From Arthrobacter echini (GTDB taxonomy: Bacteria; Actinomycetota; Actinomycetes; Actinomycetales; Micrococcaceae): DNA of 64,000 nt. The notes below the pieces were generated by a model. The model ran no database searches and was not told the origin of the DNA. It saw nothing but the letters and a program-made list of their open reading frames with translations. A program made the position numbers and the translations under genes. Shown here in pieces: positions 1-64,000 of this stretch. Positions within the stretch are counted from its first letter, which is position 1; each line of letters opens with the position of its first letter. The stretch is from assembly GCF_008107445.1 (NCBI RefSeq), contig NZ_VSLD01000006.1, forward strand, positions 124,001-188,000, read 5' to 3'.

Positions 1-969
1 GCCCTGGGTCTACCCTTCGTCGACCAGGTCTGGGAGATCTACGTGCTGGTGTTCGTCCTGCAGGCGGCGTCGGCCACGTTCACCCCGGCCTTCCAGGCTC
101 TGATCCCGGTCCTGCTGCCCAGCGAGAAGGACTACACCAGCGCGCTGTCTCTCTCACGCATCGCGTACGACCTCGAATCCCTGGTCAGTCCGCTCCTGGC
201 AGCCGCACTGCTGGTCCGGATGTCGTATTCCGATCTGTTCGTCGGCACCATGATCGGTTTCCTGGTCTCCGCGGCCATGGTTCTCGGCACCACTCTACCC
301 ACCGCAGCGACAGCGCGGACTCGAGGTGGCCTGCTGCGGCGAACCTCCCGCGGGACCCGGATCTTCCTGCGTACGCCCGCGCTGCGGGGACTCCTCGCAC
401 TGAACCTGGTGGTTGCGGCGGGCACCGCGCACGTCGTCGTCAATACGGTGGTGTATGCACGGGGCCTCTTCGGTGGATCCATGACCGATGTCGCAATCGC
501 CCTGGCCTTCTACGGTGCGGGGTCCATGATGGTCGCGTTCATGACGCCCTGGGTGCTCGAGCGCCTGGGCGAACGGGCGTTCATGCTCCTCGGCGGAGCT
601 CTCCTGCCCGTCGGCCTGCTCGGAGCCGGGCTCGTCGGCGGCAGCTCCTGGACGGCGTTCCTCGGCCTATGGGCGATTCTCGGCATCGCCACCTCGATGA
701 TCAGCACCCCGTCCTCGCGCCTGCTCCGGCGCGCGGCCACCGACGGGACGAGGAGCCATCTGTTCTCCGCCCAGTTCTCGCTGTCGCATGCCTGCTTCAT
801 GCTGACCTACCCGCTTGCGGGCTGGGTCGGAGCGGCAGCGGGGCTCCCCGCCGCAGGGCTCGTCCTTGCGGGGGTGGGTCTCGCCGGCGTCATCATCGCC
901 GTCTCGTCCTGGCCGGCGTCTACGATCACAGGGGCGGGGGAGCCGGAAACCCAGCAGGCAGGACGGTAG
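1..969 (+). CDS. MFS transporter, 5' truncated by window edge
   Basis: The reading frame is open from base 1 (ALGLPFVDQVW...), so this is the C-terminal part of a longer gene; the GTG at 43 is only an internal codon. About 320 residues are visible, with at least eight strongly hydrophobic helices separated by short loops and a central basic loop (TARTRGGLLRR), the usual break between the two halves of a major facilitator. The fold and the helix pattern near LLGGALLPVGLLGAGLVGG resemble the EntS/macrolide-efflux-like branch of MFS exporters. The substrate cannot be read from this piece. An ArsR-type regulator starts 43 bp downstream on the same strand, so the pair may be a regulated efflux unit. 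Confidence 0.8.
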   Translation, partial: ALGLPFVDQVWEIYVLVFVLQAASATFTPAFQALIPVLLPSEKDYTSALSLSRIAYDLESLVSPLLAAALLVRMSYSDLFVGTMIGFLVSAAMVLGTTLPTAATARTRGGLLRRTSRGTRIFLRTPALRGLLALNLVVAAGTAHVVVNTVVYARGLFGGSMTDVAIALAFYGAGSMMVAFMTPWVLERLGERAFMLLGGALLPVGLLGAGLVGGSSWTAFLGLWAILGIATSMISTPSSRLLRRAATDGTRSHLFSAQFSLSHACFMLTYPLAGWVGAAAGLPAAGLVLAGVGLAGVIIAVSSWPASTITGAGEPETQQAGR

Positions 970-1012
970 CGTGGCAGTCCAGCTGACCGGAGCACGCAGG
1001 GGAGGGACCGTC

Positions 1013-1402
1013 ATGATCGACCACAGTGGGGACCCCGGGTCCTCCCGACGGCGTCCCGCGGGCAGCGCACCGAGCCTCATCCATCCTGTGGAGCCGGACG
1101 CGCGGCGCCTCGAGGCGGGGGCGGCCACGTTCCGGATGCTCGCTGATCCGACCCGGCTGCACATCCTCTGGCTCCTCACCCAGGGGACCGCCGACGTCGG
1201 CACGCTCGTGGCGGCCACGGGTGCCGCCCGTACCGCGGTGAGCCAGCATCTGGCCAAACTCCGACTCTCCGGGCTCGTGTCCACGCGCAAGGAAGCGCGC
1301 AATGTCCTCTACACCATCATCGACGGTCACCTCACCCGACTCATCCTCGAAGGGATGAACCACGCCGATCACCGGGTCACAGGAGAGCCCGACCACGAGT
1401 AG
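1013..1402 (+). CDS. ArsR-family winged-helix transcriptional regulator
   Basis: A 129-residue DNA-binding protein. The winged helix runs from about residue 38 (FRMLADPTRLHILWLL) through the recognition helix (ARTAVSQHLAKLRLSGLV) to the wing (RKEARNVLYTI). I chose ATG 1013 because AGGGGAGGG lies just upstream; the frame stays open further 5' but that stretch overlaps the MFS gene. No ArsR-type CxC metal site is visible, so it may be one of the non-metal ArsR sensors. It follows the MFS gene by 43 bp, and regulating that transporter is the simplest role. The acidic/His tail (HADHRVTGEPDHE) could bind metal, but that is a guess. Confidence 0.85.
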   Translation: MIDHSGDPGSSRRRPAGSAPSLIHPVEPDARRLEAGAATFRMLADPTRLHILWLLTQGTADVGTLVAATGAARTAVSQHLAKLRLSGLVSTRKEARNVLYTIIDGHLTRLILEGMNHADHRVTGEPDHE

Positions 1403-1466
1403 TGCCCGCAGCTTCGGGGGACGACCGCATGGCGGAGTGCGGCCGCCGCGCCAGTAGCATCGAGGG

Positions 1467-2201
1467 GTGAAACCGTTCCTCCTGCTGGCCACCCGCGCCG
1501 AGAACCACGCCGCCGACGCCGAGTACCGCAGCTTCCTGCGCTTCGGCGGCCTCGCCGGGTCCGAGCTCCACAGGATCCGGCTGGAGGAGGGGCCCATGCC
1601 CGAGCTCGAGCTGGCCGACTACTCCGGGATCTTCCTCGGCGGGAGTCCGTTCAACTCCTCTGATCCGGAGGAGGCGAAGACCGGTGTGCAGCAGCGCGTG
1701 GAGCGCGAACTGGATGCACTCCTGGACCGGGTCGTGCCGGAGGACTTCCCGTTCCTGGGTGCCTGCTACGGTGTCGGGACCCTCGGTCGGCACCAGGGAG
1801 CCGTCGTGGACACCACCTACGCCGAGCCCATCGGTACGGTACAGATCACCGTGAGCGACGACGGCGCCGCGGACCCGCTGCTGGCCGCGCTGCCGTCGTC
1901 GTTCGCGGCGTACGTGGGGCACAAGGAGGCCTGCGCCGCCCTGCCGCGGGGAGCGGTGCTCCTGGCCTCCTCCGCGACGTGTCCCGTGCAGATGTTCCGC
2001 GTGGGGTCCAACGTCTACGCCACGCAGTTCCACCCCGAACTCGACGTCGAGGCGCTCGTGGGCCGGATCAGCACCTACCGCCATGCGGGCTACTTCCCGC
2101 CGGAGCAGGCCGAGGAGTACATGGAGCGGGCGCGGGCCACGGTCGTGGACCAGCCCGAGGCGATCCTGCGCTCCTTCGTGATGCGGTACGCACGCGACTG
2201 A
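1467..2201 (+). CDS. Class I glutamine amidotransferase-like protein (GuaA-type GATase1)
   Basis: A 244-residue stand-alone amidotransferase domain. The nucleophile elbow is FLGACYG with Cys100, and the acid/base pair is in YATQFHPEL with His189 and Glu191, so the Cys-His-Glu triad is complete. It resembles the GMP-synthase-like GATase1 group of hypothetical amidotransferases that occur without a synthetase domain. Such proteins hydrolyse glutamine, or gamma-glutamyl compounds as in PuuD-type enzymes, in the cytoplasm. The GTG start at 1467 is followed at once by the family-typical N-terminus MKPFLLLATRAE. No synthetase partner is adjacent, so the biological substrate is unknown. Confidence 0.85.
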   Translation: MKPFLLLATRAENHAADAEYRSFLRFGGLAGSELHRIRLEEGPMPELELADYSGIFLGGSPFNSSDPEEAKTGVQQRVERELDALLDRVVPEDFPFLGACYGVGTLGRHQGAVVDTTYAEPIGTVQITVSDDGAADPLLAALPSSFAAYVGHKEACAALPRGAVLLASSATCPVQMFRVGSNVYATQFHPELDVEALVGRISTYRHAGYFPPEQAEEYMERARATVVDQPEAILRSFVMRYARD

Positions 2202-2340
2202 CCCCCGTGCCGTCCGGTGGCCTGTTTCCGCCCGGTGGTCCCGTCCGTCGGCGTGCGGCGATCCTGCCCCAATCCTGCGGCTGGGCGCCCGCGGGCAGGG
2301 GAGGCGCCACCTACGCTTGTGGGGTGGGGGATCAGCGGTC

Positions 2341-2781
2341 ATGACGGTGGGTCATGCGGACGGCGAGCAGCACGAGCGGGCCCGGAGGGCGGCCGAGCGT
2401 GCAGCGCGCCTCGTGGAGGAACTGACCCGTGCGCGCATCGACGTCGAACTCTTCGAGCGGCAGCGTCGGCGCAGTCCGCTCCCCGGCTCGGCAGGAGTGG
2501 TCCCGGGGATGCGTGGCCCCCGCAGGCGGCCGACCCGGGTGACCCTCGGGTTCTGGCTCATCACGCTCTACCTGCTCGTCACAATGCTCGCGCAGGCACC
2601 CCCGAACGCGACGGATTCCACCGTGTACCAGCCGCGTGCCCTGCTGGAGCTGACGACGGCGCCCGCACCGGCCGACGGCGTCCGCGCCCAGCGCTTCTGC
2701 CCTCGAACGGGCCTCGCTCGGCGTCCCTGTCTTCCGTCGGACCCGGGCGGTAGTGTCGGAGGACGCGCAGAGCAGGGCTGA
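2341..2781 (+). CDS. Hypothetical small single-span membrane protein
   Basis: An ATG-started frame of 146 codons. It has a charged, probably helical N-terminal half (RARRAAERAARLVEELTRAR), a basic stretch, one hydrophobic segment (FWLITLYLLVTMLA) and a Pro/Ala-rich tail. I recognise no family. Its last 29 bases overlap the proposed start of the flavoprotein gene, which would imply translational coupling or that the tail or start is misplaced. The amphipathic N-terminus plus a membrane span suggests a real protein, but the Arg/Pro-rich C-terminus could be chance coding in GC-rich DNA. Confidence 0.4.
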   Translation: MTVGHADGEQHERARRAAERAARLVEELTRARIDVELFERQRRRSPLPGSAGVVPGMRGPRRRPTRVTLGFWLITLYLLVTMLAQAPPNATDSTVYQPRALLELTTAPAPADGVRAQRFCPRTGLARRPCLPSDPGGSVGGRAEQG

Positions 2782-4063
2782 CCCGGAAGAGGTAACCGTC
2801 ATCCGTACCACCACGAGCACCGCCCCGACGGGTCGCACGGTTCCCGTCACCCTCGCCTCCGGCGAGCAGCGGCATCATCAGGTGCTCATCATCGGAGGCG
2901 GGAACGCGGGTATCTCCCTGGCCGCGCGCCTCCGCCGCTACCGGTTCAAGGACATCGCCGTCATCGAGCCCAAGAGCCGCCACCTCTACCAGCCGCTCTT
3001 CTCCCATATCGCCGGCGGGACCGCCGACGCCTTCGAGGCTGTTCGGCTGCAGTCCGCCGTGACGCCCCAGGGTGTTGCCTGGATCCGGGACAAGGCCGTG
3101 GACGTCAGCACGGACACGCACACGGTCCTCCTGGAGTCGGGCTCTGCCATCACCTACGACCACCTGGTGGTCTGCCCCGGGATCCAGAACGACTGGTCGT
3201 CCATCCCCGGGCTGAAGGAGGCCATGGAGGGGCCGCACGGTGCCTCGAACTACGAGTACGAGCTCGCGCCGAAGGCCTGGGACCTCTTCCGCGGGATGAC
3301 CGGCGGCACCGTGGTCTTCACGCAACCCTCGGGACCGGCGTCGTGCGCCGGTGCCGCGCAGAAGCCGCTCTATCTCGCTTGCGACCACTGGCGGCGCGAG
3401 GGCGTACTCAAGGACATCAGGGTGGTGCTGGCCGTGCCCACGCCGACCATCTTCGGGATGGAGATCATCGACGAGGAGCTGAACCGGAAGATCGACGAGT
3501 ACGGCATCGAGGTGCGCTTCAGCACGGAACTGGCCTCGGTGGAGCCGCAGGCGCGAACAGTGCAGTTGCTGAACACCGCGACCGGTGCGGCGGAGACCCT
3601 CTCCTACGACGTCCTGCACGCGGTTCCACCGCAGTCGGCACCCCAGTGGCTGAAGACCACCGATCTTCCGGCGCCGGGGAATCGCGCGGGTTTCGTGGAG
3701 GTGGATCCCCTGATCCTGCGGCACCCCCGCTTCCCGGAGGTGTGGTCGCTGGGAGATTCCGCGTCCACGCTGAACTCGAAGTCCGGGGCGGCCCTGCGGA
3801 CCCAGGCCAAGGTCCTCGCCAAGAATCTACGGGCGGTCACCCGGGGCAGGAAGCCCACCACGAAGTACAACCAGTACTCGGCGTGCCCCTTCGTGGTCAG
3901 CCGGAACACCGTGGTGTTCTCGGAGTTCGACGACAAGTACTCACCGATGCCGACGGTGCCGGGGTGGAACAACCTGGCCCGGGAGCGTCGGCTCACGTTC
4001 ATCGCCGAACGTGTGATGCTGCCCAAGATCTACTGGAATCTGATCCTCCGAGGGCTGGCCTAG
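2753..4063 (+). CDS. Sulfide:quinone oxidoreductase-like FAD-dependent oxidoreductase
   Basis: A 436-residue flavoprotein of the two-dinucleotide-binding-domain family. The FAD fingerprint VLIIGGGNAG is near residue 44, and a second FAD-binding motif lies around VWSLGDSAS (330-338). Two cysteines fall where type II (Hmt2/SQOR-like) sulfide:quinone reductases have their redox pair: Cys198 in SCAGAAQKPLYLA and Cys378 in YSACPFVV. The expected reaction is membrane-associated oxidation of sulfide to persulfide or polysulfide with electrons passed to quinone. The C-terminal hydrophobic/aromatic helix (MLPKIYWNLILRGLA) fits membrane docking. The first ~40 residues are poorly conserved, so the GTG start is uncertain. 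No persulfide dioxygenase or rhodanese is adjacent. Confidence 0.85.
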   Translation: MSEDAQSRADPEEVTVIRTTTSTAPTGRTVPVTLASGEQRHHQVLIIGGGNAGISLAARLRRYRFKDIAVIEPKSRHLYQPLFSHIAGGTADAFEAVRLQSAVTPQGVAWIRDKAVDVSTDTHTVLLESGSAITYDHLVVCPGIQNDWSSIPGLKEAMEGPHGASNYEYELAPKAWDLFRGMTGGTVVFTQPSGPASCAGAAQKPLYLACDHWRREGVLKDIRVVLAVPTPTIFGMEIIDEELNRKIDEYGIEVRFSTELASVEPQARTVQLLNTATGAAETLSYDVLHAVPPQSAPQWLKTTDLPAPGNRAGFVEVDPLILRHPRFPEVWSLGDSASTLNSKSGAALRTQAKVLAKNLRAVTRGRKPTTKYNQYSACPFVVSRNTVVFSEFDDKYSPMPTVPGWNNLARERRLTFIAERVMLPKIYWNLILRGLA

Positions 4064-4321
4064 GAGCGTTACAGGGCTACTTGACCAGATCCTGGTGGTC
4101 GGGGTGGCACTGGATGTACGCGGCGACGAATTCGCACTGCCGGACCGGCGCTGAGCTGCTGCTCGCAGGAGGGTCAACGCCGGGGTGTGGTCGGACCGGA
4201 GCCGCCGCGGCGCGAAAATAGGGCTCCGCCGGGGGCTGAACACCCGGGGAAGGCTGGTCAGCGTGCAGGCGCGGGGACTACCGTCGAAGGGAAGATATCC
4301 GCTCGACGCCAAGGAGTTCAC

Positions 4322-4975
4322 ATGTCACGCGTAGCCATCATCGGCGGGCACGGAAAAGTCGCCCTGCACCTCACGAAGATCCTGACGGGTCAGGGTCACC
4401 AGGTGAGTTCGCTGTTCCGGAACCCGGATCATTCGCCGGAGGTGGAGCAGGCCGGCGCGACTCCTGTCGTCGCCGATCTGGCCGAGCTGTCGAAGGAGCA
4501 GATGGCCGAGGTCTTCCGCGGGCACGACGCCGTGGTCTGGTCCGCAGGCTCCGGCGGCAGCAGCCCCGAGGCGACATACGCCGTCGACCGCGACGCCGCG
4601 ATCCGCTCGATGGACGCAGCGAAGGAGGCCGCCGTGGGCCGGTACGTCATGGTGTCCTACCTCGGAGCGGGCAAGGATCACGGTGTCCCCGAGGACAACG
4701 GTTTCTTCCACTACGCGGAGGCCAAGGCTGCTGCGGACGAGCACCTCCGCAACTCGGAGCTCGCCTGGACGATCCTCGGCCCGGGTGGACTCACCACGGA
4801 TGCTGGCACCGGGAAGATCGAGGTCTCCAGCAAGCCCCAGAACGATTCCGTGCCGCGCGAGGACGTGGCCCACGTGGCCGCCGTCGTGCTGGGCAACCTC
4901 GGGACCGTGGACAGGACCATCGAGTTCACCAGCGGGGACACCCCGATCGCCGAGGCCGTCGAAGCCTCGCTGTAG
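4322..4975 (+). CDS. NAD(P)H-binding atypical short-chain dehydrogenase (YwnB/YhfK-like)
   Basis: A 217-residue Rossmann protein. The N-terminal dinucleotide motif is IIGGHGKVA and the body is typical of the NAD(P)-binding family PF13460 (AVVWSAGSGG, VSYLGAGKDHG, HYAEAKAAADEHL, WTILGPGGLTTD). ATG 4322 has an AAGGAG ribosome site 7 bases upstream. Members act as sugar-nucleotide-epimerase-like reductases or redox-sensing proteins and most have no assigned substrate. It is transcribed alone and is followed closely by a strong hairpin terminator. The 258-bp region before it shows nothing I can identify. Confidence 0.85.
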   Translation: MSRVAIIGGHGKVALHLTKILTGQGHQVSSLFRNPDHSPEVEQAGATPVVADLAELSKEQMAEVFRGHDAVVWSAGSGGSSPEATYAVDRDAAIRSMDAAKEAAVGRYVMVSYLGAGKDHGVPEDNGFFHYAEAKAAADEHLRNSELAWTILGPGGLTTDAGTGKIEVSSKPQNDSVPREDVAHVAAVVLGNLGTVDRTIEFTSGDTPIAEAVEASL

Positions 4976-5004
4976 TTCTCCCGCGGTTGTCCTACCGCGA
5001 TCGG

Positions 5005-5033
5005 AAGGCGGCGCCCGGAGCGGGCGCCGCCTT
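5005..5033. terminator. Rho-independent-type hairpin between convergent genes
   Basis: A perfect 13-bp stem (AAGGCGGCGCCCG paired with its complement) closes a 3-base loop and is followed by TTCTTCG. It sits 30 bp after the + strand NAD(P)-binding gene and 37 bp after the end of the minus-strand membrane gene, so it may serve both. Confidence 0.8.
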
Positions 5034-5035
5034 CT

Positions 5036-5071
5036 TCGTGCCCGGGGATTTACTTCTTGGTGCGGCGGCTC
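5036..5071. repeat. 36-bp direct repeat, copy 1
   Basis: TCGTGCCCGGGGATTTACTT... matches positions 8355-8390 at 34 of 36 bases by eye. On the minus strand it reads as the sequence that, in the other copy, encodes the last residues (SRRTKK-stop) of the DsbA-like gene. It overlaps the stop codon of the membrane gene at 5070. Confidence 0.85.
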
Positions 5072-7064
5072 AGGGGCAGCCGGTGATCTTGTAGAGCGCC
5101 CTGCTGCCGTCGACGAGAACGGGCGTCAGGCCCCGTGCGGTGTCGACACCGTAGAAACCGGGCCAGGAGTCGAGGCCGGCGCTGCCGTGGGAGAGGCCCG
5201 GCGCATCCTGGTAGAAGTGCGTGGCGCCCACCTCCGTGAGGGCCGCGCACACCGTGGGATCCGTGCCGAGGCGATTGAAGTCCGAGCGCAGGAGCCGGTG
5301 GGCGGCCGTGGGCGAGGGGGAACCGAGCTGGGTGTAGACGACCCGGTGCTGCGTCAGCGTGTAGAAGAAGGTCTCCCCGTTGAACGGATCCCCGAGCACT
5401 ACGGCGTCCTGCGGAATGAGCTCTCCGGCCCGGCGGATGAAGTCCTGCTCTCCCTGCGACAGGACACCCACGCCCGGAGTGGGCGACGTGACGTAGTTGT
5501 GTGCTGCCACCGATGTCCGTTCGGCCAGCCGGAAGCCTGCAGACCCGGCGTAGGCGGCTGCCAGGAGCAGAACGGTCGTACCTGCGGCCGTGACGCGGAC
5601 TCCTCTGTTCGTGAGGCGCAGTTGTGGGCGGATCAGGTCCGCGAGCACCCGGACGAGGCCTCGCACGATCGTTACGAGCGCGAAGGCAGCGAGAATGGTC
5701 CCCGTCATGGCGATGAAGGGGGCCAGGCGCTGCGTGTCCTTGTACCAGAAGCCCGTGAGGAAGCGCAGCGGGTTCTCCGGCCCGGCAGCGAGTACATACA
5801 GGGCGACGAAGATCAGCCAGGATGCGGCGAGCGGACGCGCCTCCCGGCGGATCAACGTCAGAATGACCCCGGCGATGACGAGCACGCCCACGAGATTGAC
5901 GTCGTCGATGGTCGGTGGTCTCAGCGCGGGGAACACTGGGAGGTCGAAGAGCGCGAGGGCGAGGGCATCGGGGAGGATCGCCCGGGTGGCACGTGGATAG
6001 TTCATCACCCCGACGAGTAGGCGCGAGGTCATGAGCCCGACGACGGCCACCACTGCGAGAGTCGTGGCCGCTGCCGCGATGACCAGCGTCGCACGCCGAT
6101 GTCGCCGGAACCCCGCGACGAGGGCGGGCGCCGCACGGGCGATCAGGAAGGGGAGCGCCGCCGCCCCCAGGCCGAACGCTGCACTCGGGTGTGCCGCGAC
6201 GCATCCGGCCAGCACCGCGAGGGCCAGGACGAACAGCAGAACCCTGTCCTGCAACCGAGGTGTTCGGGCCTTGCCTACGAGCAGAAGGAGAAGGGCGAGG
6301 GCCGCTGGGACCAGAGCTGTGGCCAGGCCGTTGGGCCACTGACCGCTGCGGAGCAGCTGGGAGGCCGGGAAGCTGACGAAGGATGCGGCGAGCACCGGCG
6401 TCGTCGCCCAGACCGCCGGCAGGCGCGGCAGGAGCACCGCCGCCAGGAACACCAGGCCGAGCGGCCAGATGAGCCCGCCGATGACGATCGAGGAGGCATT
6501 CGCTGCTTCGACGACGCCCCCCGGATAGAGACTCACGACCTCGTGCCAGCCGGCCGGATAGTAGGTTCCCCGTCCAGTACCGAAGATCGGGTTGACGTCC
6601 CACGGGGTGGCCCGCCCCGACTCCTGGATCCAGGTCAGCACGTTCACGTGGAAGATCGGATCCCAGCCGTGGGACGCCGTACCCAGTGTCCCCATGCCCT
6701 CCACCAGCGCCCGGCTGATGAGCGCGCCGCCCATGAAAAGGCCTGCTCCGAGCGCTGCCGCTCGCAGCGGGCCCGGTGCCGGCACGAGCGGGACGTCGAA
6801 GGTGAACCGGCGCGGCAGGAGCTGCACGGCGACAGGTGGAAGGAGCAGGACGATGGCAACGGCCCACAGAGTCCACGGGATGTGCAGGAGGTCGAAGAGA
6901 AGCGAAGCTGCCGTCAGCACCAGGAGGGTCACGGCGGGTCCGAGGGCGAGGGCGGCCGGCCACCCCGGTCGGAGCGGGAGCAGGGTCACGAACCCGGGGA
7001 GGAAGAACGCAACCATCATGAAGAGGATGGGCAGGGCGCTCTGGAGGAGATCAGGGAAGGGCAT
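5070..7064 (-). CDS. DUF6541-like polytopic membrane protein
   Basis: A 664-residue integral membrane protein. Roughly the first two thirds consist of a dozen or more hydrophobic helices; the C-terminal ~170 residues are a soluble outward domain (QGEQDFIRRAGELIPQDAVV...) with paired cysteines near the end (TVCAAL and KITGC). This layout matches actinobacterial DUF6541 proteins and resembles GT-C glycosyltransferases or polymerases of cell-surface glycans, but I see no catalytic signature I can defend. I prefer ATG 7064 (MPFPDLLQSAL), because an upstream GTG at 7118 would overlap the preceding gene. It lies 22 bp after the polysaccharide pyruvyl transferase gene, and the pair probably modifies an envelope polysaccharide. 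Confidence 0.75.
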   Translation of the reverse strand: MPFPDLLQSALPILFMMVAFFLPGFVTLLPLRPGWPAALALGPAVTLLVLTAASLLFDLLHIPWTLWAVAIVLLLPPVAVQLLPRRFTFDVPLVPAPGPLRAAALGAGLFMGGALISRALVEGMGTLGTASHGWDPIFHVNVLTWIQESGRATPWDVNPIFGTGRGTYYPAGWHEVVSLYPGGVVEAANASSIVIGGLIWPLGLVFLAAVLLPRLPAVWATTPVLAASFVSFPASQLLRSGQWPNGLATALVPAALALLLLLVGKARTPRLQDRVLLFVLALAVLAGCVAAHPSAAFGLGAAALPFLIARAAPALVAGFRRHRRATLVIAAAATTLAVVAVVGLMTSRLLVGVMNYPRATRAILPDALALALFDLPVFPALRPPTIDDVNLVGVLVIAGVILTLIRREARPLAASWLIFVALYVLAAGPENPLRFLTGFWYKDTQRLAPFIAMTGTILAAFALVTIVRGLVRVLADLIRPQLRLTNRGVRVTAAGTTVLLLAAAYAGSAGFRLAERTSVAAHNYVTSPTPGVGVLSQGEQDFIRRAGELIPQDAVVLGDPFNGETFFYTLTQHRVVYTQLGSPSPTAAHRLLRSDFNRLGTDPTVCAALTEVGATHFYQDAPGLSHGSAGLDSWPGFYGVDTARGLTPVLVDGSRALYKITGCP

Positions 7065-7086
7065 GGACGCAGCGCCGCTCAGGTGG

Positions 7087-8310
7087 TCAGCGGAACCGCC
7101 GACGACGCAGGGCGTCACCGACCTGGCTGGTCAGGGACCGTGGCTCCGGAGCGTTCTCGGTGACAGGCGTCTCGGGGTAGAGCTCGAGTGCCTCCGCGGT
7201 CTTCCGTGCCACCAGCTCGGGAAGGGAGGACGCCAGCTGACCCGTGCCCGTGGGCATCGTCGGTGCGGCGTCATCGGACGCGATCGCCCAGCCGCTGCCC
7301 AGAGCGGTGACAGATCCGTGCTTGACGTCGTAGTAGCCGGGATTCATGACGACGGCGATGCCCACGCCACCGGCGGCTGCACCCAGCAGATGGAAGTGGA
7401 AGCGGCTCGTGACCCAGGACTGGCGTGAGGAAAGCTGGAGCCCTTCCCTCCAGAGCGTTGCGAAGGGCAGGAAGTTCGCCTCGGGGATGAGGTCGGCGAG
7501 CTGCTCGTACGCGGCCCGGTCGCCACCGGGAATCGCCTCGAGGTAGTACACGTCCCGCCCTTGGTCTTTGGCGAGGGCTGCTTCGCGCCGTGCGACGGCC
7601 ACCGCGGAGGCGATCCGGGCCGGATCCACGGTGTCGCTCTGGATGCAGATGAACAGGCCGTCGGCCTTTCCTCCCGCATCTCCGTCGGTCTCCGCGCTCC
7701 ACCGGATCGCCGCGGGTGCTCCGAGGAACGCGTCGTCGAGGCCGAATTCGACGCCGTACGCCTCGGCTCCGCCCTGGTCCCGGGCCGTGACGTGCTCGAA
7801 CCCGCTGAACAGGTCCGTCGGCGGGAGCGTCCCGGTGATCGCCGGCAGCAGGCCTTGCCCGGTGGCGAGCAGACGCGCCCCGCTCAGCGCCTGGGTGGCC
7901 TTCATCGCGTGGACGAGGCCGACGTGTTGGGTCCAGACCGCGTTGATGTAGCCGCCGCCGATCAGGTGGAGGGTGCCGGCGTCGCGCAGGGTGAGCAGAC
8001 CGAGGTCGTAGGTCGGAGTGCCGAGGTGCGTGACGCGCTCGGTGATCGCTGCCGCTGCTTCGTCGGTGGGCAGGTGCTGGTGGTCGTGCACCAGCCGCCA
8101 GAGCGTGTTCGTGAAGCGCACTCTGGGATGCAGGTCCCCGAAGAGGATCTGTGCGAGTCCGGGTTGTGGGCAGTCCAGCCAGACGTCGTCGTCGGGCCTG
8201 GTCCTCGCCAGATGACGCAGCCAGGCGGCAGCGATGAACTCGTCACCGAAGTTCGGATTGCCCGAGGGTCCGATGAGGTAGATGGGGCCCGGGCGCATGG
8301 AGAAAATCAT
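7087..8310 (-). CDS. Polysaccharide pyruvyl transferase family protein
   Basis: About 407 residues beginning MIFSMRPGPIYLIG; ATG 8298 is an equally possible start. The N-terminus has the GPSGNPNFGDEFIAAAWLRH stretch expected of CsaB/WcaK-like pyruvyl transferases, followed by a nucleotide-sugar-enzyme-like C-terminal half with a Ser/Arg/His cluster (SSRQSWVTSRFHFHLLG) typical of the family. Known members transfer pyruvate from phosphoenolpyruvate to sugars of cell-wall or exopolysaccharides, creating ketal anchors for surface proteins. It forms an apparent operon with the downstream membrane gene. Both lie between the two copies of a 36-bp repeat, which hints at joint acquisition. Confidence 0.8.
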   Translation of the reverse strand: MIFSMRPGPIYLIGPSGNPNFGDEFIAAAWLRHLARTRPDDDVWLDCPQPGLAQILFGDLHPRVRFTNTLWRLVHDHQHLPTDEAAAAITERVTHLGTPTYDLGLLTLRDAGTLHLIGGGYINAVWTQHVGLVHAMKATQALSGARLLATGQGLLPAITGTLPPTDLFSGFEHVTARDQGGAEAYGVEFGLDDAFLGAPAAIRWSAETDGDAGGKADGLFICIQSDTVDPARIASAVAVARREAALAKDQGRDVYYLEAIPGGDRAAYEQLADLIPEANFLPFATLWREGLQLSSRQSWVTSRFHFHLLGAAAGGVGIAVVMNPGYYDVKHGSVTALGSGWAIASDDAAPTMPTGTGQLASSLPELVARKTAEALELYPETPVTENAPEPRSLTSQVGDALRRRRFR

Positions 8311-8327
8311 AGCCCAGCGCACGTCGA

Positions 8328-8350
8328 CTCCCCGGTCTGCTGCCGGGGAG
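8328..8350. terminator. Hairpin after the DsbA-like gene
   Basis: The stem CTCCCCGG/CCGGGGAG (8 bp) closes a 7-base loop. It lies just past the minus-strand stop of the DsbA-like gene and upstream of the pyruvyl transferase gene. No long U-tract follows, so it is a moderate candidate. It occupies the same position relative to repeat copy 2 that the 5005-5033 hairpin has relative to copy 1. Confidence 0.5.
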
Positions 8351-8354
8351 CCGC

Positions 8355-8390
8355 TCGTGCCCGAGGGTTTACTTCTTGGTGCGGCGGCTC
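8355..8390. repeat. 36-bp direct repeat, copy 2 (3' end of DsbA-like gene)
   Basis: This copy contains the final codons (SRRTKK) and stop of the DsbA-like gene plus ~14 bp of its downstream sequence. It matches 5036-5071 except for two substitutions in the non-coding part. Confidence 0.85.
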
Positions 8391-9085
8391 CCTCCGTGCC
8401 AGTCCTCCTGCAGGCCTGCCTCGCCGTCGTCCACCCCGAAACTGCGCAGTTGCGGGCGTTCCCGCAGGCTCCGCTTGAGTTCGGCGAAGCCGGGGAAGCG
8501 GGCCAGGCCCACCACGTGGTCCCACAGCTCCACGGCGTCGTCGGCGGCGGGCAGCCTGCTGATGACGGGCCCGAAGAACGCGACGCCCTGCGGCGGATCG
8601 AACTGGATGATCGGTGTGCCGACATCCTTGCCGGTCAGTGCCAGCGCCTCGTCGGTCTCGGCCTGGATCACGGCGTCCAGCGACGAGTCCTCCAGCGCCT
8701 CCGCGAGCTCCGCCGGCAGCTCCAGCTCGGCGAGAAGGGGCAGCAGGAAGCCGGCGGTGCCGCGGTAGCCGCCGTCCGAGGTGTCCTCGCGGGTGTCGAA
8801 GATCTCGGTGCCGAGGCGTTCGTAGAGGCGGGCGACGGCGTCGGCCCCGTGCTCGTCCCGGGTGCGTGCTGCGACGCGGAGCAGGCGGAGCCCGGCGGTG
8901 TGGCCGGCCTCGTAGCCGGCGGGGAAGTGTGCGTCGTAATCGATGTGGCTGTTGAGGAGGCGGAGCGAGATGAAGCGCCACTCCACCGAGTACTCCCGCT
9001 GCTGGGCCACCATGCGGACCCACTTGCTGGTCATCCAGGCGAAGGGGCAGACGGGATCGAAGTAGAACCTGATGTCGGGGGTCAT
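8369..9085 (-). CDS. DsbA-family thioredoxin-fold oxidoreductase (Rv2466c-like)
   Basis: A 238-residue DsbA-fold protein. The active-site loop near residue 11 is DPVCPFAW, so there is only one cysteine (Cys13) and alanine replaces the second Cys of CxxC. The cis-proline loop is GTPIIQFD, and a long helical insert separates the two thioredoxin halves. It fits the mycothiol-dependent nitroreductase/DsbA group of actinobacteria related to Rv2466c, which has a CPWC site. A single-Cys site suggests a monothiol mechanism using mycothiol. It has no signal peptide, so it is cytoplasmic. Its start overlaps the stop of the preceding small zinc-ribbon-like gene by 4 bp. Confidence 0.8.
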   Translation of the reverse strand: MTPDIRFYFDPVCPFAWMTSKWVRMVAQQREYSVEWRFISLRLLNSHIDYDAHFPAGYEAGHTAGLRLLRVAARTRDEHGADAVARLYERLGTEIFDTREDTSDGGYRGTAGFLLPLLAELELPAELAEALEDSSLDAVIQAETDEALALTGKDVGTPIIQFDPPQGVAFFGPVISRLPAADDAVELWDHVVGLARFPGFAELKRSLRERPQLRSFGVDDGEAGLQEDWHGGSRRTKK

Positions 9086-9513
9086 GGCTTCACGCTAGGG
9101 ATCGGGGATTGCGGGGTCAAGGCGGTCTTAACGGAGCGCAATCGGGGACTTTGCGCGGCACGTGCCCCTGGTGCGGTCCACGCCAGGCCCGCGAGCAGAA
9201 TACGTTCGACGAGATCCGCTGCGCCGGGCAGGGCCGCCTCCAGGTTCTGCGTCAGGGGTCCCGCCTCCCCATACGCACGGATTGCGCCATCGGTCAGGAC
9301 TTCCCAGAGTTGTCCCACGGTGTCGCAGGACCTGCTGGTGCCGGTCCTGCCGACCAGGACCCAGGCATCCCCACTCACCCGCGCGACGGGCAGTCCGGCC
9401 AGTCCCGAGGTGACGGAGTTGACCACCTGCGCCACCACCAGCAGATTCCGCACCGTCCGCCGGGGCCCCAGCGTCGGATCCGCGACGACGAGACGGCCGC
9501 ATGCTCCGCACAT
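9082..9513 (-). CDS. Conserved hypothetical protein with N-terminal CxxC
   Basis: A 143-residue protein beginning MCGACGRLVVADPTLGP, a half zinc ribbon or metal/redox CxxC (Cys2, Cys5), followed by a compact alpha/beta-looking domain (VRNLLVVAQVVNSV, VSGDAWVLVGRTGTSRSC). The N-terminal motif looks like a small uncharacterised actinobacterial family; I cannot name a function. An ATGA-type overlap with the downstream DsbA-like gene implies co-translation and perhaps a joint redox role. The Pro/Ser-rich last ~25 residues may be unstructured. Confidence 0.6.
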   Translation of the reverse strand: MCGACGRLVVADPTLGPRRTVRNLLVVAQVVNSVTSGLAGLPVARVSGDAWVLVGRTGTSRSCDTVGQLWEVLTDGAIRAYGEAGPLTQNLEAALPGAADLVERILLAGLAWTAPGARAAQSPRLRSVKTALTPQSPIPSVKP

Positions 9514-9544
9514 CAGGCGGCGTCCCCGGCCACGTGATGTCCCG

Positions 9545-10282
9545 TCACGGCATGACGTCGCCCGAATTGGGCCCTAGGGTCTGCCCGACGAACAGGTTCC
9601 CGCCCGGATCGCTCGCGAGCAGGAGGGCCGTGGGGGCTACCTCATCAGGTGTACCGAATCTGCGCAGAGGCAGCTCGGTACGCTTGGCCGCCTTCCAGTC
9701 CTCCGAGATACCTTCCACGAGAGGGGTCTCGATCGGCCCGGGTGCAATGCAGTTCGCCAGCACGTTGTCCGCCGAGACCTCGAGGGCCAGGGCCTTGGTC
9801 ATGCCGATCACACCGGCCTTCGCCGCGGAGTAGTGCGCGAGGCCGGTGCCACCCTTGATCCCGAGTTGGGAGGAAATGTTGATGATCCTTCCCCACCGCT
9901 GATCACGCATTGGACCGACGACCTCGCGGCAGCACAGGAAGATGCCGGTGAGGTCGACCGAGATGGTTTCGTTCCAGCGGTGCAGCGACATGTCCTCGAG
10001 CCTGGACTCGGTGAGCAGGCCCGCGCTGTTCACCAGGACGTCGATGATGCCGAGCTGCTGCCGGGCCTCGGCGAAGGCGGCTCTCACGCTGTACTCATCG
10101 GCGACGTCGACCTCGATGCCGCCGCCCGGGGAGCGGTCCAGGATGATCACGGAATCTCCCTGTGCCTCGAAAGCGGCAGCGATGGCGGCACCGATGCCGC
10201 TGGCTCCACCGGTGACGACGACGGCGCGCCCCCCGCCGGTCCTGTGGGCCGGACCGGCGGGGGTGCGAGTGGTCACGCTCAT
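9545..10282 (-). CDS. SDR family oxidoreductase
   Basis: A 245-residue classical short-chain dehydrogenase. The cofactor loop is [10 protein letters not shown] (residues 23-31), the acidic residue after beta 2 (ILDRS) favours NAD(H), the structural motif is NSAG, and the catalytic set is Ser138, Tyr151, Lys155 (HYSAAKAG). I take ATG 10282, which overlaps the stop of the upstream SDR gene by 4 bp (ATGA); the frame is open further upstream but lacks SDR homology there. It is the last gene of a five-gene operon (asparaginase, deacetylase-like hydrolase, MFS transporter, two SDRs). The substrate is probably an intermediate of the compound imported by the MFS protein. Confidence 0.88.
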
Positions 10283-11043
10283 GCGCGCATCTTGATCGTC
10301 AGGCCGCCGTCCACCACGATCGACTGCCCCGTGATGTATCGGGAGGCGTCGGAGGTGAGGAAGCCGATCACATCGGCGACCTCCTCGGGCCGGCCGACCC
10401 TGCCCCACGGGATGTCCGCCCCGGCCCGCTCCAGGCCTTCCGGTCCGAGGGAGTTGACGGGATCGAGCGATTGCGGTGTCTCTATCAGTCCTGGGATCAC
10501 GGCATTCGCGCGGATCTGTCGCGGCCCCAGTTCCGCCGCCACGCTCCGCACCAGGCCGAGTACCCCTGCTTTCGCTGCGGCGTAGTGCGCATGCTCCTCC
10601 CACCCGTACACGCCGCCGGCGATCGAGGACACGGCGATCAGTGCGCCGGGCCCCTCCATCCGCTGGGAAGCTGCCCGAAGTGTGCGCAGCACGCCCGTCA
10701 GGTCGACGTCGAGCATCGAGTTCCACAGCTCGTCCGTCAGCTCGTCGAGCGGTGAGTTCCGCAGGATCCCTGCATTGGCGACGGCGTAGTCCAGCCGCCC
10801 GTACTCGTCCAGGGCGCGCTGGGCGAAGGCATCCACGGACGACGTGGACCGGACGTCGACCTCGTGGATGACGGCCTCACCCCCTGCATCCTGCACGGAG
10901 GCGAGTGTTTCCCCAGGATCGTAGGGGTCGCCCGGGAATGTACCGATGACGGTCCGGACACCGCGGCCGGCATAGTGCGTGGCCACTGCACGACCGATGC
11001 CACTGGCGGCACCTGTCACGACTGCTACCTCAGACGATCGCAT
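10279..11043 (-). CDS. SDR family oxidoreductase
   Basis: A 254-residue classical SDR with the cofactor motif [10 protein letters not shown] (residues 8-17), VANAG, and catalytic Ser140, Tyr154, Lys158 (HYAAAKAG). The C-terminal strand [12 protein letters not shown] is the family hallmark. The insert after beta 2 ([12 protein letters not shown]) lacks the usual early acidic residue, so cofactor preference is unclear. It overlaps the MFS gene by 14 bp and the next SDR gene by 4 bp. Two consecutive SDRs suggest either sequential oxidation steps or paired stereospecific enzymes. Confidence 0.88.
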
Positions 11044-12418
11044 GGGGTTCCTCCAGGGCCACCGCAGCGACCGGACGGGCCGCCATCATGAGAAAACCCG
11101 AGATGAGGGTCCCGGTAGCGCCCACCCACAGTGCTGCCGTACCGGTATCGGCCTGGGCGGCGATGACGGTGAACAGGGCTCCGCCGATGATCGTGCCGGG
11201 CTGGCTCATCGCCCCGATGAAGGCCAGCCCGGTGGCGCGGCAGCTCACGGGATAGCACTCGGCCATGAAGTACTGGATCGCGGCATACGGCCCGACGAGG
11301 AAGAACAGGCCGGTGCCATAGGTGAGGATGATGAGGAACGGGCTGGACACGAGGGGGCTCAGCATCACGGCGAACGACAGTCCGGAGATGATCCAGCCCA
11401 CGATGATGGTCCGTTTGCGACCGAACTTGTCGCCTACCCAGCCGTGGAAGACATAGCCGAAGTAGGCGAGCAGATTGATTACGATCAGCATCCAGAAGGC
11501 ATCCGAGAGTTGAACGCCCTTGGCGTTGGCGAGAACCGAGGTTCCGAGCACGCTGAAGATCGCGATCCCGAAGAAGTTCAGGATCCATGCGAGGGAGAAG
11601 ACGATCGTGTTGCGTCGGAACTCCGGCTCCCAGATCCGCTTCAGCGGCGCGGTCGAGGAGTGCTCGACGCCGTAGGCGCGGGCGAGGTCGTGTGCCTCTG
11701 CTCCCCGGCCGTCCTTCTCCAGCTCACGCAGTCGCTGGTGCAGCTCGAACTGCGGGGTCTCCTTCAGTTTGCGGGAGATGAGCAGCACGATGATGATCGC
11801 CGGGATGGTTGCCATGAGATACAGCGCCCGCCAGCCCAGGACCGGGAGGAACGCCAGGGCGAGGGCGCTCGCGAGGAGGAAGCCGAGCGGCCAGCCACCC
11901 TGGATGAACGAGTAGTGGAAGCCCGGACGCTTGCGCTTCCGCTCGTCCTCGGTGACCTGGTACACCTCGTTCATGTAGGCGGCGTTGACGGCCTGTTCCG
12001 AGAAGCCGAGGCCCCCGAAGGAGCGGACGAAGACGAGCATGGCGTTGCTGAAGAACCCCAGTGTTGCCGGGATGATCGCGGTGATTCCCGAGACGACCGC
12101 CGTGCCGCCCACGGTCAGCATCATGCCCTTGCGGCGTCCGAGCCGATCGATGACCGGGCCGATCCCGAAACAGACGATGGCTGTTCCGACGGCGATCCAG
12201 GTGTTGATCGCATAGGCCTCCGGTGCCGTCCACCCGAACTCCGCCTGCATGGCGGGGAGCAGGGTCCCGAACAGTCCGTAGTCGAAGACGGCGACGGTCC
12301 AGGCGAGCAGTGCGAGCACCGTTGCGGTGCTGGTCTTCCTCCGCGAGAAGACCGGGAACTTGCGACGCTCGTTCCCCGTCGGGGTCGAAAGGTCTACACC
12401 CGCTTCTTGGATCGACAT
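11030..12418 (-). CDS. MFS transporter (sugar-acid/aromatic-acid type)
   Basis: A 462-residue, 12-helix major facilitator. The loop 2-3 signature ([14 protein letters not shown]) and its repeat in the second half ([15 protein letters not shown]) are both present, and a large central loop carries many charges ([21 protein letters not shown]). This layout is typical of the metabolite:H+ symporter group of MFS importers. Its ATG overlaps the stop of the deacetylase-like gene by one base, so the genes are co-translated. It probably imports the substrate handled by the hydrolase, asparaginase and SDRs around it. Confidence 0.88.
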
Positions 12419-13305
12419 CAGTTGGTTTCCTCTCGGGGATTGCGGGCCAGGAACGAATCGGCGATCTGGTCGAAGGTGTGCCAGGAGACACCCTCGTGGG
12501 AGTTGAAGTACTGGATGAGCCGCTCCAGCATGAGCAGTACCTGCGGGCGGCCCGAGACGTCAGGGTGGATGGTCATGGTGAAGACGGCCTGGTCCATCTC
12601 GGCGTAGACCCAGTCGAACTGGTCGCGCCACATCTGCTCGATGTCCCTCGGGTTGACGAAGCCGTGGGAGTTCGGCGATGCCTTGATGAACATCATGGGA
12701 GGAAGATCATCGAGGTACCAGTTGGCCGGGATCTCGACGAGGTCGGTCTCCTCACCGCGTACCAGCGGCTTCATCCAGGCCTCGGCCGGCTTCGTGTAGT
12801 CGATCTTCGTCCAGCTGTCGCCGACCCGCACGTAGTACGGCTCGAAGTCGTTGTGCATGAGGGAGTGGTCGTACTTGATGCCCCGTTCGAGCAGGATCTC
12901 GTTGGTGATCGGAGAGAACTCCCACCACGGCGCCACGTATCCGGTAGGACGTCGCCCGGACGCCTTCTCGATGAGCTCGATCGACCGGTCGAGGATGGCG
13001 GTCTCCTGCTCGCGGGTCATCGCGATGGGGTTCTCGTGGGAGTACCCGTGGACCCCGATCTCGTGGCCCGCGTCGACGATCATCCGGGTGAGATCGGGGA
13101 ACGTCTCGAGTGAGTGTCCGGGTACGAACCAGGTGGAGGGCAGGGAGTACTTCTCGAAGAGGCGCAGCAGTCGCGGTGCTCCGACCTCCCCGCTGAAGAG
13201 CCCTCGTGAGATGTCACAGGGTGAGTCCTCACCGCCGTAGGAGCCGAGCATTCCGGCAACGGCGTCGACGTCGACACCGAAAGCGATCTGGATATCTTTT
13301 GTCAT
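12418..13305 (-). CDS. Polysaccharide deacetylase-family hydrolase (PuuE/cyclic-imide-hydrolase-like)
   Basis: A 295-residue NodB-fold protein with no signal peptide, so it acts in the cytoplasm. The first metal motif is the unusual FGVDVDAV, and the second is the HxxxH of [13 protein letters not shown] and IHPDVSGRP cover the later conserved positions. Cytoplasmic members of this fold hydrolyse small amides (allantoinase PuuE, bacterial cyclic imide hydrolase) rather than polysaccharides. The size and the [11 protein letters not shown] start remind me of bacterial imidases, but that is from memory. The neighbouring asparaginase and transporter favour a small C-N substrate. Confidence 0.75.
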
Positions 13306-13343
13306 GAATGAACCTTTCTGGGGAACGGGAACGGGAACGGTGA

Positions 13344-14366
13344 TCAGGCGGACGGAGGCTGACCGCGCTGGAGGAACTGATGGGCAACGCCCTGGGGGCT
13401 CGTGCCGCAGGTCAGCAGGGTCTGCAGGAGGATGCGCGCCTGGGACGGGCGGAGCAGCCCCGAGGGGACGGCGCCGGCATCCTCGAGCGTCCTACCGCCT
13501 CCGGCGCCGTAGATCCCGCGAACCGGTCCGGCGTGGACCCGGGTGCTGGTGACGACCACGACGCCGTCCTCGATCGCCGTCCGTACGGCCTCGCTCAGTG
13601 CCGCGTTCGCATTGCCGAGCCCGGTGGCCTCGAGGACGATGCCGCGTGCACCGGCGGCAAGGGCCGCACGGAACAGCGTGGCATCGGCTCCTGGATAGAT
13701 GGCGATGATGTCCACCCGGACCGGACCGTGAGCGCTCATCCCGGTTCCGGTGGAGTTCAGGGGCGCTTCGCGTCGTCGTGCAGGGCCGAAGTGGATGGAC
13801 CCGTCCTCCGCGACCGACCCCACTCGCCCCAGGTCCGGGTTGCTGAACGCCTTCGCTTTCGATGTCTCCGATTTCCGGGTACCGGGAACGGAGAGGATCT
13901 CGCCGTCGAACACGATGAGGGCTCCGCGATGGCGTGCTTCCGGGGCCATCGCGACGTCGATCGCGTCCCGGAGATTCCGTGGGCCGTCCGGATCGGCATG
14001 GTCGGCTGCCCGCTGGGCTCCGGTGAAGACGACCGGGCGTGGATCGTCGTGCAGGAGGTCGGCCAGATACGCGGTCTCCTCCATCGTGTCAGTTCCGTGG
14101 GTGATGACGACGCCGCGCGTGCCGCGTGCCGCGAGCGCTTTCTGGATGGCTTCACGGATACCGAGCATGTCCTCGAAGGTCAGGAGGTAGGACCCTTTCT
14201 GCATCAGGTCCACCACCTCGATGCCGACGGCGCTGCTTCCGGCGGCCGCGAGGACCGAGGCTCCCGAGTCTGCGGCGAGGGTGGAGCCTGTGACGGAGTC
14301 CGCGCGTGAGGCGATCGTGCCCCCGGTTGCCAGCAGCACCACATGGTCCTCGGTGACCGATCCCAT
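13344..14366 (-). CDS. L-asparaginase (type I/II family)
   Basis: A 340-residue asparaginase. The first catalytic threonine lies in ATGGTIAS (residues 13-20) and the second catalytic block is [12 protein letters not shown]; the [11 protein letters not shown]-like C-terminal part ([12 protein letters not shown]) and the later [11 protein letters not shown] are typical. ATG 14366 has an AAGGAGGAAC ribosome site. It deaminates asparagine or a related amide in the cytoplasm, since no signal peptide is visible. It is the first gene of the minus-strand operon and diverges from the LacI regulator with a palindrome in between, so it is probably induced by the operon's substrate. Confidence 0.9.
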
Positions 14367-14457
14367 CGATGTTCCTCCTTGGAGTGGGCGAGTGTCCGAC
14401 GTGCGATTCGGCGAAGGGCCTGGCGGTACCCCGTGAGATGTCATCACCGAGATGTAC

Positions 14458-14469
14458 CCAATCGATTGG
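14458..14469. promoter_or_regulatory. Palindromic LacI-type operator candidate
   Basis: CCAATCGATTGG is a perfect 12-bp palindrome with the central CG typical of LacI-family operators. It sits in the 206-bp divergent gap between the asparaginase operon and the LacI gene. The preceding GATGTACCCAA also occurs at 44,213-44,223. Confidence 0.65.
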
Positions 14470-14572
14470 CCGACTGAAGAAACCATAAGATGTGATGTGT
14501 GTCTCGTCAAGTGATCTGCCACAATTTCATGGTCGGAAGCATTCATGGAAGCAGGAAGAGGGGGCCGAGGAT

Positions 14573-15637
14573 ATGAACAGACCCCGGAAGGGACCAGCTG
14601 CGGTCACGCTGAAGGATCTCGCGGCGGAACTCGGAATCCATGTGTCGACGGTCTCGCGCGTGCTGCACTCGGACACCGACGAAGCCCGGGGTGCTGCATC
14701 GCCGGAGACGGCCCGCAGGGTCCGGGAGCTGGCAGAGCGGCGGAGCTACTCACCGGATCCCCATGCCACGAGTCTTCGGACGCGGAAAACGCGCTCGATC
14801 GGCGTCATCGTTCCGCGGCTTTCGGACCTGGTCCTCGCCACGATGTACGAGGGCGTCGAGGAAGCGGCAGCGGAGAGTGATTACTCGACGTTCGTGATGA
14901 ACTCCCACGACAGGCTCGACGAGCAGCGGGTCAAGACGGAGATCATGCTGAAGCGCAGGGTGGACGGCCTGATCCTGGGCGATGTCCACGCAGACAGCGC
15001 ACTGGTCCGCGACTTGGCCTCCCGGCAGGTGCCCTTCGTCCTGATGAATCGGCGTCATCCCGGTTTCCCGTCCTCCACCTGCGACGACACAGCGGGGGGC
15101 CGGCTCGCGGCGGATCACCTGTGGTCGATGGGGCACCGGTCCGTCGGGATCATCGCCGGAGAACCGTATGCGAGTACAGGGCTCGACCGGACCTCCGGTT
15201 TCGTGGAGCGATGGAGGGAACTGGGTGTGGAGATACCGCAGAGCCACATCCTTCCCTCACCTTTCGACACGGCAGGCGGGAGAAGGGGTGGGGAGGAAAT
15301 TCTGCGCCTCGGCGGCGGCGTGCCCACCTCCGTATTCGCCGTCAACGATTTCGCGGCCATCGGAGCCATGGGAGCCTTCCGGGCCGCCGGTCTCACCGTG
15401 GGCCACGACATCGCCGTCGTCGGCTTCAACGACACCTCCCTGGCGGCCCAATTACCCATCCCGTTGACCTCCGTGCGGTCACCGATGCTGGAGATCGGCC
15501 GAGCAGCCGTGGGACTGCTCCACCGCGTGATGGCAGGGGAGGACGTCGAGGCGCTCCGATTCCAGCCGGAGCTCGCAGTACGCGAGAGCTCCGCACCGGG
15601 CGCGGTCGAATCAGGCAGGGCCCTCAGGGCCGGATGA
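14573..15637 (+). CDS. LacI-family transcriptional regulator
   Basis: A 354-residue repressor. The N-terminal helix-turn-helix is VTLKDLAAELGIHVSTVSRV (residues 11-30), followed by the hinge and a periplasmic-binding-protein-like effector domain (RSIGVIVPRLSDLVLATMYE; VFAVNDFAAIGAM; VVGFNDTSLAAQL). I chose ATG 14573 because translation from there gives the HTH at its normal distance from the N-terminus. It is divergent from the asparaginase-to-SDR operon and is the obvious regulator of it through the palindrome at 14,458. Confidence 0.9.
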   Translation: MNRPRKGPAAVTLKDLAAELGIHVSTVSRVLHSDTDEARGAASPETARRVRELAERRSYSPDPHATSLRTRKTRSIGVIVPRLSDLVLATMYEGVEEAAAESDYSTFVMNSHDRLDEQRVKTEIMLKRRVDGLILGDVHADSALVRDLASRQVPFVLMNRRHPGFPSSTCDDTAGGRLAADHLWSMGHRSVGIIAGEPYASTGLDRTSGFVERWRELGVEIPQSHILPSPFDTAGGRRGGEEILRLGGGVPTSVFAVNDFAAIGAMGAFRAAGLTVGHDIAVVGFNDTSLAAQLPIPLTSVRSPMLEIGRAAVGLLHRVMAGEDVEALRFQPELAVRESSAPGAVESGRALRAG

Positions 15638-15661
15638 CACCCGGGACCTCCCTCGCTGATC

Positions 15662-16630
15662 TCATACCCAGACCGCGCGGCGGATCCGGGCGGCATCGGC
15701 CCGTGCGGCCAGCGCCTGGTCCATCGTCACGGGCTCGAAGTGGGTCTGCGTGCCCGGAGCGCTTCGAGCGACCAGGTCCATATCGGCGCTGATGACCGTG
15801 GCCACCATCGCGTAGCCGCCGCCCGAGACGGCGTCCCGGTGCAGCACGATGGGTTCCTTGCCACCGGGGACCTGGATCGACCCGATAGCATAGCCGGCAT
15901 CCACGATGTTCGAGGGGTCCGAACCGGCGCCGAAGGGCTGAGTACGCGGCTGCCACTCGACATCCGGACCGGCATAGCGCAGGCCGGTGCGGTCCGCCAC
16001 AGGAGTCAGGGTCCAGGAGGCGGTGACGAGGGTGTCCATACCGTGCGCCGTCAGCCGGTGGTCGTACAGGCCGGGCAGGACCCGCACGGTGATGTCCTTC
16101 GCATAGGCGGGCCGCAGCTCGTCGGGGATGGACTCCCTGCGCTCACGGGGAGGGGTGCCGGCTCCGTCGCCGACGGGTACCGTGTCCCCGGCGGCGAGAG
16201 TGCGGCCGTGCAGCCCGCCGAGGGCGCCCAGTGCATAGGTGCTGCGGCTGCCGAGGACGGAGGGGACGTCGATGCCGCCGTGCACCGCGATGTAATAGCG
16301 TGTGCCACCCGTCAGCATGCCGAAGGACACTTCATCGCCCGCGGTCAGTGGAAGCCGGGTCCACTGCTCCACCGCGGTGCCGTTGACGAAGATGGCCACC
16401 GGAGCGCCCGTGATCGCGATGACGGTGTCCGCGTCGGTGGTGAACTTCGGTCCGAGATAGGCACACTCCAGTACGGCGTCCGAGGCTGCGTTGCCCACGA
16501 GCGCGTTGGCCATCGACGCGGACAACTGGTCCATGGCACCACCCTGGGGGATGCCCACGTGGTAGTACCCGAGCCTGCCCTGGTCCTGGACCGAGGTCGC
16601 GAGGCCGGGTTCGAGGATGTTAAAGGCCAT
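15662..16630 (-). CDS. pxpC: 5-oxoprolinase subunit C (biotin-dependent carboxyltransferase/KipA-like)
   Basis: A 322-residue protein of the allophanate-hydrolase-subunit-2/KipA family: it starts MAFNILEPGLATSVQDQGRL and contains YYHVGIPQGGAMDQLS and VHGGIDVPSVLGSRSTY. With PxpB and PxpA it forms the bacterial ATP-dependent 5-oxoprolinase that opens pyroglutamate to glutamate. It overlaps pxpB by 11 bp and is the last gene of the operon, ending 24 bp from the convergent LacI gene. Older annotation calls this family urea amidolyase-related; the pxpA/B context supports the 5-oxoproline assignment. Confidence 0.88.
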   Translation of the reverse strand: MAFNILEPGLATSVQDQGRLGYYHVGIPQGGAMDQLSASMANALVGNAASDAVLECAYLGPKFTTDADTVIAITGAPVAIFVNGTAVEQWTRLPLTAGDEVSFGMLTGGTRYYIAVHGGIDVPSVLGSRSTYALGALGGLHGRTLAAGDTVPVGDGAGTPPRERRESIPDELRPAYAKDITVRVLPGLYDHRLTAHGMDTLVTASWTLTPVADRTGLRYAGPDVEWQPRTQPFGAGSDPSNIVDAGYAIGSIQVPGGKEPIVLHRDAVSGGGYAMVATVISADMDLVARSAPGTQTHFEPVTMDQALAARADAARIRRAVWV

Positions 16631-17522
16631 TGAGCGTCTCCATGATGTCCCGGTTGTAGGTGGTGGGGTTGTCCAGTGCCCTCTGCAGATCGAAGGTCAC
16701 GGGCGCCTGACGATAGGTGAAGGTGCCGGCAGCGACCTCGGCCTGGATGGCCCGGTACTCCTCCTCGCCGACGGGCTTGAACTTCACGATGTCTCCGGGC
16801 TTGAAGAAGATCATGAAGTCCTCGAAGTCGGCGAGCCGCTGCGCGGGATCGAAGATCGGCGCTGCCGCGATCCCGAACATCTGATAGCCTCCGGCTCCCC
16901 GCACCGAGTAGACGCAGGCGAAGCAGCCGCCGTGCCCCACGGTCAACGGGGGGGTGTCCGTCCGCGGGCTCAGGTACTTGGGGACCTCGAGCTGCTCCTC
17001 CTGCGGAACGATCTGGAACATGAAGGGGAGGCCGGCAACGAAGCCCACCATCGACACCAGCCAGGGAGACGAGTGGTGTCGGCGGATGAACTCCGCGGCG
17101 GAGGGCAGCCCGTTCTCCTCTGCCGCGAAGTCGAGGTCCGTCCCCTCGGGCCGCTGGTGTCCCTTGCGGAAGCGCGCAACGGTCTCACCCGTGTAGGGAT
17201 CGTCGTACCAGACGGGAACCTCGACGATCCGGGTCTCCAGCGTCTGCTCGCTGAGCTGGGCCACCTCGTGTTCGATGTCGCGTACGAGTTCCTCGAGGCT
17301 CCCGGGAGGGATCACGTCGGGGTCGAAGCGCACCAACAGGGACGCGTTCGCCGGGCAGATGTCCACGATGCCGTCGACGGTCCGCGCGGCCAGGGCGCTC
17401 GCCATCGCATTGGCGGTGAAGTTGGCTGTCAGGCTCATGGCTTCGGCGATCTCGACGAAGAGGAACTCGTCGCCACCCCAGGTGTAGCGGGCGGCCCTCA
17501 GATGCTGGGTCGTCGGTGTCAT
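16620..17522 (-). CDS. pxpB: 5-oxoprolinase subunit B (KipI-like)
   Basis: A 300-residue KipI/allophanate-hydrolase-subunit-1 family protein (PVWYDDPYTGETVARF; GFVAGLPFMFQIVPQEE; RGAGGYQMFGIAAAPIFDP). It is somewhat longer than short KipI proteins because of an N-terminal extension. It pairs with PxpC, and the two genes overlap. Its ATG overlaps the accC stop by 4 bp. In Bacillus, KipI also modulates sporulation kinases, but no such target is expected here. Confidence 0.88.
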   Translation of the reverse strand: MTPTTQHLRAARYTWGGDEFLFVEIAEAMSLTANFTANAMASALAARTVDGIVDICPANASLLVRFDPDVIPPGSLEELVRDIEHEVAQLSEQTLETRIVEVPVWYDDPYTGETVARFRKGHQRPEGTDLDFAAEENGLPSAAEFIRRHHSSPWLVSMVGFVAGLPFMFQIVPQEEQLEVPKYLSPRTDTPPLTVGHGGCFACVYSVRGAGGYQMFGIAAAPIFDPAQRLADFEDFMIFFKPGDIVKFKPVGEEEYRAIQAEVAAGTFTYRQAPVTFDLQRALDNPTTYNRDIMETLNGL

Positions 17523-18874
17523 ACGGCAGCTCCAAGGAGGTCGGGGGTGGATTCGATGAACTTGGAATGGTGGGTGACGTCCTGAACCTCGGGCCGCTGC
17601 AGCACGGCGGCCAGGAGTGGCAGCGTGGTCTTGACCCCTTCGATGCGCACCTCGTCGAGGGCACGCTCCGACCGTCGGATCGCTTCAGGTCGGCCCTCGT
17701 CCCACACGATCAGCTTGGCCAGCAGCGAATCGTAGAACGGGGCGACGGCGGAGCCCGCGACAACCCCGGAATCGATCCGGACGCCCGGCCCGCCCGGCCA
17801 CTCCAGGCGTTCGAGTGTGCCCGGACTCGGCATGAATCCCTGGGAGGGGTCCTCGGCGTTGATCCGGAACTCGAAGGCATGGCCCCGGAACGTGACATCC
17901 TCCTGCGCCAGCCGCAGGCGGCCCGTCGAGGCGACCAGCAACTGTTCCCGGACGAGGTCGAGGCCGGTCACCATCTCCGTCACCGGGTGCTCCACCTGGA
18001 GCCGGGTGTTCATCTCGATGAAGGCAGCCTGTTCCCGGTCCGGATCGTAGAGGAACTCGATGGTGCCGAGTCCGGAGTAGCCGCACTGTCGTCCCAGTTC
18101 GATCGACGAGGACCGGATCGTCTCCCGCACGCTGTCCGGAACCATCGGTGCGGGTGCTTCCTCGATGATCTTCTGCTGGCGCCGCTGCAGGGAGCAGTCC
18201 CGATCACCCAGGTGGATGATGCGTTCGCCGTCACCCAGGATCTGCACCTCGACGTGCCGTGCACGCGAGACGAACTGCTCGAGGTACACGGTCGGGTCAC
18301 CGAACGCGGCCTGGGCCTCGGCGCGAGCGACATCGAGGGTGCTGAGGAGGTCGGCCTCGGTGGTGACCAGGCGGATACCGCGACCGCCGCCGCCGGAGGA
18401 GGCCTTCACCACCAGGGGGTAGCCGACGGCGCGGGCGATCGGCAACGGGTCGACGTCGGGATCCAGGGCGCCGTCGCTGCCGGGCAGGGTGGGGACCCCG
18501 GCATCATCGGCCGCCTGCCGTGCACGGGACTTGTTCCCCATCAGCTCGATGGCCTCGGGGGAGGGCCCTACCCACGTCAGTCCTGCCGTGACCACCGCCC
18601 GCGCGAACCCGGCGTTCTCCGAGAGGAACCCGTAGCCGGGATGGAGGGCATCACAGCCGGAGCGCTCGGCGGCTGCGAGGAGTGCTGCTCCGTCGAGGTA
18701 GCTCTTCGTCGCCGGCGCCGGGCCCACCACCTCGACTGCATCGGCCAGCGATGCGGCATAGGACCCGGCATCCGGTTCGCTCGCCGCGAGGACGGTTCCG
18801 ATCCCGAGTTCGCGTGCGGCACGGATCACCCGGACCGCGATCTCGCCCCGATTGGCGATCAGGAGGCGCTCCAC
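17519..18874 (-). CDS. accC: Biotin carboxylase (AccC-type)
   Basis: A 451-residue ATP-grasp biotin carboxylase. The N-terminus is MERLLIANRGEIAVRVIRAA, the glycine-rich ATP loop is KASSGGGGRGIRLV, the catalytic region is EMNTRLQVEHPVTEM, and FRINAEDPSQGF follows. It carboxylates biotin on a carrier protein using bicarbonate and ATP. A GTG start lies 2 bp after accB, and the gene overlaps pxpB. A dedicated biotin carboxylase embedded among pxp genes is a recurrent arrangement, but why hydrolysis of 5-oxoproline should need a carboxylation module is not settled. Confidence 0.92.
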   Translation of the reverse strand: MERLLIANRGEIAVRVIRAARELGIGTVLAASEPDAGSYAASLADAVEVVGPAPATKSYLDGAALLAAAERSGCDALHPGYGFLSENAGFARAVVTAGLTWVGPSPEAIELMGNKSRARQAADDAGVPTLPGSDGALDPDVDPLPIARAVGYPLVVKASSGGGGRGIRLVTTEADLLSTLDVARAEAQAAFGDPTVYLEQFVSRARHVEVQILGDGERIIHLGDRDCSLQRRQQKIIEEAPAPMVPDSVRETIRSSSIELGRQCGYSGLGTIEFLYDPDREQAAFIEMNTRLQVEHPVTEMVTGLDLVREQLLVASTGRLRLAQEDVTFRGHAFEFRINAEDPSQGFMPSPGTLERLEWPGGPGVRIDSGVVAGSAVAPFYDSLLAKLIVWDEGRPEAIRRSERALDEVRIEGVKTTLPLLAAVLQRPEVQDVTHHSKFIESTPDLLGAAV

Positions 18875-18876
18875 GG

Positions 18877-19116
18877 TCAGTTCTCCGAGACCGTGGCGAT
18901 GACGTCCCCGGGATTGACGGTCCCGGTGTCCTCGACGGAGAAGCTTTCCAGCGTTCCGGAGACATCGCTGCGGATCTCGGAGAACTGCTTCATGATCTCG
19001 ACGACGCCGATGGTCTGGCCCGCCTCGATGGGGTCGCCCTCGTTCACATAGGGGTCCTTGTCGGGGCCCGGCTTGCGATAGAAGATGCCGGGCAGGGGGG
19101 AGACGATGTCCGCCAT
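18877..19116 (-). CDS. accB: Biotin carboxyl carrier protein, minimal
   Basis: A 79-residue single biotinyl/lipoyl domain. The attachment site is VVEIMKQF with Lys43, a variant of the usual AMKM; the flanking barrel strands GIFYRKPGPDKDPYVNEGD and GTVNPGDVIATV are present. The Ala/Pro-rich N-terminal extension of fatty-acid-synthesis AccB is absent. ATG 19116 has GAAAGGA upstream. It sits 22 bp after pxpA and directly before accC, so it is the biotin carrier of this operon's carboxylase. Confidence 0.85.
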   Translation of the reverse strand: MADIVSPLPGIFYRKPGPDKDPYVNEGDPIEAGQTIGVVEIMKQFSEIRSDVSGTLESFSVEDTGTVNPGDVIATVSEN

Positions 19117-19138
19117 GATGGTCCTTTCGGTGGGTTGA

Positions 19139-19882
19139 TCAGAGGGTGTTGAGGGCGTGCCGCACGGCCGCTGCGACGTCGGGCGAGTTGGGTGCATCCG
19201 AGTGGACGCACACGCTGTCGAAGTCGATGGTGAGCAGGCTCCCGTCGGCTGCCTCGACGTGGCCGTCCCTCAGTGCTCGGGTCACCCGCTCAGCAGCGCG
19301 CGAGGGGTCGGTCGGCTCGGGCCGGCGCTGGATGAGGAGCTCGCCGCCCGGGCCGTAGTTGAGATCGACGTAGAGCTCGGCGACGAACGGGACGTCGAGC
19401 TCAGCACAGACACTCTGGTGCGCTGTACCCGCGAGACCGTAGATCGGAACCTCGAACAGACGGGCCACCCGCGCCGCGCTGCGCATGAGCTCCGAATCCC
19501 TGGCCAGCATTCCGTAGAGCGAGCCGTGGGGCTTGATGTGGCTCAGCGGAGCACCCTCGCGCTTCAGGAAGGCAGAGAGTGCCCCGACCTGGTAGAGGAT
19601 GATGTGCTCGACCTCTGCGGGGGTCAGCTTCATCTCCCGCCGACCGAAGCCCACGAGATCCGGGAGGCCGGGGTGCGAGCCGATCATGATTCCCTTGGCA
19701 TGGGCGGCTGCCACGGTGTCGGCCATGGTATCGGGATCGCCAGCATGGAATCCGCATGCCACGTTGACTGCATCGACGCTGTCGAGGAGTGCGAGGTCGT
19801 TCCCGAAGGAGTGCAGCCCGAGAGACTCACCGAGATCCGAATTCACGATGGGCACGGAAGTAGTCCCAGTCACATTCACCAT
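19139..19882 (-). CDS. pxpA: 5-oxoprolinase subunit A (LamB/YcsF family)
   Basis: A 247-residue LamB/YcsF protein: NSDLGESLGLHSFGND, VNVACGFHAGDPDTM, GSHPGLPDLVGFGRREM and SHIKPHGSLYGMLAR are all hallmark blocks. It is the catalytic partner of PxpBC in ATP-dependent 5-oxoproline hydrolysis. I prefer ATG 19882 because AGGGTG lies 6 bp upstream; the GTG at 19891 is the alternative. It is the first gene of the operon and is divergent from the PucR regulator; a CTATATAG palindrome lies between them at 19,912-19,919. Confidence 0.9.
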   Translation of the reverse strand: MVNVTGTTSVPIVNSDLGESLGLHSFGNDLALLDSVDAVNVACGFHAGDPDTMADTVAAAHAKGIMIGSHPGLPDLVGFGRREMKLTPAEVEHIILYQVGALSAFLKREGAPLSHIKPHGSLYGMLARDSELMRSAARVARLFEVPIYGLAGTAHQSVCAELDVPFVAELYVDLNYGPGGELLIQRRPEPTDPSRAAERVTRALRDGHVEAADGSLLTIDFDSVCVHSDAPNSPDVAAAVRHALNTL

Positions 19883-19976
19883 GCGTTTCACCCTAGTGAG
19901 CGTCGCACCCCCTATATAGTGGTCAGCTGCCTCCGTTTACCGACACCTGGAGGGCGGATGCACATGAGGAGAATCG

Positions 19977-21464
19977 ATGATCGTTGCTGATCTGTTGGCC
20001 GCTGACGCGCTCCAGCTGCGCCTGCATACGCCGTCGTCCGTGACGCGCCTCGGGTGGGACATCAGCTGGTGTGCTCCTGCTGAGACCATCGACCCCACCC
20101 CCTTCCTCAGCCACAACGTGGTACTGCTGACCAACGGCATCGGATTGAACATCGAGGACGAGCGCACCTGGACGGCGTACGTGGAGCGACTCGTGCGGGT
20201 CAGGGTGTCGGCGATCGCCTTCGGGACAGGAACAGCACATCACCTCGTGCCTCCCGGCCTGATCCGGGCCGCGACGTCGCTCGATCTGCCACTCCTGGAA
20301 ATTCCGAGATCGGTTCCCTTCCTCCAGGTCCATCGCCACGTGACGAATGTGCTGCAGGTGGAGCGCCACACCGCTGTGAACAGATCCTGGGAGCTGGCGA
20401 GGGAATGCGCGCAGCTCGCAGCGTCAGGGGCGCATCTGCAGGTCATCCTCGATGCTGCAGCCCAGTCCGCGGAGGGCGATCTGGCGATCGTCGACGCCAC
20501 GGGCACCGTGATCGCACGTTCACCCTCGACGGCGGTCTGGACCTCGGAGGACCTCGCGACCGAGCCCGCACGAACGGATCCGAGCAGCATCCCGCTGCCG
20601 ATGGGGAGCGGCGATTCGTTCCAGCTGATCGTGAGGGATCCGGCGTCGGACCATCCCATCAGCACCCTGCTCGCCCCGGCCGCATCGATCATCGCGGTGC
20701 AGCTGCAGACCGCGCTGCACACGACCACGCACAAGGAGCGCGAACTCGAGATCCTGCTGGACCAGGTTCCGGACTGGGCAGGTGTCGCCCTGGAGGGGTT
20801 CGTCGCCACCTTCCTGTCCACGGGTCTGGACCTCCACCAGTCCACGGTGGTCCTCGCGGCGACCACGGGACGCCGCAATCTCTCGAGCGCATGGAGGATC
20901 AGGATCCTCCTGCAGGCCCGTTTCGGCGATGTGCGCGTCCAGGTGCGGTCAGGGGTGCTGTACGCGTTCGCTCAGGGACCGCTCGACGGCGTCGACGCGA
21001 CCGAGGCTACGGAAGCGTTCCTGGTGCGCTGCATCCGCGACCTCCCCGACCAGCCGCTCGTCGTCAAGGGGCCGTGCCGGTCGATCGACGAGGTGCGCCT
21101 CGCGCTGCATCAGGCGGGCACGATGGTCGGTGTCGCCCGGACGCCGCAGCGGGCGCCCGAGCTGGGAATCCGCACCCTCATCGCCTCGACCGCCTCGTCG
21201 GGAGCCCGCACCGGAGCGCGCCGGCTCCTGGCCCCGGTGATCGCGTACGACGACACCCATGCGGTGGACCTGCTGGGCACGCTGCGGGCCTTCCTCGACC
21301 ACGATGCGCAACCCGGACGGACCGCGGCGAGCCTGTTCATCCACCGCAACACCCTGGCGCAGCGTCTCGCGAAACTGGAGTCGCTGCTCAACCTCTCGCT
21401 CGCCTCGCTCGAAGGGCAGGCAACATGCCTCATGGGGCTGGAGATCCTCCGCCCGCCCTCCTAG
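19977..21464 (+). CDS. PucR-family transcriptional regulator
   Basis: A 495-residue regulator. The N-terminal PucR sensory domain (VADLLAADALQLRLHTPSS; LTNGIGLNIED; VSAIAFGTGTAHHLVPPGL) is followed by a central GGDEF-like/linker region and a C-terminal helix-turn-helix (AASLFIHRNTLAQRLAKLE). PucR proteins usually activate nitrogen-compound catabolic genes on binding a metabolite. Divergence from pxpA by 94 bp makes it the likely regulator of the 5-oxoproline operon. ATG 19977 has an AGGAGA ribosome site. Confidence 0.9.
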   Translation: MIVADLLAADALQLRLHTPSSVTRLGWDISWCAPAETIDPTPFLSHNVVLLTNGIGLNIEDERTWTAYVERLVRVRVSAIAFGTGTAHHLVPPGLIRAATSLDLPLLEIPRSVPFLQVHRHVTNVLQVERHTAVNRSWELARECAQLAASGAHLQVILDAAAQSAEGDLAIVDATGTVIARSPSTAVWTSEDLATEPARTDPSSIPLPMGSGDSFQLIVRDPASDHPISTLLAPAASIIAVQLQTALHTTTHKERELEILLDQVPDWAGVALEGFVATFLSTGLDLHQSTVVLAATTGRRNLSSAWRIRILLQARFGDVRVQVRSGVLYAFAQGPLDGVDATEATEAFLVRCIRDLPDQPLVVKGPCRSIDEVRLALHQAGTMVGVARTPQRAPELGIRTLIASTASSGARTGARRLLAPVIAYDDTHAVDLLGTLRAFLDHDAQPGRTAASLFIHRNTLAQRLAKLESLLNLSLASLEGQATCLMGLEILRPPS

Positions 21465-21525
21465 TGCCTGAATCAGCAGGTGGCCGGCACGACGCCGGCA
21501 GGGCGCGCACCGAATCGGCCTGGGG

Positions 21526-22317
21526 TCAGGAGGTGGCGATGTCCTTCGAGGAGTAGTCGAACCGGAACGTCACCGCGCTGTCGGAGAGCAGGTGGAGTTC
21601 GTGGTTGGCGCCGTCGCGGACACCGAAACGGCCGTAGTTCTCGTCCCAGGAGCCGTTGACCAGGACCTTGTACTGGTAGGTGCCGGCAGGCAGCTGCAGG
21701 GTCTGCTGCCAGGAGTTCGCCGCGGCGTCGTAGGAGAGCTGCAGCTCGCGGAGGTCGGTGGACCAGTGGCCTGCGTCGCCGAAGACGGGATCGAAATCGC
21801 CGGAGAGGGCCACGGACTGAGGCTGGTCATGCCAGGCGTCGTCCATAGGCGAGTCAGCCTCCGCGGACGAGAGGTCGACGGCGACATCCGGTGGAGTGGG
21901 GTCCTCGGCAGGCGTGGACTGCGCCTCTTCTCCCAGCTGCTCGGGGGACAGGGGTGCGTGCTCCACGGAGGAGGGCTGCTCGGGCACGGGTTCGCCGGTG
22001 AGCATGGCGTTGGCGAACCGGTCGGCGTCGGGGAAGGCCGCGACGGCGCGAGCGCCCTCTTCGGTGGCGGTCCAGCCGTTGCGGCCCTTGACGAGCCACC
22101 CGGCCTTGACGAGCTTCGCCGTCGCCGTCGTCAGTGCCTTGAAACCGCGGGGGATCCCGCCTGAGAGAAGCTCGGCTTCCTTGTCGTCGAATGGGACCTC
22201 GGCAACAACCTGCGACAGCAGCTCGCTGGGGGCGGCGCCAGACCCTGACGCCTGGTGGTCGGCCAGGATGGCGAGCGTGGCACGCAGGCGGGCGTTGGTG
22301 TTATTCCGGGGGGCGAT
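21526..22317 (-). CDS. Glycogen-binding (AMPK/CBM48-like) domain protein with winged-helix-like N-terminus, non-AUG start
   Basis: The C-terminal ~85 residues are an early-set/CBM48 domain (VALSGDFDPVFGDAGHWSTD; LQLPAGTYQYKVLVNGSWDEN), as in AMPK-beta and isoamylases. Coding clearly continues upstream of the first ATG (22005): RNNTNARLRATLAILADH... and LVKAGWLVKGRNGWTATEEG look like a winged-helix domain joined to an acidic Pro-rich linker. No ATG, GTG, TTG or CTG occurs in this upstream frame at a plausible site before the TAG near 22,381. An AAGGAG ribosome site ends at 22324, six bases before an ATC codon, so I place the start there (ATT at 22323 is adjacent). About 263 residues. The function may be glycogen-linked regulation. 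Confidence 0.65.
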   Translation of the reverse strand: MAPRNNTNARLRATLAILADHQASGSGAAPSELLSQVVAEVPFDDKEAELLSGGIPRGFKALTTATAKLVKAGWLVKGRNGWTATEEGARAVAAFPDADRFANAMLTGEPVPEQPSSVEHAPLSPEQLGEEAQSTPAEDPTPPDVAVDLSSAEADSPMDDAWHDQPQSVALSGDFDPVFGDAGHWSTDLRELQLSYDAAANSWQQTLQLPAGTYQYKVLVNGSWDENYGRFGVRDGANHELHLLSDSAVTFRFDYSSKDIATS

Positions 22318-22394
22318 GACAATCTCCTTCGTCGACTTCCTGGGTAGGTCGATTTTATCGGATGACGCCTCGTTCCGGTGCTACGCTCCGCCGG

Positions 22395-22835
22395 ATGACG
22401 TCTCCCCCGCACACCGGCCCACTCCGAACCGTCGCACGCATGGCCCTCGGGGCATTCCTCATGGTGGCCGGAACCGCGCATCTCACCGTCGGGAGGGAGG
22501 CCTTCGCCGCGCAGGTGCCGTCCTGGTTCCCGCTGGACACGGACGTCGTCGTCGTGGTGTCGGGTGTCGTGGAGCTCCTTCTCGGTGCCGCATTGATCAC
22601 CCTCGGCCGGTACCGCGTGCCGATCGGTTGGGTGGTTGCGGGGTTCTTCGTGGCGGTCTTTCCCGGGAACATCGCCCAGTACGTGGAGGGGGTGAGCGCC
22701 TTCGGCCTCGAATCCGACGGCGCCCGCCTCGCCCGCCTCTTCTTCCAGCCGGTCCTCGTGGTGTGGGCCCTGTGGTCCACCGGCGCGTGGCGGGACCGCA
22801 TCGTGCTGGGAAGACGGCCGGACGACGGCAGATGA
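22395..22835 (+). CDS. DoxX-like small membrane protein
   Basis: A 146-residue protein with four hydrophobic helices (MALGAFLMVAGTAHLTVG; VVVVVSGVVELLLGAALITL; VGWVVAGFFVAVF-like; LVVWALWSTG). The helix spacing and the AGTAHL and NIAQY motifs fit DoxX/DUF4267-type proteins, which sit in the cytoplasmic membrane and are linked to quinone or redox functions without a firm assignment. ATG 22395 is preferred over 22362. Its start lies only 78 bp from the non-AUG start of the opposite-strand gene. Confidence 0.7.
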   Translation: MTSPPHTGPLRTVARMALGAFLMVAGTAHLTVGREAFAAQVPSWFPLDTDVVVVVSGVVELLLGAALITLGRYRVPIGWVVAGFFVAVFPGNIAQYVEGVSAFGLESDGARLARLFFQPVLVVWALWSTGAWRDRIVLGRRPDDGR

Positions 22836-22913
22836 CCGACCGCCGGCGGCAAATCCTCAGTAAGCTTCGGACAACTGAACATGCCGCTTCGCCCCAGGAC
22901 CCCGGGAGACACC

Positions 22914-23783
22914 ATGAAGACCCTTCGACCCCTGAAATCCGTCGAGAAGCTCGAGAACGCCACCTGGCTGGATACGGTGGCGAACCCGATGCGCGATCTG
23001 GTGCAGGCCGTCATCAAGCCCGGCGCCGTTCGCGACATCCTGCACGGCGTGCCGATCGGGCACCCGCTGCATCCGCTGATGGTCCTCGTGCCGACCGGTA
23101 CCTGGTTGTCGGCTGCCGTCCTGGACGCAGTGCCCGGCTCGAAGGCGGCATCGGCGATCCTCATCGGTACCGGTGTGGTGAGCGCCGCACCGACGGCGCT
23201 CAGCGGATGGACCGACTGGTCCGAAGGGCACGAGCAGCAGCTGCGGGTGGGCGTGGTCCACGCCGCCGCGAACGCCGTCGCCGTCGGTCTCTACTCGCTG
23301 TCGCTGGTGCAGCGGCTGCGCGGCAAGTCGGGCAAGGTGCTCTCGTACACGGGGCTCGTGGTGGTCTCCGCCGGAGGATTCCTCGGCGGTCACATGGCGT
23401 ACAGGCAGGCGCTGGGGGCCAACCACTCGGAGGATGTGCCGCACCGGGTGCAACCGGGGTGGCACGCCATCGGAGCGCTCGCCGAGTTGCCGGACGGCAG
23501 GCTCGAGAAGCGGGTGCTCGGCGAGGTTCCCCTCGTGGTCTTCCGTCAGGGCGACGAGGTGTCGGTGCTCTCCGCCACCTGCAGCCACCTCTCCGCGCCT
23601 CTGGACGAGGGGACGGTCAGCTACGACGACGGCGATCCCTGCCTCACCTGCCCCTGGCACAACAGCATGTTCTCGCTGAAGAACGGCGAAGTGTTGCGCG
23701 GTCCGGCCACGTCGCCGCAGCCGTCCTTCGAGACGCGGATCGTCGCGGGGACCGTGGAGGTCAGCCTGCCGAACGCAGGCTGA
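22914..23783 (+). CDS. Rieske [2Fe-2S] protein with DUF2231 membrane domain
   Basis: A 289-residue fusion. The N-terminal ~170 residues form a DUF2231 four-helix membrane domain (GVPIGHPLHPLMVLVPTGTW; ALSGWTDWSEG; GGFLGGHMAYRQALG). The C-terminal ~100 residues are a Rieske domain with both cluster motifs, CSHLSAPL (Cys-x-His) and CPWHNSMF (Cys-x2-His). It should carry electrons at the membrane, but the partner is unknown. ATG 22914 has GGGAG 5 bp upstream, while an in-frame ATG at 22881 lacks a ribosome site. Confidence 0.88.
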   Translation: MKTLRPLKSVEKLENATWLDTVANPMRDLVQAVIKPGAVRDILHGVPIGHPLHPLMVLVPTGTWLSAAVLDAVPGSKAASAILIGTGVVSAAPTALSGWTDWSEGHEQQLRVGVVHAAANAVAVGLYSLSLVQRLRGKSGKVLSYTGLVVVSAGGFLGGHMAYRQALGANHSEDVPHRVQPGWHAIGALAELPDGRLEKRVLGEVPLVVFRQGDEVSVLSATCSHLSAPLDEGTVSYDDGDPCLTCPWHNSMFSLKNGEVLRGPATSPQPSFETRIVAGTVEVSLPNAG

Positions 23784-23836
23784 TCGGCGGCGCTGTCCGA
23801 AGGCTGCGGGGCGCGGCCGGACCTTCGGCACCCGGA

Positions 23837-23877
23837 CACGACGATGCCCGGCACAGTGCGTGCCGGGCATCGTCGTG
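23837..23877. terminator. Strong bidirectional terminator hairpin
   Basis: A perfect 18-bp stem with a 5-base loop (CACGACGATGCCCGGCAC-AGTGC-complement) lies between the convergent Rieske and excalibur genes. It has no clear U-tract but is the most stable hairpin I found in the window. Confidence 0.8.
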
Positions 23878-23891
23878 CGTGTTGTTCTCGC

Positions 23892-24350
23892 TCAGGCGGT
23901 TGCCCGACGGCGCACCACGAACGCACCGCCGAGTGCTGCGAGGACCAGTCCGCCTCCGAGGGCGAGGGCCCCGGCGTCGTTGGTTGCCGGAGCCTGCGCG
24001 ACGCCGGTATCGGCACCACCCACCGGCATCTGGCCCATCTGCTGCACCTCGGGCTGGGGCTGCGGCATGGGCGTGACCGGCGGAGTCGTGGGCGTGTTCT
24101 GGGCGACGATGAGAGCGACTGCGTTTGCATCGTAGGCAGGCGTGCCGGCGGCATCACAGCCAAACCCGTCGTTGTCCGCGTCCAGCTTGGGCTGGTAGCC
24201 GGGGGTGTTCATCGGGATGTTGTAGACCCCGACGTTCTCGGCTGCCGTGCAGTTCTCGAACGGCAGGCCGACCGCGAGGGCCGGTGAGGCCGAGAACAGG
24301 GCGAGGCCCGCTGCGGCTGAGGTGGCAAGGGCGATGGACGTCTTCTTCAT
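23892..24350 (-). CDS. Excalibur calcium-binding surface protein
   Basis: A 152-residue exported protein. It has a signal peptide (MKKTSIALATSAAAGLALFSASPALA), then an excalibur domain with the paired cysteines and acidic calcium loop (FENCTAAENVG; DADNDGFGCD). A Pro/Gln-rich spacer follows, then a C-terminal hydrophobic helix ended by RRRATA. The tail layout is that of wall-anchored proteins, but a clean LPxTG is absent (PVGGADTG is the nearest). ATG 24350 has AGGAGT upstream. It is likely an envelope protein of unknown role. Confidence 0.85.
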   Translation of the reverse strand: MKKTSIALATSAAAGLALFSASPALAVGLPFENCTAAENVGVYNIPMNTPGYQPKLDADNDGFGCDAAGTPAYDANAVALIVAQNTPTTPPVTPMPQPQPEVQQMGQMPVGGADTGVAQAPATNDAGALALGGGLVLAALGGAFVVRRRATA

Positions 24351-24506
24351 GGGAACTCCTGAGACCTGGAAGATGATGGTTGTCCGACCGTACTGCACGA
24401 TCGCGACGGATCGGGAGCACAGCTTGCGCGCGAAGATGTGGTTGCGTGCTGCCTCGGCGTGGTCTACCCGGCGGGTAGCCGCGGCCCATGACTCACCCGG
24501 CGTGTG

Positions 24507-26096
24507 CTACCGCGTGGCGTCCTCGCCCGCCCAGGCCTCCGCGAAGAACTGCGGTGAGTGGGACTCCAGCAGCCCGGCATAGGTGTCCGGGTCCAGTGCC
24601 TGCGCCGAATGTGTCGGGATGTCGGAGGTGAAGGCGGAGACGCCCAGGCCGGCTGCGCCGTCCTGCAGTGTCAGTCCGGCCGCTTCGAGGATGGTGGGGT
24701 ACAGGTTCAGCTGGTCCACGCGGGGGCGCACCGTGCCGGTCGGCTCGGCGCCCGGCACCCAGATGCGGTTGAAGACGGTGCGGTTCGGGTGGTCGTCCAA
24801 CTGCTCGTGGAAGGCATCACCCGCACTCATGTGCTTCAGGTGGTCGCCCATGATCACCACGGCGGTGTCCTCGAGATAACCCCTGGCCTCCAGGTGGTCG
24901 ACGAACCCGGCCACCTGGGTCATGGAGCAGGAGAAGACGGAGGTGACGGCGTCCTGCGTGTCCACATCGCAGTAATCGTAGACGTGCACGGGCTCGTGGG
25001 TGTCCAGGGTCAGTACCGAGAGGTTGAACGGCTCACCGGTCCGCTCGGACTCCGCGTGGAGCTCGTCCACGGTGGTCGCGGCATTGGACATGAGGCGCTC
25101 GTCGCTCAGGCCCCAGTCGCTGCGGAAGCTCGTCTCGGGTTCGCCCGCGGCGCGCCAGTCGGTGAGGCCCTTCACCACGGAGTACTCGTGGGTGCGCAGG
25201 AACGTGTCCTTCGCGGCGAAGCGTGCGTTCGCACCACCCAGGAAGACATTGGTGTAGCCGTGGTCTCCCAGCACGTCACCCAGGCAGGTGGTTCCGCCGA
25301 GGTACGTCTCGACGTCGTCGCTGGGTTTGTCGGAGACACTGCTGCTGTCGGAACTCCCGGCCGGGCGCAGCGGCACGCCGCACTGGGTGGAGGTGAGGCC
25401 GGCCATGGTCCAGCCCCCACTCCTGTACTGCTGGAGGTCCTCGATGCTCTGCCACCCGTCGGAGGCCCTCGTGGCATCCTTCAGGGGTGCGAAGGCGTCC
25501 TTCTCGAAGAGCTGGTCGTCCTCCAGGGTGGCCTCGCCGGACTCGAGGTAGATGAGGACGAGGTTCCGCTTGCCCGCGTCGTCAGTAATAACGGGCTGCG
25601 CGTAGTAGTCGCCGATGTCGAAGTCGGAGTTGGCTGCCTGGATGTACTTCCCGAGGTTCACGGTGTCGGCGAAGGCCGTGGTGCCGCCGACGACCACCGC
25701 GGCAACCAGCGCCGTGGCGACCGTTCGCGTGACCCACTGCGAGCGGCGAGGACGTACGGCGTACCCGGCGCGACGGCGGGTGCGGCGCCGGAGATACCAC
25801 CACAGGGCGATGCCTGCGGTGAGCAGCAGGGGCACCACGCCGACGCCGATGATCCCCATCCAGACGACGGCGCCGCCCCCGCCGTCGGTCTCCAGCGAGG
25901 TGAGATTCAGGAGCATCTGGCCCACGGAGATCTCGCCCCAGAAGAATCGGATCCCGATGGCAGCGATGAGCAGTGCGAGGCCGACCCAGAGGAGGACGAA
26001 GACCAGGGTCTGGGCGGCGACGACGCCGGCCCGTCGGATCACGCGCAGGCTCCGTTCGTACACCACATCGCCTCGCCTTCCAATAGCCCGCCCCAT
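24507..26096 (-). CDS. LTA-synthase-like sulfatase-fold phosphoglycerol transferase
   Basis: A 529-residue protein with three N-terminal membrane helices (about 25-50, 76-101, 123-142) and a large extracellular sulfatase-fold domain. The likely nucleophile is Thr235 in MAGLTSTQCG, the position occupied by the catalytic Thr of LtaS/MdoB enzymes; YLESGEATL and IMGDHLKHM supply metal ligands. Such enzymes move phosphoglycerol units onto lipid or glycan acceptors outside the membrane. ATG 26096 is chosen because the frame upstream lacks membrane or family features. Here it more likely modifies a lipoglycan or wall polymer than makes classical LTA. Confidence 0.85.
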   Translation of the reverse strand: MGRAIGRRGDVVYERSLRVIRRAGVVAAQTLVFVLLWVGLALLIAAIGIRFFWGEISVGQMLLNLTSLETDGGGGAVVWMGIIGVGVVPLLLTAGIALWWYLRRRTRRRAGYAVRPRRSQWVTRTVATALVAAVVVGGTTAFADTVNLGKYIQAANSDFDIGDYYAQPVITDDAGKRNLVLIYLESGEATLEDDQLFEKDAFAPLKDATRASDGWQSIEDLQQYRSGGWTMAGLTSTQCGVPLRPAGSSDSSSVSDKPSDDVETYLGGTTCLGDVLGDHGYTNVFLGGANARFAAKDTFLRTHEYSVVKGLTDWRAAGEPETSFRSDWGLSDERLMSNAATTVDELHAESERTGEPFNLSVLTLDTHEPVHVYDYCDVDTQDAVTSVFSCSMTQVAGFVDHLEARGYLEDTAVVIMGDHLKHMSAGDAFHEQLDDHPNRTVFNRIWVPGAEPTGTVRPRVDQLNLYPTILEAAGLTLQDGAAGLGVSAFTSDIPTHSAQALDPDTYAGLLESHSPQFFAEAWAGEDATR

Positions 26097-26388
26097 GATC
26101 GAACGTCCTTGACATCCACCCGGTTCCTGGGCCTGTAGAAGCCTAACGTCGCCACACCGGCTGTCAACACTCGTTATCGGGTGGGTCTCTTCTGTTGTGC
26201 CGCACTGCGACTGCTGAATTCGGCCGTACGACCTGGGGGCTTTCGATGGCAGGGGCGAGCCGGAAGGCGGCGTGTCCTGCCGCGACACGACGGTGCGGGG
26301 TCCGAAAGCCCCGGTTCGGTACGGTGCAGGACCCGCAAGCCCAGCTTCGGTGCGCCCTGGACCCGGTGGGTGATGGAGCAGGGCGGCC

Positions 26389-27090
26389 CTACCGTGGGGA
26401 GGGAGCGTCGCCCGCCGCGTTGCGCGCCGCGAGGATGTGCGTGCGCATCACGGCTTCCGCCCATTCGCCGTCGCGCGCGTCGGCCGCTGCCACGAGCTCC
26501 GCGTGATGCTGCATGGAGCGGCGCAGCGCTGCCTCGCTGTACTTGCGGAAGGTGTGCGCGACGACGGCGGGGCGCATCACGGCCTGCAGTGCGGTGGCCA
26601 CGTGCCGGTTGCCGCACCGCTCGATGAAGATGCCGTGGAAGGCGGCATTCAGGGCGCTGAGCCCGTCCATGTCGCCACCATTGGCCACCACGGCTTCCAT
26701 CCGCACGCTCAGGGAGGCGAGTTCGGCGACGTCGTCGTCGGTCAGGTGGGGCACGGAGAGCCGTACGGCGTGGGGCTCGAATCCGGAACGGACGTCGTAG
26801 AGACCGGCCACGTCCTCGGTGGAGAAGTCCACCACCTGCGCGCCCTTGTTGCGGCTGAGGTCCACGAGTCCCTCGGCGGCGAGGCGGTTCAGGGCCTCAC
26901 GGATGGGGGTTCGGCTCACGCCGATGCGGTCCGCCAGGGTGGTCTCGCGCAGCCAGGCGCCCGCGGCCAGCTCGCCCGAGGCGATCATGGCCCGCACCTG
27001 CCCGTAGGCGCTCACATCGCGGTCGGGTACAGCACGAGCGGCAGCGTCGCGGCTGGGTGCGTCGGAGGGCGTGCTGTTCACCGTGCTCAC
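26389..27090 (-). CDS. GntR-family regulator (FCD domain)
   Basis: A 233-residue regulator. The N-terminal winged helix has LADRIGVSRTPIREALNRL, and the C-terminal FCD ligand domain includes the metal-binding histidines expected of the family (AAFHGIFIERCGNRH; MQHHAELVAA). Its start overlaps the HMGL-like gene stop by 4 bp, so it is the last gene of the CoA-transferase operon. It probably controls both this operon and the divergent hyuAB genes through TTGTATGCAA-type sites. The 292 bp between this gene and the LTA-synthase-like gene show no gene or hairpin I can support. Confidence 0.9.
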   Translation of the reverse strand: MSTVNSTPSDAPSRDAAARAVPDRDVSAYGQVRAMIASGELAAGAWLRETTLADRIGVSRTPIREALNRLAAEGLVDLSRNKGAQVVDFSTEDVAGLYDVRSGFEPHAVRLSVPHLTDDDVAELASLSVRMEAVVANGGDMDGLSALNAAFHGIFIERCGNRHVATALQAVMRPAVVAHTFRKYSEAALRRSMQHHAELVAAADARDGEWAEAVMRTHILAARNAAGDAPSPR

Positions 27091-28040
27091 GCTAGCGCGT
27101 CGGGCCAGCTCGCCGCAGCCAACCCGGCGCGTGTCCCGCCGCGGGAGACGAAGGACGACGACGCCCGACCGGTGAGCTCCACGATCCGGTGCGAGGCGAG
27201 CATGTACGTCTCCAGATCGATCCCGGTCGCGATGCCGAGCCCGTCACACAGGTGCACCAGATCCTCGAGAGCCGCATTGCCGAGCACAGAGGGATCCCCG
27301 GGGAACCACAGATCCCCGCCGAGCCCCGCGAAGGAGCCCTCGAGCCAGGTGGCACCGGCCAGCATCGCCGCCAGTGCGTTGGCGGGTGCGAAGCCGTTGC
27401 GGTTGTGCAGATGGACGCCGACGTCGAGCCCCGGGTGCAGGCTCCGCACCTCGGCGATGCCGTCGAAGATCTCCCCGGGTTCCTCCTCACCCGAGGTCGC
27501 GGCCAGATAGACGCCGCCGGCACCGGCGTCGACCGCTGCCTGCACCACCCGCAGGCGCTCCTCTCGGGTCACGGGACCCCGGGCGGGAGCGAAGAACGCG
27601 CAGGCGACGGCGACGACGAACCGCGTGCCGGCGTCGGCGGCGAGTACCCCGATCCGCGCGATGTCGGCGAGGATCTCGTCGGTGCCCAGGCGCTGGTTCT
27701 TCAGACTCACCGCCTCGTCCGCGGAGGCGACCACCACGAGTTCGTCCAGTCCGCAGTCCACCGCCCGCTCGGCGCCGCGGAAGTTCGGAGCGAGCCCCCG
27801 GTATCGCACGCCGGGGACGCGGGGTACCGCCGCCATGAGCTCGGCGGCGTCGGCGAGCTGGGGGAGGACCTTCGGGTGGGCGAAGCTCACGGCCTCGATC
27901 TCCCGCACCCCGGCGTCGATGAGCAGGTGCACCAGCTCGAGCTTGGCGGCGGTGGGCACCATCTCGGGGACGGACTGCAGGCCGTCGCGGAGACCCACCT
28001 CCACGAGACGGATGGACGGGGGAAGCCCGGGGATGCTCAT
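27087..28040 (-). CDS. HMG-CoA lyase-like (HMGL/DRE-TIM) protein
   Basis: A 317-residue DRE-TIM metallolyase. VEVGLRDGLQ near the N-terminus supplies the catalytic Arg18/Asp19 pair, and VGVHLHNRNG gives the metal-binding histidines. The usual HMG-CoA lyase active-site loop GGCPxxxGAxGN reads GLGGDLWFPGDPSVLGN, so the catalytic cysteine is replaced by Asp. It may cleave another 3-hydroxyacyl-CoA or act without the redox-active Cys. It overlaps both neighbours by 4 bp. The CaiB-type CoA-transferase next door suggests substrate activation followed by retro-aldol cleavage. Confidence 0.82.
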   Translation of the reverse strand: MSIPGLPPSIRLVEVGLRDGLQSVPEMVPTAAKLELVHLLIDAGVREIEAVSFAHPKVLPQLADAAELMAAVPRVPGVRYRGLAPNFRGAERAVDCGLDELVVVASADEAVSLKNQRLGTDEILADIARIGVLAADAGTRFVVAVACAFFAPARGPVTREERLRVVQAAVDAGAGGVYLAATSGEEEPGEIFDGIAEVRSLHPGLDVGVHLHNRNGFAPANALAAMLAGATWLEGSFAGLGGDLWFPGDPSVLGNAALEDLVHLCDGLGIATGIDLETYMLASHRIVELTGRASSSFVSRGGTRAGLAAASWPDALA

Positions 28041-29248
28041 GCCAGTTTGCGTTCGCGCAGGGAGGCGAGCCTGGCGTCGTCGACCCCGATCTCCGCGAGG
28101 ACGGCCTGCGTGTGCTCGCCGAGGGCGGGGCCGGGCCAGCGGATGCTGCCGGTGGTGCGGCTGAGCTTCGGGAAGACATTCTGCTGGGCCACGGGCCCGA
28201 GGATGGGGTGGTCCACCTCGGTGATGGATTCGCGGGCCAGGTACTGGGGATCGGTGAGCATGTCCTCGGGGCGGAAGATCTTGCCCGCGGGGACGCCGTG
28301 TTCACCGAGCGTGGCCTCGAGGACCTCCGCGCCCTGCGTGGAGGTGTATTCGCCGATCAGTGCATCGAGTTCGGCCTGGCGTTCGCCACGCGCGCCGTGG
28401 GTGGCGTAGCGGGGATCGGTGGCCAGCTCGGGTCGGCCGATCGCCGTGGCGAGGCGGGCGAACACGGTGTCCTGGTTCGCCGCGATGAGCATCCACGTAC
28501 CGTCGGCCGTCGGGTACACATTGCTCGGTGCCACATTGGGCAGGATGGCGCCGGTCCGCTCGCGCTGGTAGCCCGAGACCTGCCACTCCGGGACGAGGGA
28601 CTCCATGACGCCGAGCACCGCCTCGTAGATGGCCGAGTCCACCATCTGTCCCCGGCCGCTGACCTCGCGCTCGCGGACGGCGGCGAGGGCTCCGATGGTG
28701 GCGAACAGGGCTGCCAGCGTGTCACCGATGGAGATACCGACGCGCGAGGGAGGCGTGGACGGATCGCCCACCACGTAGCGCAGTCCGCCCATCGCCTCGC
28801 CGATCGCCCCGTACCCGGCGCGCTGGGAGTAGGGACCATCCTGGCCGAAGCCGGAGACGCGGACCATGATCAGCCCGGGGTTCAGCTCGGCCAGGGCGGG
28901 GTAGCCCAGGCCCCAGCGTTCCATGGTGCCGGGCCGGAAGTTCTCGATCACGATATCCGCTCCGGCGATCAGCGTGCGGGCCAGCTCCTGGCACTCGGGG
29001 TCGCGGAGATTCAGGGTGACGGAGCGCTTGTTACGCCCCACCACGGACCACCACAGCGACTGGCCCTGCGGGAGCTGCCGGCCCCACTGGCGCAGGGGGT
29101 CCCCGGTGGCCGGGTCCTCGATCTTGACGACGTCGGCCCCGAGATCGCCGAGCATCTGTCCGCAGAACGGGCCGGCCAGGAGCTGGCCCAGCTCCACGAC
29201 GCGGAGGCCGGCGAGGGGGCCCGTGGCGGGAGTGTCACTGGCTGTCAT
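28037..29248 (-). CDS. CaiB/BaiF family CoA-transferase
   Basis: A 403-residue class III CoA-transferase: LAGLRVVELGQLLAGPFCG at the N-terminus, DLGADVVKIEDP, WWSVVGRNKRSVTLNLRDP, and a C-terminal NVFPKLSRTTG region. It transfers CoA between acids in the cytoplasm. I chose ATG 29248 with GGAGG upstream over an extended GTG/ATG frame. It is the first gene of a three-gene operon with the HMGL-like protein and GntR regulator, and is divergent from hyuA. Confidence 0.9.
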   Translation of the reverse strand: MTASDTPATGPLAGLRVVELGQLLAGPFCGQMLGDLGADVVKIEDPATGDPLRQWGRQLPQGQSLWWSVVGRNKRSVTLNLRDPECQELARTLIAGADIVIENFRPGTMERWGLGYPALAELNPGLIMVRVSGFGQDGPYSQRAGYGAIGEAMGGLRYVVGDPSTPPSRVGISIGDTLAALFATIGALAAVREREVSGRGQMVDSAIYEAVLGVMESLVPEWQVSGYQRERTGAILPNVAPSNVYPTADGTWMLIAANQDTVFARLATAIGRPELATDPRYATHGARGERQAELDALIGEYTSTQGAEVLEATLGEHGVPAGKIFRPEDMLTDPQYLARESITEVDHPILGPVAQQNVFPKLSRTTGSIRWPGPALGEHTQAVLAEIGVDDARLASLRERKLA

Positions 29249-29302
29249 CGGCGGGCCTCCGGGTCGGGGACGAGGGGATGTCGCCGGTAGCGGCACCCTG
29301 AA

Positions 29303-29313
29303 CGTATACAACG
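29303..29313. promoter_or_regulatory. Possible GntR/FCD site (CGTATACAACG)
   Basis: GTATAC is an exact palindrome, and GTATACAA matches the half-site of the TTGTATGCAA element 60 bp away. It lies ~55 bp upstream of the CoA-transferase start in the divergent gap. Confidence 0.4.
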
Positions 29314-29364
29314 TGCCACCTCAAAGCGCGCTCGGTCAAGAAGAATCCGGGAATGCATGTGAAG

Positions 29365-29374
29365 TTGTATGCAA
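29365..29374. promoter_or_regulatory. Possible GntR/FCD operator (TTGTATGCAA)
   Basis: A near-perfect 10-bp palindrome with the TTG...CAA ends common in FCD-type GntR operators. It lies just upstream of the -35 element proposed for hyuA. Confidence 0.5.
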
Positions 29375-29378
29375 TGTC

Positions 29379-29408
29379 TTGACGTCGGGACGGCCCCACC
29401 CCTACGCT
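29379..29408 (+). promoter_or_regulatory. Candidate hyuA promoter
   Basis: TTGACG, an 18-base spacer and TACGCT fit a housekeeping actinobacterial promoter, about 160 bp before hyuA. Confidence 0.45.
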
Positions 29409-29492
29409 GGCTCGCAGTGGAGCGGTGATGCCGGTCACACGGCTGGAGCTCTCCCCCTAGGGTTCCGGCGGACCGGCGTCACCGCCCCACCG

Positions 29493-29529
29493 GCTCCCGA
29501 CCCCGCCCCTTTGGGGCGCGGCCGGGAGC
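29493..29529 (+). promoter_or_regulatory. GC-rich hairpin in the hyuA leader
   Basis: GCTCCCG pairs with CGGGAGC around an inner CCGCCCC-TTT-GGGGCGCGG arm, giving a stable stem in the untranslated leader ~40 bp before the start codon. It could be an attenuator or a terminator for transcripts entering from upstream. The rest of the 318-bp divergent gap holds only the sites listed here. Confidence 0.35.
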
Positions 29530-29566
29530 TTCCACGCTCACGAGGCAGTACACAAGAGGAGACCTG

Positions 29567-31669
29567 ATGGCGTTTCGGCTCGGCGTAGACGTGGGCGGTA
29601 CGTTCACGGACATCCTCCTGATCAACGAGGATTCCGGGGAGACCCACCGCTTCAAGACGGCGTCCACGCCCGAGGACCAGTCGATCGGCGTGCTGCACGG
29701 GATCGAGCAGGTGTGCCGGGCAGCCGGTGTGCCGACGTCGGAGGTGACCGAGGTGCTGCACGGCACCACCGTGGCCACCAACGCGATCCTCGAGCACAAG
29801 GGCGCCCGCGTGGGTCTGGTGACCACGAAGGGCTTCCGGCAGGTGCTGCAGATAGCCCGCTCCTTCGTGCCCGGCGGTCTGGCCGGGTGGATCATCTGGC
29901 CCAAGCCGGAACCTCTCGCGGACCTCGAGGACACCGTGGAGGTGGCCGAGCGCGTGACCACCAGCGGTGAGGTCCGCATAGCCCTCGACGACGACGACGT
30001 CCGCACCCAGCTCCGCCGCCTGAAGAAGCGCGGCATCGAGGCCCTGAGCATCAGCCTCATCAACTCCTTCGCCTACGGCGCCCACGAAGCACGCGTCGCG
30101 GAGCTCGCCGCCGAGGAGCTGCCCGGCGTCCCCGTCTCCGTGTCCTCCGTGGTGCTGCCGGAGCTCCGCGAGTACGAGCGCACCATCACCACCGTGGCCA
30201 ATGCCTACGTGCAGGGCCAGGTCTCGCGCTACGTGGGCAGTCTGGAGGAGAAACTCACGGCGGCGGGTATCGACGGCGCCCTGTCCATCCTCCGCAGCGA
30301 CGGCGGGCTCGTCTCGGGCAAGGTCGCCGCGGACAACCCGGTATCGCTGCTGCTCTCCGGCCCGGCCGGCGGCGTGACCGGTGCGGTCTGGGCCGCCGAG
30401 CAGGCGGGGTTCAAGGACCTGCTCACCTTCGACATGGGCGGCACCTCCACGGATGTGGCGCTGGTCCAGGACCTCACCCCGCGCATCGGCCGTGAGACCT
30501 CGGTGGGCGATCTCACGGTCCGCGCCACCTCCGTGGACGTCCGCACCGTCGGGGCCGGCGGTGGCTCCATCGCCCACGTCCCGCAACTCACGGGGGCGCT
30601 CCGCGTGGGTCCGCAGTCCGCCGGCGCGGCACCCGGTCCGGCGTCGTACGGGAAGGGCGGTACCGAACCCACGGTCACCGACGCGAACGTGGTGCTCGGG
30701 TATCTGCCCGCGCAGCTCGCGGGCGGCGAGATAGCGCTCGACGTCGACGCCGCGGCCACCGCCGTCGCCACGATCGCCGACGCCCTGGGCCTGGGCGGCG
30801 CCGAGAACGCGGCCGAGGGCATCATCGACATCGTCAACGAGAACATCTACGGCGCGCTGAAGCTCGTTTCCACCCAGCAGGGCTTCGATCCGCGGGACTT
30901 CGCGCTGGTGGCCTTCGGCGGCGCCGGGCCCCTGCACGCCAATGCGCTCGGCAAGCTCACCGGTGCGTGGCCGGTGATCATCCCGCCGTCGCCCGGTGTG
31001 CTCTGCGCCTACGGGGACGCGACCACGAGCCTGCGCGACGAATCGGCCCGGACCCTCGTGAAGCGCTTCAGCGAGCTGGGCGACGCCGAGGTGCGTGCGG
31101 TCCTGGAGGAACTGGCCGCCACCGCGCGCGAGTCGTTGCTGGCCGCCGGTCTGCGCGAGGACGAGCTGACCGTCACCTACTCGGCGGATCTGCGGTATCA
31201 CGGGCAGGGCTTCGAGATCCCCATCGGGGTGGACCTGGCAACCTTCACGGACGACGGTGGCCTGGCGGCCCTGCGCTCCAGCTTCGACGCCGAGCACGAG
31301 CGGCTGTTCGCGTTCCTGCTGGACAACGAGCACGAGCTCGTCACTGCCCGCGCCACGGTGAGCGGCCCCCGCCCCGAGGTCGCGGCGGTCACCCTGGAGA
31401 CCGGCATCCCTGATCCGCAGGCGGCGCTGCGCACTACTTACAGCATTTTCGTGGCCGGGGAGCGGGTGGAGGCGTCCATCTACGACCGTGAGCTGCTGCT
31501 CGCAGGGAATGTGGTCACTGGTCCCGCGGTCATCGCGGAGATGGACTCCACCACGCTGGTGCTCCCGGGCCACACCGCCACCGTGCACCAGCACGGGAGC
31601 CTGCTCATCCGGCCCCTCGACGAGACCACCACTGCGTCCACCACCTCGTCCACCACCAGTGAGGACTGA
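29567..31669 (+). CDS. hyuA: Hydantoinase/oxoprolinase A-type subunit (HyuA)
   Basis: A 700-residue ATPase-fold subunit: FRLGVDVGGTFTDILLIN at the N-terminus, HGTTVATNAILEHKGARVGL, DMGGTSTDVAL and VTDANVVLGYLP are family signatures. With HyuB it forms ATP-dependent N-methylhydantoinase, 5-oxoprolinase or acetone-carboxylase-type enzymes. GAGGAGA precedes ATG 29567. Only 3 bp separate it from hyuB. The following amidohydrolase resembles N-carbamoylsarcosine amidase, which in Arthrobacter follows N-methylhydantoinase in creatinine degradation; whether that substrate applies here is an inference. Confidence 0.88.
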   Translation: MAFRLGVDVGGTFTDILLINEDSGETHRFKTASTPEDQSIGVLHGIEQVCRAAGVPTSEVTEVLHGTTVATNAILEHKGARVGLVTTKGFRQVLQIARSFVPGGLAGWIIWPKPEPLADLEDTVEVAERVTTSGEVRIALDDDDVRTQLRRLKKRGIEALSISLINSFAYGAHEARVAELAAEELPGVPVSVSSVVLPELREYERTITTVANAYVQGQVSRYVGSLEEKLTAAGIDGALSILRSDGGLVSGKVAADNPVSLLLSGPAGGVTGAVWAAEQAGFKDLLTFDMGGTSTDVALVQDLTPRIGRETSVGDLTVRATSVDVRTVGAGGGSIAHVPQLTGALRVGPQSAGAAPGPASYGKGGTEPTVTDANVVLGYLPAQLAGGEIALDVDAAATAVATIADALGLGGAENAAEGIIDIVNENIYGALKLVSTQQGFDPRDFALVAFGGAGPLHANALGKLTGAWPVIIPPSPGVLCAYGDATTSLRDESARTLVKRFSELGDAEVRAVLEELAATARESLLAAGLREDELTVTYSADLRYHGQGFEIPIGVDLATFTDDGGLAALRSSFDAEHERLFAFLLDNEHELVTARATVSGPRPEVAAVTLETGIPDPQAALRTTYSIFVAGERVEASIYDRELLLAGNVVTGPAVIAEMDSTTLVLPGHTATVHQHGSLLIRPLDETTTASTTSSTTSED

Positions 31670-31672
31670 TCC

Positions 31673-33544
31673 ATGGCACAGCTGATCGAAACCACCACCT
31701 CCGAGCTCACCGCCGTGGACGTGGACGTGGTGACCCTCGACCTGATCGAGAACGCCCTGCGCAGCGCCCGCTACGAGATGGACGAGACACTCTTCCGCAC
31801 GGCGCTCTCCCCGGGCATCCGGGAACAGCATGACGAGTTCCCGCTGATCGCCGATCCTGAGGGAAAGATGATCGTGGGTCAGTTCGGGCTCTCCATCCCG
31901 GACTTCCTGGCCAACTTCAACGGGACCATCGAGGAGGGCGATGTCCTGATGACCTCGGACCCGTACTCCTGCGGAGCGGCGATCAGCCATGCGAACGACT
32001 GGCTGGTGGTGATGCCCATCTTCTTCGACGGGCGGATCGTGGGCTGGGCGTCCCAGTTCGGGCACATGACCGACGTCGGCGGCAAGACCCCGGCGTCCAT
32101 GCCCACGGACGCGCGGACCATCTTCGAGGAGGGCGTGATCATCCCGCCCTTCAAGCTGTACCGGAAGGGCGAGCGCGACGACACCTCGCTGGGGATCATC
32201 CTCAACCAGGTGCGCAAGCCCGACTGGAACCGGGCGGATCTCAACGGGATCGTGGCCGCCTGCCGCACGGCGTCGCGCCGCGTGCAGGAGATGTGCGCGC
32301 GGTTCGGCGTGGACACCTACACCTCCGCCCTGAACGCCCTGCTGGACCGCAACTACCGGGCCATGAAGGCGCTGCTGGCCATGGTGTTCGAGGAGGGCAA
32401 GCCGCTCTCCTTCACCGACTACATCGACGACGACGGCCGCGGTTACGGACCGTACGAGCTGACCATGACGCTCACGCGTACGGGCGACAAGGTGCTGATC
32501 GACCTCACGGGCAGTGCTCCGCAGGCGCAGGGACCCATCAACTACTACATCAACGAGAATCTGATCCGGATGTTCTTCGGCATCTACATGATCACCGTCG
32601 CCGATCCGCAGATCCTCTGGAACGACGGTTTCTACCCGCTGGTGGACGTGGAGATTCCGGAGAACTCCTTCTGGAAGCCGGCGTACCCGGCGGCCCTCAA
32701 CGGGCGCAACCACGGCATCGGCCGGCTCTTCGACCTCTTCGGCGGGCTCCTCGGCCAGGCCAACCCGGATCTGCTCAACGCCGCCGGCTTCTCCTCCTCA
32801 CCGCACTTCATGTACTCGGGGAATTACAGCGCCGGCGAGCGGAAGGGCGAGTGGTTCCAGCTCTACTCGATCGGCTTCGGCGGTATCCCGGGCCGGCCGG
32901 TGGGCGACGGGCCGGACGGCCACTCGCTGTGGCCCTCGTTCGTCAACATCCCGTGCGAGTACCTGGAGAGCTACTATCCGCTGATCATCGACTGCTGGGA
33001 GACCATCCCGGACACCGGCGGCGCGGGCCTGCATCGCGGCGGTAACGGCGTCGACGTCGCGTACCGCTTCCTGGAGGCCGGGACCATCGCCATCCACGAC
33101 GACCGCTGGCTCACCTACCCGTGGGGTGTGAAGGGCGGCGAGCCCGGAACACGCGGCACCAAGTGGATCGACCGCGCGGACGGTAGCCGGGAGGTACTGC
33201 CGTCCAAGGTGCACGACGTCGCCGTCGGCAAGGACGACGTCCTCCACTTCGTGACGTGGGGTGGCGGCGGCTGGGGCGATCCGTTGGCCCGTGACCCCGA
33301 GCTGGTGTGCAAGGAGGTGCGGCGCGGCCTGGTCACGCAGGCGGGTGCGCGCACGTATGGGGTGGTGTGCGACGACGACGGCGACCTCGACGCTGCAGCC
33401 ACCTCCGCATTGCGTGATGCGCTGCGTGAGGGTCGCGAGGAGCCGCTGCCGCTGTTCAACCGGGGCGACACCATGGAGAATCTGCTGGCCAACAGCCTCG
33501 CCGAGACCGGACTGCCGGCTCCGATGCCCCCGCTGGCGGTGTAG
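31673..33544 (+). CDS. hyuB: Hydantoinase/oxoprolinase B-type subunit (HyuB)
   Basis: A 623-residue HyuB-family protein: ENALRSARYEMDETLFRTALSP-type N-terminus, FGHMTDVGGK, LNGRNHGIGR, and the C-terminal WGGGGWGDPLARDP stretch. It is the partner of HyuA. It is somewhat longer than typical N-methylhydantoinase B and ends in a Pro-rich tail. Its TAG stop shares a base with the GTG of the next gene, so the three genes are one transcriptional and translational unit. Confidence 0.88.
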   Translation: MAQLIETTTSELTAVDVDVVTLDLIENALRSARYEMDETLFRTALSPGIREQHDEFPLIADPEGKMIVGQFGLSIPDFLANFNGTIEEGDVLMTSDPYSCGAAISHANDWLVVMPIFFDGRIVGWASQFGHMTDVGGKTPASMPTDARTIFEEGVIIPPFKLYRKGERDDTSLGIILNQVRKPDWNRADLNGIVAACRTASRRVQEMCARFGVDTYTSALNALLDRNYRAMKALLAMVFEEGKPLSFTDYIDDDGRGYGPYELTMTLTRTGDKVLIDLTGSAPQAQGPINYYINENLIRMFFGIYMITVADPQILWNDGFYPLVDVEIPENSFWKPAYPAALNGRNHGIGRLFDLFGGLLGQANPDLLNAAGFSSSPHFMYSGNYSAGERKGEWFQLYSIGFGGIPGRPVGDGPDGHSLWPSFVNIPCEYLESYYPLIIDCWETIPDTGGAGLHRGGNGVDVAYRFLEAGTIAIHDDRWLTYPWGVKGGEPGTRGTKWIDRADGSREVLPSKVHDVAVGKDDVLHFVTWGGGGWGDPLARDPELVCKEVRRGLVTQAGARTYGVVCDDDGDLDAAATSALRDALREGREEPLPLFNRGDTMENLLANSLAETGLPAPMPPLAV

Positions 33545-34188
33545 TGGCTGCTCCTGATGCGGCGTCCTCAGCTGAGTCCTCGGGTGGGTTCTCGTCAGGG
33601 TTCGACGGCGCACTGACACCGGGTCCGCGGCGGGCGGTGATCGCCGTGGACCTGATGCGGGCGTACTTCGACGAGGAGAGTCCGCTGTGCCTGCCGTCGA
33701 ACGACTGCCTGGCCGGCGCTGCGGCCGTCCTCGCCTCGGCCCGTGCGGCCGGATATCCGGTGTTCCACACGGTGGTCCGGTTCGACGACGCCGAGCATGG
33801 TGGCGTCTTCCTGCGGAAGGTCCCGGCGCTGCGCCTCTTGATCAGTCCCTCACCGGGGGAGACTCCGTCGCTGGGGGAGCTGATGTCCCAGGTTGCACCG
33901 ATTGCGGGGGAGACTGTGGTGGTGAAGCAGTCGGCCAGCGCGTTCTTCGGCACGGATCTGGCCGACCAACTGCGCGCGGCGGAGGTGGACACGGTGATCA
34001 TCGTCGGCGTGAGTACCAGCGGCTGCGTCCGGGCGACGGCGGTGGACGCCGTGCAGCACAACTTCGTGCCGCTCGTGGTGCGCGAGGCTGTCGGCGATCG
34101 CGACGACGCCGTACAGCGGTCGGCGCTGTACGACCTGCAGGCGAAGTACGCCGAGGTCGTGGGACTGGACGCGATCCTGGGCGGTTGA
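33544..34188 (+). CDS. Isochorismatase-family amidohydrolase (N-carbamoylsarcosine amidase-like)
   Basis: A 214-residue cysteine hydrolase with the full triad: Asp36 (VIAVDLMRAY), Lys128 (VVVKQSASAFFGTDL) and Cys161 (STSGCVRATAVD). The SAFFGTDL and TSGCVRATAVDAVQ blocks are close to N-carbamoylsarcosine amidohydrolases. It would release CO2 and NH3 from an N-carbamoyl amino acid made by HyuAB. The GTG start overlaps the hyuB stop by one base. Confidence 0.85.
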   Translation: MAAPDAASSAESSGGFSSGFDGALTPGPRRAVIAVDLMRAYFDEESPLCLPSNDCLAGAAAVLASARAAGYPVFHTVVRFDDAEHGGVFLRKVPALRLLISPSPGETPSLGELMSQVAPIAGETVVVKQSASAFFGTDLADQLRAAEVDTVIIVGVSTSGCVRATAVDAVQHNFVPLVVREAVGDRDDAVQRSALYDLQAKYAEVVGLDAILGG

Positions 34189-34373
34189 GTACGGATTTCG
34201 AGCCGGCTACGTCGGTCTCGGTGGCCCGGCGTGTTCGGATCCGGGGTCTTTGCCCGTCGGGTCCTGCCGTAGACCGGTGTGACGTGCCGCGACACGGTGT
34301 CGCGACGCTCGAACTCCCTCGATTCGGCATCGTTTGCGTTTACTCCCCAGCGCCTTGGCGCCACAATGGTGCC

Positions 34374-34604
34374 ATGCCCAGCATCCAGATCAGGGACGTT
34401 CCGGCCGAGACTCACGCCGTTCTTCGCCGTCGTGCACGCGCAGCACACCAGTCCCTGCAGGAGTACCTCCGTTCACGCCTCATCGAGGAGGCCGGGAGCC
34501 GCACGCTGGAGGAAGTTCTCGATCGGGCAGGGCAAGGCGACGGCGGCTCCGCACCGATCTCTGCGATGGTCGAGGCATTGCGCGCTGACCGTGATAGTCG
34601 TTGA
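34374..34604 (+). CDS. vapB: FitA/VapB-like ribbon-helix-helix antitoxin
   Basis: A 76-residue protein. The N-terminal RHH DNA-binding part (MPSIQIRDVPAETHAVLRRR ... SLQEYLRSRLIEEA) is followed by a C-terminal tail that should wrap the toxin (VEALRADRDSR). It should repress its own promoter and neutralise a PIN-domain RNase. The partner vapC overlaps it by 14 bp but is damaged, so this antitoxin may now be an orphan. Confidence 0.85.
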   Translation: MPSIQIRDVPAETHAVLRRRARAAHQSLQEYLRSRLIEEAGSRTLEEVLDRAGQGDGGSAPISAMVEALRADRDSR

Positions 34605-34942
34605 CGCCGGAGTACTCGTCGTAGCCCTCGTGGATCAGGGACCTGACGGCGATCACGCGCGGAAGCGTCTGCGGCACGAGGTGCTGAGTGCTCCCGAGTT
34701 GGTGGATCTCGAGGCGCTGTCGGTGCTGCGGCGCCTCGTGTTGGGGGGGGATTACTCTCCGTCGCGCCCCTCACCTGCCACTTCTGGCGCGATGCTGGGA
34801 GCTCCGGCAGAATCTGACCACGTACGACGCCTCCTACGTGGTGCTTGCCAAGGAGTTGAATGTTCTCCTGCTGACCACCGACGCTCGGCTATCTCGTGCT
34901 CCGGGGCTTCGCTGCGAGGTCGAGGTTCTGCGCTCAGCATGA
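34591..34942 (+). pseudogene. vapC: vapC-like PIN-domain toxin, frameshifted and shortened
   Basis: The start GTG 34591 gives MIVVDAGVLVVALVDQGPDG... to LEALSVLRRLVLGG in one frame. The PIN C-terminus (PHLPLLARCWELRQN; TYDASYVVLAKELN; TTDARLSRAPG) follows in the next frame. The switch falls at a run of eight G (34,743-34,750). Catalytic acids are present on both sides, but the segment between LVLGG and the PHLPLL block looks about 15-17 residues shorter than in intact VapC proteins. One base less in the G run would restore a single frame of ~117 codons. Options are a true pseudogene, a phase-variable tract or a sequencing error. Confidence 0.75.
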
Positions 34943-35040
34943 GGGTAAGCGGGCGGATCTGGTCGGGGCTCGCATCGCCCTCAGTGCCTCCCTCGAAGAC
35001 TTCACGGCTCTGGGGAACCCTGACGTCCCGATAGCGTGTG

Positions 35041-36270
35041 CTAGCCCACCGGCTTCCCGGCGAGGAGGTTCCGGGTGAAGCCCAACACGTCCTCCTGAAG
35101 CCCGGGGTGCGCTCGCGGATCGGGTTCGGTGGAGGATGCGAAAGTCTCCAGCGCCTCCAGCGCCCGTGAGATGAGCGGCTCCGGCGAGCGGAGGCGCCAG
35201 GAGGTTGCCTCCTCGACGAGGTCCGCACGCGTGAGCTCCGTGTGACGGTAGGTGCCGTTGACGGACATGGCCATCCGCCCGTCCGTGGGCTGGTGGCGCA
35301 TGGGCACGACGTCGTATGCGGGGGCGAGTTCGGAGCGGCCGTCGGGGTGGTGGAGCAGGGACAGGTTCTTCGCATGCAGATCGAGGTTGCCGAGGGCGAC
35401 GGCGAGGACGGTCGTCGTGAGGAGGCGCTCGAGGGACTCGTTGTCCCCACCGCGGCGGAATACGTCCGCGATGCGCCGCAAACTGACCTTGCCGCCGTGC
35501 TCCTGGTACTTCTCGTTACCGTGGGCCCCGAGGACCTGGTTCATGTCCTCCTGGTGAATGCGTCCCGTGGGAGCGGAGGCTGATCGATCGAAGCGCTCGA
35601 TGACGAGGGCGGGGGTGCCCGCGAAGTCGTCCAGCCACGTCCGGCTACGGGACAGCCCCAGCGCGCGGGCCGCTCGGGCGCCGTACTCCTCGTCGTAGAT
35701 GATCGTCGCGTGATCGCGTGGGGCAGGTTTGATGATGTGCGTTGACGGATATCCGTCGTGAACGCGGTGCCAAGCGTCGTCGACCCGTGCCAGGACGATC
35801 TTGTCCTGTACCCCTGCGAGGGAGGTCTTCCCCGAGAGGGGACTGTTGGCCAACGGCTGCGCCGAGGTCGACTGCAACAACTCCCTGATGCCCTCGGGCG
35901 TCAGGCGCTCGGTCCGGGGACGGCGCGGCTCGCCTGGGCGTTCGGGATCCCAGATCTGCAGGGCGCCCGCGACATCGCGTCCGAAGTGGGTGAGCAGCGT
36001 GGGGGTGTCGTACTCCTGGCTTCCCACCCGTGCTGCGAGATTCGAGAGGATGCGCCCTTCGGGGAGCAGCTCTGTGAAGAAATTTCGACGGCGTGAGGCT
36101 CGGGTGCGGTTCGCCGAGAGCTCGAGCGGAACGGATTCGGACAAAACAGTACTGCCGAGGTCGAAGTGGTCGAAGCATGAACGGTCGGCGCGGAAATCGA
36201 AGGTCCGCCAGTCCGTGCCCGTCAACCGGCCCACCAGGATCCCGTACAGCTCGACGCGTAGCTCACTCAT
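35041..36270 (-). CDS. hipA: HipA-like serine/threonine kinase toxin
   Basis: A 409-residue HipA protein. The N-terminal subdomain starts MSELRVELYGILVGRL, the activation-loop region SPLSGKTSLAGVQDKIVLA contains the regulatory serine region, the ligand strand is ALVIERFDR, and the catalytic/metal motifs are LGNLDLHAKNLSLL and APAYDVVP. HipA phosphorylates targets such as glutamyl-tRNA synthetase and causes dormancy when unbound by HipB. The ATG overlaps the hipB stop by 8 bp. All key motifs look intact, unlike the neighbouring vapC. Confidence 0.9.
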   Translation of the reverse strand: MSELRVELYGILVGRLTGTDWRTFDFRADRSCFDHFDLGSTVLSESVPLELSANRTRASRRRNFFTELLPEGRILSNLAARVGSQEYDTPTLLTHFGRDVAGALQIWDPERPGEPRRPRTERLTPEGIRELLQSTSAQPLANSPLSGKTSLAGVQDKIVLARVDDAWHRVHDGYPSTHIIKPAPRDHATIIYDEEYGARAARALGLSRSRTWLDDFAGTPALVIERFDRSASAPTGRIHQEDMNQVLGAHGNEKYQEHGGKVSLRRIADVFRRGGDNESLERLLTTTVLAVALGNLDLHAKNLSLLHHPDGRSELAPAYDVVPMRHQPTDGRMAMSVNGTYRHTELTRADLVEEATSWRLRSPEPLISRALEALETFASSTEPDPRAHPGLQEDVLGFTRNLLAGKPVG

Positions 36271-36529
36271 CGCTCGAAAGCTCCGACGGATGTGCATCCT
36301 CTTCCGGCTCGTCGACTTCTGCATAGAGGCGCACGCCGGTGGCGCGCAGCATCTCGAAGAGTCGTTCAGTGAGCAGGCCGGGCTTCCCCTGCTCCATCTC
36401 CCATACCCATTTCTGGCCGATGCCGAGCTGCTCGGCCAATTGCCGCTGGCTCATTCCGTGGAGCATGCGTCCCTGCTGGAGCATGCGGCCCAGGGCTTCG
36501 GCATTTCGGACCTGTCCTCGCAGTGTCAT
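36263..36529 (-). CDS. hipB: HipB-like helix-turn-helix antitoxin
   Basis: An 88-residue Xre/HipB regulator: ALGRMLQQGRMLHGMSQRQL with the recognition helix in LGIGQKWVWEMEQGKPG, and an acidic tail (EPEEDAHPSELSSDE). ATG 36529 has GAGGTG upstream; a longer TTG frame is possible but runs through the AT-rich operator region. It should bind HipA and repress hipBA through the GATATCGA repeats upstream. Confidence 0.88.
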   Translation of the reverse strand: MTLRGQVRNAEALGRMLQQGRMLHGMSQRQLAEQLGIGQKWVWEMEQGKPGLLTERLFEMLRATGVRLYAEVDEPEEDAHPSELSSDE

Positions 36530-36545
36530 TCTGGCCCACCTCAGT

Positions 36546-36618
36546 GATATCGATAGTGGAGTCATCCTGTTTGAAGCTGATATCGAAGTCACATTACGTA
36601 CATTCGATATCGAAGTCA
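36546..36618. promoter_or_regulatory. Three GATATCGA repeats, candidate HipB operator
   Basis: The palindromic core GATATCGA occurs at 36,546, 36,579 and 36,606. The last two copies extend to a 13-bp direct repeat, GATATCGAAGTCA, spaced 27 bp apart. The stretch is AT-rich compared with its surroundings and lies between hipB and the divergent HEPN gene, so it could control both. Confidence 0.65.
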
Positions 36619-36747
36619 AACAGAACCAGCGGCACAAGCGACGTCAATTGCTGCGATGTCGACGCTTCGGTGTGGTCTGTCACGACCTCGTACTACGCTT
36701 TCCCCAGTGACGTGACGAACGCCACCGCTGGGGAAATAGGGGACATC

Positions 36748-37341
36748 ATGGGGCTATCAAATCGGGAGTTCATCGGGCGCGCGCTCGACATCATGGCCGA
36801 CGGGCTTGAACCGGTCATTGGTCGGACGATCGAGCAGGTGGTCCCAGGCTTGGAGTGGCCGCGGATTTTGGAACACAAGGACGAACTTCAGCACCGGGAG
36901 CCCAAGCAGCTCAAGGCCACCGATCCGCAGGTCCAACTGCGGATGCTCACCGAGCGTCTCGGTGAGCTGGGCTACCCCTTCAATCTGTCGCCGGAAGGTC
37001 GCGCCTATGCAGGTGAAATGCGCCAGGTGCGCAATCTGTGGGCGCACAACGAGCCGTTCACCGACGACGACGTGCAGCGGTACCTCGATACGACCTGCAG
37101 ACTTCTCGGGGCATTGGATACCGAGGTGGACCAGGCCCGGTCGCTCCTGGCCGAATTCAGAGGGCGGGTGACGGAGCAGGACCCAGACCATCGTGCACCG
37201 GCGATGACCCAGAGCGAAGATCGAGACGCCGAGCCGAGCGCAGTCGATGATTTACCGTCGATGCCCGAGCCTGAGCGACACGACGCACCGCTCGCCCTCA
37301 CGTTCGACTCCGCCCCCGAGCTGAGCTACGCCATGGCCTAG
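36748..37341 (+). CDS. Swt1-type HEPN domain protein: N-terminal piece of a split HEPN-helicase gene
   Basis: A 197-codon frame. It contains the HEPN ribonuclease motif R-x4-H in MRQVRNLWAHNEPF (Arg95, His100) within a Swt1-like helical domain (GRTIEQVVPGLEW), then an acidic linker. The stop is TAG at 37,339-37,341, in LSYAMA-stop. The same frame continues without a break (NGQRIISRLTITNIGADIRG...) into the helicase frame, so this is the front part of a ~2,150-codon gene interrupted by one amber codon. ATG 36748 has AGGGGA upstream. HEPN domains in defence proteins cleave RNA when triggered. Confidence 0.8.
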   Translation: MGLSNREFIGRALDIMADGLEPVIGRTIEQVVPGLEWPRILEHKDELQHREPKQLKATDPQVQLRMLTERLGELGYPFNLSPEGRAYAGEMRQVRNLWAHNEPFTDDDVQRYLDTTCRLLGALDTEVDQARSLLAEFRGRVTEQDPDHRAPAMTQSEDRDAEPSAVDDLPSMPEPERHDAPLALTFDSAPELSYAMA

Positions 37342-37440
37342 AACGGTCAACGCATCATCAGCAGGCTCACCATCACCAATATCGGCGCCGACATCAGGGG
37401 AGCGGTTCTCAAGCTGAGTGTCATAGGAGACTCGGGTCTC

Positions 37441-40400
37441 GTGACACAGCCGTCGGAGCATTACCTCGACCTACCACGGCAGCAGACGATCATGATCGCC
37501 GAACCCGAGATACGTGCAGATCCTGCTGTGCTGCTGCAACTCCAGGACCGACAGCAGGGGGTGATTCGAGCCGATCTCGAGGTCGACGGTCAACACCTGG
37601 CCCATCACACTGGGTCCATCGAACTGCTAGCAGCGCATCACTGGCGCCACCACTCCGGCCTGCTCACTCTGGAATCCCTCGCCGCCTTCGTCCAGCCGAA
37701 TCACCCGGCCATCACGGCAGTCTGTTCGGAGGCCTCGGACCTTCTGGTTGCGGCGACGGGCAGCGGTTCGCTGGAGGGGTACCAGGCCGGGCCACAGCGC
37801 GCTGACCAGATCGCGGAAGCGCTCGCGCACGCTCTGCGGAATCGCAATATCCGTTATAGCGAGCCACCCGCATCATGGGGCCAGGACGCACAGCGTGTCC
37901 GCACAGCCGACGAGGTCCTCAACGGCCGCTTCGGCACCTGCCTCGATACCGTCGTCGTGCTGGCCGCAGCGATGGAGTTCGCAGGACTCCAAGCAAATCT
38001 CTGGCTCGTGCAGGGGCACATCTTCCTCGGCTACTGGAGGGACGAGGCCAACTTCAAGACGCCGGCCGTCGAGGACCCCGCGTCGTTGATCAACGCGATC
38101 GACCTCGACCGGATCCGGCTCATCGAGACCACGCTGCTGACCGATGGAAAACAGCACAGCATGCAGGAACTGCACGATCGGCCCTACTCGCGGTGGCTGA
38201 CCGGCGAACTGGACGAGGTGGAGGGGGTGGTGGATCTCTACGCGGCCAGGCACTCCGGCATCCGCCCGATTCCCGTCCGGTTCACTGACGATTCCGGAAC
38301 TGTCGCAGTCATCGAGTACACGCCACCACGCCGGGAGAAGCGCGTTGTAGTGCCTGCGCAGGAGCAGACGGATCGTCGGCGTACGCAACGGCCCGAACCG
38401 CCCAGCCGAGTCACACAGTGGAAGAACACGCTCCTCGACCTGAGCCTAAGAAACCGCCTCATCAACTTCACCGCAACAGCTCGATTCCCACTCGCCGTGC
38501 CTGACGCGCAGGTGGGCGAGTTCGAGGACATGATCAACCGCGGCAAGGACATCGTGTTGATGCCCTCCGACGACGTCTCGGCAATGCAGGCCGAGCGCGG
38601 CGTCCGCTTCGGGCGGGACCTGCCCCAGGACGAACTCGCCGATGTGCTCGCGAGCGATCAGGCGGTGTTCGCTGACGTCACCCGAGGCGCTTATCAGACC
38701 CGCATGCGCAACCTCGCGTACAAGGCGAAGACCCTGATCGAGGAAACGGGTGCCAACAACCTCTACCTGGCACTGGGTTCGCTCGTCTGGAATCTTGATG
38801 GACGCGAGCTGCGATCGCCATTGGTCCTTATGCCGGTCCGGCTCCGCCCCACCTCCAAGCAGGGCCCGTACCAGATCAGTATCGACGACGCCGGCACCTC
38901 CACCCCTAACTACTGCCTCCTCGAGAAGCTCCGGCTCGCGCTGGGTCTGGAGATCCCCGGACTCGCCGAACCAGTGGAGGACGATGCCGGCATCGACCTG
39001 CACAAGGCGTTCGAAGCGGTGCGGATAGCCGTCGCGGAGAAGGGTCTACCGTTCCGCGTCGAGCCGACGGTGGACCTGTCCATCCTCCAGTTCGCCAAGT
39101 TCAGATTGTGGAAGGATCTCGACGAGCAGTGGGGAGAACTGGGTAAGAACCCGCTGGTGCACCACCTGATCCACTCACCGACGGAATCGTTCACCGATCC
39201 GGTGCACACAGCCTCCGCCGACGATCTCGACCTCCTCGCCACCAAGGTGCCGATTCCGGCGGACTCGTCCCAATTGCTCGCCATCGCCGAGGCGGTTGCC
39301 GGGAAGACCTTCGTTCTGGAAGGCCCTCCCGGAACCGGAAAATCACAGACGATCACGAATCTGCTCACTCGTGCGATCGCCGACGGCAAGCGCGTCCTGT
39401 TCGTCGCCGAGAAGCGGGCAGCGCTCGACGTCGTGCAGAAACGCCTTGACGAGGTCGGCATGGGGGTCTTCTCGCTCGACCTGCACGACAAGGGAAGTAA
39501 GCCCGCAGCCGTGCGCCGTCAGATCCGGCAGGCCCTGGACCACACAGCGCATCCGGACCGCCAGGGTCTTGGTGCGGCGCTCGGCGAGCTCAACAATGCG
39601 CGTCGAGGTCTGGTGCGCTATGCGGCGCGGCTGCATGAGGAGAACGGTGCCGAGCTCTCGCTGTACTCAGCCCGGACGCAGGAGCTCACCATCGGCGATG
39701 AGATCCACGCCCTTCCTGTTCCCGAAGCCTTCGTGGAGGCAGTGTCCCTGGGGAAACTACAGCAGCTCCGAACCGTCTTGGCGGAACTACCCGACGCTGC
39801 AGAACCGGCCCACTTGAGCGAGGATCATCCCTGGGGTTTCCTCGACTCCCCGCTGGACGAGGATGAGGGAGCAGCAGTGCTCGACGCTGCCCGGCGGTTG
39901 CAAGCGGCAGTGGACAGGTTGCCCGTGTCCGATCCGCTCCTTGCTGTGCTCCGGGCTGCCCGAGACGCGAGTGACTTCGAAAAATTCGCGTCCCTGCTGC
40001 CTGCCCGGACGGTGGACCTCGACGTGCTCGATGAAGCGGGGACGGAACGATGGGCCACGGCCACCAAGGATCTCCAGGCCTACCTGAGTGTATTCCTCGC
40101 GGCGTCACACCCGGGCCTTGACAGGGTGGTACCCGAGGTCCTCGACCTGCCGATCGCCGACATCCATGCGGAAGCGGTTGCGGCGGCCGCGTCGAGCGTC
40201 TTCGGTCGGAAGAAACGGCTCGTCGACGTCCGCGAGAAGATCGCGCCCCACATCCGGCCCGGCGTGGAAGTCAAGCCCAGCACGCTGCCCGAGCTGACCG
40301 GTGCGCTGATGGCAGTTCAGGGCGCTGTCCGGGGACTGGCGTCAGGTGCAAACACCATCCCCGGAATCGAACTGCCGCCCTCCTGGAGTCCCTTCACAGT

Positions 40401-43200
40401 TGAGGGACAGCAATACCTCGCACGCAATGTGCAGTGGCTCGAGTGGGCATCACAATTGGTCAAGGCTCCTCCTGCCCACGCTGAGGAGGACTTCGTCCAA
40501 ACCATGCGGGCCTTCTTCCGTCGCGGGTCTGCCGTGGACCAGCCGACGGTCGACGTCGTCGGCTCACTGTCCCGTGCGGTCCGCGATCTGGTGTCAGCGG
40601 CAGGGTTGGACGAGCCCGGTCTAGGAAGGTGGCTGAGCGGCCTGCCGTTCCTCATTCGATGGGAGCAGACCGCGCAGAATCGAGGTGCCGAGGGCTCAGA
40701 GTCGCCGTCTCTCCGCCGCTGGCTCGTCTTCCTGCAAGCGTTAGAACCGTTGCGCGTAGAAGGTCTCCTTCAAGCACGGGAGGAGTTGAGGCTCGGCCGC
40801 CTGGATGCCGATGACGCCGCTCGCGCCTTCGAGCGTGGACTCGCCGAAGCATCGCAACGTGAACGGGGCGCGGCGAAGGGTTTGAGCAGCTTCGAGCCCC
40901 GTACTCACGAGCGGATGATCAACCGCTTCACAACCCGGTCGGCTCAGGTGCGGCAGGAATTGAGGACGGCGTTGCCCGATGACGTGCTAAAAGCGCGCAC
41001 CTTCGGAGCGAATTCCAGTGCAGGCCGCATGGGTCTGCTGCAACGCCAGTTAAACTACAAGACCGGCGGACTGCGCGTCCGTGCACTGCTGGAGACGCAT
41101 GGTGACCTCATCACAAGGATCATGCCTTGCGTGCTCGTCAGCCCTGACTCGGTGGCACGGTTCTTCCCCGCTACGTCGGAGCTCTTCGATCTGGTGGTCT
41201 TCGACGAGGCGTCGCAGATCCGCGTCGCGGACGCCGTGGGTGCTATGGGTCGTGGCCGGGCCGTCGTCGTCGTGGGCGACAGCAAGCAGATGCCACCGAC
41301 GTCCTTCGCGGAGACCACGACGGACCGCGATGAGGAGACCGAGCTGGTCAACGAGACAGTGGAGGACGAGGAATCGATCCTGTCCGAATGTGTGCTGGCA
41401 CGAGTCCCTCGGCAGTGGTTGTCCTGGCACTACCGAAGTCAGGACGAATCGCTCATCGCATTCAGCAACCAGCAGTACTACGACAATAAGCTGTCGTCCT
41501 TTCCCGCGCCGGTCCATGGCCCGGCGAGCGCCGGCCCCGGAGGCTTCGGCATCAACTTCGTCCGCGTGGACGGGCATTTCCACCGGTCCGGGGCCGGCAA
41601 ACTCCTCCGCACCAACCCCGTCGAGGCCGCCGCCGTAGTGGAGGAGATCAAGCGTCGCTTCCTTGATTCGCCGTCCGTGGCACCCTCTGTAGGGGTGGTC
41701 ACCTTTAACCTGCAGCAGCGGGCCCACATTGAGGCGCTTTTGCGTGACTCGGAGGACCCTCGAATCGTCGATGCGCTCGATGTTCCCGATGGGCTGTTCG
41801 TGAAGAATCTCGAGAACGTCCAGGGCGACGAGCGGGACACTATCCTGTTCTCGACGGGCTTCAGCAAAAATGACCGCGGATATCTGCCACTGAACTTCGG
41901 TCCGCTGAACCGCAGTGGTGGTGAGCGCAGGCTCAATGTCGCTGTGACTCGTGCTCGACGTCAGGTGGTCGTGTTCTCCAGCTTTGACCCGACCGACCTG
42001 CGGGCGGAGGACACCTCGTCGGTCGGCGTCAAGCACCTCCGGACTTACCTCGAGATCGCGGCGCACGGTCCCACCGCGTTGCCGTTCGACGGACGTCGAA
42101 GGCCTGCAGTCGACCGTCATCGGGAACAGATTGCCAGCGCCTTGCGTGAACATGGGTTTTTCGTCACCACGGACGTCGGGCTCTCGGACTTCAAAGTGGA
42201 TCTTAGTGTGGCGACCGCGGAGGAGCCTGACAAGCCGTTGATGGCGGTGCTTCTGGACTCTCCGGCCTGGGCTGCTCGTGCGACCGTGGGGGACCGGGAC
42301 GGCCTCCCGTCCGATGTGCTCTCCAGAATGCTGAGATGGCCGGCAGTGGAGCGAATCTGGCTTCCCGAATGGTTGCTCGATTCCGCAGCGGTAGTCGAGC
42401 GACTCCGCACCACGATGGCGTCCGCACAACACCGTGGTGAGGAGCGCCCCGAGTCGGAGCTGGAGACCGGGCCCGACGATACCTTCGGTAAGGGCCATGA
42501 AGCACCATCGATCGGTTCCTTACCCGAACGCCTCACTGATGTACCGGTGCCCGGTCCTGAGATGGAGCAGACACTCGATATCGAGGATCTCGGGCCGGTT
42601 CGGGCGCAAGAAATTGCCGCACGTCCGACGTCCGGTGCCACTACCTACCGAGCATGGACCCCGCGGGTGCTGGGAGGGGTGGAGGTGCTGGATGCGCTGT
42701 CGTCGTCAGCACAGTCCAGGGCGCTAGTTGTCGTCGCTCTCGGCCAGATCATCGATGCGGAAGGGCCGATCCATAGGGGTCGCCTCGCGAAGCTCGCGTG
42801 CGCCGAATTTTCGCTGAACAAGATGAGCAGCCAACGCGCCCAGGCGGTCCTTCGGCTGGTCGACCAGCAGAAGTACCGGATCGACGACGATGGCTTCGTG
42901 TGGCCCATCGGGCTCTACTCCGACAGGTGGCGTGGGTATCGCGAGAATGGACCGGAGATCGATCGGAAGATCGAGCACATCAGCCCAGTGGAAATCATTA
43001 ACGCCATGGTGGCTGTATGCCGCGAGGCCCACGGCGTCGAGCCGGAGGAACTCAAGCGGAGAGTGATACGGGTGTTCGGTGGCAAGCGGGTGACCGTTGG
43101 CATAGGCGAGCGGCTGGATTCGGCAGTGCGGTACGCGGAGCACTCCGGCCGGCTCCACACCGACGACGCCGGTTTCCTCCATGCGTCATCAGAATCCTGA
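37441..43200 (+). CDS. DUF4011/SF1 helicase/Vsr-like nuclease/DUF3320 defence-type protein (C-terminal piece of split gene)
   Basis: A 1,919-codon frame; the true coding frame starts at 37,342, right after the amber codon, so GTG 37441 is a possible restart. Order of parts: a strand-rich region, a transglutaminase-like block (GRFGTCLDTVVVL; QGHIFLGYW), DUF4011 (LLDLSLRNRLINF), and an SF1 helicase. The helicase has Walker A GPPGTGKS (~628-635), DEAS box (VVFDEASQI), VVGDSKQMPPTSF, QWLSWHYRSQ, VQGDERDTI and VAVTRARRQ. Next come a Vsr/MTES_1575-like endonuclease fold (FKVDLSVA; AVLLDSPAWAARATVGDRDG) and a C-terminal DUF3320. This architecture occurs in phage-defence candidates. It is convergent with a nitrilase gene. 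Confidence 0.85.
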   Translation: MTQPSEHYLDLPRQQTIMIAEPEIRADPAVLLQLQDRQQGVIRADLEVDGQHLAHHTGSIELLAAHHWRHHSGLLTLESLAAFVQPNHPAITAVCSEASDLLVAATGSGSLEGYQAGPQRADQIAEALAHALRNRNIRYSEPPASWGQDAQRVRTADEVLNGRFGTCLDTVVVLAAAMEFAGLQANLWLVQGHIFLGYWRDEANFKTPAVEDPASLINAIDLDRIRLIETTLLTDGKQHSMQELHDRPYSRWLTGELDEVEGVVDLYAARHSGIRPIPVRFTDDSGTVAVIEYTPPRREKRVVVPAQEQTDRRRTQRPEPPSRVTQWKNTLLDLSLRNRLINFTATARFPLAVPDAQVGEFEDMINRGKDIVLMPSDDVSAMQAERGVRFGRDLPQDELADVLASDQAVFADVTRGAYQTRMRNLAYKAKTLIEETGANNLYLALGSLVWNLDGRELRSPLVLMPVRLRPTSKQGPYQISIDDAGTSTPNYCLLEKLRLALGLEIPGLAEPVEDDAGIDLHKAFEAVRIAVAEKGLPFRVEPTVDLSILQFAKFRLWKDLDEQWGELGKNPLVHHLIHSPTESFTDPVHTASADDLDLLATKVPIPADSSQLLAIAEAVAGKTFVLEGPPGTGKSQTITNLLTRAIADGKRVLFVAEKRAALDVVQKRLDEVGMGVFSLDLHDKGSKPAAVRRQIRQALDHTAHPDRQGLGAALGELNNARRGLVRYAARLHEENGAELSLYSARTQELTIGDEIHALPVPEAFVEAVSLGKLQQLRTVLAELPDAAEPAHLSEDHPWGFLDSPLDEDEGAAVLDAARRLQAAVDRLPVSDPLLAVLRAARDASDFEKFASLLPARTVDLDVLDEAGTERWATATKDLQAYLSVFLAASHPGLDRVVPEVLDLPIADIHAEAVAAAASSVFGRKKRLVDVREKIAPHIRPGVEVKPSTLPELTGALMAVQGAVRGLASGANTIPGIELPPSWSPFTVEGQQYLARNVQWLEWASQLVKAPPAHAEEDFVQTMRAFFRRGSAVDQPTVDVVGSLSRAVRDLVSAAGLDEPGLGRWLSGLPFLIRWEQTAQNRGAEGSESPSLRRWLVFLQALEPLRVEGLLQAREELRLGRLDADDAARAFERGLAEASQRERGAAKGLSSFEPRTHERMINRFTTRSAQVRQELRTALPDDVLKARTFGANSSAGRMGLLQRQLNYKTGGLRVRALLETHGDLITRIMPCVLVSPDSVARFFPATSELFDLVVFDEASQIRVADAVGAMGRGRAVVVVGDSKQMPPTSFAETTTDRDEETELVNETVEDEESILSECVLARVPRQWLSWHYRSQDESLIAFSNQQYYDNKLSSFPAPVHGPASAGPGGFGINFVRVDGHFHRSGAGKLLRTNPVEAAAVVEEIKRRFLDSPSVAPSVGVVTFNLQQRAHIEALLRDSEDPRIVDALDVPDGLFVKNLENVQGDERDTILFSTGFSKNDRGYLPLNFGPLNRSGGERRLNVAVTRARRQVVVFSSFDPTDLRAEDTSSVGVKHLRTYLEIAAHGPTALPFDGRRRPAVDRHREQIASALREHGFFVTTDVGLSDFKVDLSVATAEEPDKPLMAVLLDSPAWAARATVGDRDGLPSDVLSRMLRWPAVERIWLPEWLLDSAAVVERLRTTMASAQHRGEERPESELETGPDDTFGKGHEAPSIGSLPERLTDVPVPGPEMEQTLDIEDLGPVRAQEIAARPTSGATTYRAWTPRVLGGVEVLDALSSSAQSRALVVVALGQIIDAEGPIHRGRLAKLACAEFSLNKMSSQRAQAVLRLVDQQKYRIDDDGFVWPIGLYSDRWRGYRENGPEIDRKIEHISPVEIINAMVAVCREAHGVEPEELKRRVIRVFGGKRVTVGIGERLDSAVRYAEHSGRLHTDDAGFLHASSES

Positions 43201-43277
43201 GTCAGGGCGCGACCGCAAGCGCTGGAGCTCCTCTGCGTGATGAGGTGAAGGCGCGCGCGAACTCCTCTGGCTGGAGT

Positions 43278-43296
43278 ACACGAAGCTTCGTGTTTT
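43278..43296 (+). terminator. Palindromic terminator candidate after the helicase gene
   Basis: ACACGAAGCTTCGTGT is a perfect palindrome (6-bp stem, AGCT loop) followed by TTT, 77 bp after the helicase stop and before the convergent nitrilase gene. Confidence 0.5.
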
Positions 43297-43331
43297 GATG
43301 CCGATCACAACTGGGGACCGTAGTGATCGGC

Positions 43332-44120
43332 TCAGCCGAACAGCTCCGGTCGTCGACAGGTCAGGTAGGTGTTGAGCCCGCGTGCGCGCCCCACTTCCCG
43401 CTGATCGACATCGGCGACGAGAAGCTCCTCTCCGGATCCGGCGAGGGCGAGGAAGGTCCCGTAAGGGCTGGTGATGCTGCTGAGACCCGTGAACCCGGGG
43501 GTGGTGTGGTTCGCGTAGGCGATGTACACGCCGTTCTCGAGGGCGCGCGCAGGGACGAGCAGAGTGGAGATGCGCTCCGCGTTGTAGGTGTGCTCCGGTG
43601 GGCGACCGCCCACATCGCCCGTTGCAGGGACGGCAGTCGGGATGAGGAGTGCGTCAGCACCTCGCTGCGCCGCACTCCGCGCGAATTCCGGGAACTCGAT
43701 GTCGTAGCAGATACCGAGGGCGACGCTCAGGCCCACGAGCGGCACCAGCTCCGGAAGCTCGTCACCGGGAAGGAAGACCGCCTGCTCCTCCGCCCCGAAC
43801 AGGTGCGACTTCCGGTAGCGGGCAAGCTCGGCGCCCTGGCGGTCGAACAGCGAGGCGCTGATGTGCCGCCCGTCCTCCACCGTGGAACCGACCAGGGCAA
43901 TACCGTGGCGCTTCGCGATGCCACCTAGTGCGGTCCGGAGTCCTGCACCGTCGGAGACTGCGACACGAGCCGGGGCATAGCCGGTCGCGAAGAGTTCGGG
44001 GGTCACGAGGATCTGGGCTCCCTGTGCCACAGCGCGCGCGGCGAAGTCGTCGATCCGCCGCAGGTTCTCGTCCTCCGCGCCGACCACCCCCGCAGCCTGC
44101 ATCACGGCCAGTCCGGGCAC
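43332..44120 (-). CDS. Carbon-nitrogen hydrolase (nitrilase superfamily)
   Basis: A 262-residue amidase with the complete catalytic triad: Glu42 (VTPELFATGY), Lys104 (RYRKSHLFG) and Cys138 (LGICYDIEFPE). It hydrolyses an amide, carbamoyl or nitrile group in the cytoplasm. It diverges from the small-membrane-protein/NCS1 operon, and a nucleobase- or hydantoin-type transporter next door makes an N-carbamoyl or small amide substrate plausible. The start is ATG 44120; an internal ATG at residue 7 is possible. Confidence 0.88.
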   Translation of the reverse strand: MPGLAVMQAAGVVGAEDENLRRIDDFAARAVAQGAQILVTPELFATGYAPARVAVSDGAGLRTALGGIAKRHGIALVGSTVEDGRHISASLFDRQGAELARYRKSHLFGAEEQAVFLPGDELPELVPLVGLSVALGICYDIEFPEFARSAAQRGADALLIPTAVPATGDVGGRPPEHTYNAERISTLLVPARALENGVYIAYANHTTPGFTGLSSITSPYGTFLALAGSGEELLVADVDQREVGRARGLNTYLTCRRPELFG

Positions 44121-44256
44121 CGTTTCTCCCTCCAGAACGGCAGCAGAGCCACCACGTCACGAGTGCGGGTCGGCCGGGCAGACCCATTGACAGTCCCCAT
44201 GATAGGCACAACGATGTACCCAACCGAACGACATTCGTTTATTGGAGAAGGACACG

Positions 44257-44430
44257 ATGGATTCAGCGGACGCCACGACAGCAGCGGATCTCCAGCGGAG
44301 GCTCGACGACATTTCCGCGCACGAGGACCGGGATCCTTCGAGGGCCGCGCTCTCGGGCCGGGACCTCGCCGTGTTCACTCTCGTGACCCTCGGGATCACC
44401 CTGCTCGGATTCCTGGTGCTGGCACTGTGA
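44257..44430 (+). CDS. Small single-span membrane protein coupled to the NCS1 transporter
   Basis: A 57-residue protein: an acidic/charged N-terminus (MDSADATTAADLQRRLDDIS; DRDPSRAALSGRD) followed by one strong C-terminal membrane helix (FTLVTLGITLLGFLVLAL). ATG 44257 has AAGGA upstream. Its TGA overlaps the GTG of the transporter (GTGA), so the two are translationally coupled. I recognise no family; it looks like a small accessory or stabilising subunit of the transporter. Confidence 0.7.
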   Translation: MDSADATTAADLQRRLDDISAHEDRDPSRAALSGRDLAVFTLVTLGITLLGFLVLAL

Positions 44431-45890
44431 GTACGGACCGCGCCAGGAGCGGGGAATCGGCCGTCGACGCAGGGCGGGGCTCACTGGGATCCCTGCCCCT
44501 GCTCCGTGGCGAACGCATCTGGAACGCAGGCGACTTCACAGGCGTCAACATCAGCCTGGCGATCGCCACGTGGGCCTTCCTCGTCGGGGGCTCGACGGCG
44601 CTCCTCGTCGGCTTCCAGCAGGGTATTGCGGCAATGGTCATCGGCAACGCGATCGGGCTCGGCTTCATGATCCTGGCGAGCGTCGTTGCGAGCCAGCGGT
44701 ACGGGGTGGAGCAGTACACGATCCTCCGCCCGGTCTTCGGGCTCGTCGGCGTCGGGATCCTCGTCTTCACCGTCATCCTCATCACCGAGATGGGGTGGTC
44801 CTCGCTGCTGGCGATCATGGTGGGCAGGGCGGTCACGCAGGTGTCCAACTCCGCTCTCGGTACGGACTTCGGGCCGGAGAGTCTCATGGTCACCTTCTTC
44901 GCGCTGGTGGCCATCGCGGTCGCCTGGTGGATCCTCTCCCGGGGTCCTGTCACCATCGGCCGGTTCAACAAGTTCATCGCACCCGGCCTCATCGTGGTCA
45001 CCGTCGCCCTGATGGTCTTCCTCGTCCTGAACACCTCGTGGGAAACGCTGTTCAGTGCTGCACCGTTGGCTCCCTTCGAGGACGAGCGGCTCAACTTCGC
45101 CCTGGCCGTCGAATTCAATGTGGGAGTGGGCGTCTCCTGGTACCCCGTCATGGGCTCGCTCGCCCGGCTGACGAAGACACCGAGGGCAGCGCTGTGGCCC
45201 TCGTACGGCGGGCTGCTCGGCGCAACCCTGATCGCGCAGGTCGTCGGCATGGCTGCTGCCCTGACGCTCGGTGACTCGGATCCCACGGTGTGGATGCTGC
45301 CGTTCGGCGGACCGGTCATCGGCGCGTTCATCCTGCTGTTCATCGCCTTCGCCAATATCACCAGCACCTCCTCCATCGTCTACTCCACGGTGCTCGCCAT
45401 CCGCCAGGCCAGCGGCAATCTGCTCTCCGGTGTCCGCTGGGCGTGGCTCTGCGCTGCCTTCTTCGTCCTGCCTGCCGTGCTCGCCTTCTTCCCGGGCTTC
45501 ATGTACCAGCGGTTCATGACCTTCGTGACCCTCAGCGGCGCCTTCCTGGCCCCGATGTGCGGGGCGATCATCGCGGACTACTTCCTGCTGCGCCGCCAGC
45601 GCGTCTCGCTGGGAGACCTCTACAGCCACCGAAGCGACAGTGCCTACCACTTCCACGGGGGAGTGAACTGGGCAGGGTTGGGCGCCGTCGTGGTCGGAGC
45701 TGTCTTCTACCTGCTGATCTACAACCCGGTCACCCTGACGGCCCAGCCGATCTTCGGGTACATCACGGCCTCCTTCCCGTCGGCCGTCGTCGGAGCGCTC
45801 GTCTACTACGTGCTCGCCCAGGTTCTCTACGTCCGCCGCGGCATCGGGGATTACTCCACAGCCGCGCAGCAGGTCGGGGGCGGGGCATGA
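44427..45890 (+). CDS. NCS1-family nucleobase/hydantoin:cation symporter
   Basis: A 487-residue, 12-helix transporter: LRGERIWNAGDFTGVNIS at the N-terminus with the characteristic broken helix 1, IGNAIGLGFMILASVVASQRYG, MGWSSLLAIMVGRA, and FVTLSGAFLAPMCGAIIADYF. NCS1 proteins import purines, pyrimidines, allantoin or hydantoins; the Mhp1 hydantoin transporter has about the same length. It follows the small membrane protein with a 4-bp overlap and overlaps the alcohol dehydrogenase gene by 4 bp. Confidence 0.9.
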   Translation: MSTDRARSGESAVDAGRGSLGSLPLLRGERIWNAGDFTGVNISLAIATWAFLVGGSTALLVGFQQGIAAMVIGNAIGLGFMILASVVASQRYGVEQYTILRPVFGLVGVGILVFTVILITEMGWSSLLAIMVGRAVTQVSNSALGTDFGPESLMVTFFALVAIAVAWWILSRGPVTIGRFNKFIAPGLIVVTVALMVFLVLNTSWETLFSAAPLAPFEDERLNFALAVEFNVGVGVSWYPVMGSLARLTKTPRAALWPSYGGLLGATLIAQVVGMAAALTLGDSDPTVWMLPFGGPVIGAFILLFIAFANITSTSSIVYSTVLAIRQASGNLLSGVRWAWLCAAFFVLPAVLAFFPGFMYQRFMTFVTLSGAFLAPMCGAIIADYFLLRRQRVSLGDLYSHRSDSAYHFHGGVNWAGLGAVVVGAVFYLLIYNPVTLTAQPIFGYITASFPSAVVGALVYYVLAQVLYVRRGIGDYSTAAQQVGGGA

Positions 45891-46984
45891 GCCGCCCGTC
45901 ACGCGCAGCCGTCCATCGTAGCGGTGCCCGCGAGCTGGACCTGACCGTCGTCGAGGTGGCGGACCCCGCGCCGGGTACGGTGCTCGTCCGCATGGGTGCC
46001 TCCGGGGTGTGCGGGTCCGACCGCCACGTCCTCGACGGCGACTGGACCCTGCCGTCGCCCACCGTGATGGGTCACGAGGGTGCGGGGACCGTCGAGGCGA
46101 TCGGCGACGGCGTGACCGACGTCGGAGTGGGCGATCACGTGATCCTCTCGTGGTTCTACCCGTGCCGGCGGTGCACGGCGTGCCTGTCCGGACGGTCCTA
46201 CGTCTGTATGGGCAGCCGGTCCGAGGAATGTGTCCTGCCGGACGGCAGCAGCCCCCTCACGCTCGACGGCGAGAGGGTCTTCCCCTACCTGACCGTCGGC
46301 TCGATGAGCGAGTACGCGGTGGTCCCCGAGGCCGGAGCCATCCTGATACCCCGGGAGGTACCGTTCGACGTCGCGAGCCTGATCGGCTGCTCCATCGCCA
46401 CGGGATTCGGGGCTGTCGTGAACGACGCCGGGGTGGAGGCGGGAACCTCCGCCGTCGTCGTGGGGGCCGGCGGCGTGGGGCTCTCGATCATCATGGCGCT
46501 GCAGCTGGTCGGCGCGAACCCGATCATCGCGGTGGACCTGAGCGAGGAGAAGCTGGAAGCCGCGCGGGCCCTCGGTGCCACGCATACGCTGACGCCCTCG
46601 GCGGACCTCGCGGAGAGGATCGCCGCCATCACGCAGGGCGGTGCAGCCTACGCATTCGAGGCGATCGGGCGGGTCCAGACCATCGAGTCCCTGCCCTCGC
46701 TCATCGCCGGGGGAGGCAAGGCCGTGATCGTGGGTCTGCCGCCGGAGGACAGTCCCGTGTCCATCGACGCGCTGGCGCTCGCGGAGAGCGGCAAGTCGCT
46801 GATCGGCTCCAACTACGGCTCCACCGTGCCCGGTCGCGATTTCCCGCGCCTGGCCGCGCTGTACCTGGCGGGGCGCCTCCCGGTCGATCAGCTCATCTCG
46901 CATCGCATCGGGCTCGACGACGTCAACGAGGCCTTCGCGGCGATGAGGCGGGGAGAGCGGGCGCGCAGCGTGATCATCTTCTAG
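45887..46984 (+). CDS. Zinc-dependent alcohol dehydrogenase (MDR superfamily)
   Basis: A 365-residue medium-chain dehydrogenase. The catalytic zinc ligands are in ASGVCGSDRHV and MGHEGAG, the structural zinc loop is CRRCTACLSGRSYVC, and the NAD motif is VVVGAGGVGLSI. It starts with an ATGA overlap to the transporter. It probably oxidises an alcohol derived from the imported compound, or an S-conjugated (mycothiol-type) aldehyde adduct, since actinobacterial enzymes of this class include such dehydrogenases. Confidence 0.9.
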   Translation: MSRPSRAAVHRSGARELDLTVVEVADPAPGTVLVRMGASGVCGSDRHVLDGDWTLPSPTVMGHEGAGTVEAIGDGVTDVGVGDHVILSWFYPCRRCTACLSGRSYVCMGSRSEECVLPDGSSPLTLDGERVFPYLTVGSMSEYAVVPEAGAILIPREVPFDVASLIGCSIATGFGAVVNDAGVEAGTSAVVVGAGGVGLSIIMALQLVGANPIIAVDLSEEKLEAARALGATHTLTPSADLAERIAAITQGGAAYAFEAIGRVQTIESLPSLIAGGGKAVIVGLPPEDSPVSIDALALAESGKSLIGSNYGSTVPGRDFPRLAALYLAGRLPVDQLISHRIGLDDVNEAFAAMRRGERARSVIIF

Positions 46985-47087
46985 CGGTGGCTTGTCGGGC
47001 GACGACGGCGCGCACGACGCCGCGCGACTGCGACGGCGCACCGTCAGCAACACCGGGTGCGGCACAGCCGCTGAGGTCAGGGGGAGC

Positions 47088-47699
47088 ATGGGGCGGCCAC
47101 GCCAGGCGATTCTGTCGCCGGAGAAGATCTATCGGGCGGCGTTGGAGCTGGTCGACGAGTTCGGGGACTTCACCCTGCCCGGGCTCGCCAAGCGGCTCTC
47201 GGTGAGTCCGTCATCGATCTACCACCATGTGCAGGGTCGTCCGGAGATCATCAACGGGATCCGGTCGGTTATCGGCGCCGACGCCCTCGCGTCGGGCGAC
47301 TTCTTCACGGCGGGCCCGGACTGGCAGGGCAGGGCGGCGGCGTGGGCGCGGAGCTACCGTAGGGCGCTGGGGCAGCACGCGAAGTGCATCCCGCTGCTCG
47401 TGGGCGAGGCCGTGACGGACCACGCGACGCTCGAGATCTACGAGCACCTCGCCGCCCTGTTCGTGGACCAGGGCTTCTCGGCGAATGACGTGGTGGTGGC
47501 GGTGACGGTGCTCGACAACTTCATGCTCGGGTCGGCCCTGGACGTGGCGGCTCCCGAGTCGGCCTGGCTCGCCGATCCGGACGACCACCCCGCGCTGCAC
47601 AGCGCATTCGCCGGGGCCACACTGGATGGGCCACGCTCCGACGTCAGCTTCGAGGTGGGCGTCGCGGCCATCATCGAGCATCTCTCGACCCTGCTGTGA
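47088..47699 (+). CDS. TetR-family transcriptional regulator
   Basis: A 203-residue regulator. The N-terminal HTH is LPGLAKRLSVSPSSIYHHVQ, and the C-terminal ligand domain (VVAVTVLDNFMLGSALDV) is like TetR_C types. ATG 47088 has GGGGGAG upstream. It lies 103 bp after the alcohol dehydrogenase on the same strand and is convergent, by 3 bp, with the sugar-acid operon; it more likely controls the NCS1/dehydrogenase operon. Confidence 0.88.
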   Translation: MGRPRQAILSPEKIYRAALELVDEFGDFTLPGLAKRLSVSPSSIYHHVQGRPEIINGIRSVIGADALASGDFFTAGPDWQGRAAAWARSYRRALGQHAKCIPLLVGEAVTDHATLEIYEHLAALFVDQGFSANDVVVAVTVLDNFMLGSALDVAAPESAWLADPDDHPALHSAFAGATLDGPRSDVSFEVGVAAIIEHLSTLL

Positions 47700-47702
47700 C
47701 GC

Positions 47703-48560
47703 CTAACTACCGTGGGCCACCACCTGCTGATGCTGCTCGCCGAGGCCCGCGATCCCGATGGTCATGGTATCCCCGGCGGCCAGGTAGGGGAACCGTCCGG
47801 ACAGTGCGACGCCCTGCGGTGTCCCGGTGTTGACCACGTCCCCGGGGTCGAGGGCCATGTACTGCGACAGATCGCGGATGAGCTCGGCGACACCGAAGAC
47901 CATGTCCGCCGTCGTCGAGTCCTGGCGCGGTTCACCGTTGACCGCCGAGTAGAGTCGCAGCGCCTGCGGGTCGGCGATTTCGTCGGCGGGGATCAGTGCC
48001 GGGCCCAGCGGATTGAAGGTCGGCGCACATTTGCCCTTGGACCACTGACCGCCGGAGTGCCTGAGCTGGTAGTCCCGCTCCGAGACGTCGTTGCTGATCG
48101 TGAAGCCGGCGATGCATGCCAGGGCCTCCTCGTGGCTGCCCAGGTAGGAGGCGCGCGCACCGATGACCACGGCCAGTTCCACCTCCCAGTCCACCTTTGC
48201 GGCGCCGGGCGGCAGGACTACGTCGTCGTCGGGTCCCACCACGGTGTTGGGGTGTTTGAAGAAGATGATCGGCGCGGCGGGTGGACTGTCCCCGGTCTCG
48301 GCGGCATGGGCCGCATAGTTCTGGCCGACACACACGACGGCGCCGATCCCGGACAGCGGAGCACCGACGCGTAGCGTGCCCGCATCCTCGACCTCGGGAA
48401 GAGTCCCCGCGGCCAGGGCGGAGCGCACCTGCCCGATACCTCCCGCCGCCAGGAACGCGCCGTCGATGTCCGCGGTGAGTCCGCGCAGGTCGTAGGTGGT
48501 CCCGCTGTCGCGGACCACGGGGATCTCCCGGCCGGGTGTCCCGAGTCTCATCAGTTCCAT
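47703..48560 (-). CDS. Fumarylacetoacetate hydrolase family protein, probable 2,4-diketo-3-deoxyfuconate hydrolase
   Basis: A 285-residue FAH-fold enzyme: GAVVCVGQNYAAHAAE, metal and catalytic region VDWEVELAVVIG, FTISNDVSERDYQ, GKCAPTFNPLGP and DVVNTGTPQGVAL. It is the last gene of the operon, following an SDR by 39 bp. In the non-phosphorylative L-fucose pathway such hydrolases split 2,4-diketo-3-deoxy-L-fuconate to pyruvate and L-lactate. The upstream dehydratase and SDR fit that scheme. Confidence 0.8.
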   Translation of the reverse strand: MELMRLGTPGREIPVVRDSGTTYDLRGLTADIDGAFLAAGGIGQVRSALAAGTLPEVEDAGTLRVGAPLSGIGAVVCVGQNYAAHAAETGDSPPAAPIIFFKHPNTVVGPDDDVVLPPGAAKVDWEVELAVVIGARASYLGSHEEALACIAGFTISNDVSERDYQLRHSGGQWSKGKCAPTFNPLGPALIPADEIADPQALRLYSAVNGEPRQDSTTADMVFGVAELIRDLSQYMALDPGDVVNTGTPQGVALSGRFPYLAAGDTMTIGIAGLGEQHQQVVAHGS

Positions 48561-48599
48561 CAGAAGCTCCTTGTCATGTCGCAGTGGGGGATCGGGGTG

Positions 48600-49355
48600 T
48601 CACAGGTCCGGGCGGAGCAGCAGGCTGTGCATGCCACCGTCCACTGCGAGGGACACCCCGGAGGTGGACCCGTTGGCCGGGTCGGCGAGGAACAGGACGG
48701 ACGCCGCGACCTCGTCAGCGGTCACGAGACGGCCGTGGGGCTGCCGTGCCTCGAGGGCCAGGCGCTCAGCGGCCGGATCAGCGGCCGCCTCCAGGAGCCG
48801 GGCCACCCAGGGAGTGTCGGCGGTGCCGGGGTTCACACAGTTCACGCGGATGCCCTCGCGGAGGTGATCGGCGGCCATGGCACGGGTGAGCGCCACCACC
48901 GCACCCTTGCTCGCCGAGTACAGGGCCCGCTGCGGCAGGCCGTGGGTGGCCGCGACGGATGCCGTGTTGACGATCGCGGCGTCGGCCGATGCACGCAGAT
49001 GCGGCAGCGCTGCCGCGGAGACCCTCGCGATCCCCACCACGTTGATGTTCAGCACCCGCAGCCATTCCTCGTCATCGTTGTCCGCCACCGTGCCGGCCGC
49101 TCCGACCCCGGCATTGTTGACGACGACGTCGATCCCGCCCAGCGCCTGCGCTGCGGCGTCCACGGCCTCGTTCACCGACGCACGGTCGGCCACATCGCAG
49201 CGGTACCCGACGACGCCGTCGGGCAAGCCATCCACGCTCAGGTCCAGCACCGCGACCCGCGCCCCGCGGGCAAGGAGCCCGGCCGTCACGGCAGCCCCGA
49301 TCCCGGAGGCTCCTCCTGTCACCAGGGCGCGGACGCCCGCAAAGCTCGTCATCAT
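48600..49355 (-). CDS. SDR, probable 2-keto-3-deoxy-L-fuconate dehydrogenase
   Basis: A 251-residue classical SDR with [10 protein letters not shown] at the N-terminus, VAVLDLSVDG (Asp favours NAD), NNAGVGA, and the active-site motif LYSASKGAV (Tyr-x3-Lys). It is placed between the GntR regulator and the FAH hydrolase. Its probable job is oxidation of 2-keto-3-deoxy-L-fuconate at C4, giving the substrate of the FAH hydrolase; this is inferred from context. Confidence 0.8.
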   Translation of the reverse strand: MMTSFAGVRALVTGGASGIGAAVTAGLLARGARVAVLDLSVDGLPDGVVGYRCDVADRASVNEAVDAAAQALGGIDVVVNNAGVGAAGTVADNDDEEWLRVLNINVVGIARVSAAALPHLRASADAAIVNTASVAATHGLPQRALYSASKGAVVALTRAMAADHLREGIRVNCVNPGTADTPWVARLLEAAADPAAERLALEARQPHGRLVTADEVAASVLFLADPANGSTSGVSLAVDGGMHSLLLRPDL

Positions 49356-49390
49356 CAGGTACTCCTCGAAAGTGGGGAAAAGTCGTGGCG

Positions 49391-50098
49391 TCAGCGCAGG
49401 GTGGCCGGCGGTGGGAGCCGAAGGTCCCGGCCGCCGTCCTGCGTGAAGGCTTCATTGAAGCGGTGGTATGCACCGATCAGGTGCTGATGCATCGCGGCCT
49501 CGGCGGCATCGGGATCGCATGCCTGGATCGCTGTGACGATGCTGCGGTGCTCCTCGACCGTCTGGGTACCGCGGTAATCGGCTGGATGCAGCCTGAACAG
49601 ATGGAGGTGGCAGTGCGTGGCGCGGAAGGCGTGCAGGGCGAAAGCGTTGTTGCTGGCCGTGAGGATGTGGTCGTGGAACTGGGTGTCGTGGGCCACCAGG
49701 TGGTGGCGGACGTCGTCGTCAGCCCTGCTGCCGTCCTCGAAGTCGCCGAGCGAGGACTGCAGTGCGCGCCCCGGGTTGCTCAGGCGGTTGACTGCTGATT
49801 CCCGCGCCGCCCATGGCTCCACCAGTAGCCGGAACTCGAAGAGTTCCCGCAGTTCCGCCGTACCGAGCAGGGGCGTGGTCCGGTAGCCCTTACCGGGGGT
49901 CTTCACGATCAGGTTATCGCCCTCGAGCTGGCTCAGGGCTTCGCGGATCGGTGTCTGGGAGACGCCGAACTCACGGGCCAGGGCATCGATGTTGATCTTC
50001 CCGTCGGGGGGAAGCTGCAGGTCCAGGATCTTGGCGCGCAGGGCCCGGTACACATCGGAGACGGACCTGTTCCTGGCCTCCAGCTCCCCGACGCTCAC
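49391..50098 (-). CDS. GntR-family regulator (FCD domain) of the sugar-acid operon
   Basis: A 235-residue regulator: winged helix with LAREFGVSQTPIREALSQLE, then an FCD domain (HLVAHDTQFHDHILTASNN; AMHQHLIGAYHRF) containing metal-binding histidines. Its start overlaps the FAH-type dehydratase stop by 4 bp, so it is co-transcribed with the genes it should control. The inverted repeat at 58,171-58,198 is its most likely operator. Confidence 0.88.
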   Translation of the reverse strand: MSVGELEARNRSVSDVYRALRAKILDLQLPPDGKINIDALAREFGVSQTPIREALSQLEGDNLIVKTPGKGYRTTPLLGTAELRELFEFRLLVEPWAARESAVNRLSNPGRALQSSLGDFEDGSRADDDVRHHLVAHDTQFHDHILTASNNAFALHAFRATHCHLHLFRLHPADYRGTQTVEEHRSIVTAIQACDPDAAEAAMHQHLIGAYHRFNEAFTQDGGRDLRLPPPATLR

Positions 50099-51300
50099 CG
50101 TGTACCCCTGGGTGTGGACTCCACCCCGGACTGGGTCAGCAGGTACCTCACGAGGTCACCGATCCCGAACGTCCACGGCAGAAGGTCCTCGGTCGGTGCC
50201 ACCATGTTGGTCAGTGTACCGAGGCGCGCACTGCTGATCCCGACCACGTCCCCGGGCTTGTGCGTGAAACCCATGCCGGGTGCATCGCGGTCCTCGTTGG
50301 GTGCGAAGAGGGTCCCCGTGAACAGCACGAAGCCGTCCGGGTACTGATGATGCGTTCCGTACGCCGCGCCGACCAGCTCTTCGAAGGGCCTGCTGAGCCT
50401 ACCCACGCTGTTGGTGCCAGTGAGGGTGTAGCCGTCCTGGCCACTCACGGTCAGGCGGATCGACTCGGAGCGGGCGTCGTCGAGGGTGTAGCTGTCGGTG
50501 AACAGCCGGACGAAGGGCCCCAGCGCGGCGGAGCCGTTGTTGTCCTTCGCCATGCCCAGCAGCAGCGCGCTGCGGCCCTCGACGTCGCGCAGATTGACGT
50601 CGTTGCCCAGGGTGCAGCCGCGGATCCGGCCACCACTGTCCACCACCAGTACCAGCTCGGGCTCCGGGTTGTTCCACGCGGAGAAGGCAGGGATGCCGAT
50701 GCGTTCACCAGGCCCGACGGCGGAGAGTACCGGGGCCTTGGTGAAGACCTCAGGATCCGGCCCGATGCCGACCTCCAGGTACTGGGACCAGACACCCTGG
50801 AAGATCAGCACGTCCTTCACCCGCGCGGCCTCGGGCGATCCAGGTTTCACCCCGGTCAGGCTGCCCCCGATGGCCTGGAGGACCTGGGCGCGCATCCGGT
50901 CCGCCCGAGTGAAATCCCCGCCGCACCGCTCCTCGATGACACGTTCGATCATGCTGTCCACGAACGTGACGCCACACGCCTTGACCGCCTGCAGATCCAC
51001 CGGTGCCAGAAGTCGAAGGGCGGTCGCATCCTCCGGCACGGTGGCGTCCGCTGCGGTGCGGACAACGTCGGCCAACGGCCAGCGCCGCGCATCGCCGGCC
51101 AGCGCCTGCCGGACCACGGCCTCCGGGTCGTCGAGCTCGAGCAGTGCCGACACGGTGGGTGTGTGACCGAACAGGTCCACCAGGAAACTGCCGGCGACGA
51201 CGACGGGTCGCGGCCCGGCGGTCTCCGGATCGAACAGTCGCCCGATCAGGAGCGCCTCGGCAGCGTCGTCGGGCAGGAGAGCGGACTCCATGATCGTCAT
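50095..51300 (-). CDS. FAH-family protein, probable 2-keto-3-deoxy-D-arabinonate dehydratase (AraD1-like)
   Basis: A 401-residue FAH-superfamily enzyme, longer than hydrolases: ALLIGRLFDPETAGP, CGVTFVDSMIERVIEERCGGD, AWNNPEPELVLVV and CTLGNDVNLRDVEGRSALLL. Family knowledge links this type to dehydration of 2-keto-3-deoxy pentonates to alpha-ketoglutarate semialdehyde. The gene overlaps the semialdehyde dehydrogenase gene by 4 bp, which is the expected next enzyme. ATG 51300 starts MTIMESALLP. Confidence 0.8.
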   Translation of the reverse strand: MTIMESALLPDDAAEALLIGRLFDPETAGPRPVVVAGSFLVDLFGHTPTVSALLELDDPEAVVRQALAGDARRWPLADVVRTAADATVPEDATALRLLAPVDLQAVKACGVTFVDSMIERVIEERCGGDFTRADRMRAQVLQAIGGSLTGVKPGSPEAARVKDVLIFQGVWSQYLEVGIGPDPEVFTKAPVLSAVGPGERIGIPAFSAWNNPEPELVLVVDSGGRIRGCTLGNDVNLRDVEGRSALLLGMAKDNNGSAALGPFVRLFTDSYTLDDARSESIRLTVSGQDGYTLTGTNSVGRLSRPFEELVGAAYGTHHQYPDGFVLFTGTLFAPNEDRDAPGMGFTHKPGDVVGISSARLGTLTNMVAPTEDLLPWTFGIGDLVRYLLTQSGVESTPRGTR

Positions 51301-52778
51301 CGTCTCCCTCCAGAGGGCTCGCTCCGGCCGTCGACCCGGCGGGGGATGTTCCACGGGTTGGCGTCCTGCAGCGCGGGCGGCAGGGCGGCGTCGGGTACGT
51401 CCTGATAGGCGACCGGGCGCTGGAAGCGCTTCATCGCCGCCGTTCCCACTGAGGTGGTGTCGGGCGCCGTGGTCGCGGGGTAGGGGCCGCCGTGCTGTTG
51501 CGCGTGTGAGACGGTGACGCCGGTGGGCCAACCGTTCCACAGCACCCTGCCCGCGAGTCCGGTCAGGGTGTCCAGTAGTTCGGCGGTTGCATCCTCGGGG
51601 TCGGCGTGGATGGTAGCTGTCAGCTGGCCTTCCAGCAGGGCCGCCAGCTGCGGCAGGCCCTGCGCGTCCGGGTAGCGGACTACCACGGTGGCCGGGCCGA
51701 ACATCTCCTGGTGCAGCACCTCCGGGGTGCGGGCGACGGCCTCCGCATCGATCAGCAGCACGGTGGGTGCCGGGATGTCGTCGTCGGACCCGGCCACGAG
51801 GGTGGTGACGCCGGCGGTTGCCGCGACGGCGTCGCGTGCGGCGCCGAAGCCCTCGCGCAGGCCCGGGGTGAGCATGGGAGCCTGTGCGCTGCCGGCCAGC
51901 GCTGCGCCGAGAGACGTGCGCAGCTCCTCCTCCGTGGCGGTGTCCGGGACGAACAAAGCGCCGGGCTTGGTGCAGAACTGACCCATGCCCAGAGTGAAGG
52001 ACCCGGCGTACCCGGTGAGGATGTCCCCGGACCGGTTGGCCCAGGCGCCGGGCAGCACGAAGACCGGGTTGATGCTGCCCAGTTCTCCGTAGAAGGGGAT
52101 GGGGGTGGGCCGTGCTGCTGCCCGATCGAAGAGCGCCCGCCCGCCGGCGGTGGATCCGGTGAAGCCGATGGCCTTCACCAGCGGATGGTCCACCAGTGCC
52201 TCGGCGGCGGCACGGCCGTCGATGACGGCGAAAAGTCCTGCCGGCGCGCCGGCCGAGTGCAGTGCGTCGACGACGACCTCGGCGGTGCGCAGGGCGAGGC
52301 GGCGGTGCCCGGGGTGGATCTTGTGCAGCACGGCGCAGCCGGCGGCGAGCGCCGACGCGCTGTCCCCTCCCATCACACTGAAGGCGAAGGGGAAGTTGGA
52401 GGCGCCGAAAACGCCGACGACGCCGAGCGGAACATTGACGCGCCGCAGATCGGGGCGCGGCCCCATGCCCCAGTCAGGATCGGCGTGGTCGAGGGTTGCC
52501 TCCAGGGCGACGCCTGAGCGCACCTCGTCCGCGAACAGCTCCAGCTGGAACGCCGTGCGCAGCAGCTCGCCCTGGAGCCGTGCCTCGGCGAGGTGGGTTT
52601 CCTCCGTGCCGAGCTGTACGAGTTCGTCGGTGTTGCTGCGCAGCGCCGCGGCGATGGCGGTCAACCGGTCGGCGCGGGCAGCGAGTGTCTCGCCCGCAAT
52701 CAGCAGGAAGGCCTCGTGCGCCGCCTGTGCAGCGGCATCGACCTGCTCGGTGGTGGTGGCGATGGTGGGTGTGGTCAT
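51297..52778 (-). CDS. Aldehyde dehydrogenase, probable alpha-ketoglutarate semialdehyde dehydrogenase
   Basis: A 493-residue NAD(P)-dependent aldehyde dehydrogenase: VFGASNFPFAFSVMGGDSAS, KIHPGH, IGFTGSTAGGRALFDRA, the catalytic Glu in FYGELGSINPVFV and the catalytic Cys in MGQFCTKPG. These features match the KGSADH branch. It would convert the semialdehyde from the AraD1-like enzyme into alpha-ketoglutarate. ATG 52778 has AAGGAG upstream, and its stop overlaps the next gene. Confidence 0.88.
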   Translation of the reverse strand: MTTPTIATTTEQVDAAAQAAHEAFLLIAGETLAARADRLTAIAAALRSNTDELVQLGTEETHLAEARLQGELLRTAFQLELFADEVRSGVALEATLDHADPDWGMGPRPDLRRVNVPLGVVGVFGASNFPFAFSVMGGDSASALAAGCAVLHKIHPGHRRLALRTAEVVVDALHSAGAPAGLFAVIDGRAAAEALVDHPLVKAIGFTGSTAGGRALFDRAAARPTPIPFYGELGSINPVFVLPGAWANRSGDILTGYAGSFTLGMGQFCTKPGALFVPDTATEEELRTSLGAALAGSAQAPMLTPGLREGFGAARDAVAATAGVTTLVAGSDDDIPAPTVLLIDAEAVARTPEVLHQEMFGPATVVVRYPDAQGLPQLAALLEGQLTATIHADPEDATAELLDTLTGLAGRVLWNGWPTGVTVSHAQQHGGPYPATTAPDTTSVGTAAMKRFQRPVAYQDVPDAALPPALQDANPWNIPRRVDGRSEPSGGRR

Positions 52779-52810
52779 GATCGGTCTCCTTCGAGGAACG
52801 GGGTCCTGGG

Positions 52811-54115
52811 TCAGTGAGCGTTCAGGGCCTGCCAACCGGCGCCGGACGGGAACGTCCAGTGCGCGGTGGATTGCCCGAGCATCTCGGCTCCGACGCCGGC
52901 ACGCTTCGGAGCCTGGTAGCGGCCGTTGGTGACGATGGCGGGCTCCGCGAAGTGCTCGTGGAGATGGTCCACGAACTCTATGACGCGATCGTCCATGGAG
53001 CCGGAGATGGCCGCGTAGTCGAAGAAGGAGAAGTGCTGCACCAGTTCGCACAGGCCCACTCCTCCGGCGTGCGGGCACACAGGGGTGTCGAAACGGGCCG
53101 CGAGCAGCAGGTTCGCGATGTTCTCGTTGACCCCCGCGACTCGGGTGGAATCGATCTGCAGGATATCGATCGCTCCTGCCTGGAGGAGCTGCTTGAAGAT
53201 GATGCGGCTCTGCACCGCTTCACCGGTGGCCACCTTGATCGGGTGGACGGCTTTGCGGATGGCGGCGTGGGCCAGGATGTCGTCGGTGCTGGTGGGCTCC
53301 TCGATCCAGTACGGTGCGAAGTCCTGCAGCTGGTTGACCCAGTCAATGGCCTCCTGCTCCTCCCAGCGCTGGTTGGCATCGATGGCGATCCGTACATCCG
53401 GGCCCACCGCTTCTCGGGCCAGCCGCAGGCGGCGGCGGTCGTCCTCGATGCTTCCGGCGACTTTCAGCTTGATCATGCCGAAACCGTCCGCCACGGCCTC
53501 CCGGGAGAGCCGCACCAGTTTCTCGTCGCTGTAGCCGAGCCATCCGGGAGTGGTGGTGTAGGCGGGGTAGCCGTGCTCGCGCAGCTCACTGATGCGCTCC
53601 TGCTTACCGGCCTGCCCGCGCTGCAGGATGTCCGTGGCGTCGGCGGGGGTGAGGGCGTTGCCGATGTGCGTGAAGTCGACGGCGCTGACAATCTCCTCGA
53701 CCGGCATCTCACTGAGCAGCAGCCACAGCGGCTTGTTCTCCCGCCGGGCGCGGATGTCCCAGAGCGCGTTCACCAGCCCGCCGCAGGCCATATGGGAGAC
53801 GCCCTTCTCGGGGCCCAGCCAGCGCAGCTGCGAGTCGTGGACCAACCGTCGCGAGGCGTCGCCAAGGTTGTTGACGAGCTCGTCGGTGTCCCGGCCCACG
53901 AGCAGCTCACCGTAGCTGTCCATGCCGGCGGTGACCAGCTCGTTGCCGCGGCCGCAGGTGAAGACGAGGCCGTAGCCGTGCTCGCCGTCGTCGGTGGCGA
54001 TGTCCACGTAGGCGGCAGAATAATCGGGGTCCACGTTGACGGCGTCGGAGCCGTCGAGGTCGAGGGAGGTGGGAAAGCGTACGTCGGTGGTCGTGACGGA
54101 CAGGATGCGGGACAT
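52811..54115 (-). CDS. L-fuconate dehydratase (enolase superfamily)
   Basis: A 434-residue enolase-superfamily dehydratase: MSRILSVTTTDVRFPTSLDL, DPDYSAAYV, the catalytic KxK strand GMIKLKVAG, metal ligands IAIDANQRW and WIEEPTS, and CPHAGGVGLCELVQHFSFF. This set is typical of L-fuconate dehydratases, which also accept L-galactonate and D-arabinonate. It makes the 2-keto-3-deoxy acid that feeds both branches in this operon. ATG 54115 follows AAGGAAC. Confidence 0.88.
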   Translation of the reverse strand: MSRILSVTTTDVRFPTSLDLDGSDAVNVDPDYSAAYVDIATDDGEHGYGLVFTCGRGNELVTAGMDSYGELLVGRDTDELVNNLGDASRRLVHDSQLRWLGPEKGVSHMACGGLVNALWDIRARRENKPLWLLLSEMPVEEIVSAVDFTHIGNALTPADATDILQRGQAGKQERISELREHGYPAYTTTPGWLGYSDEKLVRLSREAVADGFGMIKLKVAGSIEDDRRRLRLAREAVGPDVRIAIDANQRWEEQEAIDWVNQLQDFAPYWIEEPTSTDDILAHAAIRKAVHPIKVATGEAVQSRIIFKQLLQAGAIDILQIDSTRVAGVNENIANLLLAARFDTPVCPHAGGVGLCELVQHFSFFDYAAISGSMDDRVIEFVDHLHEHFAEPAIVTNGRYQAPKRAGVGAEMLGQSTAHWTFPSGAGWQALNAH

Positions 54116-54141
54116 GGGGGTTCCTTGGAGGTCAGGGGTGG

Positions 54142-55422
54142 TCAGAGGAAGCCGAGCACTGTGGGCAGTCCCAGGGTCAGGGCGGGGATGAAGGTGATGA
54201 GCAGGAGGGTCGCCACCATGGGGGCGAAGAAAGGCAGGATGCCCTTGATGACGGTGGGGACAGGTGCCTTGGTGACGCTGGAGAGCACGAACAGGACGAG
54301 TCCGACCGGCGGGGTGATCAGTCCGATGAGCAGGTTGAAGATCACCATGATGCCCAGGTGGACCGGATCGATGCCGAAGGTCTCCGCGACCGGCTGGAGG
54401 ACCGGGACAAGGATGAGGATCGCGGCGGTGGGTTCCAGCACACACCCGACCAGCAGCAGGAGCACATTGACGAGGATCAGGAAGACGATCGGCTGGTTGG
54501 TGATCTCGAGGATGAGGTTCGCGGCGACCTGGGGCGCCTGTTCGCGGGCGAGGACCCACCCGAAGAGGGCGGCAGCGGCGACGATCAGCAGCACGGAGCC
54601 CGAGGTCTCCACGGTAGTCAGCAGCGTCCGGTACAGCTTCCGCCAGGACAGCGCCTTGTACACGAGAGCCAGGACCATGATGTAGACGACGCCGATGCCG
54701 CTGGCTTCCGTGGGTGTGAAGATCCCGCTGAGGATTCCGCCCAGGATCACCAGCGCGGAGCCGGCGGCGGGCAGGGCGGCCACGGCGGTCCGGCCGCGGG
54801 TCCGCCACGTGGACTTGGGCAGCCGGAGCTCCTCGTGCTTGCGCATCAGCAACCACACGGTGGTGCACAGGGCGGTGACGAGGATCAGGGCGGGAACGAT
54901 CCCGGCCATGAACAGTGCGCCCACCGAGACACCGGCCGTGACGGCGTAGATCACGGCCGGGATGCTCGGCGGGATCATGGGGGCGATCAGGCTCGATGCG
55001 CCCGTGACACCGAGAGCGAACTCTCGCTTGTAGCCGCGCTCCACCATGGCCGGCACCTGTACCCGGCCCATGGCCGCGGCATCCGCGATGGCGGCACCGC
55101 TCATCCAGGAGAAGCCGAAACTGGTGGCCACATTGACGTAGCCGAGGCTGCCGCGCAGATGACCGATCCCGGCCACGGCGGCGTCGTAGAGCTTGTCCGT
55201 CACACCGGAGACATTGGCCATGTTGCCCAGCAGGATGAACATGGGCACGGCGAGGATAGCGAAGCTGTCCACGCCGGAGACGGTCTGCTGGACGGCTGTA
55301 CCGATCCGAGCCGTGGGATCCATGATCACGTAGGCGACGGACGGGATGAGCAGGGCGAAGGAGACCGGCACCCGCAGCGCCAGGAGCACGAGCAGGGCGA
55401 TGAGCATGATCAGGAGTGTCAC
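54142..55422 (-). CDS. dctM: TRAP transporter large permease (DctM)
   Basis: A 426-residue, about 12-helix permease of the DctM family: FALLIPSVAYVIMDP, LAVPMFILLGNMANVSGV, MIPPSIPAVIYAVTAGVSVGALF, and IMVIFNLLIGLITPPVGLVL. It imports an organic acid using a sodium gradient. It lies 5 bp after dctQ and 26 bp before the dehydratase gene. Confidence 0.92.
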   Translation of the reverse strand: MTLLIMLIALLVLLALRVPVSFALLIPSVAYVIMDPTARIGTAVQQTVSGVDSFAILAVPMFILLGNMANVSGVTDKLYDAAVAGIGHLRGSLGYVNVATSFGFSWMSGAAIADAAAMGRVQVPAMVERGYKREFALGVTGASSLIAPMIPPSIPAVIYAVTAGVSVGALFMAGIVPALILVTALCTTVWLLMRKHEELRLPKSTWRTRGRTAVAALPAAGSALVILGGILSGIFTPTEASGIGVVYIMVLALVYKALSWRKLYRTLLTTVETSGSVLLIVAAAALFGWVLAREQAPQVAANLILEITNQPIVFLILVNVLLLLVGCVLEPTAAILILVPVLQPVAETFGIDPVHLGIMVIFNLLIGLITPPVGLVLFVLSSVTKAPVPTVIKGILPFFAPMVATLLLITFIPALTLGLPTVLGFL

Positions 55423-55427
55423 AGGCT

Positions 55428-56036
55428 CTACACCGCTTCCCGTTCGAGATTTTCCATGGCGTTCGGTACCACTTCGGGGTGCCGGATATTGAGATAGATG
55501 TGGAGCAGGGCATGCAGGAAGATCAGGCCGAAGCCGACGACGGCGGCACTGTAGACCACGCTCATCGGCAGGGAGGTGGCAGGTGCCAGCAGGCGGTCCG
55601 CGCCGGCCGCGAACCGGGCACCGGCGAAGGCCATGAGTCCGGATACCGCGGCCACCACGACGAGGGCGAATGTATCGAGCACGATGCCACCGGTCCGTCC
55701 GAGCTTGCTCGCCAGGAGATCCACGGCGATGTGGATCCGGCGGGCCATGACGAAGCCCGCCGAGACGAAGGTGAACCAGATCAGGGCGAAGCGGGCGAGT
55801 TCCTCGGTCCAGCTGAAGGGTGTGCTGAAAACGTAGCGGCTGACCACCTGGAGGATGATCAGGCCCAGTGTGCCGACCAGGAGGGTGCTGGTGGCCGCAC
55901 GCTCCACATTGATGAAGAACCGATAGGGCCTGCTGTGCTGCTCGGGGAAGTCGGGTTCATCGGGCTCCTGCGGGACCACGTACCCCGAGGAGATGTTGTT
56001 CTCGGTCGAGCCCGGCGAGCGAGATGCCTCCGTCAC
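55428..56036 (-). CDS. dctQ: TRAP transporter small permease (DctQ)
   Basis: A 202-residue DctQ protein with four helices (LLVGTLGLIILQVVSRYVF; FALIWFTFVSAGFVMARR; LDTFALVVVAAVSGLMAFAG; AAVVGFGLIFLHALLHIYLN) and the family motif SWTEELARF. I choose GTG 56036 because it overlaps the dctP stop as GTGA; the ~40-residue acidic N-terminal extension is longer than usual. Confidence 0.88.
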   Translation of the reverse strand: MTEASRSPGSTENNISSGYVVPQEPDEPDFPEQHSRPYRFFINVERAATSTLLVGTLGLIILQVVSRYVFSTPFSWTEELARFALIWFTFVSAGFVMARRIHIAVDLLASKLGRTGGIVLDTFALVVVAAVSGLMAFAGARFAAGADRLLAPATSLPMSVVYSAAVVGFGLIFLHALLHIYLNIRHPEVVPNAMENLEREAV

Positions 56037-57073
56037 TGTCCGTCCTTGATCTCCTGGTACAGCTCGCCCCACGGCTGCTGCAGCATGGCTTCCTCCGCGG
56101 CGGATGCGAAGGCCTCGCGGTCCACGTCCTCATTGACCTTGATGCCGTCGCCGGTCTTCCATTCCTCGAGGATGCTCTGCTCCTGGTCCTCCACGCAGGT
56201 GCGCGTGGCGTCCGCGGCGGCCGCCATGGCGTCATCGAGGGCCAAGCGCTCGTCGTCGGTCAGTCCTTCGTACACGGTTCTGCCCGTGGTGATCTGCACA
56301 CCTTGGATCATGTGACCGGTCAGGTTGATGTAGTCCTGCACCTCGTTGAACTTTGCCGTGGAGATGGTGGGAATGGGATTCTCCTGGGCGTCGATCACGC
56401 CCTGCTGCAGGGCCAGGTACACCTCGTCCAGTGCCATCGGTGTGGCGGTTCCCCCCATGGCCTTGATGTTCTCGAGGTAGAGCGGCGCGTTCGGGGTGCG
56501 GATCTTCAGGCCCTTGAAGTCCTCGGCGGTCGTGATCTCCTTATTGGCTGTGACATGGCGGGTGCCGTAGTACCAGCTGGAGAGCACCTTGATGTCCGAG
56601 CTCTCGTAGAGGTCGTCGAAGACCCCGGTCATGGTGTCGCCCTCCACCGTCTCCACGAAGCTGTCCACATCCTCGAAGAGGTAGGCGGCATCGAGGACCG
56701 CGGCGTTCTCGTCCCATACGCCGAGGAAGGACGGACCGGCAATGGCCATGTCGAGCGCGCCCGAGGCAACCTGCTCCAGCGATTCCGCTTCGTTGCCCAG
56801 CTGCGCGGCGGGGAAGCTCTCCACCTGCAGGCCGCTGCCGTCGAGCTCCTCCTTCAACGTGGTGATACCGCATTCCTCGACCGGGTGGCCAGCGTCGTAC
56901 ACATGGGCTACGCGGAGCGTCTTCGCGTCCGCGTTTCCCGCAGCGGCGTCGTCGCGGTCCACGGGCGTGCCGACATTGCATCCCGAGAGCAGCAGGGCCG
57001 CGCTTGCGGCCAGTCCGAGGGCGGCTGAGGTGCGACGGCGGGTGGTCGGGGTGGTGGGGTGTCCGAGCTTCAT
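56033..57073 (-). CDS. dctP: TRAP transporter substrate-binding lipoprotein (DctP)
   Basis: A 346-residue solute receptor. It has a basic N-terminus, a hydrophobic stretch and lipobox LLLSGCNVG (lipid-anchored, as expected in a Gram-positive). The DctP body includes FKGLKIRTPNAPLYLENIKA, the conserved Arg-containing ligand helix, and VYLALQQGVIDAQENPIP. It captures a sugar acid or similar carboxylate outside the membrane for DctQM. Confidence 0.92.
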   Translation of the reverse strand: MKLGHPTTPTTRRRTSAALGLAASAALLLSGCNVGTPVDRDDAAAGNADAKTLRVAHVYDAGHPVEECGITTLKEELDGSGLQVESFPAAQLGNEAESLEQVASGALDMAIAGPSFLGVWDENAAVLDAAYLFEDVDSFVETVEGDTMTGVFDDLYESSDIKVLSSWYYGTRHVTANKEITTAEDFKGLKIRTPNAPLYLENIKAMGGTATPMALDEVYLALQQGVIDAQENPIPTISTAKFNEVQDYINLTGHMIQGVQITTGRTVYEGLTDDERLALDDAMAAAADATRTCVEDQEQSILEEWKTGDGIKVNEDVDREAFASAAEEAMLQQPWGELYQEIKDGQ

Positions 57074-57103
57074 TGCTTGATCCTTCCGAAGGTACTGCGG
57101 GTA

Positions 57104-58156
57104 TCAGGAATGGGATGGAACGGGTGTGAGCGAGAGGTCCTCGGCAAGCTGCGCGAGCTGTCGGACCGTGGAGCCCGCCAGGGTGATGGTCTCCATCGAC
57201 GCGGACTGTCTGAAGTGCTCTGGATCTCCGGGGGACTGCACGGTGCGGTCCCCGGAGCCTGAGTCGCGGACCTGCTGCTGGAGAGTCGCGACCCGTGACC
57301 GCGTGTGGTCGCTTCCCCCGAAGGCCGCACTGTCGATCCCGACGATCAGGTGACCGTTGTTCATGCGGGACGCCGGATTGGACCAGATGTCCACAGTCTC
57401 GAATGCGAAGGTCGCCCCGGTCAGGGAGGCCGCGAAGGCTTCGAGGAGTACGGCGACGGCGGATCCTTTGTGGCCCCCGAACGGGATCATCGACCCCTCT
57501 GCCGCGGCCACCGGATCGGTGGTGGGTCTTCCGTCTGCGTCGACCGCCCAGCCCTCCGGCAGTGACGTGCCCTCGTTCTTCGCGGCGATGACCTTGCCGT
57601 AGGCGCCGTTGCTCGTGGCGAGGTCCGCAGTGAGCGGCCAGCCGTCGGCGCTGGGAGCCCCGAGGGTCAGCGGGTTGGTGCCGAGCACTTTGGTGGAGCC
57701 GCCGTGGGGCGCCACCACCGGTCCGGTGGAGGAGGTGATGATGGACAGCAAGCCGGCTGCGCCCAGTTGGTCGCTCCAGAAGGCGCCGGCGCCGTAGTGG
57801 CTGCTGTTGTGCACCGCGACGGCCGCGATCCCCTGGGAGCCGGCCAGCTCCAGTACGCGGTCCACGGCTGCCTGCATGGCCACCTGTCCCAGGGCGGCAT
57901 CGGCGTCGAGGGTGGCAACGCCGGCCGCGCCCTGGGTGAAGCGCATGGACGGGGTGGGGTTGATGCCGCCCAGGCGCAGGGCCTCGGAGTACAGCGGGAG
58001 CCGGAGGGTGCCGTGGGAGTGGATGCCGCGCTGGTCGGCCTGGATGAGGGACCGGGCGGTGAGCTGTGCATCGTTGGCGGGGACGTCGCGCGCCGTGAGG
58101 ACGTCGACCACGAAGCGGGCCAGGTCCTGGCACTGCACTGTTGCCTGGGGAATCAC
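57104..58156 (-). CDS. Ldh-family oxidoreductase (type 2 malate/L-lactate dehydrogenase)
   Basis: A 350-residue YlbC/MDH2-type NAD(P)-dependent oxidoreductase: ADQRGIHSHGTLRLPLYSE, HNSSHYGAGAFWSDQLG, GTNPLTLGAP and FGGHKGSAVAVLLE. These enzymes interconvert 2-keto and 2-hydroxy acids. As first gene of the sugar-acid operon it may oxidise or reduce the imported acid, or handle lactate from the fuconate branch. The start is GTG 58156 with AAGAGG upstream. Confidence 0.85.
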   Translation of the reverse strand: MIPQATVQCQDLARFVVDVLTARDVPANDAQLTARSLIQADQRGIHSHGTLRLPLYSEALRLGGINPTPSMRFTQGAAGVATLDADAALGQVAMQAAVDRVLELAGSQGIAAVAVHNSSHYGAGAFWSDQLGAAGLLSIITSSTGPVVAPHGGSTKVLGTNPLTLGAPSADGWPLTADLATSNGAYGKVIAAKNEGTSLPEGWAVDADGRPTTDPVAAAEGSMIPFGGHKGSAVAVLLEAFAASLTGATFAFETVDIWSNPASRMNNGHLIVGIDSAAFGGSDHTRSRVATLQQQVRDSGSGDRTVQSPGDPEHFRQSASMETITLAGSTVRQLAQLAEDLSLTPVPSHS

Positions 58157-58170
58157 CGTTGGAACCTCTT

Positions 58171-58198
58171 CATATAGGAATCATTGAAATCCTATATG
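58171..58198. promoter_or_regulatory. Inverted repeat operator of the sugar-acid operon
   Basis: CATATAGGA and TCCTATATG form a perfect 9-bp inverted repeat with a 10-base spacer, 15 bp upstream of the first gene's start. It is AT-rich against a GC-rich background and is the best candidate site for the operon's GntR regulator. The remaining ~230 bp up to the Mrr-type gene show nothing I can identify. Confidence 0.7.
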
Positions 58199-58426
58199 CG
58201 TTTTCGGAGAACTACAAGGGGTCCTGGGATGCGAGCGGACATCCCGCCGCACAGCGGGTGCCGCGTTTCTGGATCGGCGTTCCGGCGCGAGAGCTGATCA
58301 CAGGGGTGGCGCCGCTCCACTGGGTCCTTGGATGCGGCTGCTGATCAGCTCGTCGCCGGGCTCAATTTCCCTGCGGGGGCTCTGCCGGGCGGTTCGGCTG
58401 CTTCTTCGAGCATCGTGGGTCGTCGG

Positions 58427-59368
58427 TTACTCGAAGAAGTCCTCGTCCACCTCGACCACGGTGTAGACCTTGGCCACCTGCACTCCGACGGAATGTCGAA
58501 TCATCAGACTGGTGAGTTGCTTGCCGTCGATCAGGATGATGCGGGTCGGAATGGCTTGTGCGTAGTCCAAAGCCTGCGTGGAGAAGCGACTCGTCGTGAT
58601 GAAGACGCCCCGAGTGGCACCCCGGCCGGCGAGTGCTCCGACGAAGGATTGAATTGCTTCTCGGCCCACTGTCGACTCCGGGGCGTAACGCTTGGCCTGG
58701 ATGTAGATCTGGTCCAGTCCCAGAGCGTCCTGATCGATGACGCCGTCAACGCCGCCGTCGCCCGTGCCCCCGATCCTCCGACCACGGTTCTCTGCGCCCC
58801 CGTAGCCCATGGCAAGGAGTAATTTCACAACGGCTTCTTCGAAGAAGTCGGGGTGCCGATCCTGGAGTCGCTTGAGGAGATCGGCTGCGACATCGGACCG
58901 GAGGAGCTCGATGCCGGTCTCGATCTGCTCAGTTGGATCGAGCTCCGGGTCCTCGATCATCCGCAGACTCGTTGCCGTGCTCGCTGACGCCGTCTGCCGC
59001 TGAGGCTCGTAGTCGTTGTATGCCGGTATGGCCCTGAGCGTGCTCTTTGTGACCCCGCCCGGGTTGGCCGCCAGTAGCTGCTTGCCTACATCGGTGATCG
59101 TGAAGCGGCCGCGCTCTGGTTTGGTGACGGCCGCCGCTCGTGTGAGGCCCGACATCGCCCAGCCGATACGATTCTCCGCGCTCGATTGGCCCGATGCCAG
59201 GAGGACTGCACGCTGTGCGTCGGAAATCTTCTCCTCGTCGAGAACTTCGGCGATCAGGTCGCGCCTCGTGCGGGTCCTTCCGTCCGATAGCACGCGGAGT
59301 ACCGGATGCATGAACTCGTCCCATCGGGGAAGCGCAGGAGGTGGTGAGACTGAATGGTCCGATGTCAC
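58427..59368 (-). CDS. Mrr-family restriction endonuclease
   Basis: A 313-residue protein. An N-terminal winged-helix Mrr_N domain (HPVLRVLSDGRTRTRRDLIA; LTRAAAVTKPERGRFTITDVG) is followed by a catalytic Mrr_cat domain: FFEEAVVKLLLAMGYGG, the active-site GDGGVDGVIDQD and IYIQAKRY (D-QxK type), then IQSFVGALAGRGATRGVFIT. Mrr enzymes cut modified DNA. GTG 59368 has AGGGG upstream and is preferred over an extended start at 59410. Confidence 0.88.
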   Translation of the reverse strand: MTSDHSVSPPPALPRWDEFMHPVLRVLSDGRTRTRRDLIAEVLDEEKISDAQRAVLLASGQSSAENRIGWAMSGLTRAAAVTKPERGRFTITDVGKQLLAANPGGVTKSTLRAIPAYNDYEPQRQTASASTATSLRMIEDPELDPTEQIETGIELLRSDVAADLLKRLQDRHPDFFEEAVVKLLLAMGYGGAENRGRRIGGTGDGGVDGVIDQDALGLDQIYIQAKRYAPESTVGREAIQSFVGALAGRGATRGVFITTSRFSTQALDYAQAIPTRIILIDGKQLTSLMIRHSVGVQVAKVYTVVEVDEDFFE

Positions 59369-59471
59369 TGATTCCCCTGGTATCGATCGTGGATGACGCG
59401 TCACGAGCACGCTACAGGGAATGCTGTGCGCCGTCGTGCAGGCTCAATGTCGATCGACTCGGAGCTACAGG

Positions 59472-59630
59472 TCAGGCGCCCTTTGACACCTCGTCCGCCC
59501 GACGAGCGAGGTCGGAGCCGAGCCGGCGAGCACGCCCAGAGGCATCGCCCAGTGCGTCCACACCGGGCGACGACGCAGGCGTCGGCGGTTCACGCTCGAG
59601 ATCCGCACACCGGACTCTGCCCCGTGGACC
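59472..59630 (-). pseudogene. Remnant of a GntR/UTRA regulator 3' end
   Basis: Translated on the minus strand, this stretch ends ADLEREPPTPASSPG... then GRARRLGSDLARRADEVSKG-stop. The intact GntR gene at 63,237 ends DIDIEREPTTAP... then ERARRLGAELLHFAEQVSDL. The shared LEREP and ARRLG blocks, matching order and stop position indicate a paralogous 3' end; further upstream the similarity fades (HHHDE against HHPDH) with indels. No complete gene remains, and the rest of 59,369-59,692 holds nothing else I can identify. Confidence 0.5.
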
Positions 59631-59692
59631 GAGTTCGTCGTGATGGTGCCTCCTGCAGATCTCTGATCGCCCGGTGCGGTCCCGGTCAGTGG

Positions 59693-60706
59693 TTAGTCGC
59701 CCAGGATCTCCTTAACCGCTTGGTCGATGAAGTCGGTGTCAGCCTGGTTTGCGCCGATCCCGGCGAAGTGGCCCCACACCCCGGGGATCTCCCTGAACTC
59801 ACTTCCCTTGATGAACTCGCTGACCCGCTGCTCCTCCTCAGGGGCGAAGTATCGGTCCTCGTGGGCCGGCATCTGAATGAGCCGCGCCTTGATGGCCCCG
59901 AGTGCCTTCTTGGTGTCACCGTCGAAGCCGGGTGTACCGCCGACGTCCCCGTGCTTCCAGGTCCACAGCATGGTCAGCAGATTATTGGCGTCACGCTGGA
60001 GGAAGAAACCCTCCCAGAATCCCACCAGGAAGTCGTCCAGGGTTGCGTAGCCGAGCTGGCGCCAGAGCTCGTCCCAGTAGAACTGTGCTGACAGACCCCA
60101 ACCCGCGTAGACGCGGGCGAACGCGCGGAGGCCGACGTCGGGCTGCTGGTGGTACCAGCCGTTGTTCCAGGTGGAGTCCGCGGTGAGTGCGCCCTTGAGT
60201 GAATCGAGGAAGACGACATTGTTCGGCGATGTCTTGGACGAGCCGCAGAACGGGAGCAGTCCGTCCATCATGTCCGGGTACTGCACGCCCCACTGATAGG
60301 TCTGGCCGGCGCCCATGGACCAGCCGAGCACGAGGCGCAGATGCTCTATGCCGAAGTGCTCGGTGACGAGCTGGTGCTGGGCCCTCACATTGTCGTAGAA
60401 CGTGCAGTCGGGGAACCGGGCGCCGTTGCGGGGTTTCGGTGTGTTGCTGGGGGAGGACGATTCACCATTGCCGAACAGCGCCGGGATGATGATGAAGTAC
60501 TTCGCCGGGTCGAGGCCCATGCCTTCGCCGACCAGCCAGACGTTGTCCGCGATGAACCCTGAGTACCAGCTCGGATAAATGATGGCGTTACTCTTGTCCG
60601 CGTTCAGCTCCCCGAAGGTCTTGAAGGCCAGTTTCGCGGACTCGATGGTCATCCCGGACTGCAGTTCGAAGTCGCCGAGCTCGTAGGTCTCGTAGTCGTC
60701 CGTCAT
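59693..60706 (-). CDS. MetX-like alpha/beta hydrolase
   Basis: A 337-residue protein of the homoserine-acetyltransferase-like alpha/beta hydrolase group: YELGDFELQSGMTIESAKLAF at the N-terminus, nucleophile elbow LGWSMGAGQTYQW, and the late acid/His region (MPAHEDRYFAP; VWGHFAGIG). The nucleophile Ser, Asp and His are all plausible. It lacks the lid and length of genuine MetX, so it is more likely a hydrolase or acyltransferase of unknown substrate. It is transcribed alone. Confidence 0.82.
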   Translation of the reverse strand: MTDDYETYELGDFELQSGMTIESAKLAFKTFGELNADKSNAIIYPSWYSGFIADNVWLVGEGMGLDPAKYFIIIPALFGNGESSSPSNTPKPRNGARFPDCTFYDNVRAQHQLVTEHFGIEHLRLVLGWSMGAGQTYQWGVQYPDMMDGLLPFCGSSKTSPNNVVFLDSLKGALTADSTWNNGWYHQQPDVGLRAFARVYAGWGLSAQFYWDELWRQLGYATLDDFLVGFWEGFFLQRDANNLLTMLWTWKHGDVGGTPGFDGDTKKALGAIKARLIQMPAHEDRYFAPEEEQRVSEFIKGSEFREIPGVWGHFAGIGANQADTDFIDQAVKEILGD

Positions 60707-61037
60707 GATGAACCATCCTTCGTAGGTGGGGGCAGGCCCGGGCCCGGGCGTCAGATCAGGTCGGCCAAATATCCAGTATCCGGTGACGGAGGCTCGTCTC
60801 TTCGTTCCAGCTGGCGGGTCCTCGCGTCCTGCAACACGCTAGCGAGCAGGTACCCCGCTGGCAATGGTTCGGCGGGCGCCCAACGGCTCATCGTCAGTAC
60901 CGGGTCAAGCAGAAGTTCCCGCCCGTGCTCGTACCGGGGCACTACAGTCCAGGTGGCCGCCCTCCAACGACGTCGACAGGGAGCTGGCGGGCGACGATCT
61001 CCTCAGATGTGACTCTGCAACCTGTTAGGTTGACGGA
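60707..61037. other. 331-bp intergenic region
   Basis: This gap lies between the divergent MetX-like gene and the MazG-like gene. It contains a 63-codon minus-strand frame (60,751-60,942; MPRYEHGRELLLDPVLTMSR...) that I cannot assign and that may be a fragment. It also contains the CAACCT-GTT-AGGTTG inverted repeat at its right end. I saw no other feature. Confidence 0.5.
61018..61032 (+). promoter_or_regulatory. Inverted repeat abutting the MazG-like gene start
   Basis: CAACCT-GTT-AGGTTG is a perfect 6-3-6 inverted repeat ending 5 bp before the ATG. TTAGGT inside it is a possible -10, which would give a leaderless transcript; no clear ribosome site precedes the ATG. A repressor bound here would shut the two-gene module. 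Confidence 0.4.
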
Positions 61038-61358
61038 ATGTTCGAACCGTCCGTGAGAGCCGAGCTCGCAGCGTTCGTCGCGGAGCGCGACTGGGCCCAG
61101 TTCCATACCCCGCAGAACCTCGCAAAGAGCATTGCCATTGAGGCCGCTGAGCTGCTCGAGTGCTTCCAGTGGGACGAAGAGGCAGACGTCGAGCGCGTAC
61201 GGGAGGAACTGGCCGACGTCCTCACCTACTGTGTGCTGCTCGCCGATCGATTGGGCGTCGAGCCCGATGCGGTCGTGCTCGAGAAGTTGGTGAAGACGCG
61301 CGAGAAATATCCGGTCGAGAAGGCTCGCGGGCGGAGCGCGAAGTATGACGCCCTCTGA
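61038..61358 (+). CDS. MazG-like nucleotide pyrophosphohydrolase
   Basis: A 106-residue all-alpha MazG-type protein. The metal-binding ExxE is in IAIEAAELLECFQW, and the second ExxD is in VREELADVLTYCVLL; the C-terminal NP/K-rich tail KYPVEKARGRSAKY is typical. It should hydrolyse (d)NTPs to the monophosphate and PPi. It overlaps the following nuclease/ATPase gene by 14 bp, so the two proteins are made together, suggesting a joint function such as nucleotide depletion or detoxification tied to that enzyme. Confidence 0.88.
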   Translation: MFEPSVRAELAAFVAERDWAQFHTPQNLAKSIAIEAAELLECFQWDEEADVERVREELADVLTYCVLLADRLGVEPDAVVLEKLVKTREKYPVEKARGRSAKYDAL

Positions 61359-63123
61359 CATCCGGTGGTTGGGCTTCACCAACGCAGAGGTCACGAATTG
61401 GGCCGGGCTGGACCACCGCAACACCAACTGGCCCATCGTCTACGTCCTGGACGACGCCGACGGCTCGACGTCCGGCGCCAGGGGAAAGGGCCTCAAGGAC
61501 GTCTACGTGGGCGAGTCGCGCAACGCGGCCGCGCGCATACGGCAGCATCTCGTCTCGCCGGAGAAGAAACATCTGAGGAACGTGCGCGTCGTCGTCGACG
61601 CAACGTTCAACAAGTCGGTGTGCCTCGATCTCGAGTCCTATTTGATCCGGATGCTGGCAGGAGATGGAGCCTGTCAGGTCCTCAACCGGAACGACGGCAT
61701 CGTCGAGGCCGACTACTACGATCGCGACCTGTACCGGGAGAGCTTCAGCGAGGTCTTCGAGCGCCTGCGGGCCGACGGTGTCTTCAGCCGAACCATCCCC
61801 GAGATCGAGAACAGCGACCTCTTCAAGCTGTCGCCCTTCAAGGAGCTGACCCAGGACCAGGCGATCGCCGTCGAGGGCATCCTCGAGGGCCTGTTCGAGG
61901 ATCTGAAGGCGGACACTCGCAGCACGATCGTGATTCAGGGCGAACCAGGCACAGGCAAGACGGTCGTTGCAACCTACCTGCTCAAGCTCATCGCCGATAT
62001 CAAAGCAGGAGCACCCGCCGAGGAGCTCGACAGCGACTCCATGTTCTCGGAGTTCTTCGATCGCAGCCACTCCGAGCTACTCACCGACGTGCGTATCGGA
62101 CTCGTGGTGCCCCAGCAATCCCTGCGCGAATCGATCATGAGGGTCTTCGAGAAGACACCTGGACTTCATCCGAAAATAGTGATGACAGCCTTCGACGTCG
62201 GCCTCGCAGACGAGCAGTTCGATCTGCTGGTCGTGGACGAGTCGCATCGCCTCAATCAGCGCGCGAATCAGCCGTCAGGGACGCAGAACAAGAGGTTTCT
62301 CGAGATCAACGAGAAGCTCTTCGGGCAGGACGATCCGCTGAAGACGCAGCTCGACTGGATCCGCGCGAAGAGCAGGAACCAGATCCTCCTCATCGATGCG
62401 GCCCAGAGTGTTCGGCCTGCGGACCTGCCGCCCGAGGTTCTCCACGGTCTCGTCGCCGAGGCCAAAGCTGCAGACCGTCACTATCCGCTCGTGTCACAGA
62501 TGCGTGTGCGGGCCGGGTCGGATTACGTCGGCTATGTCAGGAGGCTCCTCGGCCGCCGGGAGGTGGACGAGGTCCCGGCACACGTCGAGACCTTCGACGG
62601 ATACGACTTCCGCCTGTTCGACAGCATCGCCGACATGCATACCGAGGTGCTGCGCCGGGAAGCGGACGTCGGCCTGTCTAGGTTGGTCGCTGGATATGCC
62701 TGGCCGTGGAAGTCGAAGACTGACAAGGCCGCGTACGACATCGAGATCGACGGCAGTCGGTTCCGCTGGAACAGCACCCAGAAGGATTGGATCGCTTCCC
62801 GGAAGTCGCTGGAGGAGGTGGGGTCGATACACACTGTTCAGGGGTACGACCTGAACTACGCGGGCGTCATCATCGGACCCGATCTCACCTACGACGCCGA
62901 CACGCGGAGGGTCGTGGTCAACCGTGCGTCGTACTTCGACACGAAGGGCAAGGAGAACAACCGGCGCCTCGGCAAGGTCTACACGGACGATGATCTCCTG
63001 CGGTTCGTCCAGAACATCTACGCGGTGCTGCTCACGCGTGGCATACGGGGAACTTACGTCTACGTGTGCGATCCCGGCTTACGCACTTACCTGCGCAACT
63101 TCATTCCCGTCAGCGGCGGATAA
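61345..63123 (+). CDS. GIY-YIG nuclease/DUF2075 P-loop ATPase fusion
   Basis: A 592-residue fusion. Residues ~25-110 form a GIY-YIG nuclease (WPIVYVLDD; VYVGESRNAAARIRQH; the metal-binding Glu in LDLESYLIRML). The rest is a DUF2075 helicase-like ATPase: Walker A IQGEPGTGKTVVA, Walker B LLVVDESHRLNQR, sensor QILLIDAAQSV, and a C-terminal VGSIHTVQGYDLNYAGVIIG motif. It probably acts on DNA or RNA and uses ATP to move or remodel it. It overlaps the MazG-like gene, and Mrr and other defence-type genes lie within 5 kb. I know of no characterised pathway for this exact pair. Confidence 0.88.
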   Translation: MTPSDIRWLGFTNAEVTNWAGLDHRNTNWPIVYVLDDADGSTSGARGKGLKDVYVGESRNAAARIRQHLVSPEKKHLRNVRVVVDATFNKSVCLDLESYLIRMLAGDGACQVLNRNDGIVEADYYDRDLYRESFSEVFERLRADGVFSRTIPEIENSDLFKLSPFKELTQDQAIAVEGILEGLFEDLKADTRSTIVIQGEPGTGKTVVATYLLKLIADIKAGAPAEELDSDSMFSEFFDRSHSELLTDVRIGLVVPQQSLRESIMRVFEKTPGLHPKIVMTAFDVGLADEQFDLLVVDESHRLNQRANQPSGTQNKRFLEINEKLFGQDDPLKTQLDWIRAKSRNQILLIDAAQSVRPADLPPEVLHGLVAEAKAADRHYPLVSQMRVRAGSDYVGYVRRLLGRREVDEVPAHVETFDGYDFRLFDSIADMHTEVLRREADVGLSRLVAGYAWPWKSKTDKAAYDIEIDGSRFRWNSTQKDWIASRKSLEEVGSIHTVQGYDLNYAGVIIGPDLTYDADTRRVVVNRASYFDTKGKENNRRLGKVYTDDDLLRFVQNIYAVLLTRGIRGTYVYVCDPGLRTYLRNFIPVSGG

Positions 63124-63236
63124 GTCGGCAGCGCAAAATGTACTTGGCTCAACCGCGCGGGTCCGGAGCGGTTCGACGGCATGGATGAGGTGCCAGGCTC
63201 AGGCGCAGAGGAACATCGCTACAGACGGCCGCGGAG

Positions 63237-64000
63237 TCAACGACCAAGGTCGGAAACCTGCTCAGCGAAGTGAAGCAATTCCGCCCCCAACCGGCGAGCT
63301 CGTTCAGCTACCGAATCAGGGGAGTCGATGGCCGACGACGGACCGCCTGCCGCAACTGGTGCTGTCGTCGGTTCGCGCTCGATGTCGATGTCGAACACCA
63401 CGTGGTCCGGGTGATGCCAGGTGGAGAAGACCTCCACGGGCTGTCCGTGCTGGTCGAAGCTCGTCCCCTCGAGGAGCAGCACGGGCGACGACGTATCGAG
63501 TTGCAGCAGATGCAGTAGATCCCCGTCGCCCGGTACAGCCCGGATCTGCCGCTTCCCGGACGCGATCCGCACGCCGAACTTCTCGCCGAGCACCGCGTGC
63601 AGCGACGCGTCGTGCAGGTCCTCGGCGGTCAGTGAGGAGAACGCTGGAACGGGAAGCCAGGTGTGGATGACGGCGATGGGCACCCCGTCGGCCGTCCGCA
63701 GCCGCTCGAGAGCGAGCACCTGATCCGTGCCGAGGACCGCCGTCGACGCGTCGCCATCCTGCACTGCCAGCGAGAGCACCTCCGTGCCGACCGTGGACCC
63801 CGCGCTACCGAGCTGCGCCGAGAGTCCCGACGTCCGGTGGACCAGCCGGTGGTGCTCGCGCCGGGGTGCCACGGTGCTGCCACGGCCACGGCCCCGCTCG
63901 ATCAGTCCCTCGTCCGTCAGGGCACCGAGGGCCTGACGGACCACGGACCGGGAGACGCCGTACCGCACCTGCAGCTGGGCCTCGCTCGGCAGCGACGTGC
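63237..64000 (-). CDS. GntR/UTRA-family regulator, 5' end beyond window
   Basis: The frame remains open to the window edge (...LPSEAQLQVRYGVSRSVVRQ), so the N-terminus lies outside. Visible are the winged helix (RYGVSRSVVRQALGALTDEG), linker, and a UTRA ligand domain (LALERLRTADGVPIAVIHTW; LLLEGTSFDQHGQPVEVFST). HutC-like members sense sugars, amino-acid derivatives or alkyl compounds. Its target is outside the window or unknown. A degraded copy of its 3' end lies at 59,472-59,630. Confidence 0.9.
   Translation of the reverse strand, partial: TSLPSEAQLQVRYGVSRSVVRQALGALTDEGLIERGRGRGSTVAPRREHHRLVHRTSGLSAQLGSAGSTVGTEVLSLAVQDGDASTAVLGTDQVLALERLRTADGVPIAVIHTWLPVPAFSSLTAEDLHDASLHAVLGEKFGVRIASGKRQIRAVPGDGDLLHLLQLDTSSPVLLLEGTSFDQHGQPVEVFSTWHHPDHVVFDIDIEREPTTAPVAAGGPSSAIDSPDSVAERARRLGAELLHFAEQVSDLGR

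Follow-up and report, generated by a model that had tools for sequence, protein, structure and literature searches.

Known relatives of the gene

Giant HEPN proteins of the MTES_1575 type were described in 2013 with the layout HEPN, transglutaminase-like region, SF1 helicase, Vsr REase and wHTH (Anantharaman et al., PMC3710099). From this description, the C-terminal wHTH, the helicase and the Vsr-like nuclease of intact members would act on invading DNA, with the HEPN RNase as a suicide back-up. In NCBIfam, "anti-phage protein ProA" (NF058533) is a curated profile without the N-terminal HEPN; we found no paper in the literature that calls an MTES_1575-type protein ProA. DefenseFinder "Prometheus" might be linked to ProA.

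In the window (the whole stretch of DNA analysed here, 64,000 nucleotides of Arthrobacter echini), translation gives one reading frame from 36748 to 43200 that is interrupted by a single TAG (Table 1). As judged from its sequence, the gene is a member of the known MTES_1575/ProA family. The HEPN, SF1 helicase and Vsr-like REase are all encoded in it (Pfam matches), as in the MTES_1575 family, and the 3' frame (37342–43197) scores 1702.8 bits (approximately 1703) against NF058533, where the cut-off is 1500, covering profile positions 11–1903 of 1903. The window gene loses the first 10 profile positions to the stop; the TAG falls within the first ProA profile positions, so that the frame over the profile is not uninterrupted, whereas the other above-cut-off ProA matches in Micrococcaceae are all open. 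In the domains matched by Pfam, it is laid out like the MTES_1575 giant HEPN proteins, with the difference that in intact relatives the HEPN is fused in one polypeptide, whereas in the window a nonsense codon lies between HEPN and the rest. The frame from GTG 37441 also matches PADLOC PDC-S37 (5e-271, residues 323–1909), a profile limited to the part from DUF4011 to the C-terminus. The helicase/nuclease region is common to the window gene and Hhe; the gene is not a member of Hhe in NCBIfam (NF042953, where it scores 588 bits and the cut-off is 2000). The description of a defence-type system in an earlier note on this DNA is supported.

Table 1. Features of the interrupted gene (window coordinates)
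Feature	Position	Strand	Length or basis
5' frame: HEPN_Swt1 domain, disordered linker and first sandwich beta strand, ending in TAG	36748..37341	+	197 codons
HEPN_Swt1 (PF18731, 3.6e-22), R95-x4-H100 intact	36778..37116	+	Pfam match
Conserved beta-sandwich domain (residues 182–293 of the read-through protein), cut by the stop	37291..37626	+	alignment and AlphaFold2 model
In-frame TAG, codon 198	37339..37341	+	closest two relatives: TAC (Tyr); more distant ones: mostly CAC/CAT (His)
Rest of the gene after the stop, open in the same frame	37342..43200	+	1,952 codons and stop; above ProA cut-off by itself
GTG, first in-frame after the stop, candidate restart; AGGAG 11 nt upstream	37441..37443	+	
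Putative transglutaminase-like region (approximate)	37660..38250	+	PMC3710099 layout; conserved T397-C398 and H424 in alignment
DUF4011 (PF13195)	38431..38931	+	Pfam match
AAA_11, N-terminal part of SF1 helicase	39262..39516	+	Pfam match
AAA_12, C-terminal part of SF1 helicase	41374..41979	+	Pfam match
REase_MTES_1575, Vsr-like nuclease (PF18741)	42124..42411	+	Pfam match

The domains on either side of the stop are intact, as claimed earlier. The putative transglutaminase-like region has conserved T-C and H residues in the alignment and gave no Pfam match and no specific fold match. A C-terminal DUF3320 part, also named in the earlier note, had no Pfam match in the 3' frame; this part aligns with relatives over the full length, and its assignment as wHTH/DUF3320 is taken from PMC3710099.

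Origin and position of the stop

A single intact 2,153-aa protein of A. echini AM23 aligns with the two pieces from end to end, so the arrangement is not a chance one. Translation and this alignment confirm that one gene is split by an in-frame TAG with the same frame continuing. The A. echini AM23 orthologue is 93% identical, lies at the same locus in one uninterrupted frame and has TAC at codon 198; the next closest relative (G291) has TAC too. Since both carry it, the ancestral codon was most likely TAC, and the window would have changed from TAC to TAG by a C to G transversion. One base change does explain the split, as the earlier note proposed; the stop replaced a Tyr codon (TAC) rather than CAG. 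When codon 198 was compared across orthologues, as had been suggested, we found a sense codon in every intact relative (TAC, CAC, CAT, CAA or AAC in Micrococcaceae) and the frame always whole, so that TAG is derived. An internal stop occurs in just one of the 23 family genomes that exceed the ProA cut-off, namely in the window.

Had relatives regularly carried the two parts as separate genes, the idea of a split gene would have suffered. In each intact relative with a HEPN that we examined, HEPN and the rest form one continuous frame, and surveys of 295 genomes of the family and 396 of the order turned up no intact relative that encodes the two parts as separate genes. The separately made, regulated HEPN toxin envisaged earlier therefore has no counterpart among them. 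HEPN_Swt1 frames of approximately 1,100–1,200 aa in the order survey resemble another HEPN family, probably HEPN + AAA/DUF499. Two relatives lack HEPN (G206 and G222), and G222 has the sandwich near its start. In the genus g23 clade, full-length relatives (L044–L051 and L053) have lost the HEPN R-x4-H motif, which suggests that an inactive domain may be kept there for a structural or regulatory role. Elsewhere, two ProA copies lie in a reported single open frame of 4,490 aa (G109:C1:910104-923411), and the same pair is present in G244 as separate frames of 2,229 and 2,206 aa.

A base-calling or assembly error, with a sense codon in the cell, would fit a single substitution in an otherwise intact frame. 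Such an isolated substitution is untypical of short-read errors, and compared with A. echini AM23 the genes over 8 kb downstream are undisrupted, bar one stop in an apparent overlapping shadow ORF; we regard an error as quite unlikely. Around the gene, an approximately 4 kb block (43600–47600; a nitrilase-like gene, a cytosine/purine permease and a dehydrogenase-like frame) is missing from A. echini AM23 at the same junction. On the other side, a HipA-like gene and its HTH partner occupy the minus strand at 35041–36637, where short matching pieces alone are left in A. echini AM23; an inverted repeat at 36567–36623 may be the operator of the HipA-like gene.

To place the stop in the protein, we used the alignment and an AlphaFold2 model of residues 1–521 (mean pLDDT 73, pTM 0.42; sandwich pLDDT mostly 76–92). 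Codon 198 is in a conserved stretch, four residues past the invariant Y194. In the model, a disordered linker (residues 145–179) precedes the beta-sandwich (182–293), and the stop is found in a short helix between sandwich strands 182–188 and 204–211. The stop is thus inside a predicted folded beta-sandwich, after its first strand, and not at a domain boundary as first thought; from the modelled positions, that boundary lies approximately 20–50 codons upstream. GTG 37441 corresponds to residue 232, past strand 216–227, and a product restarted there would begin after the third strand. A fold search against the PDB returned generic, weak beta-sandwich matches only, and a PDB sequence search returned no matches.

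Age of the stop and loss in other genomes

When changes were polarised with G291, the window branch had an N/S of 68/93 as compared to 53/73 on the A. echini AM23 branch. Pairwise dN/dS amounts to 0.12 in HEPN and to 0.20 in the 3' part, and the 3' frame still looks selected. Under neutral decay over the whole branch, approximately 16–36 nonsense changes would be expected (nonsense fraction 0.03; dS of 0.37 or 0.16 as bounds), whereas we saw no second nonsense change or other disruption in the window gene. Given this expectation and an N/S like that of the sister branch, the stop is recent; inactivation covers at most approximately 8–19% of the window branch, a rough figure given that dS varies from one part of the gene to another.

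Compared with A. echini AM23 (36248–43243), identity along the gene is a mosaic. From 37.8 to 42.0 kb, DNA identity is 93–98% (dS approximately 0.08–0.13), and both gene ends are at 81–87% (dS approximately 0.4); the stop is outside the similar tract. Such a sharp mosaic suggests that the middle of the gene recombined recently.

Loss of the gene is recurrent, as decayed copies in other genomes indicate: one is 5'-truncated with the last third left (G022), one is truncated with HEPN duplicated and frameshifted in an assembly with N runs (G017), one has a frameshift and two TAGs (G242) and one has a frameshift near residue 370 (G086). We left G016 out of the broken copies because N runs in its assembly make it unreliable.

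Possible products of the interrupted gene and their meaning

Read-through of the TAG, raised in the earlier note, would yield some full-length protein from a frame that continues and stays conserved. None of the 46 tRNAs has a CUA, UCA or UUA anticodon, and we rejected an amber suppressor on this count; RF1 is present in the genome, and the stop is in no relative. Read-through is for these reasons highly improbable.

The AGGAG upstream of GTG 37441, the candidate restart, is present in the window and absent from A. echini AM23. Its predicted pairing of –7.3 kcal/mol compares with –6.1 to –8.6 kcal/mol at four presumed gene starts in the window. If the HEPN fragment and the restarted motor were both made, they could work as two subunits, and both halves look intact and HEPN-less family members exist. 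However, the restart lies past three sandwich strands, the site ranks 14th of 114 internal starts of the gene (13 others are equal or better), so that the AGGAG may be there by chance, and the surveys of family and order hold no intact two-gene relative. We consider such a functional split unlikely. A more specific idea is that the nonsense mutation, together with a newly arisen Shine-Dalgarno (SD)-like site, made two functioning genes out of a fused ProA, one for a free HEPN RNase and one for a restarted helicase-nuclease; this is distinctly doubtful.

Taken together, these data favor one giant ProA/MTES_1575 anti-phage gene that was recently interrupted by a single nonsense substitution at codon 198, to which we give a probability of roughly three in four. 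Counted against inactivation are the intact HEPN domain and whole 3' frame, the SD-like site at GTG 37441, and the two HEPN-less relatives, from which a motor without HEPN can persist. With the gene inactivated, the full-length protein would no longer be produced in useful amounts, and what is left over would be a 197-aa fragment in which a complete HEPN domain is detached from motor and nuclease, with at most an additional restart product that is without the start of the sandwich domain. Because the HEPN fragment is cut loose and the restart product is at most partial, anti-phage function is probably lost in the window strain. The locus most likely represents a commonplace case, a copy of a known defence gene that was disabled not long ago, rather than a new two-part system.

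Calls of "ProA present" may count a broken gene as working defence, as the 3' frame passes the cut-off alone. If the gene is inactivated, it is one more example of large anti-phage genes being readily lost. The leftover intact HEPN fragment raises the question of whether a HEPN RNase does any harm once separated from its motor; the answer would help to show if switching HEPN on requires the remainder of the protein.
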